A DNA stretch of 64,000 nucleotides from Alloalcanivorax marinus (GTDB lineage Bacteria; Pseudomonadota; Gammaproteobacteria; Pseudomonadales; Alcanivoracaceae), in NCBI RefSeq assembly GCF_016906305.1, contig NZ_JADDOL010000006.1, positions 124,001 through 188,000 of the forward strand. The letters run 5' to 3'. Both the position numbers and the translations under genes were made by a program. Each line of letters starts with the position of its first letter. The stretch's first letter is position 1. Shown piece by piece: positions 1-64,000 of this stretch. Below the pieces are notes generated by a model, which was not told where the DNA came from, made no database searches, and worked only from the letters and a program-made list of their open reading frames with translations.

Positions 1-303
1 GTGGTGGTGGTGGACACCGACGTGAACATCCACGACCCCAACGAAGTGGAATGGGCGGTGGCCACCCGCTTCCAGGCCGACCGCGACCTGGTGCTGGTGC
101 ACGACAGCCAGGGCTCCAAGCTGGACCCGTCCACCCGCGACGGCGTCGGCTCGAAGATGGGCTTCGACGCCACCGTGCCCCTGGACGCCCCGACCATGCG
201 CTTCAAGCGCATCCGTGTTCCCGGTGAGCAGGACGTGGATCTTGCCGCCGTCAGCGAACCCGCCGGCGACGACTGGCAGCATCGGCTCGCCCCCTCCCGT
301 TAA
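1..303 (+). CDS. UbiD-family decarboxylase, C-terminal end (partial)
   Basis: This is the last ~100 codons of a gene that begins before the window; the stop is TAA at 301-303. The residues read [20 protein letters not shown] followed by a TRFQADRDL stretch and a KMGFDAT motif. This matches the C-terminal oligomerisation region of UbiD-type, prenylated-FMN-dependent (de)carboxylases, where a DD/TDV-HDP motif and a K-G-DAT motif recur. Such enzymes remove or add a carboxyl group on aromatic, heteroaromatic or unsaturated acids. A UbiX-type gene, which makes the prFMN cofactor, lies four genes downstream in the same direction and supports the call. The active-site domain is outside the window, so the substrate and any ubiquinone role cannot be judged. 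Linkage to an aldehyde dehydrogenase and regulators suggests catabolism rather than ubiquinone synthesis. Confidence 0.8.
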
Positions 304-311
304 CCTCGGTG

Positions 312-354
312 CCGGCCGTCGCCCTCGTGGTGGGAGGCGGCCGCGCCTTTTTTT
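312..354 (+). terminator. Intrinsic terminator or attenuator after the ubiD-like gene
   Basis: Nine bases after the UbiD-like stop codon, an imperfect GC-rich hairpin (CGGCCG..CCCTC / GGGAGG.CGGCCG, 312-342) leads into a run of seven T at 348-354. The next gene starts at 381 in the same direction. The element may therefore separate transcription units or only reduce read-through. Confidence 0.5.
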
Positions 355-380
355 GGGACGCCTCCCAGGAGAACAACAAC

Positions 381-1823
381 ATGCAGGTACGACATCACAT
401 CAATGGCGACTGGCTCGACGGCGACGGCTGGGTGGACAGCCTGGACCCGGCCACCGGTGAACGGCTGGGCGCCTTCGCGGAAGGCGGCGAGGCCCAGGCC
501 CGGGCCGCCGTGGACGCCGCCACGGCCGCCTTCGCCCAGCCGCTGTGGAGCCAGAATCCCCGTCTGCGCCAGCAGGTATTGCTGGCCTGGGCGGCGGCGC
601 TGGAGCCGCGCCGCGATGAACTGGCGCGCCTGCTGACCCTCGAGAACGGCAAGCCCCTGGCCCAGTCCCTGGGCGAGATCGGCGGCGCCATCTCGGAAAT
701 TCTCTATTACGCCGGCCTCGCCCGGCACAACCCGGGCCCGGCCATGGAAGTGGCCCCCGGGGAATTCTCCGCCCTGTTCCGCGAGCCCGCCGGCGTGGCC
801 GGGCTGATCATCCCCTGGAACGCCCCCGCCGTGCTGCTGATCCGCGCCCTGGCCCCGGCCCTGGCGGCGGGCTGCACCACGGTGGTCAAGCCGGCGCCGC
901 AGACCGCCCTGTTCAACGCCGCCATTCTGGAACCGCTGCTGGCCCTGGACGCCCTGCCCGCCGGGGTGGTCAACCTGTTCATGGAAAGCGGCCATCAGGG
1001 CGCCGCCCATCTGGTCACCAGCCCGCGGGTGGACGTGCTCAGCTTTACCGGTTCCACCGCCACCGGCACCCGCATCATGCAGGACGCGGCGCCGACCATG
1101 AAAAAGCTGTCCCTGGAACTGGGCGGCAAATCCTGCTGCCTGGTGTTCGAGGACGCGGACGTGGACGCTATCGCGCCGCGGCTGGCGGCGGCGGCCACCA
1201 TCATCTCCGGGCAGCAGTGCACGGCGGCGCGCCGGGTGCTGGTGCACGCCAGCCAGCTGCCGGCCATGAAGACCGCCCTGCGCGCCGCCCTGGCCGCCCT
1301 GCCCCTGGGCCACGGCCTGGCGCCGGACAGCCGCATCGGCCCGCTGATCGACCATCGGGCCCGGGATCTGGTGGGCCGCCGCATGGACGAGGCGGAGCAG
1401 AGCTGCGACCAGGTGATTCTCGCCGGCGGCCAACCGGGCGATCCCGCCCTGCGGGACGGCGCCTTCCTGTTGCCCAGCCTGATCCATCACCGCGACAGTG
1501 GCGCCTTCTTTTGCCAGGAGGAAATTTTCGGCCCGTTACTGGTGCTGGAGGCCTTCGAGGACGAGGCGGAAGCGGTGGCACGCGCCAATCACACCGAGTT
1601 CGGATTGTCCGCCAGTGTCTGGACGCGGGACGGTGCCCGCGCCTTGCGCGTGGCCCGGGCGCTCCGCGATGGTACAGTATGGATCAACGACCATAACAAG
1701 CTGTTCGCCGAGGCGGAGACCGGTGGCTATCGCAAGAGCGGCCTCGGCCGCCTGCACGGCTTCGATGCGCTGATGGACTTCACCGAGCTGAAGCACGTCT
1801 ATCAAAACGTCGGTACGGTCTGA
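381..1823 (+). CDS. NAD(P)-dependent aldehyde dehydrogenase
   Basis: A 480-residue member of the aldehyde dehydrogenase superfamily, of normal length, oxidising an aldehyde to the acid with NAD(P)+. Visible active-site residues are Asn147 in IIPWNAP, Glu246 in LELGGKS and the nucleophile Cys280 in GQQC; the FTGSTATG cofactor loop precedes them. The ATG at 381 is chosen because AGGAG lies just upstream (367-371) and the protein then begins with the usual family N-terminus; an in-frame upstream extension to 309 would cross the terminator hairpin. The gene sits between the UbiD-like gene and a LysR regulator only 21 bases downstream. It probably supplies or consumes the acid handled by the decarboxylase. 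The specific aldehyde is not evident from sequence. Confidence 0.9.
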   Translation: MQVRHHINGDWLDGDGWVDSLDPATGERLGAFAEGGEAQARAAVDAATAAFAQPLWSQNPRLRQQVLLAWAAALEPRRDELARLLTLENGKPLAQSLGEIGGAISEILYYAGLARHNPGPAMEVAPGEFSALFREPAGVAGLIIPWNAPAVLLIRALAPALAAGCTTVVKPAPQTALFNAAILEPLLALDALPAGVVNLFMESGHQGAAHLVTSPRVDVLSFTGSTATGTRIMQDAAPTMKKLSLELGGKSCCLVFEDADVDAIAPRLAAAATIISGQQCTAARRVLVHASQLPAMKTALRAALAALPLGHGLAPDSRIGPLIDHRARDLVGRRMDEAEQSCDQVILAGGQPGDPALRDGAFLLPSLIHHRDSGAFFCQEEIFGPLLVLEAFEDEAEAVARANHTEFGLSASVWTRDGARALRVARALRDGTVWINDHNKLFAEAETGGYRKSGLGRLHGFDALMDFTELKHVYQNVGTV

Positions 1824-1844
1824 ACCCACCCCGCCGAGGCCGCC

Positions 1845-2795
1845 ATGGAGCTACGCCAGCTGAAGTACTTCACCTGTCTGTACGAGGAGGGCTCGGTGAC
1901 CCGCGCCGCCCAGCGCCTCAATATCGTGCAGCCGGCGTTGTCCATGCAGATCTCCAAACTGGAGGAAGAGCTGGGCCAGGCCCTGTTCGAACGCACCTCC
2001 AAGGGCATGATTCCCACCGAGGCCGGCGAACAGGCCTACCGCCTGTTCATGCCGCTGCTTGGCGAGCTGCTGGAGGCCCGCCAGACGCTGATCCATCGCA
2101 ACGGCGAAATCAGCGGCCGCATCAACGCCGGGCTGATCGCCTCGGCGGCCAACCAGGCCCTGGCCAGCACCCTGGCCTACTTCGTCGAGCATCACCCCAA
2201 CGTGGATCTTCAGGTCAGCTACGGCTACAGCCAGAACCTGATCGACCGGGTGCTGGCCGGCGATCTGGATTTCGCGGTGATCAACCAGGCCTTCCAGCAG
2301 GAACGGCTCAACCGCATCGACCTGGTGGACGAAGAACTGCTGGTGGCCACCGGCGCCGCCAACCGGCTGCGGGTGCCGGCGCCGGTGCCGCTGGCCGCCC
2401 TCGGCGGCATGAAGCTGGTGCTGCCGTCGCGCCTGCACGGCCTGCGCATCGTCATCGACCAGGCGCTGGCGGCCCTGGGTCTGGAGGTGACGCCGCATCT
2501 GGAGCTGGACGACCTCACCGTCATCGAAAGCTTCCTGCGCCGCAGTGACTACGTCAGCGTGCTGCCCGCCACGGTGCTGCGCCAGGGCCTGGAGGAAGGC
2601 GCCCTGCGCGGCTATCCTCTGGACCGCCCGGGCCTCACCCGTCGCATGGTTTGCGTGCACGACAGCCGGCGGCCGCTGACGCCGGCGGCGCATCTGTTCG
2701 TCGACATCATCGGCAAGACCCTTGCCACCGGTCTCAACGCCATTCATTTCTACAAGGAAGGCGCCAGCCAGGATCCCGACCATGAACTCGGTTAA
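1845..2795 (+). CDS. LysR-family transcriptional regulator
   Basis: A 316-residue LysR-type regulator. The N-terminal winged helix-turn-helix (about residues 1-60, MELRQLKYFTCLYEEGSVTR and FERTSKGM) is followed by a periplasmic-binding-protein-like effector domain (about 90-295). Most LysR regulators are divergent from their targets; this one lies inside a co-directional run and its last 14 bases overlap the start of the UbiX-type gene at 2782. It is therefore probably co-transcribed with the pathway it controls. The inducer is likely an aromatic or heteroaromatic acid from the pathway, but that is inference. Confidence 0.93.
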   Translation: MELRQLKYFTCLYEEGSVTRAAQRLNIVQPALSMQISKLEEELGQALFERTSKGMIPTEAGEQAYRLFMPLLGELLEARQTLIHRNGEISGRINAGLIASAANQALASTLAYFVEHHPNVDLQVSYGYSQNLIDRVLAGDLDFAVINQAFQQERLNRIDLVDEELLVATGAANRLRVPAPVPLAALGGMKLVLPSRLHGLRIVIDQALAALGLEVTPHLELDDLTVIESFLRRSDYVSVLPATVLRQGLEEGALRGYPLDRPGLTRRMVCVHDSRRPLTPAAHLFVDIIGKTLATGLNAIHFYKEGASQDPDHELG

Positions 2796-3411
2796 TACCC
2801 GTCCACAACGACTGATCATCGGCATTTCCGGCGCGTCCGGCGCCATCTACGGCGTGCGCCTGCTGGAACTGCTGCGCGATACCCCCATCGAGACCCATCT
2901 GGTGGTCAGCAAGTCCGCGCTGATCACGATTTCCCACGAAACCGGCCTGTCCTGGTCCGATCTCAAGCCGATGGCCTCGGTGTGCTATTCCAATCAGGAC
3001 ATCGGCGCCGCCATCGCCAGCGGCTCGTTCAAGACCCTGGGCATGATCGTGGCCCCCTGCTCCATGCGCTCCATGTCGGAGATCGCCAGCGGCGTCACCT
3101 CCACGCTGCTGACCCGCGCCGCCGACGTGGTGCTCAAGGAACGGCGCCGGCTGGCGCTGATGGTGCGCGAGACGCCCCTGCACCGGAACCATCTGCGCAC
3201 CATGACCGACCTGACCGAGCTGGGCGCCATCATCGCGCCGCCGGTGCCGGCCTTTTACGCCCTGCCCAAAACCCTGGACGAGATGGTCGATCACAGCCTG
3301 GGCCGGGTGCTGGACCTGTTCGACATCGAGCTGGGCATCGTGCGGCGCTGGCGCGAACACGACGCCGGCTCCGCCACCGATCCGGCGGACGACGACCATG
3401 CAGCCTCTTGA
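2782..3411 (+). CDS. ubiX: UbiX-family flavin prenyltransferase
   Basis: A 209-residue UbiX/Pad1-type protein. It prenylates reduced FMN with dimethylallyl phosphate, giving prFMN, the cofactor of UbiD decarboxylases. The glycine-rich N-terminus IIGISGASGAIYGVRLLELL, the VAPCSMRSMSEIASG segment, ERRRLALMVRETPLH and the C-terminal PAFYALPKTLDEMVDH are all characteristic. The ATG at 2782 removes an upstream in-frame extension and leaves a 14-base overlap with the LysR gene; a 14-base overlap with the next gene follows. Co-location with a UbiD-type gene suggests a dedicated cofactor supply. Whether this is also the cell's only UbiX, used for ubiquinone, cannot be judged here. Confidence 0.93.
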   Translation: MNSVNTRPQRLIIGISGASGAIYGVRLLELLRDTPIETHLVVSKSALITISHETGLSWSDLKPMASVCYSNQDIGAAIASGSFKTLGMIVAPCSMRSMSEIASGVTSTLLTRAADVVLKERRRLALMVRETPLHRNHLRTMTDLTELGAIIAPPVPAFYALPKTLDEMVDHSLGRVLDLFDIELGIVRRWREHDAGSATDPADDDHAAS

Positions 3412-4363
3412 CCTGCAGGTGATCGAGCAGGCCCTGAGCTGGGCCGCCGACGGCCACCCGGTGTGGCTGTGCACGGTGCTGTCCACCTACGGCTCGGCGC
3501 CCCGTTCCCCGGGGGCCATGCTGGTGGCCCGCGGCGACGGCGCCCATGTGGGCTCCCTGTCCGGCGGCTGCGTGGAAGAGGAATTTCTCGAGGGGCTGGC
3601 GCGGGGCGGATTCCCGGCCCCGGCCCAGGTGGTGCGCTACGGCGAAACCGAGGACGAACGCCAGCGGCTGGAACTGCCCTGCGGCGGCAGCCTGCAGGTG
3701 CTGGTGGAACGCCGGGCGGCCACGGCGGACTGGATCGAGCACCTGACCACCCTGCGCTACACCCTGCTCGGCCAGCACCGCCGGGTGCGTCACGTGGATC
3801 TGAGCAGCGGCGCCCTGGCCCTGGGCGCGGACCAGGGCGGCGAAGCGGCGCGGCTGCTCGGCGAGCGGGTGGAAATCCGCATCGGCCCGGTGCTGCGCCT
3901 GCTGCTGGCCGGCGTATCGCCGGTGGCGCGGGTCTGCGCCAGCTTCGCGGTGGAGCTGGGTTGCGAGGTGATCGTCTGCGACCCCCGCGAAGACAAACAG
4001 GGCGTGCTGGCCGCCGGCGTTCCGGTGCGCCCGGTGATGCCCTCGAAATTCATCGCCGAGGGCGGCTGCCACGACACCACCGCGGTGGTGGCGCTCACCC
4101 ACGACCCGCGCATCGACGATCTGGCGATGATGGAGGCGGTGCGCACGCCGGCGTTCTATATCGGCGCCATGGGCTCCCAGCGCACCTCCGAGCGCCGCGC
4201 CGAGCGGCTGCGTCGCATCGGCGGGCTGAGCGACGCGGACATCGCCCGCATCCGCATGCCCATCGGTCTCAACCTGGGCAGCAAGACGCCGGCGGAAATC
4301 GCCCTGGCGGTGATGGCCGACGTGCTGCGCGTGTACCGCGGCAAGTCCCGCGACGAACTGTAG
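3398..4363 (+). CDS. XdhC/CoxI-family molybdenum hydroxylase maturation factor
   Basis: A 321-residue XdhC-type protein. Family members bind molybdenum cofactor and help sulfurate and insert it into xanthine dehydrogenase-type hydroxylases. The N-terminal XdhC/CoxI domain shows STYGSAPRSPGAMLV and a GSLSGGCVEEEF motif with its conserved Cys. The C-terminal Rossmann-like domain (about 165-310) carries FYIGAMGSQRTSERR and the terminal GLNLGSKTPAEIALAVMADV. It starts inside the end of the UbiX gene (14-base overlap). No molybdenum hydroxylase is visible in this window, so its client is probably upstream of position 1 or elsewhere. Its presence in this operon suggests that the pathway includes a hydroxylation or dehydrogenation by such an enzyme. 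Confidence 0.88.
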   Translation: MQPLDLQVIEQALSWAADGHPVWLCTVLSTYGSAPRSPGAMLVARGDGAHVGSLSGGCVEEEFLEGLARGGFPAPAQVVRYGETEDERQRLELPCGGSLQVLVERRAATADWIEHLTTLRYTLLGQHRRVRHVDLSSGALALGADQGGEAARLLGERVEIRIGPVLRLLLAGVSPVARVCASFAVELGCEVIVCDPREDKQGVLAAGVPVRPVMPSKFIAEGGCHDTTAVVALTHDPRIDDLAMMEAVRTPAFYIGAMGSQRTSERRAERLRRIGGLSDADIARIRMPIGLNLGSKTPAEIALAVMADVLRVYRGKSRDEL

Positions 4364-4391
4364 CGTCAACAGGCCCGAGAGGAAGCCGACC

Positions 4392-5246
4392 ATGTCCATT
4401 GCACAACGCGTCTTTCACGGTTCGTTCGGCCGGGTCGCCCTGCTCGACATGGACCACACGCTGGTGACCCACTCCCACCATGAATGCCATGTGCTGGTAA
4501 AAGCGGCCGGCGCCGATACCTTTTTCAACGTCAATGGACGGCGGGTTCCGCTCACCGACCGCCAGGCGGTGCTGGTCAATGCCTGGCAACCGCACTTCTA
4601 CGATCACCAGAGCGGCGCCGGCCCCACCCAGATCCTGGCGCTCTACATCGAGCCATCCTGGCTGGCGGAGATCCAGCATTCCCTGGCGCTGAGCGCTCAT
4701 CCAGGCTTTTTCACCCAGTCCGGCATCGAACTGAACAGCAAGAACCGGCGCCTGGCGGATCTGCTGATCGCCGAGGCCTATTCGCCGGAGCTGGTGCCTC
4801 GGGAACGCATCGAATCCCTGCTGTTCGACTTTCTGATCGAGCTGATTGAGGACCACTCCGAGTGGCGCCAGCTGCGCCGCCTGGGCGCCGGTTCCCGGCT
4901 CGGTTTCCAGGACACCCGCATCCGCCGCGCCTGCGATTATCTGCGCACCCACTTCAACGATCCGGAGTGCCTGACCAACGCCGCCCGCGCCGCCAACCTG
5001 TCCCGGGCCCACTTCTTCACCTTGTTCCGGCGCGACACCGGCATGTCGCCCATGCTGATGCTCAACGACACCCGCATGCGGCGCGCCTTCGACTGGCTGG
5101 AAACGGAACGCAACGGCACCCTCGGTCAGTTGGCCGAGGACCTGGGCTTCTCCGAACAGGGCCATTTCACCCGCTTTTTCCAGCAGCATATCGGCGCCGC
5201 CCCGAGCCAGTACCGGCGCGTGATCGACACCTACGCGGCCCGCTGA
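4392..5246 (+). CDS. AraC-family transcriptional regulator
   Basis: A 284-residue AraC/XylS-type regulator. The N-terminal half resembles a cupin-like sensing domain with an H-rich segment (THSHHECHVLVKAAG). The C-terminal two-helix-turn-helix DNA-binding domain covers about residues 170-280 (LTNAARAANLSRAHFFTLFR and LGQLAEDLGFSEQGHFTRFF). It follows the XdhC gene by 28 bases in the same direction, so it is probably the last gene of the ubiD-ubiX cluster and a second regulator for it beside the LysR protein. Its inducer is unknown. Confidence 0.9.
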   Translation: MSIAQRVFHGSFGRVALLDMDHTLVTHSHHECHVLVKAAGADTFFNVNGRRVPLTDRQAVLVNAWQPHFYDHQSGAGPTQILALYIEPSWLAEIQHSLALSAHPGFFTQSGIELNSKNRRLADLLIAEAYSPELVPRERIESLLFDFLIELIEDHSEWRQLRRLGAGSRLGFQDTRIRRACDYLRTHFNDPECLTNAARAANLSRAHFFTLFRRDTGMSPMLMLNDTRMRRAFDWLETERNGTLGQLAEDLGFSEQGHFTRFFQQHIGAAPSQYRRVIDTYAAR

Positions 5247-5267
5247 CGGGGCCGGCCCCACCGGTCC

Positions 5268-5289
5268 ACGGCCCGAATCCGGGCCGTTT
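5268..5289 (+). terminator. Probable terminator after the araC-type gene
   Basis: An ACGGCCC / GGGCCGT stem (5268-5274 and 5281-5287) with a six-base loop ends in only three T. It closes the run of co-directional genes, but the short T tract makes it weak. Confidence 0.4.
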
Positions 5290-5436
5290 CCCCCGGCCGG
5301 GGTAAAAGCTTTATAAAAACCCGCCGACGACCCGCTTGTCTCACGCCTCCTTCATTGACTCAGACCTCACCATAGGCAAATGTAATCGACACACTGAACG
5401 CCGCTGCATAGCCGGCGGCCCTAGCACGGAGGCACC

Positions 5437-6729
5437 ATGACGCCATCGGTAACCGTTGAGGGAAACGAACCGCTCAGTAACGGTCGTTTTCGTCTGCACG
5501 ACCCGGTGGAGGACGCGCGGCACCTTCTCGATACCGCGCGCAACGGCGACGGCCGTGCCCAGGCCCGCCTGGCGTTGCACCGGACTTCCTCCGCAAGCAC
5601 GCCCCTGGAGATGAAGGACGCCCTGCACACCGTGGCAAGGGAAATGGGTTTCCTCGGCTGGCAAAGCTTTGAACAGTATGTGAATGAACTGGACGCCGCC
5701 GAACGGCGCTCCGGCAACACCGTGGACGGCGAACAGAACACCGTGCATATCCGTTGCGGCGACGATCTGCGCGACAGCCTGCCCCGCTGCGGCCTGCACG
5801 GCCGCTGTCTGACCTTCGCCGATCCGTTCTGCGTGGGGCCGGTGCAACGGCCCTCCGACGGCGACCGCTTCGTGGAGGACCGCTCCCGGTTCCTGTCCGA
5901 GGCCCTGCATCTGGACCCGCAACAGACCCTGGACCGGCAGCGCCGGGAGTACCGGGAACTGGGTGAGGTAGGCGGCGAGGAACGGGTGGTGCTGTGGTTC
6001 GAGCACGACAGCTACGACCAGCTGATTCTCGCCTACGTGCTGGAGCATTTCGGCCGGCGCTGGCCCCGGGTGCGGTTGGAACTGGTGGCCACCGACGCCA
6101 TTCCCGGCGTCAAACGCTTCGTGGGCCTGGGCCAGCTGGCGCCGGAGGTGCTGGGGTGGCTGTGGGACCGCCGGCAGCCGGTGGAAGAACCGCTGCTGGT
6201 GCTGGGCCGCCGCGCCTGGCGCTCGATCAGCGACGAGACGCCGGAAGCCCTGGACCGGCTCACGCAACGCAATACACCGGCGCTGCCGATGCTGGGCCGC
6301 GCCCTGCGCCGCCATCTGCTGGAGCTGCCCGATGAGGAAACCGGGCTGGGTCTGAGCGAACAGCTGATCGTGCAGCTGGTGGCCGAGCGCGGGCCCAAAC
6401 CCGCCGGCGAGGTTTTCCGGGATCTGATGCTGGAACGGGAGCCGCTGCCCTATCTCGGCGACAGCCTGTTCCATTGGATGCTGCAGCCGCTGCTGTCCGG
6501 GCCGTCCCCGGTGCTGGAATGGCACGGTGACGATGACGGACGCTGGCAGGACCGGGACCTGGCCATCACCGACCATGGCCACGCGGTGCTCAGCGGCCAC
6601 CAGAACTGGCTCGACACTCATCCGCCCCGACGCTGGGTGGGCGGCGTGCCGGTGGATGGGGATCGGCAGAGCTGGTGTCTGAACAAAGCCAACGGCCGGC
6701 CGCAGCGGCGGCCCGCCAATTCGCTTTAA
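5437..6729 (+). CDS. DUF1835 domain-containing protein of unknown function
   Basis: A 430-residue cytosolic protein with no signal peptide or membrane segment. The region from about residue 105 (TVHIRCGDDLRDSL) to about 235 (LWFEHDSYDQLILAYVLEHF) matches the DUF1835 pattern, with a conserved EHDSYDQL motif. The rest is predicted helical and resembles the DUF3658-like part of these proteins. Roughly 100 N-terminal residues come before the domain and resemble an ankyrin-free helical adaptor; I cannot name them. The function of the family is not established. The start at 5437 has CGGAGG nine bases upstream. The gene stands alone, convergent with the response regulator downstream. Confidence 0.7.
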   Translation: MTPSVTVEGNEPLSNGRFRLHDPVEDARHLLDTARNGDGRAQARLALHRTSSASTPLEMKDALHTVAREMGFLGWQSFEQYVNELDAAERRSGNTVDGEQNTVHIRCGDDLRDSLPRCGLHGRCLTFADPFCVGPVQRPSDGDRFVEDRSRFLSEALHLDPQQTLDRQRREYRELGEVGGEERVVLWFEHDSYDQLILAYVLEHFGRRWPRVRLELVATDAIPGVKRFVGLGQLAPEVLGWLWDRRQPVEEPLLVLGRRAWRSISDETPEALDRLTQRNTPALPMLGRALRRHLLELPDEETGLGLSEQLIVQLVAERGPKPAGEVFRDLMLEREPLPYLGDSLFHWMLQPLLSGPSPVLEWHGDDDGRWQDRDLAITDHGHAVLSGHQNWLDTHPPRRWVGGVPVDGDRQSWCLNKANGRPQRRPANSL

Positions 6730-6751
6730 GGATGGGTGATTCGCCGTGATG

Positions 6752-6832
6752 CCGGTGGCTTAAGCCACCGCCGGTGATACCGCCCCCCGCGGCATCACCG
6801 ACCCCGGTGGCGATGCATCCGGCATCGCCACC
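6752..6832. repeat. Three successive inverted repeats in a convergent intergenic gap
   Basis: The 249-base gap between convergent genes (6730-6978) holds a perfect palindrome CGGTGGCTTAAGCCACCG at 6752-6769, an interrupted inverted repeat CGGTGAT (6772-6778) / ATCACCG (6794-6800), and an 11-base-pair hairpin GGTGGCGATGC (6806-6816) / GCATCGCCACC (6822-6832) with a five-base loop. There is no T tract beside them, so they are not typical terminators. Nothing else was seen in the rest of the gap. Confidence 0.65.
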
Positions 6833-6978
6833 CCTGGCGACACGCCTCCCCTTCCGGCGTGGTCGCCCCCAGTTCGATACCGGCGGCGCAATCACACACC
6901 CGCATCGACCGGCTCAGTATCGGCCTCCCGAGGCGACAGTGTCAGTCTCATTTCTCTCAAACCTCTCACGCGTTTTCC

Positions 6979-7701
6979 TCATCCGGGTTCCCGCACCTGG
7001 CCGGTGAACACCACGCCCTTGCCGAAGATCGAGCGGATCGGAAGATCGATCCCCTGCTCCCGGGCCTTGCGCCGCAGCCGGCTGAGAATCACGTCGATAC
7101 GATGGGTGTCCGGGTGCGGCGCGTGGGCGAACAGGAGGTCGTGCAAGGCCTCCTTGCTGAACACCTGGTGCGCCGCGCGCAGCAGGATTTTCAGCAGTTC
7201 CGCTTCCTGCTGGGACAGGGGCACCTGGCGATCGCCGGGCGCCCGCAGACGCCCCCCGGCGGCATCCAGACACCAGGCCCCGGGCCCGTCGCCGTGGCGC
7301 ACCCGGCCCGGGTCCGCCTCGGCGGCCTGGCGCAGGCGGTGGCCCAGGGTGTCCAGGGAACGGTGCAGCTCGGCAAAATTGAGCGGTTTCACCAGAAACA
7401 GGTCGGCGCCCAGGTTCAGCCCGCGCAGCCGCTCCGGCTCGCCGCCCTTGGCGGTGATGATGATGATGCCGTAGCCGGTCAGTTGGTGCAGGTATTCCAC
7501 CACGCTGAAGCCGTCCTCGCCGGGCAGGCCCAGATCCACCAGCACGATGTCCACCGGATTGCGGTGCAACTGCCGCCAGAACGCCTCGGCGCTGTCCGCG
7601 CCCCACACGGCGTAGCCGTTGTGACGCAGAAAAAACAACAATTCCTCGCGCAGGTCGTCGTTGTCCTCGACGATGGCGAGGCGTGGCGCGGTGTTCTCCA
7701 T
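6979..7701 (-). CDS. OmpR/PhoB-type response regulator
   Basis: A 240-residue two-component response regulator. The receiver domain covers about residues 5-120; acidic residues sit in VEDNDD, the phospho-acceptor is Asp56 in VLVDLGLP, and the Lys in LVKPLNF is present. A winged-helix output domain occupies about 140-235 (VPLSQQEAELLKILL, DVILSRLRRK, GKGVVF). Its ATG shares one base with the kinase stop (TGATG at 7703-7699), so the two are translationally coupled. The paired kinase is the 7TMR-DISM protein upstream. The target genes are not indicated by context. Confidence 0.93.
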   Translation of the reverse strand: MENTAPRLAIVEDNDDLREELLFFLRHNGYAVWGADSAEAFWRQLHRNPVDIVLVDLGLPGEDGFSVVEYLHQLTGYGIIIITAKGGEPERLRGLNLGADLFLVKPLNFAELHRSLDTLGHRLRQAAEADPGRVRHGDGPGAWCLDAAGGRLRAPGDRQVPLSQQEAELLKILLRAAHQVFSKEALHDLLFAHAPHPDTHRIDVILSRLRRKAREQGIDLPIRSIFGKGVVFTGQVREPG

Positions 7702-9659
7702 CAGAGCGATACGTCCTCCGGCAGCAGCGGTAAGGTGAAAAGAAAACAGCAGCCCGGGCCTTCGTCATCCGCCAGCACCAGGTCCCCGCCGTGGGCGCGG
7801 GCGATGCGGCGGCTGACAAACAGCCCCAGGCCGACCCCGCCCTGCCGACCGCCGGGCGAGGCCGGCGTGGCCCGGCGATAACGCTCGAACACCAGCGCCC
7901 GCCGATCGGCGGCGATGCCCGGTCCGTGATCGCGGATCGCCACCCGCCAGGCGGTACCCTGGCGGCTGATGTCCACCCACGGCTCGCCGTCGCCGTGCTT
8001 GACCGCGTTGTCGATCACGTTGGACAGGGCGATGCGCATCATCGCCGGATCCAGCCAGGCCGGCAGCGGCGCCGGCGGATCGGAGGGCGCGCGCCCCTCC
8101 ACGGTCAGCCGCCAGTTGTGTCCGGCCGGCTGGACCAGCGAGGCCGCCTCGATGACCAGCTCCCGCAGACACACCCGGCGCCGGTCCACGGACAGGTCAT
8201 CGGCGTCCAGCCGGGCGTCCGCCAGACAGTTGTCGGTGAGCTGCACCAGCCGGTCGGTGGCGCGGCCGATCTTGTCATAGCGGCTGGTGTGGCGCGGGTC
8301 CGGCGCGCCCAGATAACGCAGATTCTGCAAGCTGGCGGCGATGATCGCCAGCGGCGTGCGGAACTCGTGGGCCACCAGCCCCATGAACTGGCGCTGATTG
8401 AAGCGCGCCTCCCGCTCCACCTCCAGGGCCCGTGCCAGCTGATGCTTTTCCTGCTCGCGCAGGTGCCGGATGCGCACCTGATAGACCGCCAGCCCGGTGA
8501 CCATCAGCATGTTCACCACCAGGGCGTACTGCCAGACCACGTAGATCTCCTCGCGAAACGGAATCCACCCCACCGCCGAAAACAGGCCGAACAGACTGGC
8601 CAGCATACAGATCAGGGGGCTCAGGCCCAGCAACACCGAGGACAGTTGAAAACGGTCCCGCCACCAGATGTACCCGCAGGCCAGCAGGAACACCGCGCCG
8701 GTGGTCAGATAGACCAGGGTATGAATGCGGATCGCCGCGCCGTAAAGATCCAACGGCACGCTCAACAGCAGCACCAGAATCAATCCGCAGGCGGCCATCA
8801 GCAGACGATGCGCCCAGGGCAGCCGCCGCCGCAATTGCAGCGCCTCGGAGGCCATCCACAGCAGCAGGCCGTAGGACGCCAGGGTGAGCAGACCGGTCAG
8901 ATAATGCTGCAGCCGCCAGCCCACCTCCGGCACCAGCCAGGCCACATAGCCTTGCACGCACGCCACCAGCACATAGGCGGCGGAAATACCGGTCACCGAC
9001 CACAACAGGCGACTGCCCAGCACCACCGCGAGCACCAGGGCGAGCAGCGCGGAGAGCGTGGCGAGCCCGAAATAGAAACTCCAGAACCCGGCATCCCGGG
9101 CCGCCGCCGGCAGAAACTCCCGGGGCGACCACAGTTTCATCTGCAGCAATACGGCGCTGCTGCTGGCCACCCGCGCCAGCATCTCGTAGCCGCGCGGCTC
9201 CGCCGGCAGCACGAACAGAGGGAAGCGGTGATCGATGTCGCCGATGGGGCCGTCGAAGGTGTCCCCGGCCCGCCGTTGCCGCCAGGGACCGTCACCGCCG
9301 AGGGGGCGGATGAACAACCGGATGTCGTCGAGAAAGGCGGGCTTCACCTCCAGCCAGTGTTCGCCGTCGGCGACCCGGTCCGGCGGCAACGTGAACCTTA
9401 GCCAGAAGGCGGTGCGGGTGTAACCCCGGGAAAACACCTCGCGGTGCGCGGCGCCGTCGCGCAGCGCCGGCAGCACCTGCTCCAGGGTGGCGGAACCGCC
9501 GGGATCGGCCACCAGGGTGTAGGGCAGATCCGCACCCAGCCGCGCCGGCGACGCGGCCGCCGCCGTGCTCAACAACAGCCCCAGCAGTATCACCAGGGCG
9601 AACCCGGCGGGCAGAAACGCCGGCCTGGTCGAGGCCGGCGGTGGTCGCCTGAACATCAA
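7701..9659 (-). CDS. 7TMR-DISM sensor histidine kinase
   Basis: A 652-residue membrane histidine kinase. After an N-terminal hydrophobic leader (about 15-36) comes a periplasmic 7TMR-DISM extracellular domain (about 40-185). Seven predicted membrane helices follow (about 193-400), then a short coiled stretch, a HisKA box with His431 in LVAHEFRTPLA, and a HATPase domain with NVIDNAVKHG, DHGPGIA and GLGLFVSRR. The 7TMR-DISM architecture is generally thought to sense extracellular carbohydrate-like or other diverse ligands; the ligand here is unknown. The start may be at 9659 or the next Met codon at 9656. It is co-transcribed with the response regulator. Confidence 0.92.
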   Translation of the reverse strand: MMFRRPPPASTRPAFLPAGFALVILLGLLLSTAAAASPARLGADLPYTLVADPGGSATLEQVLPALRDGAAHREVFSRGYTRTAFWLRFTLPPDRVADGEHWLEVKPAFLDDIRLFIRPLGGDGPWRQRRAGDTFDGPIGDIDHRFPLFVLPAEPRGYEMLARVASSSAVLLQMKLWSPREFLPAAARDAGFWSFYFGLATLSALLALVLAVVLGSRLLWSVTGISAAYVLVACVQGYVAWLVPEVGWRLQHYLTGLLTLASYGLLLWMASEALQLRRRLPWAHRLLMAACGLILVLLLSVPLDLYGAAIRIHTLVYLTTGAVFLLACGYIWWRDRFQLSSVLLGLSPLICMLASLFGLFSAVGWIPFREEIYVVWQYALVVNMLMVTGLAVYQVRIRHLREQEKHQLARALEVEREARFNQRQFMGLVAHEFRTPLAIIAASLQNLRYLGAPDPRHTSRYDKIGRATDRLVQLTDNCLADARLDADDLSVDRRRVCLRELVIEAASLVQPAGHNWRLTVEGRAPSDPPAPLPAWLDPAMMRIALSNVIDNAVKHGDGEPWVDISRQGTAWRVAIRDHGPGIAADRRALVFERYRRATPASPGGRQGGVGLGLFVSRRIARAHGGDLVLADDEGPGCCFLFTLPLLPEDVSL

Positions 9660-9694
9660 AAGCAGGTCCCCTCCCGCGGGGACCCGTCACGGTG

Positions 9695-10684
9695 TTACAG
9701 GTCCCGGCAAAGCTGCGCGGCGATGTCGAACGAGCGCAGTCGTTTATCGTGATCGAAAATGCCCCCGGTGATGATCAACTCGTCCACATTGGTGTGGTCG
9801 CGGAAGGCACGCAGCCCTTCCATCACCGTTTCCCGGGAACCGATCATGGCGTATTTCATCGCCTGACGCACGCCGTGGGCTTCCATCGGCGACCACAGTT
9901 CGTCCATGTTCTCCACCGGCGGCGGCAGCGGCCCCGGGCGGCCCCGGCGCAGATTCATGAACTGCTGCTGCATGGAGGTGGCCAGATAGGCCCCCTCCTC
10001 GTCCGAGTCGGCGGCGAACACGCTGATGCCGGCGGCGGCGTAGGGTTGCTGCAACTGGGCGGAGGGCTGGAAATGGCTGCGGTAGACGTGCAGGGCCTCT
10101 TCCAGGGACTCCGGCGCGAAGTGCGAGGCGAACGCGAACGGCAGCCCCATCTGCGCCGCCAGGCGGGCACTGAACAGGCTGGAGCCGAGCAGCCACAGCG
10201 GCACCTTGCTGCCCTGCCCCGGTATCGCGCGCACCCGCTGCTCCGGGCCCGGATCGTCCAGGTAGCCCTGCAGCTCGGCCACGTCCCGGGGGAATTCCAT
10301 GGCGTTGCTGTTCAGATCCCGGCGCAGTGCCCGGGCGGTTTCCATGTCGGTGCCCGGGGCGCGCCCCAGGCCCAGATCGATGCGGCCGGGGAACAGGGCC
10401 GCCAGGGTGCCGAACTGCTCGGCGATCACCAGCGGCGCGTGGTTGGGCAGCATGATGCCGCCGGAGCCCACGCGGATGCGCCGGGTGCCGGCGGCGATGT
10501 GCCCGATCACCACGCTGGTGGCGGCGCTGGCCACGCCGGGCATGTTGTGGTGCTCCGCCACCCAGTAGCGGGTGTAGCCCCACTGCTCCGCGTGGCGGGC
10601 CAGATCCAGGGAATGGCGCAACGCCTGACCGGCGTCGCCGCCGCGCAGGATGGGCGCGAGATCAAGAATGGAATAGGCGGTCAT
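9695..10684 (-). CDS. LLM-class flavin-dependent oxidoreductase (luciferase-like)
   Basis: A 329-residue bacterial-luciferase-like protein of the single-chain FMN/F420 type (TIM barrel). Diagnostic segments are [11 protein letters not shown] near residue 40, [19 protein letters not shown] and [11 protein letters not shown]. The start at 10684 is chosen because GGGAGG sits eight bases upstream; a longer in-frame start at 10729 would add 15 residues not expected in the family. It ends 36 bases before the kinase gene on the same strand and could be read into it. The substrate is unknown. Confidence 0.88.
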
Positions 10685-10770
10685 TGAGCCTCCCGAGCCG
10701 GCATGACTTGCGGTAACGAACCCTTGCAAGTGGGGGCACCGCCCGCCTTTTCAATCGTGGCCGCCGGCCG

Positions 10771-11010
10771 TCAATCGTGATTGAGGCGCCGCAGAATGGC
10801 GTCCTTGAGGCGCAAGCGCTCGGCTTTCATGGCTTCCATGTCCTGGTCGGCGATGGGACTCTCGCGCAGCTCCAGGCCACGGATGATCTTGTCCAGCCGG
10901 TCGTGCTCCTCGACCTGGGCATGAAATTCGGGGTGGTCTTTCATCAGCGCGTCGATGCGCGCGTGGTGTTCGGGAAACTCGTGGTGGATGCTGTGGGATT
11001 CTCCGAGCAT
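10771..11010 (-). CDS. YdcH-family (DUF465) small protein
   Basis: A 79-residue helical protein of the DUF465/YdcH family. The typical pattern is present: SIHHEFPEHHARIDALMKDH near the N-terminus, then a charged helix and a C-terminal LKDAILRRLNHD. Family members are small cytosolic coiled-coil proteins without an agreed function. It lies between DjlA and the LLM oxidoreductase on the same strand, 58 bases after the DjlA stop. Confidence 0.9.
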   Translation of the reverse strand: MLGESHSIHHEFPEHHARIDALMKDHPEFHAQVEEHDRLDKIIRGLELRESPIADQDMEAMKAERLRLKDAILRRLNHD

Positions 11011-11068
11011 GGCTGCTACTTCCTCCGCGAAACACTGAATATCACGCTACTATCGGGCACCGGGCGGA

Positions 11069-11896
11069 TCAACGAAAACCGCGCGATTCCTTGATCATTT
11101 CGTAGGCCTTGCCGATCTCGGCGGTTTTTTCCGTGGCCACCCGGATCATCTCTTCCGGCACGCCCCGGGCGGCCAGCTTGTCCGGGTGGTTCTCGCTCAT
11201 CCGCTTGCGGTAGGCCTTCTTGATCTCCTGGTCGGAGGCGGACTCGGACACGCCGAGCACCTGGTAGGCCTGGCTCAGCGAGGGCCGCGAGCGGTCGGCG
11301 GCGGCCCCGCCGGCGCCGGCACCGGCGCCGCTGAACCGGGATTGCGCCAGGATCATGTTGAGAATCTGGCGGAACTGCGCCTCCGGCACGCCCAGCCCCT
11401 CGGCCACGCGGAACAGAATGCGCTCCTCCTCCGGGGCCAGTTCGCCATCGGCCAGGGCCATTTGCAGCAGCACTTCCAGGAACACCAGCACCATATGACG
11501 GCGGTAGCGGACCTGCTCGCGGAACGCCGCCACGGTCTGGTCGAGCGGGAAATCGTCTTCCTTGCCGCGCCGGAACGCTTCCCGGGCCCGGCGCCGCTGG
11601 TCCTCGTCCAGCTGCATGCGCGTCATCGCCGCTTCGGCGGCGCCGATTTCCTGCTTGCTGACCTGGCCATCGGCCTTGGCCAGATGCCCCATGATCGAGA
11701 ACCCGGCCGAGAACAGCGCTTCCTGCAGCGCCTCCTTCTCACCCGGGGCGTAGGGCCGGAACGGGTTGAAGGTGCGCACGCGCTCCACGCCCCGATCCAG
11801 AAAATGACCCACCAGCACGCCGATGATCAGGCCGATGGGCCCGCCCACCAGCATGCCCAACAGGCCGACGATGATTTTGCCGCCCCAACTTCTCAA
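11069..11896 (-). CDS. djlA: DjlA-type membrane-anchored J-domain co-chaperone
   Basis: A 275-residue protein with an N-terminal glycine-rich membrane segment (about residues 6-30, IIVGLLGMLVGGPIGLIIGV). A TerB-like central domain with LAKADGQVSKQEI and LADGELAPEEE follows. A C-terminal J domain (about 205-275) carries the HPD motif in SENHPDKLA, which stimulates DnaK. No ATG fits the start. I assign TTG at 11896-11894, with GGAG eight bases upstream; it overlaps the last four bases of the hydroxypyruvate isomerase gene, and the membrane segment then falls at the N-terminus as in known DjlA. Confidence 0.9.
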   Translation of the reverse strand: MRSWGGKIIVGLLGMLVGGPIGLIIGVLVGHFLDRGVERVRTFNPFRPYAPGEKEALQEALFSAGFSIMGHLAKADGQVSKQEIGAAEAAMTRMQLDEDQRRRAREAFRRGKEDDFPLDQTVAAFREQVRYRRHMVLVFLEVLLQMALADGELAPEEERILFRVAEGLGVPEAQFRQILNMILAQSRFSGAGAGAGGAAADRSRPSLSQAYQVLGVSESASDQEIKKAYRKRMSENHPDKLAARGVPEEMIRVATEKTAEIGKAYEMIKESRGFR

Positions 11897-12714
11897 TCCA
11901 CTTCTCCTTCTCGATGGTCTGTAAGGGACCCCACCCGGTGGCGAAGGTTCGCCAGCCAGTCGGTACGCCCGGCGGCACCGGACGGAAAATATTCGGCGCT
12001 GGCCCAGCCCTGGTAGCCCAGTGCGTCCAGATGTTCCAGCAGCGCCGCCAGGGGCAGATCGCCGGTGCCGGGCTCGTGGCGGCCCGGATGATCGGCGAAC
12101 TGCACATGCTCGATCAGCGGCAGATACTCGGCCAGGGAAGCGAACAGATCCTCGCCCATCACCCGGGCGTGGTACAGGTCGTACTGCAGGCGCACCGCCG
12201 GATGGCCCAGCGCCTCGATCACCGCGCGGGCCCGCCCCGGGGTGTCGATCAGATAGCCGGGCATGTCCAGGCGGCTGTTGATCGGTTCCAGGGTCAGCAG
12301 CCGCCCGTGGGCGGCGCAGCGGTCGGCGGCCTCGCCGAGGTTGGCGATCAGGGTATCCAGGGCCCGGTGCGGGGCCACGTCGGCGCCGGGAATGCCGGCC
12401 ATGCAATGCAGACGCGGGCAGCCCAGGGCGTCGGCGTACGCCAGGGCCTGGTCCAGGCCGTCGCGAAACTCCGCCTCCCGCCCCGGCAGGCCGGCCAGAC
12501 CGCGCTCACCGGCCTGCCAGTCGCCCGGCGGCAGATTGAGCAGCACCAGCGGCAGGCCGGCATCGTCCAGGGCGGCGCCCAGGTCGGTCACCGGCCAGGC
12601 ATAGGGGAACAGGCATTCCACCCCCTGGAAGCCCGCCGCCGCCGCGGCGGCGGGGCGCTCCAGAAAGGGAAGCTCGGTGAACAAGAGGGTGAGATTGGCG
12701 GCGATACGGGGCAT
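11893..12714 (-). CDS. hyi: Hydroxypyruvate isomerase family protein
   Basis: A 273-residue TIM-barrel sugar isomerase/epimerase of the Hyi/OtnI type, interconverting hydroxypyruvate and tartronate semialdehyde or an analogous 2-oxo-tetronate. Family features include the N-terminal ANLTLLFTELPFLERPAAA, GVECLFPYAW, a LTLEPINSRLDMPGYL metal-site segment with the catalytic Glu, LQYDLYHARVMGED and the C-terminal GWASAEYFP. No glyoxylate carboligase or tartronate semialdehyde reductase gene lies beside it, so its pathway role is less certain than its family. Its stop overlaps the TTG start of djlA, which suggests coupled translation. Confidence 0.85.
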   Translation of the reverse strand: MPRIAANLTLLFTELPFLERPAAAAAAGFQGVECLFPYAWPVTDLGAALDDAGLPLVLLNLPPGDWQAGERGLAGLPGREAEFRDGLDQALAYADALGCPRLHCMAGIPGADVAPHRALDTLIANLGEAADRCAAHGRLLTLEPINSRLDMPGYLIDTPGRARAVIEALGHPAVRLQYDLYHARVMGEDLFASLAEYLPLIEHVQFADHPGRHEPGTGDLPLAALLEHLDALGYQGWASAEYFPSGAAGRTDWLANLRHRVGSLTDHREGEVD

Positions 12715-12783
12715 GGCGCGGCCTCCGGCAAGGGGAGCCCCAGCCTACACCAATGCCCCGGGTCCGTCCGACCGGGATGCGCC

Positions 12784-14721
12784 TCAGGCGCGGGCGGCGC
12801 TGCGTCCGGAGCGCCACCAGGCCAGCACCGCCAGCACCACCGCCACCGCCTGGGCCAGGGCGCCCTGCAGGGTCGGGAAGAAGCCCACCCACTCCAGGGT
12901 CGGCCAGCCGGGCAGATAGTTGGCGTTCAGCAGACCGGCCTCCTGCAAGGCGGCGATGCCCTTGCCGAGCAGGATCACCGACAGCACCAGCAGCACCAGG
13001 CTGGTGGCCTTGAAGAACAGCCCCAGAGGCAGCTTCATGCCGAGCCGGAAGATCAGCACGCACACCACCGCCAGCGCCAACAGGGCGGCGCCCATGCCGT
13101 ACAGCAGGTAAGGCTGGGTGGCCTCGGTGACCTGGGTCCACAGGGCCTGGTAGAACAGGATGGTCTCGAACATTTCCCGGTACACGGAAATGAACGCCAC
13201 GAACGTCAGGGTCCAGACCGTGCCGCTGCCCAGGGCGGTGTCCACCTTGCCCTTCAGGTAGCCCAGCCATTTCTGGCTGTTGGAATTGCTGTGCATCCAG
13301 AAGCCCACGTAGAACAGAATCACCGCCGCCACCAGCCCGGCGACGCCCTCGGTGAGCTCCCGGGAGGCCCCGCTGAAGTTGATCACCGTGGAGGCGGCGA
13401 ACCAGGTGGCGATGCCGGCGATGATCGCCGCCACCCAGCCGAAGTGGATATGGCGGGTGGCGGCGGTGGCGCGGGCCTTGCGGGTGAAGGTCAGCAGCGC
13501 GGCCACGATCAGCAGCGCTTCCAGGCCTTCCCGGAACAGGATGAAGAAACTGGCGGAGAAGGTGGCGGCGGCGTTGAGCCCGTCGCCGCCCAGGGCGTCG
13601 GCGGCCTGGTCCAGGCCGTCCAGGGCCTCGGCCACCCGCGCGCTGACCTCCTCGGCGGGGTCGCCTTCCTGAATCGCTTCGCGCACCGCCATGAACTTCC
13701 GTTCGGTGGTGCGCATCAGGCCGCTGTCCAGGGCGGCGATCTGGGATTCCAGCATTTCGAAGCCGTCCAGGTAGGCGGACAGCGCCGCCGAGCGGGCGGC
13801 GGCGGCGTCACCGGCGGCGTAGGCCTGATCCGCCTCGCGCAGCTTGGCGGCGCTGATTTCCACGAACCGGTTCTGGCTGAACAGCGCGCCGGGCTCGCTG
13901 CGCAGATAGCCCATCGCCGCCAGGGCGTCGTCGCCGTAGGCGTCGCGGGCGTCGGCGGGCGCCTTGGCGATCACCGTGTCCAGGGTCATGTCGGTCTTCA
14001 GGTCCGGGTTGTTCTCCAGCGCCCGCCGGCCGGCCTCGGCCTCTTCCGCCGGCACCGCCATGCTGCCCACGTAGAACGCCAGCGCCCAGCGCTCCGCGTC
14101 GCTCAGCTGGCTCTCGTAGGCGGCCATGCCGGTGCCGTCCACGCCACCGGTGATGGTGGTGTACAGGCCCAGCACCGAGCGGCCCATGTAGCGGGCGCGC
14201 TCGTGGAAGTCGGTGGGGGCCGGCTCCAGATTGGCGCCGGCGGGGCCGTCGCCGTGGCCCTCGCGGCCGTGACAGGCGAAACAGTGGGTCTGGTAGAGCT
14301 GTTCGGCGGCGGCCATGTCCGGCGCCTGTTTGGGCACCACCGGCAGGCCGTAGACGTCCACCAGGGAACCGCGAATCTTCTGCGCCAGGCTCTGGATGCG
14401 CGCTTCCGGGGCCTTGTCGTCCACCGCCGCTTCCAGATCACGGGCCTGCTGAAGCAGGGTGTCCTTGCCGTCCGCCTCGGGCAGACCTTCGATGCCCTCG
14501 CTGAGCAGCGCGGTGAACTCGTCCATCTCCGCGTATTCCGCGTCGCTGACGATCTCGCCGTCCTGCACCGCGTTGACGTAGTCCGCGCCGACGTATTCCA
14601 CCAGCTGCACCAGGGCGGTCTGATCCGCCGCCCGGGCGGACAGGCTCAACAGGGAAAGGCACGATGCGAACAGGGACAACAACAAAAAGACGCCCAGGGG
14701 GCGCCGCGTGGACAAGGTCAT
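12784..14721 (-). CDS. Cytochrome c-FTR1 fusion iron permease
   Basis: A 645-residue protein. A signal peptide (about 1-31, ending SLSARA) is followed by a helical region and a c-type cytochrome domain with haem motif Cys147-F-A-Cys150-His151. A helical linker comes next, then an FTR1/EfeU-type permease of about seven membrane segments (about 380-640). The permease carries the iron-binding motifs REGLE (397-401) and REMFE (515-519). Such proteins are thought to oxidise ferrous iron outside the membrane and pass it inward. The ATG at 14721 is preferred over an upstream TTG. The gene stands between hyi and a DNA glycosylase with no Efe partners beside it. Confidence 0.9.
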   Translation of the reverse strand: MTLSTRRPLGVFLLLSLFASCLSLLSLSARAADQTALVQLVEYVGADYVNAVQDGEIVSDAEYAEMDEFTALLSEGIEGLPEADGKDTLLQQARDLEAAVDDKAPEARIQSLAQKIRGSLVDVYGLPVVPKQAPDMAAAEQLYQTHCFACHGREGHGDGPAGANLEPAPTDFHERARYMGRSVLGLYTTITGGVDGTGMAAYESQLSDAERWALAFYVGSMAVPAEEAEAGRRALENNPDLKTDMTLDTVIAKAPADARDAYGDDALAAMGYLRSEPGALFSQNRFVEISAAKLREADQAYAAGDAAAARSAALSAYLDGFEMLESQIAALDSGLMRTTERKFMAVREAIQEGDPAEEVSARVAEALDGLDQAADALGGDGLNAAATFSASFFILFREGLEALLIVAALLTFTRKARATAATRHIHFGWVAAIIAGIATWFAASTVINFSGASRELTEGVAGLVAAVILFYVGFWMHSNSNSQKWLGYLKGKVDTALGSGTVWTLTFVAFISVYREMFETILFYQALWTQVTEATQPYLLYGMGAALLALAVVCVLIFRLGMKLPLGLFFKATSLVLLVLSVILLGKGIAALQEAGLLNANYLPGWPTLEWVGFFPTLQGALAQAVAVVLAVLAWWRSGRSAARA

Positions 14722-14797
14722 GGATCCGGATTCCAAAGCCTAAAGGTGAATAATTCTTATTTATGTTCCTATCCCGGGCGGTGTCTGTCAAAAGTTT

Positions 14798-15466
14798 TTA
14801 ACCCACCGTGAACGCCAGAATCTTGCTGATGTGGGCCTGGGGCCGGCCGGACTCCGCCTGCCAGGCGTTGAACGCCGCCTGGGCGGCGCGTTGATCGCGC
14901 TGGCTGGACGGCGCCTTGTCGATGATGTTGTGGCTCTTCAGCGCCGCCACCACGTCGCCGGTGGGGTACCAGGTGTCGCGGCCGACCATGCGCAGAAAGG
15001 CGGCGCCGGAGTTGCCGCCCAGTTGCTTGCCGCGCTTCTTCAGCAGCTGCCACATGCCCACGGTGTCGTCCGCCGGCCAGTCCGCCAGCCAGTGGCCCAC
15101 GCCGCCGTATTCCTCGCGCAGGTCCAGAACCAGCCGGGCGTTGTGGCGGATCGCCTTCATCTTGCCCCAATGGCGGATCAGACGGGTGTCCTGCATGCGG
15201 TCTTCCAGCATGGTGTCCGGCATCAGCACCAGCTTCTCCGGGTCGAAGCCGAAGAAGGCTTCCTCGAAGGCCGGCCAGCGCGCGTCCACCAGCGCGTGGG
15301 TGAGCCCGGCACGGAAGATGCGCCGGGTCAGCGCCGAGAAGTAGAAGGCGTCGTCGGGCTTGCGCAGTTGCGCCGGGGTCTTCACCGCCGGCAGCTGTGC
15401 CTCGACCTGCTTGACCCCGCCCTTGCGGTTCACGGCCAGCGCCATCAGTTCCCTGAATTCAATCAT
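14798..15466 (-). CDS. DNA-3-methyladenine glycosylase I family protein
   Basis: A 222-residue helix-hairpin-helix superfamily base-excision enzyme resembling the adenine glycosylase (Tag) family. Recognisable stretches are DAFYFSALTRRIFRAGL, WPAFEEAFFGFD, DTRLIRHWGKMKAIRHNARL and LGGNSGAAFLRMVGRDTWYPT. It lacks the N-terminal CPW zinc-site segment of classic E. coli Tag, so it belongs to the divergent branch and may act on other lesions. The start at 15466 has AGAGGAAA upstream. It reads divergently from alaA. Confidence 0.8.
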   Translation of the reverse strand: MIEFRELMALAVNRKGGVKQVEAQLPAVKTPAQLRKPDDAFYFSALTRRIFRAGLTHALVDARWPAFEEAFFGFDPEKLVLMPDTMLEDRMQDTRLIRHWGKMKAIRHNARLVLDLREEYGGVGHWLADWPADDTVGMWQLLKKRGKQLGGNSGAAFLRMVGRDTWYPTGDVVAALKSHNIIDKAPSSQRDQRAAQAAFNAWQAESGRPQAHISKILAFTVG

Positions 15467-15555
15467 CGGTTTCCTCTGTCGGCTTCATATACAGGGTTTT
15501 CGGCCCGCTGTAGAATCCCGGGCTTCCGGATTTTTTCAACAGCGGTTATCAAAAC

Positions 15556-16785
15556 ATGAGCGGTCAGCAAACCACGGTCAGTAAATCGGACAAACTCCAC
15601 GACGTCTGCTACGACATCCGCGGACCGGTGCTGCGCGAGGCCCATCGCCTCGAGGACGAAGGCCACCGGGTGATCAAGCTCAATATCGGCAACCCGGCGC
15701 CGTTCGGTTTCGAGGCCCCGGAAGAACTGCTCCAGGACGTGATCCACAACCTGCCCGAGTCCACCGGCTACTGCCACTCCAAGGGGCTGTTCCCGGCCCG
15801 CAAGGCGGTGATGCAGTATACCCAGACCAAGGGCATCGCCGACGTGACGGTGGACGACATCATCATCGGCAACGGCGTGTCCGAGCTGATCGTGATGGCC
15901 ATGCAGGCGCTGCTCAACAACGGCGACGAAGTGCTGCTGCCGGCGCCGGACTACCCGCTGTGGACCGCCGCCGTGCGCCTGTCCGGCGGCAACCCGGTGC
16001 ACTACCTTTGCGACGAACAGCAGGACTGGCAGCCGGCCCTGGACGATATCCGCGCCAAGATCACCAGCCGCACCAAGGCGCTGGTGATCATCAATCCGAA
16101 CAACCCCACCGGCGCCAACTACCATCCGGACCTGCTGGCGGAGATGGTCAAGATCGCCCGGGAACACAACCTGATCATTTTCGCCGACGAGATCTACGAC
16201 AAGATTCTCTACGACGGCGAGGTGCACACCTCCATCGCCTCCATGGCCGAGGACCTGCTGTGCATCACCTTCAACGGCCTGTCCAAGAACTACCGGGCCG
16301 CCGGTTTCCGCGCCGGCTGGATGGTGATCTCCGGCGCCAAGTACCGCGCCGAAAGCTACATCGAGGGCCTGGACATGCTGGCCAGCATGCGCCTGTGCGC
16401 CAACGTGCCCAGCCAGCACGCCATCCAGGCCGCCCTGGGCGGCTATCAGAGCATCAGTGATCTGGTGCTGCCCACCGGGCGCCTGGGGCGCCAGCGCGAC
16501 AAGGCCTGGGAGATGCTGGACAGCATTCCCGGGGTGAGCTGCGTGAAACCCAAATCCGCGCTCTACCTGTTCCCGAAACTGGACCCCAAGGTGTTCCCGT
16601 TCCAGGACGACGAGGCCTTCGTGCTCGACCTGCTGCGCCAGGAGAAGGTGCTGGTGGTCCAGGGCACCGCCTTTAACTGGCCCCATCCGGACCATTTCCG
16701 GGTGGTGTTTCTGCCGCGCCTGGACGATCTGCAGGATTCCATCGGTCGCATCGCCGAGTATCTGGACCGCATTCGCAAGAAATAA
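15556..16785 (+). CDS. alaA: Alanine-type pyridoxal-phosphate aminotransferase
   Basis: A 409-residue class I/II aminotransferase close to AlaA/AlaT, which makes alanine from pyruvate and glutamate. The PLP-binding lysine is Lys244 in NGLSKNYRAAGFRAGW. NPNNPTGANY, FADEIYDKILYDG and the substrate-binding C-terminus (HFRVVFLPRLDDL) are present and the length is normal. It is a single gene, divergent from the DNA glycosylase and convergent with the methyltransferase, whose end lies 12 bases away. Confidence 0.9.
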   Translation: MSGQQTTVSKSDKLHDVCYDIRGPVLREAHRLEDEGHRVIKLNIGNPAPFGFEAPEELLQDVIHNLPESTGYCHSKGLFPARKAVMQYTQTKGIADVTVDDIIIGNGVSELIVMAMQALLNNGDEVLLPAPDYPLWTAAVRLSGGNPVHYLCDEQQDWQPALDDIRAKITSRTKALVIINPNNPTGANYHPDLLAEMVKIAREHNLIIFADEIYDKILYDGEVHTSIASMAEDLLCITFNGLSKNYRAAGFRAGWMVISGAKYRAESYIEGLDMLASMRLCANVPSQHAIQAALGGYQSISDLVLPTGRLGRQRDKAWEMLDSIPGVSCVKPKSALYLFPKLDPKVFPFQDDEAFVLDLLRQEKVLVVQGTAFNWPHPDHFRVVFLPRLDDLQDSIGRIAEYLDRIRKK

Positions 16786-16797
16786 GCGGCGTGCCGG

Positions 16798-17715
16798 TTA
16801 ATGCCCACGCCGGTACCCGTACGCCAGCGCCTTCAGCGCCGGCTCGGCGGCTTCGTCGAAACCCGGGGCGCCGGGCAGCCGGCCTTCCAGGGTGGCGCCG
16901 GGCAGATTGTCCGCCACCAGGGTCTTCAGCCAGTCCGCCCCCAGCCAGGGGGCGTTCAGACAGATCAACAGTTCCGCCTCCGGCGCCAGCAGCTTGGGCA
17001 GCCGCCGCAGCACCTTGGCGTAGTCCCGCTCCACCTGGAAGCTGCCCTTCTGGGCGCTGGGCGGGTCCACCACGATCAGATCGTAACGCCCCAGGCTGTG
17101 CAGTTTTTTCCAGCTGCGAAACACGTTGTGCGGCAGGTAGTGCACGTCCGCGTCGCCGAAGCCGTTGGCCTGCTGGTTCACCTGCCCCAGGGCCAGCGCC
17201 GGCCGCGACAGGTCGATGTTCACCACCCGCCCGGCGCCGCCGGCCAGAGCCGCCACGGAAAACGCGCAGGTGAAGCTGAACAGGTTCAGCACCCGCTTGC
17301 CGGCCGCCCGCTCACGGAGCCAGGCGCGGCCCGGCGCCATGTCGGCGAAAAAGCCCAGGTTCTGGCCACGCTCGAAATCCAGCCGATAGCGCAGGCCGCC
17401 CTCCTCCGCCCAGGGCGTGGCCGGCAAGGCGCCGTGCACCACCCGGGTTTCCGCCGGGCGGCGGTGGCGGTGCTGAACCACCAGGGTGTCGCAGCCCAGC
17501 GCCGGCAGCGCCTGGATCAGCCGCGCCTGCAGGGCGTCCAGCCGCGGCGCCGGGTAGTCGTCGAACAGGGTGGCCATCAGCACCGGCGGAAACCGGTCAA
17601 GGGTCAGCCCTTCCCAGCCGGGCAGGGTCTTGCCACGGCCGTGAAAAAGACGGTGTCGGGCGTCCTCCGGGGGAACCAGAAAGGGCGCCAATGGGTCTAC
17701 ATTCTCTGGGGTCAT
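16798..17715 (-). CDS. Class I SAM-dependent methyltransferase (RlmI/RlmK-like)
   Basis: A 305-residue methyltransferase related to the catalytic domain of 23S rRNA cytosine methyltransferases such as RlmI. The SAM loop is in [16 protein letters not shown], the acidic residue in [11 protein letters not shown], and the catalytic motif region reads [14 protein letters not shown]. The [15 protein letters not shown] segment before the SAM domain is typical. No PUA domain is visible at the N-terminus, unlike RlmI itself, so an rRNA substrate is likely but not shown. No clear ribosome binding site stands before the ATG at 17715. Confidence 0.75.
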
Positions 17716-17766
17716 GATGCGGGAGTCAGGGACGGCTCAAAGGCGGCGAGTATCGCCGTCACCGAT

Positions 17767-17794
17767 CTTGAACACAACCGCCGCGCCCCCATTG
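17767..17794 (+). promoter_or_regulatory. Sigma-32 (heat shock) type promoter of htpX
   Basis: CTTGAA at 17767-17772 and CCCCAT at 17787-17792, 14 bases apart, match the -35 (CTTGAAA) and -10 (CCCCATnT) consensus of RpoH-dependent promoters. The site lies about 50 bases before the htpX start. HtpX belongs to the heat-shock regulon in Escherichia coli. Confidence 0.6.
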
Positions 17795-17845
17795 AGGCTT
17801 TGCTTTCAAGACGTCCGTTTTTTATTTTTCGGGAGTACCTTCGGA

Positions 17846-18742
17846 ATGATGCGCATCGCGCTGTTTCTGCTTACCAACCTGGCGGTGATCGTGGTCGCCA
17901 GCATTACCCTCAGCCTGCTGGGCGTGAATTCCTATCTGGCGCAGAGCGGCACCGGTCTGGATTTGGGCAATCTGCTGGTCTTCAGCGCCGTGTTCGGTTT
18001 CGCCGGCTCCTTCGTGTCGCTGCTGATCTCCAAACCCATGGCCAAATGGTCGGCGCGCGTTCAGACCATCAAGCAACCGTCCAACAGCGGCGAAAAATGG
18101 CTGCTCGACACGGTGCGCGAACTGTCCGACAAGGCCGGCATCAAGATGCCGGAAGTGGGCGTGTTCCCGGCGCAGCAGTCCAACGCCTTCGCCACCGGCT
18201 GGAACAAGAACGACGCCCTGGTGGCGGTGTCCCAGGGCATGCTGCAGCGCTTCCGCCCGGAAGAAGTGCGCGCCGTGCTGGCCCACGAAATCGGCCACGT
18301 GGCCAACGGTGACATGGTCACCCTGAGCCTGATCCAGGGCGTGGTGAACACTTTCGTGATCTTCGCCGCCCGGGTGGTGGGCTCGGTGGTGGACAGCTTC
18401 CTGCGCCGCGACGGCAACGGCGGGCTGGGCTTCGGCTATTACATCGTGGTGTTCGTCGCCGAGATCATCTTCGGCATCGCCGCCAGCACCATCGTGATGT
18501 GGTTCTCCCGGCGCCGGGAATACCGGGCCGACGTGGCCGGCGCCCAGCTGGCCGACCGCCGCGACATGGTCAGCGCCCTGCAACGCCTGAAGGCGGAGTA
18601 CGAAGTGCCCAACCAGATGCCCGATTCCCTGGTGGCCTTCGGCATCAACGGCGGCGTGCGCCACGGCCTGGCCGCCCTGTTCCGCTCCCACCCGCCGCTG
18701 GATGATCGTATCCAGGCGCTCAACGAAAAGCGGTACGGGTAA
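17846..18742 (+). CDS. htpX: Membrane zinc metalloprotease HtpX
   Basis: A 298-residue M48-family inner-membrane protease that degrades damaged membrane proteins together with FtsH. Two N-terminal membrane helices (about 4-25 and 38-62) precede the catalytic HEIGH motif at residues 147-151. Two further membrane segments (about 160-180 and 190-215) lie before the third zinc ligand in [13 protein letters not shown]. The C-terminus [13 protein letters not shown] is characteristic. Two adjacent Met codons (17846 and 17849) follow GGGAG and either may serve. A sigma-32 type promoter precedes it. Confidence 0.95.
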
Positions 18743-18762
18743 AAGCGCCGCTGCGCGGCGCA

Positions 18763-18921
18763 GTTGAAAGTTAAAAGTTGAAAGTTGAAACGCGACGGGG
18801 GCCTTGCCACACGGTAGGGCCCCCGTCGCGCTTACCCGCCATCCTTTCCCGGGCGCAGGCCGCGCGTGAACCGACCCGGCACGACCTTTCAACTTTCAAC
18901 TTTTAACTTTTAACTTTTAAC
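18763..18921. repeat. Heptad-bracketed inverted element A
   Basis: Between the convergent htpX and spermidine-synthase-like genes. Four exact seven-base units (GTTGAAA / GTTAAAA) run at 18763-18790; five units in the opposite orientation (TTTCAAC / TTTTAAC) run at 18887-18921. The interior carries a perfect 13-base-pair hairpin, CGCGACGGGGGCC (18791-18803) and its complement (18818-18830), with a 14-base loop. There is no T tract typical of a terminator. Two other elements with the same design are at 36074-36236 and 51074-51245. Confidence 0.85.
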
Positions 18922-18928
18922 TTCTCTC

Positions 18929-19675
18929 TCAATCCAACTGCCGGATATGGTAGTCCAGCTTCCCCTTCCGTAAGGCCTTGCCCAGGTCCGGGTGCTTTTC
19001 CAGGCGCCGGCGCAGGTGGATGCTGCGCGCCGGTTGGCGGGTGAAGGCGATCACCGCGTTGTGGCAGTCCTGGCAGGACAGCCGGAAGCGGCTGCTCCAG
19101 CCGGCCATGCGGGCGGCGTCCGCGGCGTGGCTTTGGCGGTACTCCGGGTAATCGCCGAAATTCATCACCAGGGTGCCGTGGTCGCTGACGTGGCGCTGCA
19201 GCAGGGTGACCCATTCCCGGTCCGCCTCCACCGCCCGGCTCACCTGGTCGTTGTGCGGCGCGAACAGGTCCTCGATGATCAGGTCGAAGGGCTCGCCGTC
19301 GTAGGCCTTCAGCCAGGCCACCGCGTCGCCGAGCACGGTCTGCTCGCCGGGCCGGACCACCGAGAACACCTCCCGGGCCACGGCCAGGTGATGGGGGTCC
19401 AGCTCCACCGCCACCAGCCGTTCCGGCGCCAGCAGCGCGCGCAGGGGCGGAATCAGCGAGCCGCCGCCCAACCCCAGAATCAGCACCCGTTTGAGCTGCT
19501 CCGGCTCACTGAGCAGGACCGGCAGCCACAGCAGGTCCCAGACGCTGCCGGTGACCAGTCGTTTCGGGTGGAATTCGGAATGCTGCACGCCGTTGGCGAA
19601 GAGCCGCAGCCGGGCGCCGTGGCGGCGTACCTCGTAGCGTACGCCCGCCTCTTCCCGTTCCCAGATCACCGCCAT
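18929..19675 (-). CDS. Spermidine-synthase-like protein
   Basis: A 248-residue Rossmann-fold protein of the polyamine aminopropyltransferase/SAM-dependent methyltransferase family. The nucleotide-binding loop reads VLILGLGGGSLIPPL, the acidic residue after strand 2 is in LVAVELDPHHLAVA, and DLIIEDLFAPHND occupies the active-site loop position. It is shorter than true SpeE, so polyamine synthesis is not assured. The ATG at 19675 overlaps the stop of the DUF748 gene by one base, indicating a two-gene operon. Confidence 0.75.
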   Translation of the reverse strand: MAVIWEREEAGVRYEVRRHGARLRLFANGVQHSEFHPKRLVTGSVWDLLWLPVLLSEPEQLKRVLILGLGGGSLIPPLRALLAPERLVAVELDPHHLAVAREVFSVVRPGEQTVLGDAVAWLKAYDGEPFDLIIEDLFAPHNDQVSRAVEADREWVTLLQRHVSDHGTLVMNFGDYPEYRQSHAADAARMAGWSSRFRLSCQDCHNAVIAFTRQPARSIHLRRRLEKHPDLGKALRKGKLDYHIRQLD

Positions 19676-22569
19676 CAGAGGCCCTCGGCGCCGAGGCCGA
19701 CGCCGTGGTACTCGGCGTCCACCTCCGGACTCTCCAGCCGGACCCGCCGGGCGGCCAGGCCGAATTCACCGGTGAGCAAATCCCGGGCCTGTTCCGCCCG
19801 CCGTTCCGCCAGCCGGCGCAGGGCGTCGTCGTCCACCTGCTCCGCCGCCTGCTCCAGCAGTTGCCGCCAGGCCTGGCGGGCCCGTTCGCGGGGGTCCGCG
19901 TCCAGGCTCTCCGGGTCCCGGTCGAGCCGGTCCCGATAGGCATCGAGAATGCGCTCGCGGCCCGCTTCGCTGGTCAGGGCCATGTCCAGGCCGCGCCAGT
20001 CGCCGCCCAGGTCGTCCACCAGTTCCGCCTCGCCGAGCGCCCGACGGTCGTCGGCGTTGCTCTGGCCGGTGAGCAGCAGGGTAATCGCGCCGCGTTGCTC
20101 GAGGATGGTGGCCAGCTTCTCCAGCGCCTCGCGGGTGTCTTCCCGGGGCCGCGCCTCGCCGGCCCCGTAGGGCACGTACTCCAGGTCGTCGTCGCCGCCG
20201 CCGAGCAGGCCGGCGAGCATGGAGAACGGCGCGGTGGCCGCCTTCACCAGCACATTGCGGATCACCCGCAGCACCACCCCGCTGACGCTGAAGTCCGGGT
20301 CCGACAGGTCACCGGACAGACTCACCGGCAGGCGGATCATGCCGGAGCCATCGCGCAGCACCGACAGGCCCAGCTTCACCGGCACGTCCATGGCCTGATC
20401 GCTGGGCATGCGCTCACCCAGATAGAAATCGTCGGCGGCCAGATCGATGGTGCTGTCCAGGCGGTTGTCCTTCACATTCACCCGGGATTGCAGACTCAGT
20501 TGCCCTTTCTCCACGCCAAAGCCCAGGTAGCGGCTGGTGAAGGGGGTCAGGGTGTCCATGCCGTAGCCCTTGAGCGTGCCGTCCAGATCCAGGGTCAGCG
20601 GATCGGCGTCCACGGTGCCCTTGAGGGTCAGGGTGGCGGTGCCGTTGACCTCGCCCCGGGTGTCCACCCGCGCTTCGCCGCCGGCGCTATCGAAGCCGTC
20701 CATCCGCCCCTGCCAGTCCTGCACCGTGACCTGGTATTCCGGCGACAGGGTCAGGTCCCGGTGGGCGATCCGCGATGCGTTCACCGACACCCGGCCCAGG
20801 CGCACCCGCCAGTCGCCGCCGTCCGATCCGTCCGCGTCGTCCTCGCCGGACAGCCGGGCCGCCAGGCCCCGGCCCTGGTCGTCGATCACGTGCAGAACGT
20901 CCAGGCCCCGGGCGGCCAGGCCGTCCACGGTCACGGTTTCGGCCCCGGTGTCCACCTTGAGGCCGTCGGCGCTGAGATTGGCCACCGACAGAAAACGCCG
21001 GCCGTTCTCCGCCAGCGCGCCCTCTTCCACACTGGCCCGGCCGCTCACCGTCACCCGCGGCGTGTCGCCGGCCACGGTCAGCGTCAGATCACCGCCGGCG
21101 CGGCCCTGCTGAACGGTGATCGGCAGCGCCGCTTCCACCCAGGGGGACAGGGTGGCCAGGGGCAAGCCCTGCAGTTTCAGGTCCGCTTTCAGGTCCAGGG
21201 GGGCCAGGCGCGCCTGGCCGGAATGGCCGAGCCGGCCCTCCTCCAGCACCCGGGTGTCGCCTTCCCATTGCCAGCGCAGCCCGTCCTGGTCGATCCGGAA
21301 GTCGGTGACCGTCAGGGCCCCGTCGGTGAGGGTCAGTTCGCGGGCCTCGGGCAAGGTGGTATCGCGGAACACGGCGGCGGCCCCGGTGACCGCGAAGCGG
21401 TCCAGCCGGACGCGCCAGTCCGCCTCGCCCTGGCGCAGTTTCTCCTCGGCTTGGCGGGCTTCCTCGCGGACCTTCTCGCGGGTCTGCTCGGCCCGTTGCG
21501 GGTCCACCGGCAAAAACAGGGTGGCCAGATCCAGGCCCTGGTCGGTGAGTACCGCCCGGGCGGCCGGATCGCTGACCGTCACCTCCGGCACGGTGACCGT
21601 GCGCCCGGCGGTGTCCAGCCCGGCGCCGCTGACGGTGAGCTCCGGCACCGTCACCGCGTCCTCGTCACCGTCCCGGGGGCGGAGGCGCAGGCCGCTCAGG
21701 GTCAGTGCGCCGTTGTTCACCGTCAGCCCCTGGCCGGGGGCGGCGCTGAAGCGGTAATCAGCGCCCAGCGCCAGCATCCCGGCGGGCACGGTGAAGCGGA
21801 AGTGGGGCTCCAGCAGGCGCGCGAACGACACCAGGTCCACCTGGTCCATGCGCAGACGCCCGTCCACGGACAACGGCTCGAACGCGAAGCGTCCGTCCCA
21901 GTCCAGGCTGCCACCGTCCGGGCCCTCGACGTGCAGCTGGTAGCGGTTGTCGTCCTCGTCCACGCCCCGGGTGGTCAGGTCCTCGACCACGAAGGCCACC
22001 GGCAGGGTCAGCGTCAGCGGCTCCTCGGCGGCGGCGTCGATCAGGTCCACGCTGCCGTCCTCGACACTGAAATGGCTGACCGTAAAGGCCGGCGGGCCGG
22101 CCTGCTCCTGCTCGCCATCGGCCTCGGGCCCGGTGGGCTCGTCGGCGGCCCGCTGGCGCAGCCGGGCCAGGATGTCGTCCACGTTGAGGGCGCCGTCCGC
22201 CTCGCGGCGCAGCCGGGCGCGCAGCCCGTTCAGGTCCACGTCCCCCACCCAGGGCCGCCAGTGGAACAGGGACGCCCACAGCTCCGCGTTCACATAGAGC
22301 CGGTCGAAGCGCACCAGGGTCTCGGTTCGCGGGTCGGCGACGGCGAAGCCCTCGGCGGTCACCGACAGGGTAAACGGATTGAGCGCCACCCGTTCCAGGG
22401 TCACGTCGCGGCCGAGCAGCTCGCTCAGCCGCTGGCGGGCCTGATCCCGGGCCCAGCCGGGCAGCAGCAGCCCCACCACCAGCACATAAAGCACATAGAG
22501 CACGGCCAGGATCGCCAGGATGCGGCCGCCCCACCCCCGTGAACGCCACCACTGCGCCGGTGTCTGCAT
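19675..22569 (-). CDS. DUF748 (AsmA-like) envelope protein
   Basis: A 964-residue protein with one N-terminal membrane helix (about 12-33) and a long beta-rich exported region carrying DUF748 repeats. Such proteins are related to AsmA-type factors thought to help lipid movement or outer-membrane assembly. A long charged helix lies near residue 365 and the C-terminus is rich in Arg and Glu, ending in a peptidoglycan-associated-like SPEVDAEYHGVGL segment. The ATG at 22569 is preferred over one 12 codons upstream because AAGGAAG stands just before it. It is coupled to the spermidine-synthase-like gene. Confidence 0.8.
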   Translation of the reverse strand: MQTPAQWWRSRGWGGRILAILAVLYVLYVLVVGLLLPGWARDQARQRLSELLGRDVTLERVALNPFTLSVTAEGFAVADPRTETLVRFDRLYVNAELWASLFHWRPWVGDVDLNGLRARLRREADGALNVDDILARLRQRAADEPTGPEADGEQEQAGPPAFTVSHFSVEDGSVDLIDAAAEEPLTLTLPVAFVVEDLTTRGVDEDDNRYQLHVEGPDGGSLDWDGRFAFEPLSVDGRLRMDQVDLVSFARLLEPHFRFTVPAGMLALGADYRFSAAPGQGLTVNNGALTLSGLRLRPRDGDEDAVTVPELTVSGAGLDTAGRTVTVPEVTVSDPAARAVLTDQGLDLATLFLPVDPQRAEQTREKVREEARQAEEKLRQGEADWRVRLDRFAVTGAAAVFRDTTLPEARELTLTDGALTVTDFRIDQDGLRWQWEGDTRVLEEGRLGHSGQARLAPLDLKADLKLQGLPLATLSPWVEAALPITVQQGRAGGDLTLTVAGDTPRVTVSGRASVEEGALAENGRRFLSVANLSADGLKVDTGAETVTVDGLAARGLDVLHVIDDQGRGLAARLSGEDDADGSDGGDWRVRLGRVSVNASRIAHRDLTLSPEYQVTVQDWQGRMDGFDSAGGEARVDTRGEVNGTATLTLKGTVDADPLTLDLDGTLKGYGMDTLTPFTSRYLGFGVEKGQLSLQSRVNVKDNRLDSTIDLAADDFYLGERMPSDQAMDVPVKLGLSVLRDGSGMIRLPVSLSGDLSDPDFSVSGVVLRVIRNVLVKAATAPFSMLAGLLGGGDDDLEYVPYGAGEARPREDTREALEKLATILEQRGAITLLLTGQSNADDRRALGEAELVDDLGGDWRGLDMALTSEAGRERILDAYRDRLDRDPESLDADPRERARQAWRQLLEQAAEQVDDDALRRLAERRAEQARDLLTGEFGLAARRVRLESPEVDAEYHGVGLGAEGL

Positions 22570-22725
22570 CGTGTTGCTTCCTTGTCGTCGCGTGTTTTTA
22601 TGCAAGATGGCGCGAGTCTAACACCGAACGGCCAGGTCCGCCGCGCCGGCCCGGGCGCGCCCCGGCGGCCATTGTCCGGCGCCCGCCGGTCCCGACAATG
22701 GACGCTTCGAAATCGGGAGATCTCC

Positions 22726-23235
22726 ATGAGCGACAACTATCTGCTGAAGCTGTATCAACGCAGCGCCCGTCTGCCCAAGGGCAAGCTGCTGTTCTCCAAA
22801 CTGTTCGCGCGCCAGGCGCCCTACTTCGGCACCGTGCGGCCGGTGGTGGAAGAGCTGCGCCCCGACTACTGCAAGGTCACCTTCAAGAAGCGCCGGGCGG
22901 TGCAGAACCACATCGGCACGGTGCATGTGATCGCCATCTGCAACGCCCTGGAAGCGGCCATGGGCGCCATGGCCGAAGCCTCCATCCCCAAGCACCTGCG
23001 CTGGATTCCCAAGGGCATGGACGTGCGCTACACCGCCAAGGCGGACAGCGACATCACGGCGGTGGCGGAAGTGGCGCCGGGAGCCTGGGAGAACGGCCCG
23101 GATCTGCCGGTGACGGTGTGCGCGCGCCGGGAGGACGGCACCGTGGTGGTGGAAGGCACCATCCATCTGTGGGTCACGGAAAAACCAGGGGTCACGAAAA
23201 AACCGGGGATCACGGAAAAACCGACCCGTCCATAA
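22726..23235 (+). CDS. DUF4442 hotdog-fold protein
   Basis: A 169-residue hotdog-fold protein of the DUF4442/YiiD C-terminal type, related to acyl-CoA thioesterases. Matching segments are GKLLFSKLFARQAPYFGTV, NHIGTVHVIAICNALEAAMG and the HLRWIPKGMDVRY stretch. GGGAG precedes the ATG at 22726. The last ~20 residues (from WVTEKPG) come from an 18-base tandem repeat and overlap the end of the opposing hydrolase gene, so the tail is probably a recent extension with no role in the fold. Confidence 0.8.
   Translation: MSDNYLLKLYQRSARLPKGKLLFSKLFARQAPYFGTVRPVVEELRPDYCKVTFKKRRAVQNHIGTVHVIAICNALEAAMGAMAEASIPKHLRWIPKGMDVRYTAKADSDITAVAEVAPGAWENGPDLPVTVCARREDGTVVVEGTIHLWVTEKPGVTKKPGITEKPTRP
23173..23226. 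repeat. Three tandem 18-base units across two gene ends
   Basis: Units at 23173-23190, 23191-23208 and 23209-23226 follow the pattern rTCACGrAAAAACC plus four bases. They encode the (V/I)TEKPG-like tail of the DUF4442 protein and, on the other strand, the last codons of the hydrolase, whose stop (23210-23212) is inside the third unit. Confidence 0.9.
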
Positions 23236-23860
23236 AGGCGGCGGCGCGGTCGGCGGCGGCGGTCAGGTTAGCCTCGTGGTCACTGCCACTACGCTGGCGC
23301 GGCTTCAGGTCGTGGTCGCCGTCGAAGGCCCAGTGCAGGGTCACCGGGTCGCTGAGCCGGTAGCCTTCCACTTCCTCACGGCGGCCGAACGGGTCCCGTT
23401 CGCCCTGGCAGATCAGCAGCGGCCCGGTCAGGTCCGGAAAATGGTCCAGCCGGGTGCGCTCCGGCTTGCCCGGCGGATGGAACGGATAGCCGAACACCAC
23501 CGCCCCGGCCACCGCCGGGTCCGGCGCCGCCAGCAGCAGCGTGGCCATGCGCCCGCCCATGGATTTGCCGCCCACCCAGAGCGGGCCGGCGGCCTGTTCC
23601 GCCACCGCCGCCCGCGCCGCCCGGAAACGGTCCAGCAGCTTCGGCGCCCGGTCCGGCGGCGCCTTGACGCCCTCCTCGCGACGCCGCGCCATGTAGGCGA
23701 ACTCGAACCGCGCCACCGTAACGCCGCGCGCCGCCAGCAGCGCCGCCATGCGCGCCATGAACGGGCTGTCCATGGGCACGCCGGCGCCGTGGGCCAGCAA
23801 CAGGGTGGCCCGGGCCGGGCCGGCGGGGCGATCCCACAGCAGGTTCAACGCATCGGTCAT
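23210..23860 (-). CDS. Alpha/beta-fold hydrolase (KANL3/Tex30-like)
   Basis: A 216-residue alpha/beta hydrolase of the bacterial KANL3/Tex30-like family. The N-terminal TLLLAHGAGVPMDSPF holds the oxyanion region; the nucleophile elbow is WVGGKSMGGRMATLL (Ser about 98). The acid is probably in LICQGERDPFGRR and the His in AFDGDHDLKPR. Length and motif order are complete. The substrate is unknown. It converges on the DUF4442 gene, sharing 26 bases at the 3' ends, and is followed upstream by the radical SAM gene on the same strand. Confidence 0.85.
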   Translation of the reverse strand: MTDALNLLWDRPAGPARATLLLAHGAGVPMDSPFMARMAALLAARGVTVARFEFAYMARRREEGVKAPPDRAPKLLDRFRAARAAVAEQAAGPLWVGGKSMGGRMATLLLAAPDPAVAGAVVFGYPFHPPGKPERTRLDHFPDLTGPLLICQGERDPFGRREEVEGYRLSDPVTLHWAFDGDHDLKPRQRSGSDHEANLTAAADRAAAFMDGSVFP

Positions 23861-23892
23861 CGGGGCTCCCGGGCAACGGTATTAAAGGGGCG

Positions 23893-24939
23893 CTAACCCT
23901 CCCACAAATGCATCTGACCGGCCAGCCCCGGCGGGCGGAAGGCGCCGGTGTCCAGGGTAAAGCTCTCCCGGGGCGCCAGACCGGCCCGCTGGCAGGCGGT
24001 CTGAAAGCGCCGCGACAGCAGCTGCGCCCAGGGGCCCTGGCCCCGGTGACGGTGGTGCCAGCGGCTGTCGTAGGTGGCGCCGCCGTGCAGCTCGCGCACC
24101 GTGGCCATCACCTTGCCGGCCCGGTCCGGGTAGTGGGTGGCCAGCCATTCCTCCCACAGCGGCCCCAGCTCGTGGGGCAGGCGCAGGATCACATAGCCGG
24201 CGCTGCGGGCCCCGGCGGCGGCCACCTGCTCGACGATGTCCTCCAGCTCGTGGTCGTTGATGAACGGAATCAGCGGCGCCACAAGCACCGTCACCGGTAC
24301 CCCGGCCCGGGCCAGCTCGCGCACCGCGCGCAACCGCTCCCGGCCGCCGCTGGCGCGGGGCTCCAGCTGCCCCTTGAGGCGGTTGTCCAGGGTGGTCACC
24401 GACACCGCCACCGAGGCCCGGCCCTCCCGCGCCATGGGCCCGATCAGATCCAGATCGCGCAGCACCAGGGCGCTCTTGGTGATCAGGCTGAACGGATGCC
24501 GGCATTCGCTGAGCACCTGCAGCACCTCGCGGGTGATGAGCCGTTCCCGCTCCACCGGCTGGTAGGGGTCGGTGGCGGTGCCGATGACGATCGGCCGGCA
24601 CTGGTAGCCGGGCTTGCGCAGGGTGTCGCGCAGCACCTCGGCGGCGTTGTCCTTGCAGAAGATTTCGCTTTCGAAATCCTGCCCCGGGGACAGGTCCACG
24701 TAGGCGTGGTTGGGGCGGGCGAAGCAGTAGATGCAGCCGTGCTCGCAACCCCGGTAGGGGTTGAGGCTGGTATCGAAGTGCAGGTCCGGGCTCTGATTGC
24801 GGGTCAGGATGGACCGGGCGATTTCCCGGTGATAGCGGCTGGGCCGGGCCGCCGCCGGTTCGTCATGCTCGCTGTGGATCACCGCGAACCGGCCAGGACG
24901 CTGGTTCAGGGTGCCCCGGTTGGACGCGCGGGTGGCCAT
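23893..24939 (-). CDS. PA0069-family radical SAM protein
   Basis: A 348-residue radical SAM protein related to the SplB/PA0069 group. The [4Fe-4S] motif is Cys-EHG-Cys-IY-Cys in NPYRGCEHGCIYCFARP (about residues 64-78), followed by SEIFCKDNAAEVL, GTATDPYQPVERE and FSLITKSALVLRDLDL. The family is widespread in gammaproteobacteria and its reaction is not established, despite frequent annotation as a photolyase-like protein. The ATG at 24939 is the usual start for these proteins. Confidence 0.88.
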   Translation of the reverse strand: MATRASNRGTLNQRPGRFAVIHSEHDEPAAARPSRYHREIARSILTRNQSPDLHFDTSLNPYRGCEHGCIYCFARPNHAYVDLSPGQDFESEIFCKDNAAEVLRDTLRKPGYQCRPIVIGTATDPYQPVERERLITREVLQVLSECRHPFSLITKSALVLRDLDLIGPMAREGRASVAVSVTTLDNRLKGQLEPRASGGRERLRAVRELARAGVPVTVLVAPLIPFINDHELEDIVEQVAAAGARSAGYVILRLPHELGPLWEEWLATHYPDRAGKVMATVRELHGGATYDSRWHHRHRGQGPWAQLLSRRFQTACQRAGLAPRESFTLDTGAFRPPGLAGQMHLWEG

Positions 24940-25002
24940 GGGGACGCTCTCCGATACTGTTCTTATGGACAGTATAGTGAGCGCGGGCGGGACTGCAACG
25001 TC

Positions 25003-25314
25003 TCAGTGCGGACGTACCGGTTGCACCAGCACCCAGGGCTTGACCACCAGGGTCCACATGTCCTGGCCGGCGTCGAACCAGCCACGGGCCTGGTCGTCGC
25101 TGACCGCGTCCACCCGGCCCTGGGCGCGCCATTGGCGGATCTGCTCCACCCGGTCCTCGGCGAACGCCACCGCCACCTCGATCAGGTCCAGGTCGCCGGC
25201 CACCGCCACGGTCTGGCCGCGGGCGAAGAAGGGCTGCAGCTCGCGCCAGTCGGCGCGGGCGGTTTCCTGGTTGAGTTTGGCTTTGAGTATCGCGGTGTCG
25301 TCGGGTTCGGCCAT
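25003..25314 (-). CDS. DUF2288 family protein
   Basis: A 103-residue cytosolic protein matching DUF2288: LKAKLNQETARADWRELQPF, VAVAGDLDLIEVAVAFAED and the C-terminal WTLVVKPWVLVQPV. The function is unknown. The ATG at 25314 is chosen because GGAGGA stands seven bases upstream; a longer in-frame start would include that site. It is followed 64 bases later by the radical SAM gene on the same strand. Confidence 0.88.
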   Translation of the reverse strand: MAEPDDTAILKAKLNQETARADWRELQPFFARGQTVAVAGDLDLIEVAVAFAEDRVEQIRQWRAQGRVDAVSDDQARGWFDAGQDMWTLVVKPWVLVQPVRPH

Positions 25315-25344
25315 GGGTCCTCCGGATTCAGGGGACGCCATTAT

Positions 25345-25376
25345 GGCGAAAAGAAAGCCCGCCGGGGAGGGCGGGC
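25345..25376 (-). terminator. Intrinsic terminator downstream of the phoD-like gene
   Basis: On the minus strand a GCCCGCC / GGCGGGC stem (25376-25370 and 25363-25357) with a six-base loop is followed by TTTCTTTT (25356-25349). It lies in the 175-base gap between the phoD-like gene end and the DUF2288 start. Confidence 0.7.
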
Positions 25377-25489
25377 GGCTGTACCGGGCCGAAAGGGACG
25401 TCCGTGTCCTTTAGCGTCCGTGCAAGGACCACTCTAGGGCAGCGCCGGGGCCCTGGGGATCGGAGATTTGCCATGATGTTTGTAGGACA

Positions 25490-26914
25490 TCAGCCATCCC
25501 AGCGGATTTCCCGACTCGCCGCCGGCACCGGCGCGCCCTCCCGGTCGAACAGCTCCAGGCGCGCGCCCTCCCCGTCCAGCGTCACCCGCGAGAACGCATC
25601 GCGGCTGTACACCTCGCCGGGCACGCTGACCCGCCCCAGGGACGGCTTCCACAGCCCCGCCAGGCGGTGATCGTCGCGGATCATCGGCCGGTACCAGCGG
25701 AAGGCCATCAGCGCCGTGGGCCAGAACAGGCCGGAGCAGATCCAGGCGTGGATCGGCGGCTTGCCGGCGCCGTCCAGACGCGCGTACAGGGAGGCGTGCA
25801 CGTCGCCGCTGAGCACCAGCAGGCGCCGGGCGCGGCTGGCGCGCATGGCGTCGATCAGGCGCTGGCGCTGGGCGCGGAAGCCCTCCCAGCTGTCCTCGCC
25901 CCGGAACGGCCAGCGCTGCTCCGGCAGCAGCGGCACCGAGGACACCAGGCACTTGATGCGGTCCGGGCCGTCGTTGAGCCAGGCCACCACCGCCTCTTCC
26001 TGCTCCCGGGACATAATGTTGCGCTGCCAGGGCCAACGGCTCAGCGCCCGCTCGGTGCGCAGGTCCATCAGAAAGAAGTCCGCGCCGCCCCAACGGTAGC
26101 TGTACCAGAGCCGCTCCGGGTCGCGATCCAGGCGGCTGCCCTCGGCGTTGAGCGGCACCGCCGGCGAGTGCGAGGCCTGGTAGATCTGGTAGGCCTTCAT
26201 GGCCGCCGGGTACTTGCTGGTCCACAGGTCCGGGTTGGCGCGGGCCGGCCAGTTGTTCTCGATCTCGTGGTCGTCGAGGATCATGTGGTGGTTGTGGTTG
26301 GCCATCAGCCGGCGGATATGGGGCTGGCCGAAGCTCTGCCGGTAAAGGTCGAAATACTGCTGCTGGGAGGACGCCGCGCCCACCCGCCAGGTGGCGTCGG
26401 CGTAAACCTGATCGCCGGCGAACAGCACGAAATCGGTCGGCCGGTCCCGGGCCTGGTCCGCCATCACCGCGAACACCCGGTCGGCCCGGTCGTCCTCCAC
26501 TTGGTGGTCCAGCCCGGTGAAGCGGTAACAGCAGGAGCCGAACAGAAAGCTCACCGGCGCCTGATCGGAGGCCGGCGCGGTGCGGAAATGCCCGTCCGTG
26601 GCCCGGTGCCAGTCCAGCGCCGTGTCCACCGTGTTCGGGTCGTCCACATAGCCGGCCTGGTACTGGTAGCGGGTGCCCGGGGTCAGGTCACGCAGTACCA
26701 CCACGCCGCTGCTGTCGAAGTTGCCGTTGATGCGAAAGTGACGCGGGCCGTGCCAGCGGGTCTCGCCGACCGCCCGCCAGCGGATACGCCCGTGGGGCGC
26801 TTTGCGCCCCGGGCCCAGGGCGCCGCCGGGCATGGCGCCGAAGAGGCGAATGCTGGTGCGGTCGGCGCTGCCGGCCAGTGGTCCCACCGCGAACGGCGCC
26901 ACGGTTACGGTCAT
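25490..26914 (-). CDS. PhoD-like metallophosphoesterase 1
   Basis: A 474-residue protein of the alkaline phosphatase D/PhoD group, which hydrolyses phosphate mono- or diesters. An N-terminal fibronectin-like domain (about 1-125) precedes the catalytic domain: FLFGSCCYRF, FVLFAGDQVYAD, HMILDDHEIENNWP and LVLSGDVHASLYARL. These give the Cys/Asp/His/Asn metal-site order. No signal peptide is visible, in contrast to exported PhoD. A second PhoD-like gene lies at 31940. It is divergent from the hybrid kinase gene at 27026. Confidence 0.87.
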   Translation of the reverse strand: MTVTVAPFAVGPLAGSADRTSIRLFGAMPGGALGPGRKAPHGRIRWRAVGETRWHGPRHFRINGNFDSSGVVVLRDLTPGTRYQYQAGYVDDPNTVDTALDWHRATDGHFRTAPASDQAPVSFLFGSCCYRFTGLDHQVEDDRADRVFAVMADQARDRPTDFVLFAGDQVYADATWRVGAASSQQQYFDLYRQSFGQPHIRRLMANHNHHMILDDHEIENNWPARANPDLWTSKYPAAMKAYQIYQASHSPAVPLNAEGSRLDRDPERLWYSYRWGGADFFLMDLRTERALSRWPWQRNIMSREQEEAVVAWLNDGPDRIKCLVSSVPLLPEQRWPFRGEDSWEGFRAQRQRLIDAMRASRARRLLVLSGDVHASLYARLDGAGKPPIHAWICSGLFWPTALMAFRWYRPMIRDDHRLAGLWKPSLGRVSVPGEVYSRDAFSRVTLDGEGARLELFDREGAPVPAASREIRWDG

Positions 26915-27025
26915 GGTTCCTTCCCCCTTGTCTCCATTGATTGAGCCCCCGTGGCCGCGCTGCTAGCATCCTGAAACGGTAAACACAGGATTCCGCCGGG
27001 ATCCGGTCACGGGGTACCTCTTATT

Positions 27026-29845
<2,820 letters not shown>

Positions 29846-29905
29846 AAAGCCGCCCCCGGACCAGTATCATACCGGTCCCGATTTTCCGCCGACCGCGAAG
29901 GCCCC

Positions 29906-31927
29906 ATGAGCGACACTCCCCGCAAGATCCTGGTCACCAGCGCCCTGCCCTACGCCAACGGCCCGATCCACCTGGGCCATCTGCTGGAATACATCCAGAC
30001 CGACATCTGGGTGCGCTTCCAGAAGCTGAACGGGCAGAACTGTCTGTACGTCTGCGCCGACGACGCCCACGGCACCGCCATCATGCTCAAGGCGGAGGAG
30101 AACGGCGTCACCCCGGAGCAGCAGATCGCCAAGGTGAAAGCCGACCACGAACGGGATTTCGCCGATTTCCAGATCCGTTTCGACAACTACTACAGCACCC
30201 ACAGCCCGGAGAACCGCCAGTTCTCGGAAATGATCTTCCAGCGCAACAAGGACGCCGGCTACATCGTCGAGAAGGAGATCACCCAGCTGTACGACCCGGA
30301 AAAGGGCATGTTCCTGTCCGACCGGTTCGTGCGCGGCACCTGCCCGAAATGTGGCGCGGCGGACCAGTACGGTGACAACTGCGAGGTGTGCGGCGCCACC
30401 TATTCCCCGTCGGAGCTGATCGACCCCTATTCCGCGGTGAGCGGCGCCACGCCGGTGGAAAAGCAGACCACCCAGCTGTTCTTCGACCTGCCCCAGTTCG
30501 AGCCGCTGCTGCGCCAGTGGACCCGCTCCGGCTCCCTGCAGGAAGGCGTGGCCAACAAGCTGCAGGAGTGGATCGAGGAGCTGCACCCCTGGGACATTTC
30601 CCGGGAAGCGCCCTACTTCGGCTTCGAGATTCCCGGCTACCCGGGCAAATACTTCTACGTGTGGCTGGACGCGCCGATCGGCTACATGGCCAGCTTCAAG
30701 AATCTGTGTGATCGCGAAGGCCTGGACTTCGACGACTACTGGAAGGCGGATTCCGACGCCGAGCTGTACCACTTCATCGGCAAGGACATCATCAACTTCC
30801 ACGGCCTGTTCTGGCCGGCCATGCTGGAAGGCGCCGGCCTGCGCAAGCCCACGGCGATCTACAGCCACGGCTTCGTCACCGTCAACGGCGCCAAGATGTC
30901 CAAATCCCGGGGCACCTTCATCAAGGCGCGCACCTATCTGGACCATCTGAATCCGGAATACCTGCGCTATTACTTCGCCGCCAAGCTCAACAGCCGGGTG
31001 GACGACTTCGACCTGAACCTGGAGGACTTCGCCCAGCGGGTGAACACCGACCTGGTGGGCAAGGTGGTCAATATCGCCAGCCGCACCGGCAACTTCGTCA
31101 AGAAGTTCGGCGGCACGCTCAGCGCCCACCCGGACAACCCGCTGCTGGTGCAGGAAGCCCAGCAGGCCGCCGCCACCATCGCCGGTTTCTATGAACAACG
31201 GGAATTCGGCAAGGCGATGCGCGAGATCATGACCCTGGCCGACCACGCCAACGGCTACATCGCCGACAAGGCGCCCTGGTCCCTGGCCAAGGAGGAAGGG
31301 CGCGAGCAGGAGGTGCTGGAAATCTGCACCACCGCCCTCAACGTGTTCCGCCTGCTGGTGCTGTATCTGAAACCGGTGCTGCCGGGGCTGGCCGAGCGCG
31401 CCGAGGCGTTTCTCAATATCCCGCCGCTGACCTGGGCGGACAGCGCCACCCTGCTGCTGGAACACGAGATCAACAAGTTCAACCCGCTGCTGAACCGCGT
31501 GGACATGGCCCAGATCGAGGCGGTGCTGGCCGACTCCCGGGAGACCAACCCGGCACCGGCGGCCGCCGCCGGCGACGACAAGGCCACGGAGGAAGAGGCG
31601 CCGATCGGCATCGACGATTTCCTCAAAGTGAAGCTGCGCGCCGCCCGGGTCGTCCAGGCGCAACACGTGGACGGCGCCGACAAGCTGCTGCGGCTGACCC
31701 TGGACGTGGGCGAGCTGGGCCAGCGCAACGTGTTCGCCGGCATCAAGGCCAAATACGCCCCCGAGGACCTGGAAGGGAAGATGGTGGTGCTGGTGGCCAA
31801 CCTGGCGCCGCGCAAGATGAAGTTCGGCGTCTCCGAGGGCATGGTGCTGGCCGCCGGCCCCGGCGGCGAGGACATCTTCCTGCTGTCGCCGGACAGCGGC
31901 GCGCAACCGGGCATGGAGGTCCGCTGA
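29906..31927 (+). CDS. metG: Methionyl-tRNA synthetase
   Basis: A 673-residue class I aminoacyl-tRNA synthetase that charges tRNA-Met. The ATP site carries [11 protein letters not shown] near residue 15 and KMSKS at 330-334. The zinc knuckle has paired cysteines in [17 protein letters not shown] (about 148-164). A C-terminal tRNA-binding (OB-fold) domain (about 560-673, from [15 protein letters not shown]) makes it the long dimeric form of E. coli type. An acidic Ala-rich linker at about 545-560 joins the two parts. The neighbouring order metG, rnfB-like, nth recalls pseudomonads. Confidence 0.96.
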
Positions 31928-31939
31928 CCGGCGGCGTCC

Positions 31940-33841
31940 ATGTGTTCCCCGGCCGACCGTTCTCCGGTGCTTGCCGGCCCCCTGCTGCGCCGGCTGGAAG
32001 CCGGCCGCCTGGTGCTGTGGCTGGTGGCGGAACGGCCGCTGAGCGGACAGCTGGCGCTGTGGGAAGGCACTGAGGCCGCCACGCGCCGGTGGCCCCTGGA
32101 GGAACCGCACTGCCAGGTGATACCGCTGGGCGAACAGGCCCATCTGCATCTGATCGACCTGGCACCGGAGCCGCCGCTGCCCGAGGACACCCTGATCGGC
32201 TACGACCTGCGCCTGGACGGCCTGGGGGGCGTGGCCGACTGGGCGCCCCATCTGCTCTACCCCGGCCAGACGCGCCCGGCGTTCGTCCTGCACCGGCGCC
32301 GCCGGCAGCTGTTCTACGGCTCCTGCCGCAAACCCCACCATCCCCAGCGTGACGGCCTGGCCCGCGCCGACCGGCATCTGGCCGCCGACCCGGCCTCGGT
32401 GAGCCGGCGCCCGGCGCTGCTGCTGCTCACCGGCGATCAGGTCTATGTGGACGACGTGGCCGGGCCCATGCTCAGCGCCGTGCAGGCGCTGGTGCGGGCA
32501 CTGGGACTGCCCGATGAGGACCTGAGCGGCGCCCGCGTCACCGACAGCGCCGACCTCTTCGACCATCCGGACAACCACAACCGGGAACGGCTGCTGCCGG
32601 CCCTGGAATCCAACGAGGCCCTGCGCGAGCGCTTCTTCGGCGGCGTGGAAAAGCCGGTGTTCACCTCCGACCACGCGCATCGGCACCTGATCACCCTGTC
32701 GGAGATGGTCGCGCTCTATCTGCTGGTCTGGTCCCCCGAGCCCTGGCGCCGCATCCGCCCGGTCCGGCCGGCGCTGGACGACGAGCAGGCCGAGGAATAT
32801 GACCGCCAGCAGCCGATCATCGACGCCTTCGTGGCGGACCTGCCGGCGGCGGCCCGGGTGATGGCCCAGCTGCCCACCCTGATGATCTTCGACGACCACG
32901 ACATCACCGACGACTGGAACCTGACCGCCGCCTGGGAGCGCAGCGCCTACGGCCACCCGTTCTCCCGGCAGATCATCGGCAACGCCCTGATCGCCTATTT
33001 GCTCTGCCAGGGCTGGGGCAACGACCCGGACGCCGTGGCCGCGCTGCTGCCGGACACCCGCGCCCTGCTCGCCGACGCCCGCGCCCGGGGGCGCCTGGAC
33101 GACCCGCGCCACACCGAACTGATCGCCCGGCTGCTGGCCTTCCAGCACTGGCACTACGAGCTGCCCGGCACCCCCAAGCTGGTGGTGCTGGACACCCGCA
33201 CCCGGCGCTGGCGCAGCGAACGGCACGCCGGCCGGCCCTCCGGGCTGATGGACTGGGAGGCACTCAGCGAATTTCAGCAGGCGCTGCTGGGCGAGACCTC
33301 GGTGGTGATCGTCTCGGCGGCGCCGATCTTCGGCGTCAAGCTGATCGAGACGGTGCAGAAGCTGTTCACCCTGGCGGGCAAGCCGCTCACCGTGGACGCG
33401 GAAAACTGGATGGCGCACCGGGGCGCCGCCCGGGTGATGCTGAATATCTTCCGCCACTCCCGGACGCCGGGGAACTACGTGATCCTGTCCGGGGACGTGC
33501 ACTATTCCTTCGTTTACCGGGTGCGCATCCGGCAGCGGGACGGCGGCCCCAGTGTCTGGCAGCTCACCGACAGCGGCCTGAAGAACACCTTCCCGCACCG
33601 CCTGCTGACCCTGTTCGACCGGCTCAACCGCTGGCTCTATTCGCCCCGTTCACCGCTCAACTGGTTCACCCAGCGCCGGCCCATGGCGGTGGACCCCTTC
33701 GCCCCGGACCGCCGCGACGCCGGCGAGCGCCTCTGGAACGGCGCCGGCATCGGCCTGGTCACCCTGGACGACCAGGGCCGTCCGGAACGCATCCAGCATC
33801 TGAGCGTGGACGGCGAGGACGTGGATTTTCATCCGCTTTGA
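31940..33841 (+). CDS. PhoD-like metallophosphoesterase 2
   Basis: A 633-residue protein with PhoD-type catalytic segments: RQLFYGSCRKPHHP, LLLLTGDQVYVDDVA, LMIFDDHDITDDWN and YVILSGDVHYSFVYRV. The N-terminal ~110 residues look like a beta-sandwich. No signal peptide is seen. It is longer than the PhoD-like protein at 25490 and belongs to a different subfamily with an extra helical insert between residues about 185 and 300. Its position 12 bases after metG could mean co-transcription; a strong bidirectional terminator follows. The substrate is unknown. Confidence 0.83.
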   Translation: MCSPADRSPVLAGPLLRRLEAGRLVLWLVAERPLSGQLALWEGTEAATRRWPLEEPHCQVIPLGEQAHLHLIDLAPEPPLPEDTLIGYDLRLDGLGGVADWAPHLLYPGQTRPAFVLHRRRRQLFYGSCRKPHHPQRDGLARADRHLAADPASVSRRPALLLLTGDQVYVDDVAGPMLSAVQALVRALGLPDEDLSGARVTDSADLFDHPDNHNRERLLPALESNEALRERFFGGVEKPVFTSDHAHRHLITLSEMVALYLLVWSPEPWRRIRPVRPALDDEQAEEYDRQQPIIDAFVADLPAAARVMAQLPTLMIFDDHDITDDWNLTAAWERSAYGHPFSRQIIGNALIAYLLCQGWGNDPDAVAALLPDTRALLADARARGRLDDPRHTELIARLLAFQHWHYELPGTPKLVVLDTRTRRWRSERHAGRPSGLMDWEALSEFQQALLGETSVVIVSAAPIFGVKLIETVQKLFTLAGKPLTVDAENWMAHRGAARVMLNIFRHSRTPGNYVILSGDVHYSFVYRVRIRQRDGGPSVWQLTDSGLKNTFPHRLLTLFDRLNRWLYSPRSPLNWFTQRRPMAVDPFAPDRRDAGERLWNGAGIGLVTLDDQGRPERIQHLSVDGEDVDFHPL

Positions 33842-33854
33842 CACGCCGGCGGGC

Positions 33855-33886
33855 ATAAAAAAAGCGGCCCGCGGGCCGCTTCTTTT
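33855..33886. terminator. Bidirectional intrinsic terminator between convergent genes
   Basis: The stem AAGCGGCCC / GGGCCGCTT (33862-33870 and 33873-33881) is flanked by an A run (33857-33863) and a T-rich run (33881-33886). It serves the PhoD-like gene and the Spy-like gene. Confidence 0.85.
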
Positions 33887-33907
33887 CTGGTGCGCCGGGG
33901 ACAGCGA

Positions 33908-34369
33908 TTACTGCTGCTGGCCCTGCTGCTGGCGCATCTGTTCCTGCATCTGGCGCATTTGCTCGCGCTGCTGGCGGGCACGCTCTTCCAGGGTGTTGCG
34001 CTGCTCCTCGGTCAGGTTTTCCTGAATCCGGGCCTGCAGCAGCACGGTCTCGGCAGCGATGTCGCCGGTCAGTTCACCCAGTTCCTCGGCGTCGTCACGG
34101 ATTTTGTCCTCGTCGTAATCCGGACCGATCTGGCTGCTCAGCGATTGCTGCAGCTCCTGGGCTTCCATGCGCTTGCTGTTGATCTTGGCCTCGGAGTCCT
34201 GCATCAGCTCACGCATCTCCTTTTTCTGGTCGGCGCTCAGGCTCACCAGCTGGTCGAGCTGATCCACCTGATCACCCTGGGCCATTCCCGGGCCTTGCTG
34301 CGCCAGGGCGGTACCACTTACCCCCAGGGCCATCAGCATCGCGATACTCAGTCGCTTAACGGTCGTCAT
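33908..34369 (-). CDS. Spy/CpxP-like periplasmic protein
   Basis: A 153-residue exported helical protein. The signal peptide (about 1-24, cleaving near ALA-QQ) precedes an alpha-helical region with paired LTXXQ-like motifs (SLSADQKKEMREL and NLTEEQRNTLEERARQ), as in Spy and CpxP. Such proteins bind unfolded periplasmic proteins and act as chaperones. The C-terminus is a Gln/Met-rich low-complexity tail (about 135-153). The ATG at 34369 is used because GGAGAA lies before it; an upstream ATG at 34381 would include that site. Envelope-stress control is likely from the family but no site was identified. Confidence 0.8.
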   Translation of the reverse strand: MTTVKRLSIAMLMALGVSGTALAQQGPGMAQGDQVDQLDQLVSLSADQKKEMRELMQDSEAKINSKRMEAQELQQSLSSQIGPDYDEDKIRDDAEELGELTGDIAAETVLLQARIQENLTEEQRNTLEERARQQREQMRQMQEQMRQQQGQQQ

Positions 34370-34601
34370 ATGGTTCTCCATTCAGCCAATCTCGGATCGG
34401 TGATCCGCAGTGAGGGAATCACCCTACCCGATGGGGCAGCGGAACTTCATCCCCGTTCCGCACGTTTTGCCCGCCGTGAGCGGCCCGGACCCCGGGCGGG
34501 TCCGGCGGGGCCCGGCAATGGCGCGGCTTCCAGGGGGTCTCGGGGAATCGGAAAATTTTGCTAAACTGCCGCCCACCCCGCGCCACAACCGACCGGATGC
34601 C

Positions 34602-35438
34602 ATGACAGACACCCCGTTTCACGGCGGCCGCGCCATTGAAGTAGAACGCATCGACGCCCTGTTACCGCAGACCCAGTGCGGCAAATGCGGCCACCCGGGT
34701 TGCCGGCCCTATGCCCGCGCGGTGGCCGACGGCGAGGCGCACAACCGCTGCCCGCCGGGCGGCCAGGGCACCGCCGACGCGCTCGCCGAGCTGCTGGACC
34801 GCCCGCCGCTGCCCCTGGACGAGCGCGGCTATGACAACGCCACCGCCAGGAAGGTGGCGGTGATCCGCGAGGACGAGTGCATCGGCTGCACCAAGTGCAT
34901 CCAGGCCTGTCCGGTGGACGCCATTGTCGGCGCCGCGCGGCGCATGCACACGGTGATCACCGACGAGTGCACCGGCTGCGATCTGTGCGTGCCGCCCTGC
35001 CCGGTGGACTGCATCGACATGCTGACCGTATCGGCGACACCGTTTCAGCCGGACGCGCCGGCGGACCGCGCCCGCGCCGACCAGGCCCGGGCCCGTTTCG
35101 AGGCCCGCGAGGCGCGCCTGGCCCGGGAACAGGCCCGCAAGGCGGAGCAGAGCCGGGCCCGTCTGGCGCGACAACAGCAAACGGAGCGCCGGCGGTCCGC
35201 GGCCGCGTCGCCGGCGGACGCGGCGCCCGATCCGCGGCGGCAGCGGCTCAAGCTGACCACCGCCTACAACCGCGCCAGCAAGCAATGCAAGGAGGCGCGG
35301 GCGGCGCTGGAACGGGCCCGCCGCCAGGGCGCCGGCCAGCTCGAGGCCATGCAGGAACGGGTGGATGCCATGGCCGCCCGGGCCGAGCAGGCCCGACGCC
35401 AGCTGGAAGCGTTCGAGGCGGCCAATTCGCGGGATTGA
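34602..35438 (+). CDS. RnfB-like ferredoxin, soluble and orphan
   Basis: A 278-residue iron-sulfur protein. A cluster domain with Cys residues in [15 protein letters not shown] and RCPPGG (about 26-52) matches RnfB. Two further [4Fe-4S] motifs follow, [16 protein letters not shown] and [16 protein letters not shown] (about 93-140). The C-terminal 130 residues form a charged Ala/Arg coiled coil. The N-terminal membrane helix of RnfB is absent, and no rnfA, C, D, G or E gene lies beside it. The nearby nth gene is the usual neighbour of an rnf operon, so this looks like a retained relict acting as a soluble ferredoxin. Confidence 0.85.
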
Positions 35439-35439
35439 G

Positions 35440-35457
35440 AACCCGGGCGGGTTTTTT
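35440..35457 (+). terminator. Weak terminator after the rnfB-like gene
   Basis: AACCCG / CGGGTT (35440-35445 and 35448-35453) with a two-base loop is followed by TTTTTT at 35452-35457. The stem is short, so termination is probably partial. Confidence 0.45.
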
Positions 35458-35538
35458 AACCACCTTATACAACGTTCACGTTCCGATTCCGTTAAAACTA
35501 CGGCCAAGCCAAATCCAATAAGGAAGAAGGAGGCCGTT

Positions 35539-36069
35539 ATGAATAATTCAGCAACCGTCGCCCTGGCCGTGGTCGGCACCCTGGCGGTGGTCGGCGTGGG
35601 TTACGCCGGCTTTCAGGCCCTGGGCGGCGACGCGGATCGCTACGCCGAGGTGGTCAAGGTGGAACCCGCCACCAAGAGCTATCAGGAACCGGAGCAGCGC
35701 TGCGAGCAGGTCACCGTGCAGCGGCAGAAGCCGGTGAAGGATGAGCATCAGATCGCCGGCAGCGCCATTGGCGCCGTGGTCGGCGGCGTCATCGGGCACC
35801 AGTTCGGCGGCGGCAGCGGCAAGGACGCGGCCACCGCCGCCGGCGCCATCGCCGGTGGCTATGCCGGCAACAAAACCCAGGAACACATGCAGAAAAACAA
35901 CACCTACACCACCACCGAGGAACGGTGCCAGACGGTGATGAACACCCGCACCGAGAAAAACGGCTACAACGTGACCTACCGTCTCGACGGCCAGACGCAC
36001 ACGGTGCGCATGGACGACGAGCCCGGCGACCGTCTGCCGGTGGAAAACGGCAAAGTGGTTACAGACTAG
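35539..36069 (+). CDS. Glycine-zipper 2TM domain envelope protein
   Basis: A 176-residue protein with an N-terminal membrane segment or uncleaved signal (about 6-28). A glycine-zipper domain (about 74-115: AGSAIGAVVGGVIGHQFGGG and GAIAGGYAGNKTQE) follows, as in Rick_17kDa/SlyB-like envelope proteins. Two Cys, in EQRCEQV and EERCQTV, could form a disulfide. It has no lipobox. AAGGAGG precedes the ATG. Its role is unknown, although the family is often membrane-stress linked. It lies between the rnfB-like gene and nth. Confidence 0.8.
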   Translation: MNNSATVALAVVGTLAVVGVGYAGFQALGGDADRYAEVVKVEPATKSYQEPEQRCEQVTVQRQKPVKDEHQIAGSAIGAVVGGVIGHQFGGGSGKDAATAAGAIAGGYAGNKTQEHMQKNNTYTTTEERCQTVMNTRTEKNGYNVTYRLDGQTHTVRMDDEPGDRLPVENGKVVTD

Positions 36070-36073
36070 AAGC

Positions 36074-36236
36074 GATACAGGATGCAGGATTCAGGATACA
36101 GCGCGGTTTTAGGCCGAGCCGTCAGGACGGCCCTGCCCGCGCTTACTGGCCCAAGGGCGCTTAAACGCCGTTAAGCGCCGGCAGGGCTTTACCGGCCCAC
36201 CAAACCCGGCCCGCGCTGTATCCTGCATCCTGTATC
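36074..36236. repeat. Heptad-bracketed inverted element B
   Basis: Four seven-base units of pattern GATnCAG run at 36074-36101, and three complementary units (CTGnATC) at 36216-36236. A 12-base perfect inverted match joins the inner edges (36095-36106 and 36211-36222). The interior has a perfect 9-base-pair hairpin, GGCGCTTAA / TTAAGCGCC (36156-36164 and 36171-36179). The element starts five bases after a stop codon. It has the same design as the elements at 18763 and 51074. Confidence 0.88.
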
Positions 36237-36286
36237 CAATCTCTTTATACTGCGCGTTTTCGTCGATCAGGCCGGAACCGCCAACC

Positions 36287-36925
36287 ATGAATCGGGAAAA
36301 ACGCACCGAGATCTTTCGCCGGCTGCGCGACCAGCGCCCGGCTCCCACCACCGAACTGAACTACGACACCCCCTTCGAGCTGCTGGTGGCGGTGGTGCTG
36401 TCCGCCCAGGCCACCGACGTGGGCGTCAACAAGGCCACCGCGCGGCTGTTTCCGGTGGCCAACACCCCGGCGGCGATCCGTGCCCTGGGGGTGGACGGGC
36501 TGAAGGAGTACATCAAGACCATCGGGCTGTTCAATTCCAAGGCCAGCAACGTCATCAAGCTGTGCGACCAGCTGATCGAGAAACACGACGGTCAGGTGCC
36601 GCGCTCCCGGGCCGCCCTGGAAGCGCTGCCCGGCGTGGGCCGCAAAACCGCCAACGTGGTGCTCAATACCGCCTTCGGCGAACCCACCATTGCCGTGGAC
36701 ACGCACATTTTCCGGGTCAGCAACCGCACCCGCATCGCGCCGGGAAAAAACGTGGTCGAGGTGGAAAACCGCCTGATGCGCGTGGTGCCGGAGGAATTCA
36801 AGCGCGACTGCCATCACTGGCTGATTCTGCACGGTCGCTACACCTGCACCGCACGCAAACCGAAATGCGGCGAATGCATCATCGCCGACCTGTGCGAGTT
36901 CCCCCTCAGCCAGCGCCCGGCCTGA
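36287..36925 (+). CDS. nth: Endonuclease III
   Basis: A 212-residue bifunctional DNA glycosylase/AP lyase that removes oxidised pyrimidines. The helix-hairpin-helix LPGVGRKTANVVL contains catalytic Lys120; Asp138 is in VDTHIFRVSNR. The C-terminal [4Fe-4S] cluster ligands are Cys187, Cys194, Cys197 and Cys203, with the usual 6-2-5 spacing. Length matches E. coli Nth. It follows the rnfB-like gene and a glycine-zipper gene on the same strand, and is preceded by repeat element B. Confidence 0.96.
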   Translation: MNREKRTEIFRRLRDQRPAPTTELNYDTPFELLVAVVLSAQATDVGVNKATARLFPVANTPAAIRALGVDGLKEYIKTIGLFNSKASNVIKLCDQLIEKHDGQVPRSRAALEALPGVGRKTANVVLNTAFGEPTIAVDTHIFRVSNRTRIAPGKNVVEVENRLMRVVPEEFKRDCHHWLILHGRYTCTARKPKCGECIIADLCEFPLSQRPA

Positions 36926-36940
36926 CGATAAGCCGATATG

Positions 36941-36973
36941 AAAAAGCCGGCTATCCCGGGGCAGGATAGCCGG
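36941..36973 (-). terminator. Intrinsic terminator after the comEA-like gene
   Basis: A perfect 10-base-pair stem CCGGCTATCC / GGATAGCCGG (36947-36956 and 36964-36973) is followed on the minus strand by CTTTTT (36946-36941). It closes the long minus-strand operon array; on the plus strand it lacks a T tract. Confidence 0.8.
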
Positions 36974-37056
36974 ACGCGCGGGGCCAAGGAGAGTTGGGCT
37001 TGCCATGGACGAACAAGCGGTCACCCCGCGCTAAAAGCGCCGTTGGCGCGAGCACC

Positions 37057-37389
37057 TCAAAGCGTCAGCCGGTCACGGAAGCGCGCCAGCGTCTTCTCGC
37101 CGATCCCCTTGATCGCCATCAGCTGGTCCACCGAGGTGAACGGGCCCTCCTGCTCGCGCCAGTCCACGATCCGCGCCGCCATGGCCGGGCCGATGCCGCG
37201 CAGCTGCTGCAGCTGCTCCGCGCTGGCGGTGTTCAGGTTGATGGAGGCCGTGGCGGCCGCCGGGCTGTCCGCCGCCGGCGTCGCCTCCGGCGCCGCCTGC
37301 GCCCAGGGCACGCCGGCGGCCAGGAGGGTGCCGAGCAGCAAGGCGCGGCCCAGGCGGGGGCTGGGTATGAAGAAGTTGAACATTCGCAT
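37057..37389 (-). CDS. ComEA-family helix-hairpin-helix protein
   Basis: A 110-residue exported protein. A signal peptide (about 1-32, VPWAQA-A) and a short Ala/Pro linker precede a ComEA-like double helix-hairpin-helix (about 48-110: SINLNTASAEQLQQLRGIGP and QLMAIKGIGEKTLARFRDRL). Such domains bind DNA; exported forms can take part in DNA uptake, though this protein may have another role. GGGAG precedes the ATG at 37389. It lies 101 bases after pyrF on the same strand and a terminator follows. Confidence 0.88.
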   Translation of the reverse strand: MRMFNFFIPSPRLGRALLLGTLLAAGVPWAQAAPEATPAADSPAAATASINLNTASAEQLQQLRGIGPAMAARIVDWREQEGPFTSVDQLMAIKGIGEKTLARFRDRLTL

Positions 37390-37490
37390 CGTTGATCTCC
37401 CTTTCAGGTCATCCTTGTGAAGGTCTGACCACTGTAGGGAAAACGACGCGGAGCGCCTGTCAGCCGATTCGGCGAGTGAACGCGGGACGT

Positions 37491-38186
37491 CTAGGAAAGA
37501 CTTTGTAGGATATCGTCCACGACCGCTGTAGGATTTTCCGCACGGGTGATGGGTCGGCCGATCACCATATGACTGACGCCCAGGTCCCGGGCCCGGGCCG
37601 GTGTCACCACCCGGCGCTGATCGTCGCCGGCGCTGCCTTCCGGACGGATGCCCGGCGTCACCAGGTCGAAGTCCGGGCCGCAGGCCTGGCGCAGCAGGGG
37701 CGCCTCGCGGGCGGAACAGACCACGCCGTCGAGGCCGTGGTCGTGGCTCAGCAGGGCCAGCCGGCGTACCTGCTCCTCGGCGCTCACGGTGAGCCCGATT
37801 TCGCGCAGATCGGCTTCGGTCTGGCTGGTCAGCACGGTCACCGCGATCAACCGGGGGCGGGTCTGACGATTGGCCAGCGCCTCCCGGGCGGCGTCCAGCA
37901 TGCGCCCGCCACCACTGGCGTGCACATTGACCATCCACACCCCCAGATCGGCGGCGGCGCGCACCGCCCCGGCCACGGTATTGGGGATATCGTGGAATTT
38001 CAGGTCCAGAAACACCTCGAAACCGCGGGCGGCCAGGGCCTCCACCACCGCCGGGCCGGCCCGGGTGAACAGCTCCTTGCCCACCTTGACCCGCACCCGC
38101 GCCGGATCCAGCCGGTCGGCCATGGCCAGAGCCGGGTCGGCGGCGTCGTAGTCCAGGGCAACGATAATGGGGCTTTCGGCGGTCAC
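37491..38186 (-). CDS. pyrF: Orotidine 5'-phosphate decarboxylase
   Basis: A 231-residue TIM-barrel enzyme making UMP from OMP, the last step of pyrimidine synthesis. The catalytic Asp-Lys-Asp array is in [13 protein letters not shown], and the phosphate-binding end is VTPGIRPEG and [15 protein letters not shown]. The start is GTG at 38186 with GGAGG upstream; this overlaps the lapB stop by four bases. The lapA-lapB-pyrF order is common in gammaproteobacteria. Confidence 0.95.
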
Positions 38187-39361
38187 GATTTGCTGCCTCC
38201 TTCGGAACGGGGCTTGATGGTGCCCCAGCGGCGGCAGCTCGGGCAGCGCCATTGCAGCAGCGGGGTCTGGAAGCCGCAGCGGCGGCACTGGTAGACGGTC
38301 TTGTCGGAGGTGAGCCGCTCGGTGAGCTCCTTGAGCATGCCCAGATGCTCGCGGGCCTCGCCCTGGGCGGACACCTGCAGATTCATGTCGATGATGCGGT
38401 GCAGGCCGCGCACCGACGGGTTGGCCTTCATGTAATCGGCGATAAAGTCCGCCGCCTCACGGTCGCCGTAGCGCTCGCGCAGCTGGTCGGAGAGCAGCAG
38501 CACCCGGGCGGTGGAAGGCTCCTCGGCGCTGAAGTCGGCCAGCAGGCGGATAAACTCCTCTTCCTTTTCCAGGCGCTGGTAGCACTGGCGCAGCTCATCC
38601 AGCACCTCGTCGAAGAAGGCCTTGTCCTGCTGCCAGATGCGCTTGAAAGCGTCGATGGCGTCGGCCCATTGCTCCTCGCGCATTTCCAGCCGGCCCTGCA
38701 CCACGCTGGCGCGCACGCACTGCTTGTCGAAGCCCAGCGCCCGGCGCAGCATGCGACGGGCCGGCGCCAGCTCGCCCCGGGCGATCTGGCCGTCGGCTTC
38801 CTCGCAGCAGTAATGGGCCAGGATCGGGCCCATCTTGGGGTCGGACTTGACCAGTTGCTCACCCATGGAAATGGCGCTGGTCCAGTCGCGTTCCTGTTCA
38901 TAGAGATGCGTGAGCTGGCGGATCACCTGCTCGCGCTTTTCGCAATCCTGGTCGAGCATTTCCAACAGCACTTCCTCGGCCCGGTCGAACAGGCCGCCGG
39001 CCAGATAATCCTCGGCCAGCTCCAGCTGAATCTGCTCCTGGGTGGGACGCGGCAGTTCGCCCTGTTCCAGCAGGTGGGAATGAATCAGAGTGGCCCGGTC
39101 GAACTCCCCGCGCTTGCGGAACAGCCGCGCCATGCTGAGGTGGGTTTCCAGGGTTTGATCGGACACTTCCAGGCTGTTGAGCAGGGCCTCCACGGCCTTG
39201 TCCGGCTCTTCATTGAGCAGGAAGTTGAGCCCCGCCACGTACTCCTGGGACAGGGATTCCATGCGCCGGCGCTGGCGGCGCTTGCCTTCCCGCCGCCCCA
39301 GGTAGAAGCCCGTGGCGATGGCGAAAAAGAACAGCGGAATCAGCCAAAGCGGTTCGCTCAT
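38183..39361 (-). CDS. lapB: LPS assembly protein LapB
   Basis: A 392-residue protein with an N-terminal membrane anchor (about 4-21), TPR repeats through residues 60-350, and a C-terminal rubredoxin-like zinc domain with CRRCGF and CPSCRRW. LapB controls turnover of LpxC by FtsH and so balances LPS synthesis. Its ATG overlaps the lapA stop by four bases and its stop overlaps pyrF, so the three are translationally coupled. Confidence 0.95.
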
Positions 39362-39597
39362 GAACGGGACCCGAACAGACCACGTACTCCGCGCAGGCCC
39401 AGTCCGGTGAGCAGCCCCAGCAACAGCCCCAGAGCCAGCAACAGCACCGCCAGGGCGCCCAGGGTCACCTGCCATTGCCAGCCGGTCACCGGCATCGCCA
39501 GGGTCACCAGCTGGGTGTTGGCGGTCACAAACAAAAACGCCGCGACGAACACCGCCAGCAGCGCCAGAATCAAACAAATTCGGTAGAGATTTCGCAT
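39358..39597 (-). CDS. lapA: LapA family inner-membrane protein
   Basis: A 79-residue protein with two membrane helices (about 6-26 and 43-65) and a basic C-terminus, matching LapA (DUF1049), the small partner of LapB in LPS assembly. The ATG at 39597 has AGGACG upstream and gives the usual length; an in-frame extension to 39672 would overlap ihfB. It sits between ihfB and lapB. Confidence 0.9.
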   Translation of the reverse strand: MRNLYRICLILALLAVFVAAFLFVTANTQLVTLAMPVTGWQWQVTLGALAVLLLALGLLLGLLTGLGLRGVRGLFGSRS

Positions 39598-39619
39598 CAC
39601 TTCGTCCTGTCCGGCGGGA

Positions 39620-39970
39620 TCAGCCGTGGGCGGTCTCGCCCCGGGAACCATCGCGGCCGTCGCCTTCACCATCGATCATGGAATCGTTGACCCGTTCACG
39701 CAGTTCCTTGCCGGACTTGAAGTGCGGAACGTATTTGCCGTCCAGCTTGACGCTGGCGCCGGTCTTGGGATTGCGGCCCACGCGCGGGGCGCGGAAATGA
39801 AGGGAAAAGCTGCCAAACCCGCGGATCTCGATGCGGCCCCCTTCGGACAGGGTGTCGGCCATGTAATCGATCAGGGTTTTGACGGCGAGCTCCACATCCC
39901 TGGGAGACAAGTGGTCGTTTTGCTTGGAAATCCGGGCTATCAGTTTCGACTTCGTTAACGCTGACGCCAT
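39620..39970 (-). CDS. ihfB: Integration host factor subunit beta
   Basis: A 116-residue DNA-bending protein of the HU/IHF family that pairs with IhfA. Features are [45 protein letters not shown] and the DNA-arm sequence [12 protein letters not shown]. The C-terminus after residue ~95 carries a 20-residue Gly/Asp/Arg-rich tail ([20 protein letters not shown]) that is longer than in E. coli IhfB (94 residues). It lies directly downstream of rpsA, as is usual. Confidence 0.95.
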
Positions 39971-40002
39971 TGCAACCTTCTCCCCTGGGCTCCCTGCCCA
40001 GC

Positions 40003-40026
40003 GGGGCCGGCCGGTTGGCCGGCCCC
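40003..40026. other. Perfect GC hairpin between rpsA and ihfB
   Basis: GGGGCCGGCC (40003-40012) pairs with GGCCGGCCCC (40017-40026) around a four-base loop. No T tract is present on the minus strand. It may limit read-through or stabilise rpsA mRNA ends. Confidence 0.6.
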
Positions 40027-40039
40027 CGGGGAGGAGCCG

Positions 40040-41719
40040 TTATGACTCGTTGCTGTTTTCCATTTGCTGCTTGATCAGGTCACCGATGGTCTTCGGTGCA
40101 TTGGCGTCCTGATTCTGCAGGTTGTCCATGGCTTCGCGATCCTGTACCTGATCCTTGGCACGCACGGACAGATTGATGATGCGGTTCTTGCGGTCGACGT
40201 TGGTGATGCGTGCTTCCACCTCGTCGCCCACCTTGAGAACCTCGGAGGCATCGTTGACGCGGTCGCGGCTGATTTCGCTGGCACGCAGGGTGCCTTCCAC
40301 GTTGTCGGCCAGGTCGATGGTGGCGCCTTTGGCGTCCACTTCCTTCACCGTACCCTTGACGATGCTGCCCTTCTCATTCGCAGCAACATACTGAGCAAAC
40401 GGATCGTCTGTCAACTGCTTGATTCCAAGGGAAATTCTTTCCCGCTCGGCATCAATGGACAGGACCACGGTTTCCAGCTCGTCACCCTTGTTGAAGCTGC
40501 GCACCGCTTCCTCGCCCTGCTCTTCCCAGGAGATGTCGGACAGGTGCACCAGGCCGTCGATACCGCCTTCCAGGCCGATGAAGATGCCGAAGTCGGTGAT
40601 GGACTTGATCTTGCCGGTGATGCGGTCGCCCTTCTGGTAGTTCTCGGCGAAGGATTCCCACGGGTTCGCCATGCACTGCTTGATACCCAGGGAAATACGG
40701 CGGCGGTCCTCGTCGATATCGAGGATCATCACTTCCACTTCGTCGCCGATCTCTACCACTTTGGAGGGGTGGATGTTCTTGTTGGTCCAGTCCATTTCGG
40801 AGACGTGAACCAGACCTTCCACACCTTCCTCGATCTCGGCGAAGCAGCCGTAATCGGTGAGGTTGGTGACGCGGGCACGGACCTTGGAACCTTCCGGGTA
40901 CTTCTGCACGATGTCGTGCCACGGATCCTCGCCCAGCTGCTTGAGGCCCAGGGACACGCGCATTTTCTCGCGGTCGAACTTGAGAACCTTGATCTCGATT
41001 TCCTGGCCCACTTCGACGATTTCACTGGGATGCTTGATGCGCTTCCAGGCCATGTCGGTGATGTGCAGCAGGCCGTCGATGCCGCCCAGATCCACGAACG
41101 CACCGTAGTCGGTGAGGTTCTTGACGATCCCCTTGACCACCATGCCTTCCTGCAGGGACTCCAGCAGCGCTTCGCGCTCGGCGGAGTGTTCAGCTTCCAT
41201 GACTGCGCGGCGGGAAACCACCACGTTGTTGCGCTTCGGATCCAGCTTGATGACCTTGAAGTCCAGGTCCTTGCCTTCCAGGTGGGTGACGTCGCGAACC
41301 GGACGGATGTCCACCAGGGAGCCGGGCAGGAACGCGCGGATCGGGCCGATGTCGACGGTGAAGCCGCCCTTGACCTTGCCGGAGATCTGACCCTTGACGA
41401 TTTCGTCCTTGTCGAAAGCCACTTCCAGCTCGGCCCAGACTTCGGCGCGCTTGGCTTTCTCACGGGACAGGCGGGTGAAGCCCATACCGTCGTCGATGGC
41501 GTCGACCGCCACTTCCACTTCGTCGCCTTCGGCGATTTCCAGCTCACCGCTCTCGCTGATGAATTCGTTGCGGGCGATGATGCCTTCGGACTTCAGACCG
41601 GCGTTGACGGTGACCCAGTCACTGTCGATGGCGACCACGGTGCCCTTGATGATGGAACCGCGGGCAACGTCCAGGTCCTTAAGGCTTTCTTCGAAAAGTT
41701 CGGCAAAAGATTCAGTCAT
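40040..41719 (-). CDS. rpsA: 30S ribosomal protein S1
   Basis: A 559-residue protein with six S1 RNA-binding domains, needed for translation initiation on structured mRNAs. Typical repeats are [40 protein letters not shown] and [20 protein letters not shown]. The start at 41719 ([13 protein letters not shown]) matches the usual N-terminus and drops an upstream in-frame extension of 22 codons. It lies between cmk and ihfB as in many gammaproteobacteria. A REP pair (41841-41905) lies upstream in the cmk-rpsA gap. Confidence 0.97.
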
Positions 41720-41840
41720 GGATAATCTCGTGATACACATACCAACCAGCAGGTATGGGTTATTCATAAAAGGCCGCGATTCCAAGCTGGTTTACTGTCA
41801 GAAACCGGACGACCTGTTTTCAGAAAATCAGAACACCATT

Positions 41841-41905
41841 GCAGGAGCGGCTTCAGCCGCGAAACCGGCCGGCGGGCGCGGTATCGCGGCTGAAGCCGCT
41901 CCTAC
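41841..41905. repeat. REP pair 1 (inverted)
   Basis: GCAGGAGCGGCTTCAGCCGC (41841-41860) faces its complement TCGCGGCTGAAGCCGCTCC (41884-41902, then TAC) in the cmk-rpsA gap of 211 bases. This is the extragenic palindrome type known from Pseudomonas and relatives. Confidence 0.88.
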
Positions 41906-41930
41906 GGGGTAATCTGGACCACCGATGCCG

Positions 41931-42602
41931 TCAGATCAGCGACCGGGCAGCGGCTTCACCGAGAATACGATCCACCACCTGCTCGACGGTGAGCTCGGTG
42001 GAATCGATTTCCACCGCTTCCGGCGCCGGCTTCAGCGGCGCGACGGCGCGCTGCATGTCACGCTCGTCCCGGGTACGGATGTCCTCGATGAGGGTGGCGA
42101 GGTTAGCACCAAAGCCTTTTTCCTTCAACTGGCCCAGGCGCCGCCGGGCCCGTTCCTCGGCGCTGGCGGTGAGGAACACCTTGAGCGGCGCGTCCCGGAA
42201 CACCACCGTGCCCATATCGCGCCCGTCGGCCACCAGGCCGGGGCGCTGGGCGAAGGCCCGCTGGCGGGCGAACAGGGCGTCGCGCACCGGCTGCAGCACC
42301 GCCACCTGGCTGGCCAGCTCGCCGACCCGCTCCTCGCGGATGATCTGACCCACGTCCTCGCCTTCCAGAAGCACCGCGGTGTCACCCTCGCCTTCCCGGA
42401 ATTCCACCGGCAGCTGCTCGGCCAGGTCCACCAGACACATTTCGTCGTCCAGGGCCACGCCGCGGCGCTCCGCGTGCAGGCCCAGCACCCGGTACAGGGC
42501 ACCGGAATCGAGCAGATGCCAGCCCAGCCGGGTGGCCACCTGGCGCGCCACCGTGCCCTTGCCGGAGGACACCGGCCCGTCGATGGTGATCACCGGGATC
42601 AT
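41931..42602 (-). CDS. cmk: Cytidylate kinase
   Basis: A 223-residue (d)CMP kinase. The P-loop reads [16 protein letters not shown], and NMP-site segments include [29 protein letters not shown] and the lid-like [11 protein letters not shown]. The length is normal. Its ATG overlaps the stop of the tyrA-aroA gene by four bases, so the two are coupled. The cmk-rpsA order is widely conserved. Confidence 0.96.
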
Positions 42603-44872
42603 GCGCTTTCTCCCGCGTCCGCGGTGTCCTGGCCCAACACCTCCAGCGCCAGCCCGGCACCGGCGGCCAGCCCGGCGAAGCCCGGGAAGCTGGTGGCCAC
42701 GTTGGCGCAGTGGTGGATGGTGATCGGCGCGCCGGCGCGCAGGGCCGCCATGGCGAAGCTCATGGCGATGCGGTGGTCGCCGTGGGACTCCACCTCGCCG
42801 CCGCCGAAGGCGCCGCCGACGATGCGGATGCCGTCCTCGTACACGTCATGCTCCACGCCCAGGGTGGCCAGACCGTCGGCCATCACCTGAATCCGGTCGG
42901 ATTCCTTGACGCGCAGCTCCTCGGCGCCGCGCAGCACGGTCTCGCCTTCGGCGCAGGCGGCGGCGATGAACACCACCGGCAGCTCGTCGATGGCCAGGGG
43001 CACCAGTTCCTCGGGGATCACGATGCCCTTCAGCGGGGCGCTCTTCACGACCAGGTCCGCCACCGGCTCGCCACCGGCATCCCGTTGATTTTCCAGGCGA
43101 ATGTCCGCGCCCATCAGCTTGAGAATGTCGATCACGCCGGTGCGGGTGGGGTTCACGCCCACATGGGGCAGGGTCAGTTCGCTGCCTTCGGCGATGCTGG
43201 CGCCGACCAGGAAGAACGCCGCCGAGGAAATGTCCGCCGGCACGTCCAGACGGCCGCCGCTCAGGGTACCGCCGCCGCGCAGGGTGGCGGTGGCCCCGTC
43301 CCGGCGCACCGGGTAGCCGAAACCGCCCAGCATGCGCTCGGTGTGGTCGCGGGTGGGGGCCGGTTCGGTCACCGAGGTGTCCCCTTCCGCGTAAAGCCCC
43401 GCCAGCAGCACCGCGGATTTCACCTGGGCGGAGGCCATCGGCAGATCGTAATGAATGCCTTCCAGGGTGCGGCCCCCGTGAATGCGCACCGGCGGGCGGC
43501 CGCCCTCGCCGGTGTCGATGGCGGCGCCCATTTCCCTCAGCGGCGCGGCGACCCGCTCCATGGGGCGCTTGGACAGGGACTCGTCGCCGGTCAGCTCGGT
43601 ATCGAAGGCCTGGCCGGCCAGCAGGCCGGTGAGCAGCCGCATGGAGGTCCCGGAGTTACCCATATAAAGAGGCTTGCCCGGGTCACGCAGGCCGTGCAGG
43701 CCGACGCCGTGCACCACCACCCGGCCGTTGTGCGGGCCCTCGATCACCACGCCCATGTCGCGAAACGCCTGCAGCGTGGCCAGGGCGTCCTCGCCTTCCA
43801 GAAAGCCGCTGATCTCGGTGCTGCCTTCGGCCAGGGAAGCCAGCATGATCGAGCGGTGCGACATGGATTTGTCGCCGGGCACCCGCAGGCGGCCCTGCAG
43901 CCGGCCACCGGGGGCCACCACGAAGGTGGGGTCGGAATGTTGTGTCATGCCAGTCTCGTCATCGGAATGCCGCGCCCGGGTATAGGAGGAGCGCGTGTTC
44001 ATGGCCAGGAAATGGGCGCGGGCGGTGTTGGCCCGGCTCATGATGCCCATCAGGGCCTCGGAGTCATTGTCGCGCACCGCCGCCCGGAAGCGCTCGATGC
44101 CGTCACGGAACAGGTCCAGGGCGTCGAGCACCGCGCGGCGGTTCTCGCGGAAGATATCGTGCCACATCAACGGGTCGGAGCCGGCGATGCGGGTAAAGTC
44201 GCGGAAGCCGCCGGCGGCATAGCGGAAGATCTCGGTGGAGTCGCCTTGCCGGGCCAGGGTGTCCACCAGGGAGAACGCCAGCAGATGCGGCAGATGGCTG
44301 GTTTCCGCCAGCACCCGGTCGTGGTGCTCCGGGGCCATGGTCAGGACCTCCGCGCCGATGGCGCTCCACAGCGCCGCCACCCGCCGGGTGGCCTCGCCGT
44401 CGGTGTCCGCCACCGGCGTCAGGATCACCCGGTGCTGCCGGTAGAGGGTGGCGTCCGCCGCCTCCACGCCGCTTTTTTCCTTGCCGGCGATGGGATGGCC
44501 GGGCACGAAGCGGGGGAAGTGGTGGCCCAGGGCCCGGCGCGCCTGCTCGATCACCGCGCCCTTGACGCTGCCGCCGTCGGTGACGATGGCGCCCTCGGCC
44601 AGCCCCGGCGCCAGCGCCGCGAACACCGACGCCATGGCCGACACCGGCGTGGACACGAACACCAGATCGGCGCCGCGCACCGCCAGCGCCAGGTCCTGGC
44701 TGCCCTCGTCGATCAGGCCCAGGGCCATGCCCTGCTCCAGGGTACGCGCCGACCGGGAGCCGGCCACCACGGTGCCGGCCAGGCCCTGGTCGCGCAGGGC
44801 GGCGGCGAAGGAGCCGCCGATCAGCCCCAGGCCGATCACCGCCACCCGCCGGAAAAGGGGGGCGGGCTTCAT
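42599..44872 (-). CDS. tyrA-aroA: Fused prephenate dehydrogenase / EPSP synthase
   Basis: A 757-residue bifunctional enzyme. Residues about 1-300 are a TyrA-type prephenate/arogenate dehydrogenase ([29 protein letters not shown]). Residues about 315-757 are AroA (EPSP synthase), with [28 protein letters not shown] and the late KESDRIQVM region. One chain therefore covers the shikimate step to EPSP and the entry to tyrosine. The same fusion occurs in pseudomonads. The start overlaps the hisC stop by four bases. Confidence 0.94.
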
Positions 44873-45975
44873 CGGTCGCCCAGCACCTTGCCCAGGGCGG
44901 CCAGGAAGCGCTCGTTATCGCGGGCGGTGCCGGCGGTCACGCGCAGATGGCGGGGCATGCCGTAGCCGCCCAGGGGCCGCACGATGACGCCCTCGCGCAG
45001 CAGCGCTTCGTAGACCGGCTGGGCGTCGCCGCCGCAGTCGAAGGCGACGAAGTTGGCCACCGACGGAATCTGCTCCAGATTCAGGGCCGCCAGTCCCTCG
45101 GCCAGCTGCACCAGGCCGGCGGTGTTCTCGCTCTTGGAGTTCTCGATGTGGTCCACGTCGTCCAGGGCCGCCTCGGCGGCGGCCAGGGCCGGGATGTTCA
45201 CATTGAACGGCTGGCGCACCCGGTTGAGCACGTCCGCCACCTGGGGATGGGCCACGCCATAGCCCACCCGCAGCCCGGCCAGGCCGTGAATCTTGGAGAA
45301 GGTGCGCGCCACGATCAGATTCGGATAGCGCGCCAGACGGCGCAGGCCGTCCGGGTAGTGGCTTTCTTCCACGTACTCGAAGTAGGCCTCGTCCAGCACC
45401 ACCAGCACGCGCTCCGGCACCCGCGCCAGGAAGGCGTCCAGGGCGTGGTCGTTGAACCAGGTGCCGGTGGGGTTGTTGGGGTTGGCGAGGAACACCACCC
45501 GGGTGCGCTCGGTGATGGCCTCGGCCATGGCCGCCAGGTCGTGGGCGAACAGGTGCGACTCCACTTCCACCGGCCGGGCGGAACAGGCCAGCGTCACCAG
45601 CGGGTAGATGGCGAAGGCGTATTCCGAGTACACCGCCTCGTCGCCGGGCTGCAGGTAGGCCCGGGCGATCAGCTCCAGCACGTCGTTGGAGCCGTTGCCC
45701 AGCACCAGCTGGTCGGCGCCCACGCCCAGCCGCTCCGCCAGCGCCGCCTTCAGCGAATAGCCGGCGCCGTCCGGGTACAGATGAATCTGGTCCAGGGCAT
45801 GGCGGGCGGCGTCCAGGGCCCGATGGCTGGGGCCCAGCGGGTTCTCGTTGCTGGCCAGCTTGATCACATCGTGAATGCCCAGCTCGCGCTGCAGCTCCTC
45901 GATGGGTTTGCCCGGCTGATACGGCCGCAGGCGCTGCACGCCGTCATTGGCCAGTTGAATGTAGTCGCAGGTCAT
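44869..45975 (-). CDS. hisC: Histidinol-phosphate / aromatic aminotransferase
   Basis: A 368-residue class II aminotransferase of HisC type. The motifs are KLASNENPLGPS, LGNGSNDVLELIARAY, FLANPNNPTGTWF, VVLDEAYFEYVE and the PLP-lysine region TFSKIHGLAGLRVGYG (Lys in FSK). Its position between pheA and tyrA-aroA suggests it also aminates aromatic keto acids. This is a hisC2-type copy, probably separate from the histidine operon. It ends inside the tyrA-aroA start. Confidence 0.93.
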   Translation of the reverse strand: MTCDYIQLANDGVQRLRPYQPGKPIEELQRELGIHDVIKLASNENPLGPSHRALDAARHALDQIHLYPDGAGYSLKAALAERLGVGADQLVLGNGSNDVLELIARAYLQPGDEAVYSEYAFAIYPLVTLACSARPVEVESHLFAHDLAAMAEAITERTRVVFLANPNNPTGTWFNDHALDAFLARVPERVLVVLDEAYFEYVEESHYPDGLRRLARYPNLIVARTFSKIHGLAGLRVGYGVAHPQVADVLNRVRQPFNVNIPALAAAEAALDDVDHIENSKSENTAGLVQLAEGLAALNLEQIPSVANFVAFDCGGDAQPVYEALLREGVIVRPLGGYGMPRHLRVTAGTARDNERFLAALGKVLGDR

Positions 45976-45984
45976 GGTGTGTTC

Positions 45985-47064
45985 CTACAGAACCGCTTTG
46001 GGGTAGGAGCCGAGTACCTTGATGGTGTTGCCGTCCCCATCCAGGGCGGAGAGCACCTCGGTCAGGGCCGGGTCTTCCTTGTGGCCTTCGCAATCGACGA
46101 AGAACACATAACTCCAGTTGGCGATGCGCGACGGCCGGCTTTCCAGGCGGGTCAGGTTGATGTTCTTTTCCCGGAACGGGCGCAGCAGGTCGGACAGCAG
46201 GCCGGGCCGGTTCTTGCCGGACACCAGCAGGCTGGTCTTGTCACGGCCGGACGGCGGCGTGTCCTGGCGGCCGATGATCAGGAACCGGGTGGTGTTGTCC
46301 GGCCGGTCCTCGATATTGACCTGCACCTTTTCCAGGTCGTACAGCTCGCAGGCCATGTCGCCGGCGATGGCCATGGCGTTCCATTCGTCGCGCAGGCGCC
46401 GCGCCGCTTCCGCGTTGGAGCTCACCGCGATGCGCTCCACCGCCGGCATGTGCGCGTCCAGCCACTGGCGGCACTGGGCCAGGGTCTGCTGGTGGGAATA
46501 GATGCGCGTGACCTTGTCGCGGCGGGTATGGGGCCCGGACAGCAGGTGGTGGTGAATGCGCAGTTCCACCTCGCCGCAGATCTTGAGGTCCGAATTCATG
46601 AACGAATCCAGGGTATGGTTGACCATGCCCTCGGTGGAATTCTCCACCGGCACCACGCCGAAATGCACGGCTCCGGCTTCCACCTCGCGGAACACCTCGT
46701 CGATGGCGCCCAACGGCACGCTCTCCACCGAGTGGCCGAAATGCTTGATCGCCGCCTGCTGGGTGAAGGTGCCTTCGGGGCCCAGAAACGCCACCCGCAT
46801 GGGCTGTTCCAGGGCCAGGCACACGCTCATCACCTCGCGGAACAGGCGCGCCATCTCCTCGGCGCCGATGGGGCCGGTGTTGCGTTCCTTGATGCGGCGC
46901 AGCACCTGGGCCTCCCGCTCGGGCCGGTAGAACACCGGCTCCGGATCCTCGGCGCGTTTCACCTCGGCCACCTGGTGGGCCAGATCGGCGCGCTTGTTGA
47001 GCAGGTCCTGGAGCTGCTGGTCCAGGGCGTCGATCTGGTCTCTGAGTGCGTTCAGATCCGTCAT
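45985..47064 (-). CDS. pheA: Bifunctional chorismate mutase / prephenate dehydratase
   Basis: A 359-residue P-protein of phenylalanine synthesis. The N-terminal chorismate mutase (about 1-90: LRDQIDALDQQLQDLLNKRA) is followed by the prephenate dehydratase (about 95-275: FLGPEGTFTQQAA, PVENSTEGMVNHTLD, TRFLIIG) and an ACT regulatory domain (about 280-359: KNRPGLLSDLLRPF, ESRPSRIANWSYVFF) expected to bind Phe. The start may be ATG at 47064 (one-base overlap with serC) or GTG at 47067 (four-base overlap). Confidence 0.95.
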   Translation of the reverse strand: MTDLNALRDQIDALDQQLQDLLNKRADLAHQVAEVKRAEDPEPVFYRPEREAQVLRRIKERNTGPIGAEEMARLFREVMSVCLALEQPMRVAFLGPEGTFTQQAAIKHFGHSVESVPLGAIDEVFREVEAGAVHFGVVPVENSTEGMVNHTLDSFMNSDLKICGEVELRIHHHLLSGPHTRRDKVTRIYSHQQTLAQCRQWLDAHMPAVERIAVSSNAEAARRLRDEWNAMAIAGDMACELYDLEKVQVNIEDRPDNTTRFLIIGRQDTPPSGRDKTSLLVSGKNRPGLLSDLLRPFREKNINLTRLESRPSRIANWSYVFFVDCEGHKEDPALTEVLSALDGDGNTIKVLGSYPKAVL

Positions 47065-48143
47065 CACGCTTTCCGTTTTTCGAAGTCCGACATGAACCCG
47101 ATCAGCGCGTCCACCGCCGCCTCGGGCACCGCGTTATAGATGCTGGCGCGCATGCCGCCGACACTGCGGTGGCCTTTCAGATTGCGCAGGCCGGCGGCTT
47201 CCGCCTCGGCCAGGAAGGCCTTGTCCAGCGCGCTGTCGGCCAGCACGAAGGGCACGTTCATCCAACTGCGCTGGCCCGGGCGAACCGGGTTGGCGTAGAA
47301 GTCGCTGCCGTCGATGTAAGCGTACAGCTTGTCGGCCTTGCGGCGGTTGATCTCGCCCATGGCGCTCACCCCGCCCTGCTCCTTCAACCACTCGAACACC
47401 AGCCCCGCCAGATACCAGGCGAAGGTGGGCGGCGTGTTGTACATGGAGCCATTGTCGGCGTGGATCTTGTAATCGAGCATGGACGGCACCGTGGGACCGG
47501 CGCGACCCAGCAGGTCCTTGCGCACGATCACCAGGGTCAGGCCCGCCGGGCCGATGTTCTTCTGGGCGCCGGCATAGATCAGACCGAACCGGCTCACGTC
47601 CATGGGCCGCGACAGGATCGTGGAACTCATGTCCGCCACCAGCGGCTTGTCCACCTCCGGGACAAAGTCGAACTCCAGCCCGCCGATGGTCTCGTTGGGG
47701 CAGTAGTGCACATAGGCGGCGTCGTCGGAGAGCCGCCATTCGCTCTGCGCCGGCGCGTAGCTGAAGTTGGCGTCCTCGCTGGACGCCGCCACGTTCACCT
47801 CGCAGAAGCGGCGGGCCTCCTTGATCGCCTTGCTCGACCACTGGCCGGTGTTCACGTAGTCCGCCTTGCCGGCGTCGCCGAGCAGGTTCAGCGGCACCAT
47901 GGCGAACTGGGCGCTGGCGCCGCCCTGCAGGAACAGCACCGCGTAGTCGTCGGAAATACCCAGCAGATCACGAAGATCGCGCTCCGCCTTTTCGGCCATG
48001 TCGACGATCACGTCGTCGCGGTGGCTCATTTCCATCACCGACATGCCGGTGCCCTGGTAATCCAGCATTTCCTCGCGGGCCCGTTGCAGGACCGCTTCCG
48101 GCAACGCCGCCGGACCGGCGCAAAAGTTGTACGCGCGGCTCAT
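47064..48143 (-). CDS. serC: Phosphoserine aminotransferase
   Basis: A 359-residue class V aminotransferase for serine and pyridoxine synthesis. The N-terminus reads [15 protein letters not shown], the PLP lysine lies in [20 protein letters not shown], and the C-terminus [15 protein letters not shown] is characteristic. It is of usual length. It is coupled to pheA downstream; a REP pair separates it from gyrA. Confidence 0.96.
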
Positions 48144-48164
48144 TCTTCCTTCTCCCGTCGGTTC

Positions 48165-48223
48165 ACGGCTGAAGCCGCTCCTACCGCGTTGGTCGCCCTG
48201 GCAGGAGCGGCTTCAGCCGCGAT
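48165..48223. repeat. REP pair 2 (opposite orientation)
   Basis: CACGGCTGAAGCCGCTCCTA (48165-48184, then C) and GCAGGAGCGGCTTCAGCCGC (48201-48220, then GAT) lie in the 110-base serC-gyrA gap. Compared with pair 1, the two halves are in swapped order. Confidence 0.88.
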
Positions 48224-48253
48224 CACTCCACACGCCGGCCCCAAAAGGCCGGC

Positions 48254-50980
<2,727 letters not shown>

Positions 50981-51289
50981 GGCGTTCCTTTATAAGAGTC
51001 CAGGTACAGTCCGGAAAGCCCCGGATCATAGCACAGCGGCGACTGGCCGGGCGATACGGGCGGCGCGCCGCCGGATACAGGATGCAGGAAGCAGGATACA
51101 GGCGCGTGGTCGGGTGGCGGCGAGCCTCTGGCACCGGGCTCCGCGCTGCAAGGCCAGGTTCACGACCAGCATGAACCCGCGGGCTCGGCGCCTCGGTCGG
51201 CACGGCTCCGTCCGCGCCTGCATCCTGCATCCTGTATCCTGTAACGCCGCGCGGCTATACTCGCGGCCTGACCGAACAGGGAGCCTTGC
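50981..51289. other. Divergent gyrA-mtaD intergenic region
   Basis: This 309-base gap separates divergent gyrA and mtaD and must hold both promoters; I could not assign convincing -35/-10 pairs. On the minus strand TATAAAGGAACGCC stands just before the gyrA start and includes its ribosome binding site. The gap is mostly filled by repeat element C at 51074-51245. Confidence 0.5.
51074..51245. repeat. Heptad-bracketed inverted element C
   Basis: Four seven-base units (GATACAG, GATGCAG, GAAGCAG, GATACAG) run at 51074-51101, and four complementary units (CTGCATC twice, CTGTATC, CTGTAAC) at 51218-51245. The inner edges continue as CAGGCGCG / CGCGCCTG. An internal stem GGTTCA / TGAACC (51157-51162 and 51172-51177) is present. 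The bracketing units are almost identical to those of element B, but the interiors look unrelated. Confidence 0.88.
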
Positions 51290-52642
51290 ATGAGCGACAA
51301 TCACGCGGATCTGATCATCCAGGCCCGCTGGGTGGCCCCGGTGGCCCCCGCCGACGCCGGCGTGCTCGCCGACCACGCTCTGGTGGTGCGCGACGGCGTC
51401 ATCGCCGATTTACTGCCCACCGCCCTGGCCGCCCAGAAATGGACCGCCACGGACACCGTCACCCTGGACCGCCACCTGCTGATCCCAGGGCTGATCAACG
51501 CCCACACCCACGCCGCCATGAACCTGTTTCGCGGCCTGGCCGACGACCTGCCGCTGATGACCTGGCTGGAGCAGCATGTGTGGCCCGCCGAGGGCCGCTG
51601 GGTGGGCGAGGAGCATTTCGTCCGTGACGGCGCCCGGCTGGCGGCGGCGGAGATGATCCGCTCCGGCACCACCTGCTTCGGCGACATGTATTTCTTCCCG
51701 GAAACCACCGCCCGGGTGGCCATGGAGGCGGGCCTGCGCGCCGCCCTGTTCGCGCCGATCCTGGACTTCCCCACCCCCGCCGGGGACGGGCCCGACGACT
51801 ATCTGAGCCAGGCCACCCGGGCCGCCGACAACTGGCGCCACGAGCCGCGCCTGACCATCGGCTTCGGCCCCCACGCCCCCTACACCGTGTCCGACGGACC
51901 GCTACAGAAGATCCTCACCCTGGCGGAAGAACTGGATGCCCCGGTGATGATGCACGTGCACGAAACCGCCGGCGAGATCCACTCGGCGGTGGAAGCCACC
52001 GGCGAGCGGCCGCTGACCCGGCTCAAGCAGCTGGGCCTGCTCAGCCCGCGCCTGATGGCGGTGCACATGACCCAGCTGCTGGACGAGGAAATCCAGTGGC
52101 TGGTGGACACCGGCACCCAGGTGGTGCACTGCCCGGAATCCAACCTCAAGCTGGCCAGCGGCTTCTGCCCCGTGCACAAGTTGCTGGAGGCCGGCGTCAA
52201 CGTGGCCCTGGGTACCGACGGCGCCGCCAGCAACAACGACCTGGACATGATCGGCGAAATGCGCACCGCCGCCCTGCTGGCCAAGGGCGTGAGCCTGCGC
52301 GCCGAGGCGGTGTCCGCCGCCACCGCCCTGCGCATGGCCACCCTCAACGGCGCCCGCGCCCTGGGCCTGGAGGAGCGCACCGGCTCCCTGGAGCCGGGCA
52401 AGCAGGCGGACATGATCGCCGTGGACCTGAGCGCCCTGGAGACCCAGCCGGTCTATGACCCGGTGGCGCAGCTGGTGTACGCCGCCACCCGCGACCAGGT
52501 CACCCACAGCTGGGTGGCCGGCCGCTGCCTGATGCGGGACCGCCAGCTGACCACCCTGAACGCCGCCCTGATCGCCAAGAACGCCGGCGAATGGCGGGAA
52601 AGGATCGCCCGGGACACCCCTTCACCGGAGGACGAGCAATGA
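51290..52642 (+). CDS. mtaD: 5-Methylthioadenosine/S-adenosylhomocysteine deaminase-type amidohydrolase
   Basis: A 450-residue TRZ/ATZ-type amidohydrolase. The metal-binding motifs are [36 protein letters not shown], the [14 protein letters not shown] histidine and [14 protein letters not shown]. The family deaminates methylthioadenosine or S-adenosylhomocysteine. Its stop overlaps the ubiG start by four bases, which suggests that it removes SAH made by methyltransferases such as UbiG. Confidence 0.88.
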
Positions 52643-53343
52643 GCCAAGCCAACGTCGACAGCGCCGAAATCGCCAAATTCAACGCCCTGGCGGAACGCTG
52701 GTGGGATCCGAATTCCGAGTTCCGGCCGCTCCACGAGATCAATCCGCTGCGCCTCAACTACATCGACGAGCGCCTCAGTCTGCCCGGCAAGAAGGTGATC
52801 GATATCGGCTGCGGCGGCGGTCTGCTCTCCGAGGGCATGGCCCGACGCGGCGCCCGGGTCACCGGCATCGATCTGGGTGAGGCGCCGCTGGCGGTGGCCC
52901 GGCTGCACGCGGAACAGAGTGGCCAGGAGGTGGAATACCGGCAGATCGCCGCCGAGGACATCGCCGCCGAGCGGGCCGGCCAGTACGACGCCGTCACCTG
53001 CCTGGAGATGCTGGAACACGTGCCCGACCCGTCTTCGGTGATCCGCGCCTGCGCCACCCTGGTGAAGCCCGGCGGCCAGGTGTTCTTCAGCACCATCAAC
53101 CGCAACCCCAAGGCGTTCCTGTTCGCCATCGTCGGCGCCGAGTACGTGCTGCGCCTGCTGCCCCGGGGCACCCATGAATACGCCAAGCTGATCCGCCCCT
53201 CGGAGCTGGCCGGCTGGGCCCGGGACGCCGGCCTGGAGGTGCGCGACACCACCGGCATGACCTATAACCCCCTGACCCAGGTGTACAAACTCAACCGGGA
53301 TGTATCGGTGAACTACCTGATGCACGCGGTGCGCCATGCTTGA
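52639..53343 (+). CDS. ubiG: Ubiquinone 3-O-methyltransferase
   Basis: A 234-residue SAM-dependent methyltransferase for both O-methylation steps of ubiquinone synthesis. The N-terminus is typical ([20 protein letters not shown]), the SAM loop reads [16 protein letters not shown], and the C-terminal [15 protein letters not shown] is diagnostic. The ATG overlaps the mtaD stop; the end overlaps the next gene by eight bases. The ubiG-mupP-yciK order is conserved in pseudomonads. Confidence 0.96.
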
Positions 53344-53998
53344 GGCGGTGTTTTTCGACCTGGACGGCACCCTGGTGGACACCGCGCCGGACTTTTACGT
53401 GGTGCTCAACCAGGTGCTGGAGGCCAACGGCCGCCCCACGGTGAGCTACGCGGCGGTGCGCGCCACCGTATCCAACGGCGCCCGGGCGCTCACCGAACTG
53501 GGCTTCGGCCTGGCCCCCGGCGAGCCCGGCTTCGACGACTATCTGGACCAGCTGCTGGCCGCCTACGGCCGGCGCCTGGACGTGGACACGGTGCTGTTCG
53601 ACGGCATGGCCGAGTCCCTCGACTGGCTGGACCGCCAGGGCCTTCCCTGGGGCGTGGTCACCAACAAGCCGGAGCGCTTTACCCGACCGGTGCTGGCCGG
53701 CCTGGGCCTGCTTGACCGGTCGGTGGCGGTGATCTGCCCGGATCAGGTGCGCGAGCGCAAGCCGGACCCGGAAGGCCTGCTGATGGCCGCCACCGCCGCC
53801 GGCGCCAACCCCACCCATTGTCTGTACGTGGGCGACCACCTGCGCGATATTCAAGCCGGCATCAACGCCAAAATGCGCACCGCCACCGCCGCCTTCGGCT
53901 ATGTGGATCCGGACGACAACCCGCGCGCCTGGGCGGCGGATTATTATCTGGAACGGGGCGATGAGCTGCTGCCCCTGTTGCAACGCCTGACGCAGTAA
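53336..53998 (+). CDS. mupP: HAD phosphatase, MupP (MurNAc-6-phosphate phosphatase)
   Basis: A 220-residue HAD-family phosphatase: [40 protein letters not shown] and [13 protein letters not shown] give motifs I-IV. Proteins in this position after ubiG in pseudomonads are MupP, which dephosphorylates MurNAc-6-phosphate in cell-wall recycling and thereby influences beta-lactamase induction and fosfomycin tolerance. Phosphoglycolate phosphatase (gph) is the alternative, as the families are close. Gene order favours MupP. Confidence 0.8.
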
Positions 53999-54012
53999 AG
54001 AAGGACACCGGT

Positions 54013-54786
54013 ATGGACATCAAAGCGATCAATGACCGCGCCGTGGGCTATCAGTGCGCCCCGGACGCCTTCAACAACCGCGTGATCCTGGTCACCGGCG
54101 CCGGCGCCGGCATCGGCCGCGCGGTGGCGCTGGCCCTGGCCGCCCACGGCGCCACCGTGATCCTGCTGGGCCGCACCCAGGCCAAGCTGGAAGCGGTGTA
54201 CGACCAGATCAAGGCCGCCGGCGGCGCCGAGCCGGCCCTGGCGCCGGTCAATATGGAAGTGGCGCGCCCGGAGGACTACCGGGAACTGGCCAATCTGTTC
54301 GACAAGGAATTCGGCCGTCTCGACGGGGTGCTGCACAACGCCTCCGTGCTCGGCGACCTGACGCCGCTGGACCGCTATGGCGCCGACACCTGGGATTCGG
54401 TGATGCGCGTCAACGTCAACGGCGCCTTCTATCTGACCCAGGCGCTGCTGCCGCTGCTGCGCCACAGCGAGGACGGGCGCATCCTGTTCACCTCATCCAG
54501 CGTGGGCCGCCGGGGCCGTGCCTTCTGGGGCGCCTACGCGGCCTCCAAGGCGGCCACCGAAAATCTCGCCCAGACCCTGGCGGACGAACTGGAAAACACC
54601 AGCCGCATCCGCACCAACACCATCAACCCCGGCGCCACCCGCACCGACATGCGCGCCCTCGCCTACCCCGGCGAGGACCCGGCCACCCTGAAAACCCCGG
54701 CGCAGATCGTGGCGCCGTATTTGTTTTTGCTGGGCCCGGACAGCGCCGACGTCAACGGCGTCTCACTGGACGCGCAACCGAAATAA
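54013..54786 (+). CDS. yciK: YciK-type short-chain oxidoreductase
   Basis: A 257-residue SDR-family protein. The Rossmann loop reads ILVTGAGAGIGRAVALALA, NAS sits in LHNASVLGDL, and the catalytic Ser/Tyr/Lys lie in TSSSVGRRGRAFWGAYAASK. It closely resembles YciK, whose substrate is unknown. It follows mupP by 14 bases. Confidence 0.9.
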   Translation: MDIKAINDRAVGYQCAPDAFNNRVILVTGAGAGIGRAVALALAAHGATVILLGRTQAKLEAVYDQIKAAGGAEPALAPVNMEVARPEDYRELANLFDKEFGRLDGVLHNASVLGDLTPLDRYGADTWDSVMRVNVNGAFYLTQALLPLLRHSEDGRILFTSSSVGRRGRAFWGAYAASKAATENLAQTLADELENTSRIRTNTINPGATRTDMRALAYPGEDPATLKTPAQIVAPYLFLLGPDSADVNGVSLDAQPK

Positions 54787-54801
54787 GCGCCCCGTCCGAT
54801 T

Positions 54802-54866
54802 GTAGGAGCGGCTTCAGCCGCGATCAGCGTCGGTGCCACCGGCATCGCGGCTGAAGCCGCTCCTAC
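54802..54866. repeat. REP pair 3 (inverted)
   Basis: GTAGGAGCGGCTTCAGCCGC (54802-54821, then GAT) faces ATCGCGGCTGAAGCCGCTCC (54844-54863, then TAC) just after yciK. Orientation matches pair 1. The rest of the gap to 54996 must hold a promoter for the first binding-protein gene; a TTGACT at 54894 has no clear -10 partner. Confidence 0.88.
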
Positions 54867-54996
54867 AACGATACTGGTGCCGGCCATCCGCCTTTGACTC
54901 CCGCGCCATTCCCTTCCGTCCTACCGGCATCTTCACTGCCCGGGTGGCGTGCTTTACTCCCTTTATTACCCTCTAAAAACAACAGCAGGGATTATT

Positions 54997-56184
54997 ATGC
55001 GCCGATTTTTTCTCATTATTTTTGCAATGGTATTCACCGCTTTTTGCGCGGTGAGCGCGCAGGAGCTGCGTCTTACCAATGAGCAGCGCGCGGCCATGGA
55101 AAAACTGCTGCCCGGGGTCACCATCGATGATCGACTGGTAAAAGGGCTCTCGGATATTTTCTATTCCCGGGACATGCCGGTGCGGGTGCGCCTCAAGGCC
55201 ATCGCCAAGCTGGTGGGCATCGACCAGATGCCGCCGGGTACCGCCCTGAGCCGCAAAATCTGTATCTGGGACATCGCCGGCCGCGCCGGCCCGGTGTTCC
55301 AGGCGGCCATGGACCAGCGCGCCCTGGCCATGGAGTACGGCGTCAATCTGGAAATGGTGCCGTTCACCAACGAGACCGTGATGGTGGAGGAGCTCAAGGC
55401 GGGCCGCTGCGACGCGGCGCTGATGAGCGGCTTCCGCGCCCGCCTGTTCAACAAGTACACCGGCACCATCGATTCCATCGGCGGCGTGCCGGACAACCAG
55501 CACATGCGCACCCTGCTGCAGGTGCTCGCCCACCCCAGCCAGGCGGACAAGATGGTGCAGGGCGAGTACGTGATCATGGGCATGTTCTCCGGCGGCGGCG
55601 TGCACATCTTCGTCAACGACAAACAGATCAGTTCCCTGGCCAAGGCCGCCGGCAAGAAAGTGGCGGTGCTCGACTACGACCAGACCCAGGCGGAAATGGT
55701 GGCCGGCATCGGCGCCACGCCGGTGCCCTCCGACATCGTCAGCGCCCCCAACAAGTTCAACAACGGCGTGGTGGACATTCTCGCCGCGCCGCTGGTGGCC
55801 TATGAGCTGCTGGAGCTCTACAAGGGCATGGAGCCCAAGGGCGGCATCGTCGACTACCCCATCGCCCAGCTCAGCATGCAGCTGGTGGGCCGGCTGGATA
55901 AATTCCCCAACGAAATCGCCCAGCTGATCCGGGAGGCGTCGTTCGAGGCCTACGATCAGGTGCGCGAGCGGGTCAAGGTGGAGGAAGACCGGGTGCCGAA
56001 ACGCTGGTGGATCCATATCCCCGACGACGAGCGCCGCGTCTACGAGAGCATGATGCAGGACGCCCGCGACGTGCTCCGCAAGGAAGGCTACTACAGCGGC
56101 GACATGCTGGATCTGCAGAAGCGCATCCGCTGCAAGTTCGACGGGTCCCGGGGTGAGTGCGCCGGCGCGGGGGGCAATGGATGA
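54997..56184 (+). CDS. AdeT-like putative solute-binding protein 1
   Basis: A 395-residue exported protein. The signal peptide (about 1-21, AVSA-Q) is followed by an extra ~65-residue helical N-terminal region not found in its two paralogues. The core then begins at Cys89 (KICIWDIAGRAGPVF). Conserved segments are VEELKAGRCDAALMSGFRAR, YTGTIDSIGG, VVDILAAPLVAYELLELYKG and a C-terminal RIRCKFDGSRGEC; the Cys pair may close the fold. The pattern resembles AdeT1/AdeT2-type proteins, now regarded as periplasmic binding proteins of a TRAP-like system. The Arg in the FRARLFN segment is a candidate substrate-carboxylate ligand. Confidence 0.75.
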   Translation: MRRFFLIIFAMVFTAFCAVSAQELRLTNEQRAAMEKLLPGVTIDDRLVKGLSDIFYSRDMPVRVRLKAIAKLVGIDQMPPGTALSRKICIWDIAGRAGPVFQAAMDQRALAMEYGVNLEMVPFTNETVMVEELKAGRCDAALMSGFRARLFNKYTGTIDSIGGVPDNQHMRTLLQVLAHPSQADKMVQGEYVIMGMFSGGGVHIFVNDKQISSLAKAAGKKVAVLDYDQTQAEMVAGIGATPVPSDIVSAPNKFNNGVVDILAAPLVAYELLELYKGMEPKGGIVDYPIAQLSMQLVGRLDKFPNEIAQLIREASFEAYDQVRERVKVEEDRVPKRWWIHIPDDERRVYESMMQDARDVLRKEGYYSGDMLDLQKRIRCKFDGSRGECAGAGGNG

Positions 56185-57227
56185 AAGCGCTTCCCCTCTC
56201 CACCCTGCTGATCCTGGTCGCGGCCCTGGCCGGTCCGCTGGCCGGGTCCGCCGGCGCTGACGAGCGCCCGCTGCGCGAACGCCTGGCCGACCGGCGCAAC
56301 GTGGACATCTGCATCTGGGATCTGGTCGGCCGCCACGGCCCGATCTTCACCGCCGCCCAGGACCAGACCACCCGCTTCCTCCAGTACGGCATCACCGTCA
56401 ACCTGGAGCCCTACACCAACGAGGCGGTGATGGTGGAGGAACTCAAGGCCGGCCGCTGCGACGCCGCCCTGATGACCGGCATGCGCGCGCGCCTGTTCAA
56501 CCAGTACACCGGCACCATCGATTCCATCGGCGGCCTGCCCACCCAGGAGCACCTGCGCATGCTGCTCAAGGTGCTGGCCGATCCGCGCTCGGCGCCGCGC
56601 ATGACCCAGGGCGAGTACGTGATCCTGGGCGTGGCGCCCGCCGGCGGCGCCTACATCTTCGTCAACGACAAGCGCATCAATACCCTGGGCAAGGCCGCCG
56701 GCAAGAAGGTGGCGGTGCTGGACTACGATCCGGTGCAGGCGGAAATGGTCGGCGACCTGGGCGCCGCGCCGGTGCCCACCGACATCGTCCACGCCCCGGG
56801 CCTGTTCAACAACGGCGTGGTGGACGTGCTGGCCGCGCCGCTGGCCGCCTACCAGCTGATGGAGTTGTACAAGGGCATGGACCCGGACGGCGGCATCATC
56901 GACTACCCGCTGGCGCAGATCACCCTGCAGCTGGTGGGCCACAAGGACCGGGTCAGCCCGGAGCTCGCGCAGATTACCCGGGAGCTGTTCTTCCAGAGCT
57001 ACGACGACTTCCTGGGCCGGGTACGCCAGGAAACCAAGGTGGTGCCCCAACACTGGTTCGTGACCATCCCCGACGAGGACAAGCGGGAGTACGAGGTGAT
57101 GATGCGCGAGGCGCGTCAGGAGTTGCGTGAGCGCGGCTACTACAGCGCCGACATGCTGGCGCTGCAGAAGAAGATCCGCTGCAAGCTGGATAACACCCGC
57201 GCGGAATGTTCCGCCCCCGTCCAATAA
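56181..57227 (+). CDS. AdeT-like putative solute-binding protein 2
   Basis: A 348-residue paralogue of the preceding protein. Its signal peptide covers about 1-26 (AGSAGA-D) and the core starts at Cys44 (ICIWDLVGRHGPIF). VEELKAGRCDAALMTGMRAR, TGTIDSIGGLP, YKGMDPDGGIIDYPLAQITL and the C-terminal KIRCKLDNTRAEC are present. The ATG at 56181 overlaps the previous stop by four bases, so both proteins are made together, perhaps as two binding proteins feeding one transporter. REP pair 4 follows. The ligand is unknown. Confidence 0.75.
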   Translation: MKALPLSTLLILVAALAGPLAGSAGADERPLRERLADRRNVDICIWDLVGRHGPIFTAAQDQTTRFLQYGITVNLEPYTNEAVMVEELKAGRCDAALMTGMRARLFNQYTGTIDSIGGLPTQEHLRMLLKVLADPRSAPRMTQGEYVILGVAPAGGAYIFVNDKRINTLGKAAGKKVAVLDYDPVQAEMVGDLGAAPVPTDIVHAPGLFNNGVVDVLAAPLAAYQLMELYKGMDPDGGIIDYPLAQITLQLVGHKDRVSPELAQITRELFFQSYDDFLGRVRQETKVVPQHWFVTIPDEDKREYEVMMREARQELRERGYYSADMLALQKKIRCKLDNTRAECSAPVQ

Positions 57228-57243
57228 AAGCCGACCGCCTAAA

Positions 57244-57314
57244 TCGCGGTCGAACGACCGCTCCTACAATGGGTTATCCCGGTCGGATCGTAGGAGCGGA
57301 CCTCCGACCGCGAT
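57244..57314. repeat. REP pair 4 (variant, opposite orientation)
   Basis: TCGCGGTCGAACGACCGCTC (57244-57263, then CTAC) and CGTAGGAGCGGACCTCCGAC (57289-57308, then CGCGAT) flank a 19-base spacer. The ends match the other REPs, but the stem is GGTCG/CGACC, so this is a diverged subtype. Confidence 0.8.
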
Positions 57315-57326
57315 CCCCCGCCCCGC

Positions 57327-58694
57327 TCAATGCAGCGGTTCGTCGCTGCCCGGCAACTGGTCCAGGGCGCCGAACATGTCCACGCGGCCGTCGCTGAACA
57401 TGTCCAGCTCCGGGGCCAGCGCCTGCACATAGCGATCAAAATACAGAAACTGCTTGAGCAGCAACGCGAACTCCCGGGGGAAACGGATGCCGTGGCCCTC
57501 GCCGATGCGCACCAGATCGGTGAGCAACTGGTTGACCTCCCGGTCGTTGCGGTCCGCCTGCACCAGGGAACTGGCGTCCACGTCGGTGAGCCGTTCCTGC
57601 AGGGCGCCGATATCCCGGGCCAGGGCCGCCACGTCCACTTCTTCCCGGGTCATGCCGACCATGGCCATGGCCCGCGCCATGCCGTCCACGTCACCGTGGC
57701 CGATGGCCTCGAACAGCTCCATCATGCCGGCCCAGGTCTCGCGGCGGATGCGCCCGACCATGCCGAAGTCGATAAAGCCCACGCGCCCGTCTTCCAGCAG
57801 CATCAGATTGCCGGCGTGCAGGTCCGCGTGGAAGAAATCGCAAAGCATCAGGCTGGAGAACCAGGTGTTGAGCGCGGTGATCAGGGTGCCCGCCGGGTCG
57901 TCGGTGTAGGCGCGCAGCACCTCCAGGTCGGTGAGCGGCACGCCGTGGAAGCGTTCCATGGTCAGCACCCGGGCGGTGGTATGGGTGCCCACCGGACGGG
58001 GCGCCACCACCGCGGTGTTGCCGCTTTCCGCCAGGAACCGGTTGAACGCCTCCAGATTGCGGGCTTCCTGCAGAAAGTCGCACTCCTCCAGCATGCCCGC
58101 CTGCAATTCCTCGATCACCCCGGACAGGGCCGACCGGGACAGGCCCGGCGCCAGGGATTCCACCACCCGCGCCGAGAAATAGAGAAAGTTGAAGTCGGTG
58201 AGCAGCACATGGCGTACGCCGGGCCGCTGCACCTTGATCACCACCTCGGCGCCGTTGTGCAGCCGCGCGGCGTGCACCTGGGCGATGGAGGCGCTGGCCA
58301 GTGGCTGGGGGTCCACCCATTCATACAGGGCGCTCAGCGGCTGGCCCAGTTCCCGCTCCACGGTGTCGCGAATGTAGTGGAACGGCATCGGCGGGGTGCG
58401 ATCCAGGCACTTCTGGAACTCGCTGACGTACTCCTCGGGGAACAACGACGGGGAACTGGCGATGAACTGACCCAGCTTGATGTAGGTGGCGCCCAGGGAC
58501 TCGAAGGTGCGCCGCAGCCGCACCGGCAGCTCGTCGCGGTCGCCGAGCAGCCAGCCCATGCCCTGGCGGCCGACCACCCCCACCGTTTCCATCACGCGCA
58601 GAGCGCCACGGGCGGTATTGCGCATCAGCGCCAGCCCTTCCCGTTCCCGGGTCAGGTCGCCGCGCGCCGCCTTCAGGGTGGATTCCTTGGTCAT
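57327..58694 (-). CDS. ABC1/UbiB-family atypical kinase
   Basis: A 455-residue protein of the ABC1 (ADCK/UbiB-like) kinase family. [18 protein letters not shown], the Ala-rich nucleotide loop [46 protein letters not shown] and IDFGMVGRI are the diagnostic motifs. There are no C-terminal membrane helices as in UbiB, so it is a soluble member. Such proteins act in lipid or ubiquinone metabolism with unclear substrates. It is convergent with the binding-protein pair and divergent from the lipoprotein gene. Confidence 0.88.
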
Positions 58695-59055
58695 GTGTAC
58701 TCCGTTCAGTTACCGATCCGCTCGTCGATGTCGTCCTCCTTTTTATTGTTTTTCGGACAGCTCTTTCGAAAACAGGCGTTCACCGCCTCACGGCCGCCCC
58801 CGCCTTCCGCCAACGCCTTGAAAATCAAGGCATACAGCCCGCCTGCCCGGCCGGTTCCATGAAGGCATTGACTATTTTGACAGTAGAGCCGAGACGCAGG
58901 GTCATTATCACCGGCGTGCCGCAAAACGATGATCTCAAGGCTAGCATCATGTTTGTAATGACTTACAGGCATTTATGTAATTGGCGCTTGTGCCAACTCA
59001 GAGCCTTTCTGTAATGTTGCCCGCGCCGAGAGAACAATAAAAAGGAGCTCATGGA
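58695..59055. other. 361-base gap, presumed promoter region
   Basis: Divergent gap between the ABC1 kinase gene and the lipoprotein gene. It is lower in GC than its surroundings. A TTGACA at 58877 lacks a good -10. A weak TTGTGC-N17-TAATGT pair (58989-58994, 59012-59017) lies close to the lipoprotein start and AAAGGAG (59041-59046 region) is its ribosome binding site. An 88-codon open frame on the minus strand (58706-58972) has no recognisable product and I do not call it. Confidence 0.4.
58981..58996. promoter_or_regulatory. Candidate operator TTGGC-N6-GCCAA
   Basis: A 5+5-base inverted repeat, TTGGCGCTTGTGCCAA, lies 60 bases before the lipoprotein start and overlaps the possible -35 element. 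It could be a repressor or activator site for the transport genes. No regulator is identified. Confidence 0.3.
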
Positions 59056-60078
59056 ATGCGTTCTCTACTCGATAAGATCATCCGTTCCTCGCGTCTTGTG
59101 CTGGCGGGGGGGATGGTTGTCGCGCTCTCCGGCTGTGCCATGATCTGGAAAAGCACCGGTGACATCCTGGTCACCTTCGGTGAAGCCGAAATGGCCCCCT
59201 ATCTGTTTACCTACGACGATATCCGCATGGGCTGCATGACCGGCGAGGCACAGACTCCGCTGCTCATGTCCTTCGCCGAGGTCGGCTCCTGGCCCGAAAA
59301 ACTGGGTGTGCTCACCTTCACCACCGCCGCCGTGTGCATGCAGCAGGAGGCTCTCGAGCAGGAACTGCGTTACCACCGCGAAGTCCGCGCCGGCAACGTG
59401 GCCAGCGCCCAGGACGCCCGCATCGCCCAGAAGCGCCTTTCCGCGGTCGCCGCCAAGCGGCTGTACAAGGCCTACACCCTGATGAACGAGAAGTTCGGTC
59501 CGCTGGAAGAGGGTCAGTGCCCCTACCTGCGCAAGGACCTGGATGAACTGGTGTGGCTGGTCGGCAACATCTCCGGCGTGCAGGCCCTGGTCGCCGATGG
59601 CGCCGCCGACGGCACCGTGGGCGTGCCCCGCGACATCGTCGCCAAGGTCGAGCGCCGCATGAAGTGCCTGGACAACGAGAAATGGTGGGGGGCGCCCATG
59701 GGCGTGCGCGCCACCATCTGGTCGATCCTGCCGCAGCTGGCTCCGGAAGGCGCCGAGCCGTGGAAGGTTCTGCACGAGTCCGAGCAGATGGGCTTCGAGA
59801 AGGGCGTCCGCCTGGGCAGCGCCTTCTACGCCATGAGCGCCTACAGCAAGGGTGACAACGAGCGCCTGCGCGACGCGATCCGCAACTTCGCCGCCAACGA
59901 CGACAACGTGGATCCGGACTACCTCATGATGGACACCATCGCCGGCGTGCTGGTCACCGGCCTGTCCGACCTGCTGTGGACCGAGAACACCGGCAAGCGT
60001 ACCCCGATCGGCGCCCTCGGCACCTTCTGGGATGACGAGGCCGATGAGCCCGAAGTGAACATCGACGACCTGCTTTAA
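59056..60078 (+). CDS. Lipoprotein, possible T-component of a TRAP-type transporter
   Basis: A 340-residue lipoprotein. Signal peptide with lipobox LSGC at Cys27 (VVALSGCAMI). The mature part is mostly helical, with Cys-containing segments (IRMGCMTGEAQ, AAVCMQQEALEQ, MKCLDNEKWW) and a helical pair AVAAKRLYKAYTLMNEKFGP. I do not recognise a definite family. Its place before a binding protein and permease, and its lipobox plus helical make-up, recall the TatT lipoproteins of TRAP systems, but that is inference. The start at 59056 has GGAG nine bases upstream. Confidence 0.55.
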   Translation: MRSLLDKIIRSSRLVLAGGMVVALSGCAMIWKSTGDILVTFGEAEMAPYLFTYDDIRMGCMTGEAQTPLLMSFAEVGSWPEKLGVLTFTTAAVCMQQEALEQELRYHREVRAGNVASAQDARIAQKRLSAVAAKRLYKAYTLMNEKFGPLEEGQCPYLRKDLDELVWLVGNISGVQALVADGAADGTVGVPRDIVAKVERRMKCLDNEKWWGAPMGVRATIWSILPQLAPEGAEPWKVLHESEQMGFEKGVRLGSAFYAMSAYSKGDNERLRDAIRNFAANDDNVDPDYLMMDTIAGVLVTGLSDLLWTENTGKRTPIGALGTFWDDEADEPEVNIDDLL

Positions 60079-60089
60079 TCCGCACCGTG

Positions 60090-60121
60090 AAGGCGGGACC
60101 ACCCCGAGCCGGTCCCGCCTT
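60090..60121 (+). terminator. Hairpin between lipoprotein and binding-protein genes
   Basis: An 11-base-pair stem AAGGCGGGACC / GGTCCCGCCTT (60090-60100 and 60111-60121) has a ten-base loop and only TTATT after it. It may reduce downstream transcription or protect an mRNA end, so that the lipoprotein and binding protein are made in different amounts. Confidence 0.55.
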
Positions 60122-60153
60122 ATTCCAAGAAGTATTCGCAAGGAGATACCGTG

Positions 60154-61161
60154 ATGCGCGTTTTCAAGACTTTCGCCCTGGCCGCGGTGGCCTCGCTGGG
60201 CCTGAGCGCCCTGTCCCCGGCCCAGGCGGCGGTGGAACGCAGCCTGTGCGTGTTCGACATCATTGGCGCCAACGGTGACGTGTTCAACGTCATGAAGGAC
60301 CTCAAAACCCAGGCGTCCGGGTGGGGCGTCGACCTGAAGCTCAAACCCTATACCGACGAGAAAATCGCCGCCGAGGACCTGAAAGCCGGTCAGTGCGACG
60401 GCGCGGTGCTCACCGGCCTGCGGGTTCGTCAGTTCAACAGCTATGCGGGCAGCATGGAAGCCATCGGCGCCATCCCCACCTACAAGGAACTGAAAACGGT
60501 GATGCAGGTGCTGTCCAGCGACGCGCCGTCCATTACCGAAAAAATGAGAACCGGCAACTACGCCATGGGCGGCATGATTCCCATGGGCGCCGCCTATCTG
60601 TTCGTGAAGGATAAGGAAATCGATACCGTCGGTGAGCTGTCCGGCAAATCCATCTCGGTAATGGAATACGATCCGGCCCAGGCGGAAATGGCGTCCAAGG
60701 TGGGCATGTCTCCGGTGCTTTCGGACATCACCAACTTCGCCGGCCGCTTCAACAACAACTCCGTGGACATCTGCTTCGCGCCGGTGGTGGCCTACTCCGC
60801 CCTGGAACTGTACAAGGGCATGCAGCCGGACGGCGGCATCATTCGCTACACCCTGGGCATGCTGACCACCCAGATCGTGCTGCGCGCCGACCGTTTCCCG
60901 GATGGCTTCGACCAGAAGTCCCGTGAGTTCATGTTCAGCCAGTTCGACCGCGCCATGAACGTGATCCGCAACGCGGAAAACGAAGTGGACAAGAAGTGGT
61001 GGATCGACATCCCCGAGCAGGACAAGCTGCGCTACGACGAAATGCTCCGCGAAGCGCGTCTGGAAATGACCGAGGACGGTATCTACAACAAGGACCTGAT
61101 TTCCCTGCTCAAGAAAGTACGTTGCAAGTACGAGCCCTCCCGGGCCGAGTGCACCCTGTGA
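60154..61161 (+). CDS. AdeT-like putative solute-binding protein 3
   Basis: A 335-residue exported paralogue of proteins 1 and 2. The signal peptide ends near residue 26 (SPAQA-A); the core starts at Cys32 (LCVFDIIGANGDVF). Matching segments are AEDLKAGQCDGAVLTGLRVR, SVDICFAPVVAYSALELYKG, MQPDGGIIRYTLGM and the C-terminal KVRCKYEPSRAEC. It is more distant from 1 and 2 than they are from each other. The ATG at 60154 is preferred over GTG at 60151 for its spacing to AAGGAGA. As the nearest binding protein to the permease, it is probably the cognate one. Confidence 0.78.
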   Translation: MRVFKTFALAAVASLGLSALSPAQAAVERSLCVFDIIGANGDVFNVMKDLKTQASGWGVDLKLKPYTDEKIAAEDLKAGQCDGAVLTGLRVRQFNSYAGSMEAIGAIPTYKELKTVMQVLSSDAPSITEKMRTGNYAMGGMIPMGAAYLFVKDKEIDTVGELSGKSISVMEYDPAQAEMASKVGMSPVLSDITNFAGRFNNNSVDICFAPVVAYSALELYKGMQPDGGIIRYTLGMLTTQIVLRADRFPDGFDQKSREFMFSQFDRAMNVIRNAENEVDKKWWIDIPEQDKLRYDEMLREARLEMTEDGIYNKDLISLLKKVRCKYEPSRAECTL

Positions 61162-61183
61162 TCCGTTGACACGATCGCCAACC

Positions 61184-61205
61184 GCGGGGCCCTTCCGGGC
61201 CCCGC
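61184..61205 (+). terminator. GC hairpin before the permease gene
   Basis: A nine-base-pair stem GCGGGGCCC / GGGCCCCGC (61184-61192 and 61197-61205) with a four-base loop lies in the 109-base gap before the permease start, followed by ATTTCTGT. It is a partial terminator at most. Confidence 0.5.
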
Positions 61206-61270
61206 ATTTCTGTCCCCTCCGCGCCCCTTTTTGCCGCTCCTTCGGCGATGAACCAGTAACCGGGTGATAA

Positions 61271-63595
61271 ATGGAAAAACCAACCTTTACCGTGGCCAGA
61301 CGTTCGGCCGGCGAGTGGCTCTCGTCGCTGCCGACGCTTTTTATTTTGCTGATCGTGATTTTTCTTTCTTCCGGTCAGATTATTCATTCCCAGCTTTTGA
61401 AAATCGGCGAAGCCACCTGGGATGAATACTTCCTGCTCAGGGGGGCCGGCATGGTGGCCGAACCCACCTGCAATCCAGACCCGGACATCAACCAGCGCGT
61501 GCGCGAAGTGGTCGAGCAGCGCCAGGCCGAGGCCGACGATCCGCTGGCGGACATCCTCGGCGGTTCCGAGGTGGACGAAGACGCCATCCGCCAGTCCCTG
61601 GAGGCCTCCCGCGCCAACTGCCGCGCCAAATGGATGCGCTACGAAACCGTGCAGGAGAAGGTCACCCCCGGAGTGATCGCGTTCCGCAACATCGAAGGCG
61701 GCGTGGCCAGCGTGGTCTCGACCCTCGGCGACTACAAACGGCTGCTGTTGTGTCTGCTGGTGATCATCTGCGCCGCCACCGCCACGCTCGCCCGGCACCA
61801 CATCGCCCTGCGGCCGCCCCGAACCCGCAAGGACCACTATGTATCCACCCTTGCCCAGCTGACCGCCAATACCCTGCTTCTGATGTCGGCGGCGGTATAT
61901 CGCAGTGAGGACGCCCAGGCCATGGCTTCCGGCGTCACCGTGGGCAATTTCTATTTGCACGCCTTCTGGATGGCGGGCTTCGCGCTGCTGACCGCCGCCT
62001 CCCTGTTTCAGTTGATCCGACCGCCCAAGGATCTCGAGGACGGCGGTTCCTGGCCCAAGGCACTGCTGACCATTCCGCTGTACACCTTTATGTGTCTGAC
62101 CGCGTCGGCGCAGTTCATCAGCCAGGGCTACTACCACGGCATCAGCGTTTATCTGAACATGATGATGGAACTGTCCACCCTGTTCCTGAACCTGGCCCTG
62201 TACATCTGGATCGGCATGCTGCTCAAGCAGACCAAGCTGGCCCACCTGGTGTTCGACGTGCTGCGGCCCTGGAAAATGTCGCCGGAGCTGATGTGCTTCG
62301 TGGTGCTGGCCGTGGCCGCTATTCCCACCGCCTACACCGGTGCGTCGGGCATCTTCGTGATCGCCGCCGGCGCCACCATCTACCAGGAACTGATCCGCGT
62401 GGGGGCGCGCAAGCAACTGGCCCTGGCCGCCACCGCCATGTCCGGGTCCATGGGCGTGGTACTGCGTCCCTGTCTGCTGGTGGTGATCATCGCCGCGCTC
62501 AACAAGAGCGTGACCACCGCCGAACTGTTCGCGTCGGGCTACAAGATTTTCTTCCTGAGTCTGTTCCTGTTCTTTATCTACAGCCAGTTCGCGCGCACCA
62601 CGCCGGCGCGCATCGCGCCGTTCTCCGAGGCCCTGTCCCGCAGTCTCAAGCGCCTGGTCCCGCTGATGCCCTATGGCATCATCGTTGGCGCCGTGCTGGT
62701 GATGTTCAGCGACCTTCTGGGTCGTCACCTGGACGAATTTTCCGCGCCCATCATCCTGCCTGTGATGCTGCTCGCGGTGCTGCTGTTCGAGAAGCTGAGC
62801 CGTCACCTGCTGCATCTGTTCAGTCTGTTCCTGGCGGTGATGCTGGTGCTGTCGTTCATGGGCATCTGGGAAGGCTACCAGGTGCTGACCAGTGGCAACG
62901 TGCCCGCCAGCATTTCACCCGCGGAACTGGAAGACGTGCTGTGGGGCGAGTTCTGGCGTGATCTGGTGCTGGGCGCCTTCCTGGTCATCCATTATCTGGT
63001 CAGGACCGGCGATCAGGACCCTCACTACAAGCCTGAGGCGGGCGTTTCGGAGAAAATGGAAGGCGCGCTGCGCCTGGCCACCAACGAGACCACCGGCCAC
63101 ATCGGTGCCCTGCTGATGCTGATGGCCCTGTCGGTGAGCACCGGCGGCATCATCGAACGCTCCGGCGTCCTGGAGATGTTGCCGGAGACCTTCTCCTCCA
63201 TCTGGATCGCGATGACCATTCTGGTGGTGACCATGGTGATCATCGGCATGTTCATGGACCCCTATGGCGCGGTGATCCTGGTCAATGCCACCATCGCCCA
63301 GGTCGCCTTCGACAACGGCATCGCGCCACTGCACTTCTGGATGATCACGCTGGTGGCCTTCGAGCTGGGCTATCTGACCCCGCCGGTGGCGCTCAACCAC
63401 CTGCTGACACGGCAGGTGGTCGGCGACGACGAGGTGGAAAGCGCCAAACTCACCACCGGCAGCTTCTTCCGTCGCTACGAGAAGTTCATCCTGCCGATCG
63501 CGGTGATGCTGACCGCGCTGCTGATGGTGTCCTTCCTGCCGCTGATCTCCGACGGCCTGCACGAGTGGCTGTTCCAGAAGATCCAGGCGGGCTGA
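61271..63595 (+). CDS. TRAP-type fused permease (large subunit with N-terminal extension)
   Basis: A 774-residue multi-pass membrane protein. The C-terminal part carries DctM-like features: AIPTAYTGASGIFVIAAGATIY, ALAATAMSGSMGVVLRPCLL, GMFMDPYGAVILVN and ELGYLTPPVALNHLLTRQVV. The N-terminus has one helix (about 19-38), a ~115-residue charged soluble loop (about 40-155) with two Cys (PTCNPDPDI and ANCRAKW), then more helices in the position of the small Q subunit. A separate dctQ gene is absent, so the small and large parts are probably fused. The loop is unusual and might dock the binding proteins. GGGTGAT is its weak ribosome binding site. Confidence 0.8.
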   Translation: MEKPTFTVARRSAGEWLSSLPTLFILLIVIFLSSGQIIHSQLLKIGEATWDEYFLLRGAGMVAEPTCNPDPDINQRVREVVEQRQAEADDPLADILGGSEVDEDAIRQSLEASRANCRAKWMRYETVQEKVTPGVIAFRNIEGGVASVVSTLGDYKRLLLCLLVIICAATATLARHHIALRPPRTRKDHYVSTLAQLTANTLLLMSAAVYRSEDAQAMASGVTVGNFYLHAFWMAGFALLTAASLFQLIRPPKDLEDGGSWPKALLTIPLYTFMCLTASAQFISQGYYHGISVYLNMMMELSTLFLNLALYIWIGMLLKQTKLAHLVFDVLRPWKMSPELMCFVVLAVAAIPTAYTGASGIFVIAAGATIYQELIRVGARKQLALAATAMSGSMGVVLRPCLLVVIIAALNKSVTTAELFASGYKIFFLSLFLFFIYSQFARTTPARIAPFSEALSRSLKRLVPLMPYGIIVGAVLVMFSDLLGRHLDEFSAPIILPVMLLAVLLFEKLSRHLLHLFSLFLAVMLVLSFMGIWEGYQVLTSGNVPASISPAELEDVLWGEFWRDLVLGAFLVIHYLVRTGDQDPHYKPEAGVSEKMEGALRLATNETTGHIGALLMLMALSVSTGGIIERSGVLEMLPETFSSIWIAMTILVVTMVIIGMFMDPYGAVILVNATIAQVAFDNGIAPLHFWMITLVAFELGYLTPPVALNHLLTRQVVGDDEVESAKLTTGSFFRRYEKFILPIAVMLTALLMVSFLPLISDGLHEWLFQKIQAG

Positions 63596-63611
63596 TCACC
63601 GCGCCAGCAAG

Positions 63612-63640
63612 AAAAAAGCGGGCTTCGGCCCGCTTTTTTT
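63612..63640. terminator. Strong bidirectional terminator
   Basis: AAAAAAGCGGGC / GCCCGCTTTTTT (63612-63623 and 63628-63639) around a TTCG loop lies between convergent permease and acyl-CoA synthetase genes. Confidence 0.93.
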
Positions 63641-63650
63641 GTGCCCCGGA

Positions 63651-64000
63651 TCAGAACCGGTACCGGCCCTGGTCGATGCCCTGCTGGATGTCCGGTGTCA
63701 GCGGCTGGTAGGTGCGCTCGCCGGGCAGTAACACGTAAACCGGATCGTCCACCTTCGCCAGATCGTACTTTTCTTCCTTGAGCGTGTTCTTCTGGTGTTT
63801 GAAGGTGCCGGTGGTTTGCACGCCGCCCTGGATCACGCGCAAGAACACCGGCACCGCGAACGGCGGCAGCGCCCGTTGCAGGGCCCGGGTAAACGCCACC
63901 CAGTCCACTTCCTCATGGGGACGATCCAGGCGCAGCTGCGCCATGCCGGCGCGGCCGTCCGTGCCGGGGATCTCCACCCCGTAGACCACGGACTCCACCA
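63651..64000 (-). CDS. Long-chain acyl-CoA synthetase, C-terminal end (partial)
   Basis: The visible 116 codons are the C-terminus of an AMP-forming acyl-CoA synthetase of the FATP/FadD6 type; the rest lies past the window. Diagnostic segments are VVYGVEIPGTDGRAGMAQL, LPPFAVPVFLRVIQ, TGTFKHQKNTLKEEKYD (with the catalytic Lys in the KHQK segment) and the end DDPVYVLLPGERTYQPLT. It would activate long- or very-long-chain fatty acids. It converges on the permease gene. Confidence 0.85.
   Translation of the reverse strand, partial: VESVVYGVEIPGTDGRAGMAQLRLDRPHEEVDWVAFTRALQRALPPFAVPVFLRVIQGGVQTTGTFKHQKNTLKEEKYDLAKVDDPVYVLLPGERTYQPLTPDIQQGIDQGRYRF

Follow-up and report, generated by a model that had tools for sequence, protein, structure and literature searches.

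A conserved lipoprotein, AdeT-type binding protein and TRAP permease unit in Alloalcanivorax marinus: a proposed TPAT-like importer for hydrophobic ligands

What might a TRAP permease import when its neighbours are a lipoprotein and several AdeT-like binding proteins? This question is raised by a contig of Alloalcanivorax marinus (NZ_JADDOL010000006.1), of which a stretch of 64,000 nucleotides, hereafter the window, was analyzed. To our knowledge, the passage of fatty acids and other oily molecules across the periplasm is poorly defined, and a literature search found no paper describing a module of lipoprotein, AdeT protein and TRAP permease.

Gene layout and conservation

The three binding proteins, the lipoprotein and the permease that an earlier note had located in the window were all confirmed in place (Table 1). 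Its count of three binding proteins for one permease did not hold. Within 13 kb past the window edge lie another fused permease and SBP-D, the fourth protein of family PF19582, so that there are in fact four binding proteins and two permeases, and the three-to-one ratio is an artefact of where the window ends. Nor was a single unit confirmed: the kinase gene on the opposite strand splits SBP-A and SBP-B from the lipoprotein, SBP-C and permease. This kinase gene is a conserved neighbour among the mapped loci (19 copies in 9 genera of 3 families). From reading the sequence, SBP-B has a possible ATG start that overlaps the TGA of SBP-A (ATGA). Concerning the gap between binding protein and permease, 24 of 30 such gaps carry a hairpin that no more than 5 of 100 shuffles reach.

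Table 1. Features of the locus, with positions counted from the first nucleotide of the window.
Feature	Position	Strand	Basis or remark
SBP-A, AdeT1_2 binding protein with N-terminal extension	54997..56184	+	PF19582 E 1.4e-78, residues 114-389
SBP-B, AdeT1_2 binding protein	56181..57227	+	PF19582 E 1.3e-78; annotated start 56157
ABC1/UbiB-like kinase gene, separating the two groups	57327..58694	-	PF03109 E 1e-59
Lipoprotein, proposed T-component (TatT-like)	59056..60078	+	Lipobox Cys 27; all-helical model; Foldseek 3u64; linkage
SBP-C, AdeT1_2 binding protein at the core of the module	60151..61161	+	PF19582 E 1.4e-95; model pLDDT 93.6
G+C hairpin in the SBP-C/permease gap	61184..61205	+	9 pairs
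TRAP permease, probable QM fusion, with N-terminal loop	61271..63595	+	PF06808 E 1.1e-14; 9pym_A E 6.1e-10; hydropathy
Long-chain acyl-CoA synthetase, C-terminal part	63651..64000	-	NF006134; gene runs past the window to L015:2531

The conserved unit is the lipoprotein, one binding protein and the permease. At the mapped loci they stand together for 36 of 46 lipoprotein genes, across 11 families and 21 genera, and the same holds for 59 of the 80 named loci; the gene set is linked in relatives rather than scattered. The lipoprotein is present in all 46 Alcanivoracaceae genomes, the module also occurs in Methylococcales, and at three loci (L230, L235, and L252) the lipoprotein and binding protein are duplicated as a pair.

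Permease and binding proteins

The permease had been read as a TRAP protein and does fall in a TRAP family, being of the DctM type (PF06808, 54.5 bits against a cut-off of 23.8). Profile comparison matches it to solved TRAP permeases (9pym_A), and NCBIfam dctM matches at 65 bits, under its cut-off of 268. The TRAP-permease match lies mostly in the C-terminal part, five hydrophobic segments precede the M part by hydropathy only, and the protein is probably a QM fusion. Its unusual N-terminal loop is real, with about 120 residues between hydrophobic segments 1 and 2, and among 28 aligned permeases one cysteine is invariant and another nearly so. The lack of a separate Q gene next to a lipoprotein has a precedent, this layout being reported for the TPAT operon of Treponema pallidum (PMC5812351).

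All four binding proteins match PF19582 (265 to 324 bits, cut-off 27), a family classed among the periplasmic binding proteins and nearest to the TRAP ones in the treatment given by PMC11467057. The predicted structure of SBP-C has the TRAP binding-protein fold (Foldseek 4nn3, E 4e-17, TM 0.78), which supports, on the strength of that model, the earlier assignment of these proteins to the TRAP type. The name AdeT carries another reading, in which they belong to a drug efflux machinery, after the naming of Acinetobacter homologues. AdeT1 and AdeT2 of Acinetobacter share the family name PF19582 AdeT1_2 with the proteins studied here, a likeness by family name, and a proteome paper terms AdeT an RND-type efflux pump, citing a link to aminoglycoside resistance (PMC6679007). 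However, none of the four proteins (SBP-A to SBP-D) has an RND family match; the predicted fold of SBP-C is that of a binding protein, and the placement of PF19582 next to the TRAP proteins also argues against efflux. We rejected this reading, which is highly improbable, in favor of binding proteins of an importer.

The AdeT proteins share their fold and the DctM permease with transporters of the DctP type (SiaPQM, DctPQM), and yet differ from them in the T-like lipoprotein, in a permease match confined mostly to the C-terminal part and in the arginine that contacts the carboxylate. This arginine occurs in 5943 of 6142 DctP proteins according to the figures quoted from PMC4646407. An arginine at the position of SiaP Arg-147 was found in none of 38 and none of 125 AdeT proteins, and in none of 147 at the named loci (with 3 gaps), although the alignments that set the register of this column are weak (E 0.046 and 0.048). 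The AdeT residue there is Ala or Ser, and ordinary carboxylate recognition is not upheld. The module could nevertheless be an ordinary TRAP importer of small organic acids, with the carboxylate bound by other residues and the lipoprotein acting as an accessory stabilizer. The DctM permease and DctP-like fold agree with this, isethionate and dicarboxylate binding proteins are among the best structural hits of SBP-C, and four arginines that never vary in the AdeT alignment (positions 68, 233, 278, and 299) could hold an acid elsewhere. Against it stand the missing arginine and the retention of the lipoprotein with binding protein and permease across the mapped units, and we consider it unlikely.

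The lipoprotein and its possible TPAT counterpart

The suggestion that the lipoprotein is an extra transporter component is supported by linkage, its fold being suggestive. It has no Pfam match above cut-off, and its lipobox cysteine is invariant in all 37 aligned members. The predicted structure is all-helical (pLDDT 91.7), and the TRAP T-component TatT (3u64) has the top TM-score (0.43/0.48) among the 50 PDB matches listed by Foldseek, with a probability of 0.99 but an E-value of 0.085 and TM below 0.5. A further structure, 8g53, titled as one of the bacterial TPAT family, ranks 28th. No sequence homology with TatT was found: none of the 37 members matches PF16811 at E 0.1, and hhalign gave a probability of 0.1%, the reversed control giving 0.4%. 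Judging from the model, the lipoprotein may be a TatT-like T-component.

The closest known system is TPAT (TatT-TatP(T)-TatQM of T. pallidum and relatives, PF16811). There too, the genes for a TRAP binding protein and permease have that of a helical T lipoprotein as their neighbour, and the carboxylate arginine is likewise missing from binding proteins at the canonical loci checked. A hydrophobic ligand has likewise been proposed, and a review adds that proteobacterial TPATs occur mostly in hydrocarbon degraders (PMC5812351). The two systems differ in the families of their lipoprotein and binding protein (PF19582 here) and in the residue at the arginine column, which is Ala or Ser here and Trp beside canonical TatT (19 of 20 loci, the twentieth being unaligned). 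The module described here also has the long permease loop and extra binding proteins. A canonical TatT locus, with a PF03480 binding protein, is also present in the same A. marinus genome. A paper on methanotrophs (PMC11931723) describes a three-gene fused TRAP cluster as an evolved form of the system known from T. pallidum.

Proposed mechanism and candidate ligands

We propose, with a probability of about 0.6, that the lipoprotein and SBP-C work with the permease as a TRAP importer of the secondary-active kind, which takes in a hydrophobic ligand in the manner of TPAT; this rests on gene content, linkage, predicted folds and the missing arginine, all of which the analysis shows. We infer that the three proteins would associate as a complex. 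The lipoprotein, whose anchor is probably in the outer membrane, would take up the ligand and hand it to the AdeT binding protein without the usual arginine-carboxylate contact; the latter would then bring it to the permease, import being driven by an ion gradient. SBP-A, SBP-B, and SBP-D would be paralogous receptors, which probably open the two permeases to more ligands or provide them with more receptor copies. We read the whole as a second, TPAT-like class of TRAP transporters for hydrophobic ligands, whose extra binding proteins have been amplified in Alcanivoracaceae.

Since fatty acids are themselves carboxylates, the absent arginine alone does not indicate them; the ligand clues come from the neighbours. 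A long-chain acyl-CoA synthetase (NF006134, 817.7 bits, cut-off 625) sits between the two permeases, and a lipase with its chaperone is also near. Of 16 Alcanivoracaceae AdeT loci, 6 have a lipase chaperone no further than 5 kb away (0.11 expected), four of the six belonging to a single syntenic block of one genus; of 81 AdeT loci outside the family, none has one. These counts cover 124 of 126 AdeT rows and 56 of 62 lipase-chaperone rows, fragments being left out. Together the neighbours suggest fatty acids as candidate ligands, in Alcanivoracaceae only, where the likeliest cargo would be long-chain fatty acids or related compounds released as oil is broken down.

Sterols, hopanoids or membrane lipids could be carried instead of fatty acids. 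BstA of the Methylococcus sterol transport system is an RND protein. Its partners BstC, a TatT-like helical sterol-binding protein of a methanotroph, and a periplasmic binding protein, BstB, act on lipid (PMC10942540), and Methylococcales have the module, although BstB belongs to another family (PF12974). A STRING co-occurrence link from AdeT to a START-domain protein (PMC6679007) agrees with such a cargo. In Alcanivoracaceae, acyl chains are the cargo to which the neighbouring acyl-CoA synthetase and lipase point, and this alternative also seems improbable to us.

Other candidate associations were dropped. FadL is not linked to AdeT loci among the matches used (the best 149 of 183, with weak FadL-like genes at L085, L088, L103, and L104 falling outside the count): within 5 kb it was seen at 0 of 16 loci in Alcanivoracaceae and 1 of 81 elsewhere (0.25 and 0.95 expected), and within 10 kb at 0 of 16 and 3 of 81 (0.38 and 1.8 expected). 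Wax-ester synthase co-occurs with AdeT (24 of 34 genomes, against 52 of 160 others), but was set aside as unspecific because a PhaC control (19 of 34 against 43 of 160) was at least as strong outside Alcanivoracaceae. A guess that large lipoproteins near L088 and L103 are of VolA type failed, as Pfam gives Big_5 repeats only, and a third candidate at L132 matches nothing in Pfam.

For fatty acids, a further and tentative proposal, doubtful as a whole, is that a class of TRAP transporters that has a T-component of its own, with no recognizable sequence kinship to TatT, may move long-chain fatty acids or oil products across the periplasm, from surface lipase to acyl-CoA synthetase. Two T-linked TRAP lineages would each have lost the carboxylate filter through different residues, partnership with a T-protein and arginine loss going together. 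In the light of this module, proteins with an AdeT efflux-pump annotation may instead be receptors for import. The module also offers a testable rule, namely that TRAP binding proteins partnered with a T-component are without the carboxylate arginine, and its lipoprotein, receptor family and permease become candidates for testing in an oil-degrading bacterial group.

Gene content and linkage of the module

Analysis of the window (C52:124001-188000 of G000, a genome of 4.05 Mb in 56 contigs) recovered every gene at the position assigned to it by the earlier note. Pfam searches matched the binding proteins SBP-A, SBP-B and SBP-C to PF19582 (AdeT1_2) and the permease to PF06808, and no Pfam family to the lipoprotein. 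The SBP-A and SBP-B reading frames overlap (ATGA), and an ABC1-kinase gene on the opposite strand separates them from the module (lipoprotein, SBP-C and permease). This ABC1/UbiB-like gene is retained at that place in Alcanivoracaceae and also occurs close to the module in two further families. The genome's four PF19582 matches all fall inside one 21 kb stretch. The second permease is 71% identical to the first; the acyl-CoA synthetase gene sits between the two in loci L015, L075 and L076, but not in L077 and L078 of the same genus.

Coordinates and characteristics of the features
Feature	Location	Strand	Remarks
ABC1/UbiB-like kinase gene	window 57327-58694	opposite	between SBP-B and lipoprotein
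Second fused permease, 775 aa	L015:2677-5004	+	tandem with first; across window edge
Second fused permease	L077:14192-16564	+	tandem with first
Long-chain acyl-CoA synthetase	between two permeases	other	NF006134, 817.7 bits (cut-off 625)
Lipase chaperone	across window edge		PF03280
Alpha/beta-hydrolase	across window edge		read as secreted lipase
SBP-D	across window edge		fourth PF19582 protein
Acyl-CoA dehydrogenase	across window edge		
Canonical TatT locus	G000:C55:78566-82092		TatT, DctP, DctM, frame read as DctQ
Lipoprotein paralogue	L085:9572-10618	-	without SBP or permease
Lipoprotein paralogue	L088:9766-10809	+	without SBP or permease
FadL-like + Big_5 pair	L103:238-4772	+	
FadL-like + Big_5 pair	L104:15223-19757	-	

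The window's lipoprotein shares 96% identity with its Alloalcanivorax gelatiniphagus counterpart, which makes Alloalcanivorax the probable host genus. The lipoprotein was found in 46/46 genomes of Alcanivoracaceae, and PF19582 in 34 of the 194 genomes of the order. Across 80 chosen neighbourhoods, a subset of the AdeT loci, the same-strand order lipoprotein, SBP, permease holds for 36 of 46 lipoprotein genes (the window's own counted), spread over 11 families and 21 genera. Among the other ten, an SBP is present without a permease next in five (L090, L098, L108, L117, L132), the permease comes next and the SBP is upstream in three (L114, L121, L125), and both are missing in two (L085, L088). 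Next to these last two lie a FadL-like gene and the gene of a large Big_5 lipoprotein; in L103 and L104 the same kind of pair precedes a monooxygenase-like gene, an SDR gene, an SBP and a permease.

Scanning named genomes gave 119 matching stretches, of which 110 were confirmed and 80 retained. SBP and permease accompany the lipoprotein in 59/80, permease only in 10, SBP only in 9 and neither in 2, a tally in which some contigs end too early to judge and distance limits score a few complete sets as partial (e.g., L228, L240). By our count, sets are complete in 34/39 loci taken as Alcanivoracaceae (53-96% identity) and in 25/41 others, among them Thalassolituus, Oleispira, Alkanindiges, Methylococcales, Limnobacter, Burkholderiales and Myxococcales records. 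The full module also occurs in L220, a record titled as a Klebsiella pneumoniae MAG and probably misnamed. In L217, L218, L219 and L222 (Alkanindiges and one Moraxellaceae record) lipoprotein and permease occur with no SBP found next to them; a frame named by eye as rhomboid-like intervenes in L217 and L218. Three methanotroph records (L230, L235, L252) show the order lipoprotein-SBP-lipoprotein-SBP before a single permease, the second lipoprotein of L252 being in pieces; lipoprotein and SBP have therefore been duplicated as a pair. SBP-A, SBP-B and SBP-D have no lipoprotein of their own; in a 125-sequence tree, read without support values, they cluster separately from SBP-C.

A proposed TPAT-like importer built on other families

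The module is probably a TRAP importer like the TPAT of Treponema pallidum, but with its lipoprotein and its binding proteins from other families. No paper describing it was found in the literature searched, which covered few subscription papers. The lipobox Cys and four more Cys are invariant in 37 aligned lipoprotein homologues. AlphaFold2 predicts an all-helical fold (pLDDT 91.7, pTM 0.88), for which Foldseek gave no PDB match at E 0.001. Within the best 50 of 431 rows, T. pallidum TatT (3u64; probability 0.99, E 0.085) had the highest TM-scores, 0.43 and 0.48, followed by TatT complexed with TatPT (4di3_A); 8g53, by its title a bacterial TPAT family structure, ranked 28 and complement C3d chains reached TM ~0.35. 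At the sequence level, however, 0/37 members matched PF16811, and a profile comparison against 19 canonical TatT sequences gave a probability of 0.1%, below the reversed control (0.4%). The lipoprotein thus takes the position of TatT in the locus and may share the TatT fold, and is at most a possible relative of it. The same genome carries a canonical TatT gene on contig C55, away from the module and adjoining a DctP protein gene; a 172-residue, four-segment frame beside it is read as DctQ.

The permease matches DctM chiefly in its C-terminal part, and its profile matches solved TRAP permeases (9pym_A, E 6.1e-10). By hydropathy, a segment at 20-38 is followed by a loop of ~120 residues and by more segments from 158; the N-terminal part is a putative Q domain. 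One loop Cys is invariant and another nearly so (28 sequences); the loop may face the periplasm and dock a partner.

A nine-pair G+C hairpin lies downstream of SBP-C. Among 30 SBP-permease gaps of 41-399 bases, 24 have a hairpin reached by at most 5/100 mononucleotide shuffles; in own-family loci it starts 11-28 bases past the SBP stop. The hairpin could yield binding protein in excess of permease, the usual ratio in operons of this kind. Between lipoprotein and SBP-C (window 60078-60151), inspection by eye revealed another G+C inverted repeat.

Binding proteins and ligand

The SBP-C model (pLDDT 93.6) resembles TRAP binding proteins (4nn3, E 4e-17, TM 0.78), with a TatPT chain at rank 31. According to Fischer et al. 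(PMC4646407), the arginine equivalent to SiaP Arg-147 occurs in 5943/6142 DctP proteins and selects for carboxylates. The AdeT column aligns, in two weak profile alignments, with the mutated residue of 2xwk (SiaP R147A) and the arginine of 4n91. It holds A 27, S 7, G 2, P 1 and T 1 in 38 aligned AdeT proteins, A 102, S 10, G 4, V 3, P 3 and T 3 in 125, and A 121, S 16, P 4, V 3 and 3 gaps in 147 named-locus proteins; no R occurs in the latter two sets, which overlap in genomes. Binding proteins beside canonical TatT have Trp there in 19/20 loci (the 20th unaligned), as does the C55 DctP. Thus both T-linked kinds lack the carboxylate filter, with different residues in its place.

In favor of lipids as the ligand, the module neighbours an acyl-CoA synthetase and a lipase, and a lipase chaperone lies within 5 kb of 6/16 family AdeT loci (expected 0.11), four of the six being one syntenic block of one genus. 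However, the chaperone is linked in 0/81 loci of other families, FadL is not enriched near AdeT loci and the wax-ester synthase link is not specific. Further support comes from a reported STRING co-occurrence that links an AdeT of Acinetobacter to a START-domain protein (PMC6679007) and from the statement that TPATs of proteobacteria occur mostly in hydrocarbon degraders (PMC5812351). The oil-degrading genera in our named scan are a descriptive observation drawn from record titles. A hydrophobic ligand is somewhat favored (probability about 0.6), and in Alcanivoracaceae fatty acids or similar compounds are a tentative, rather doubtful candidate.
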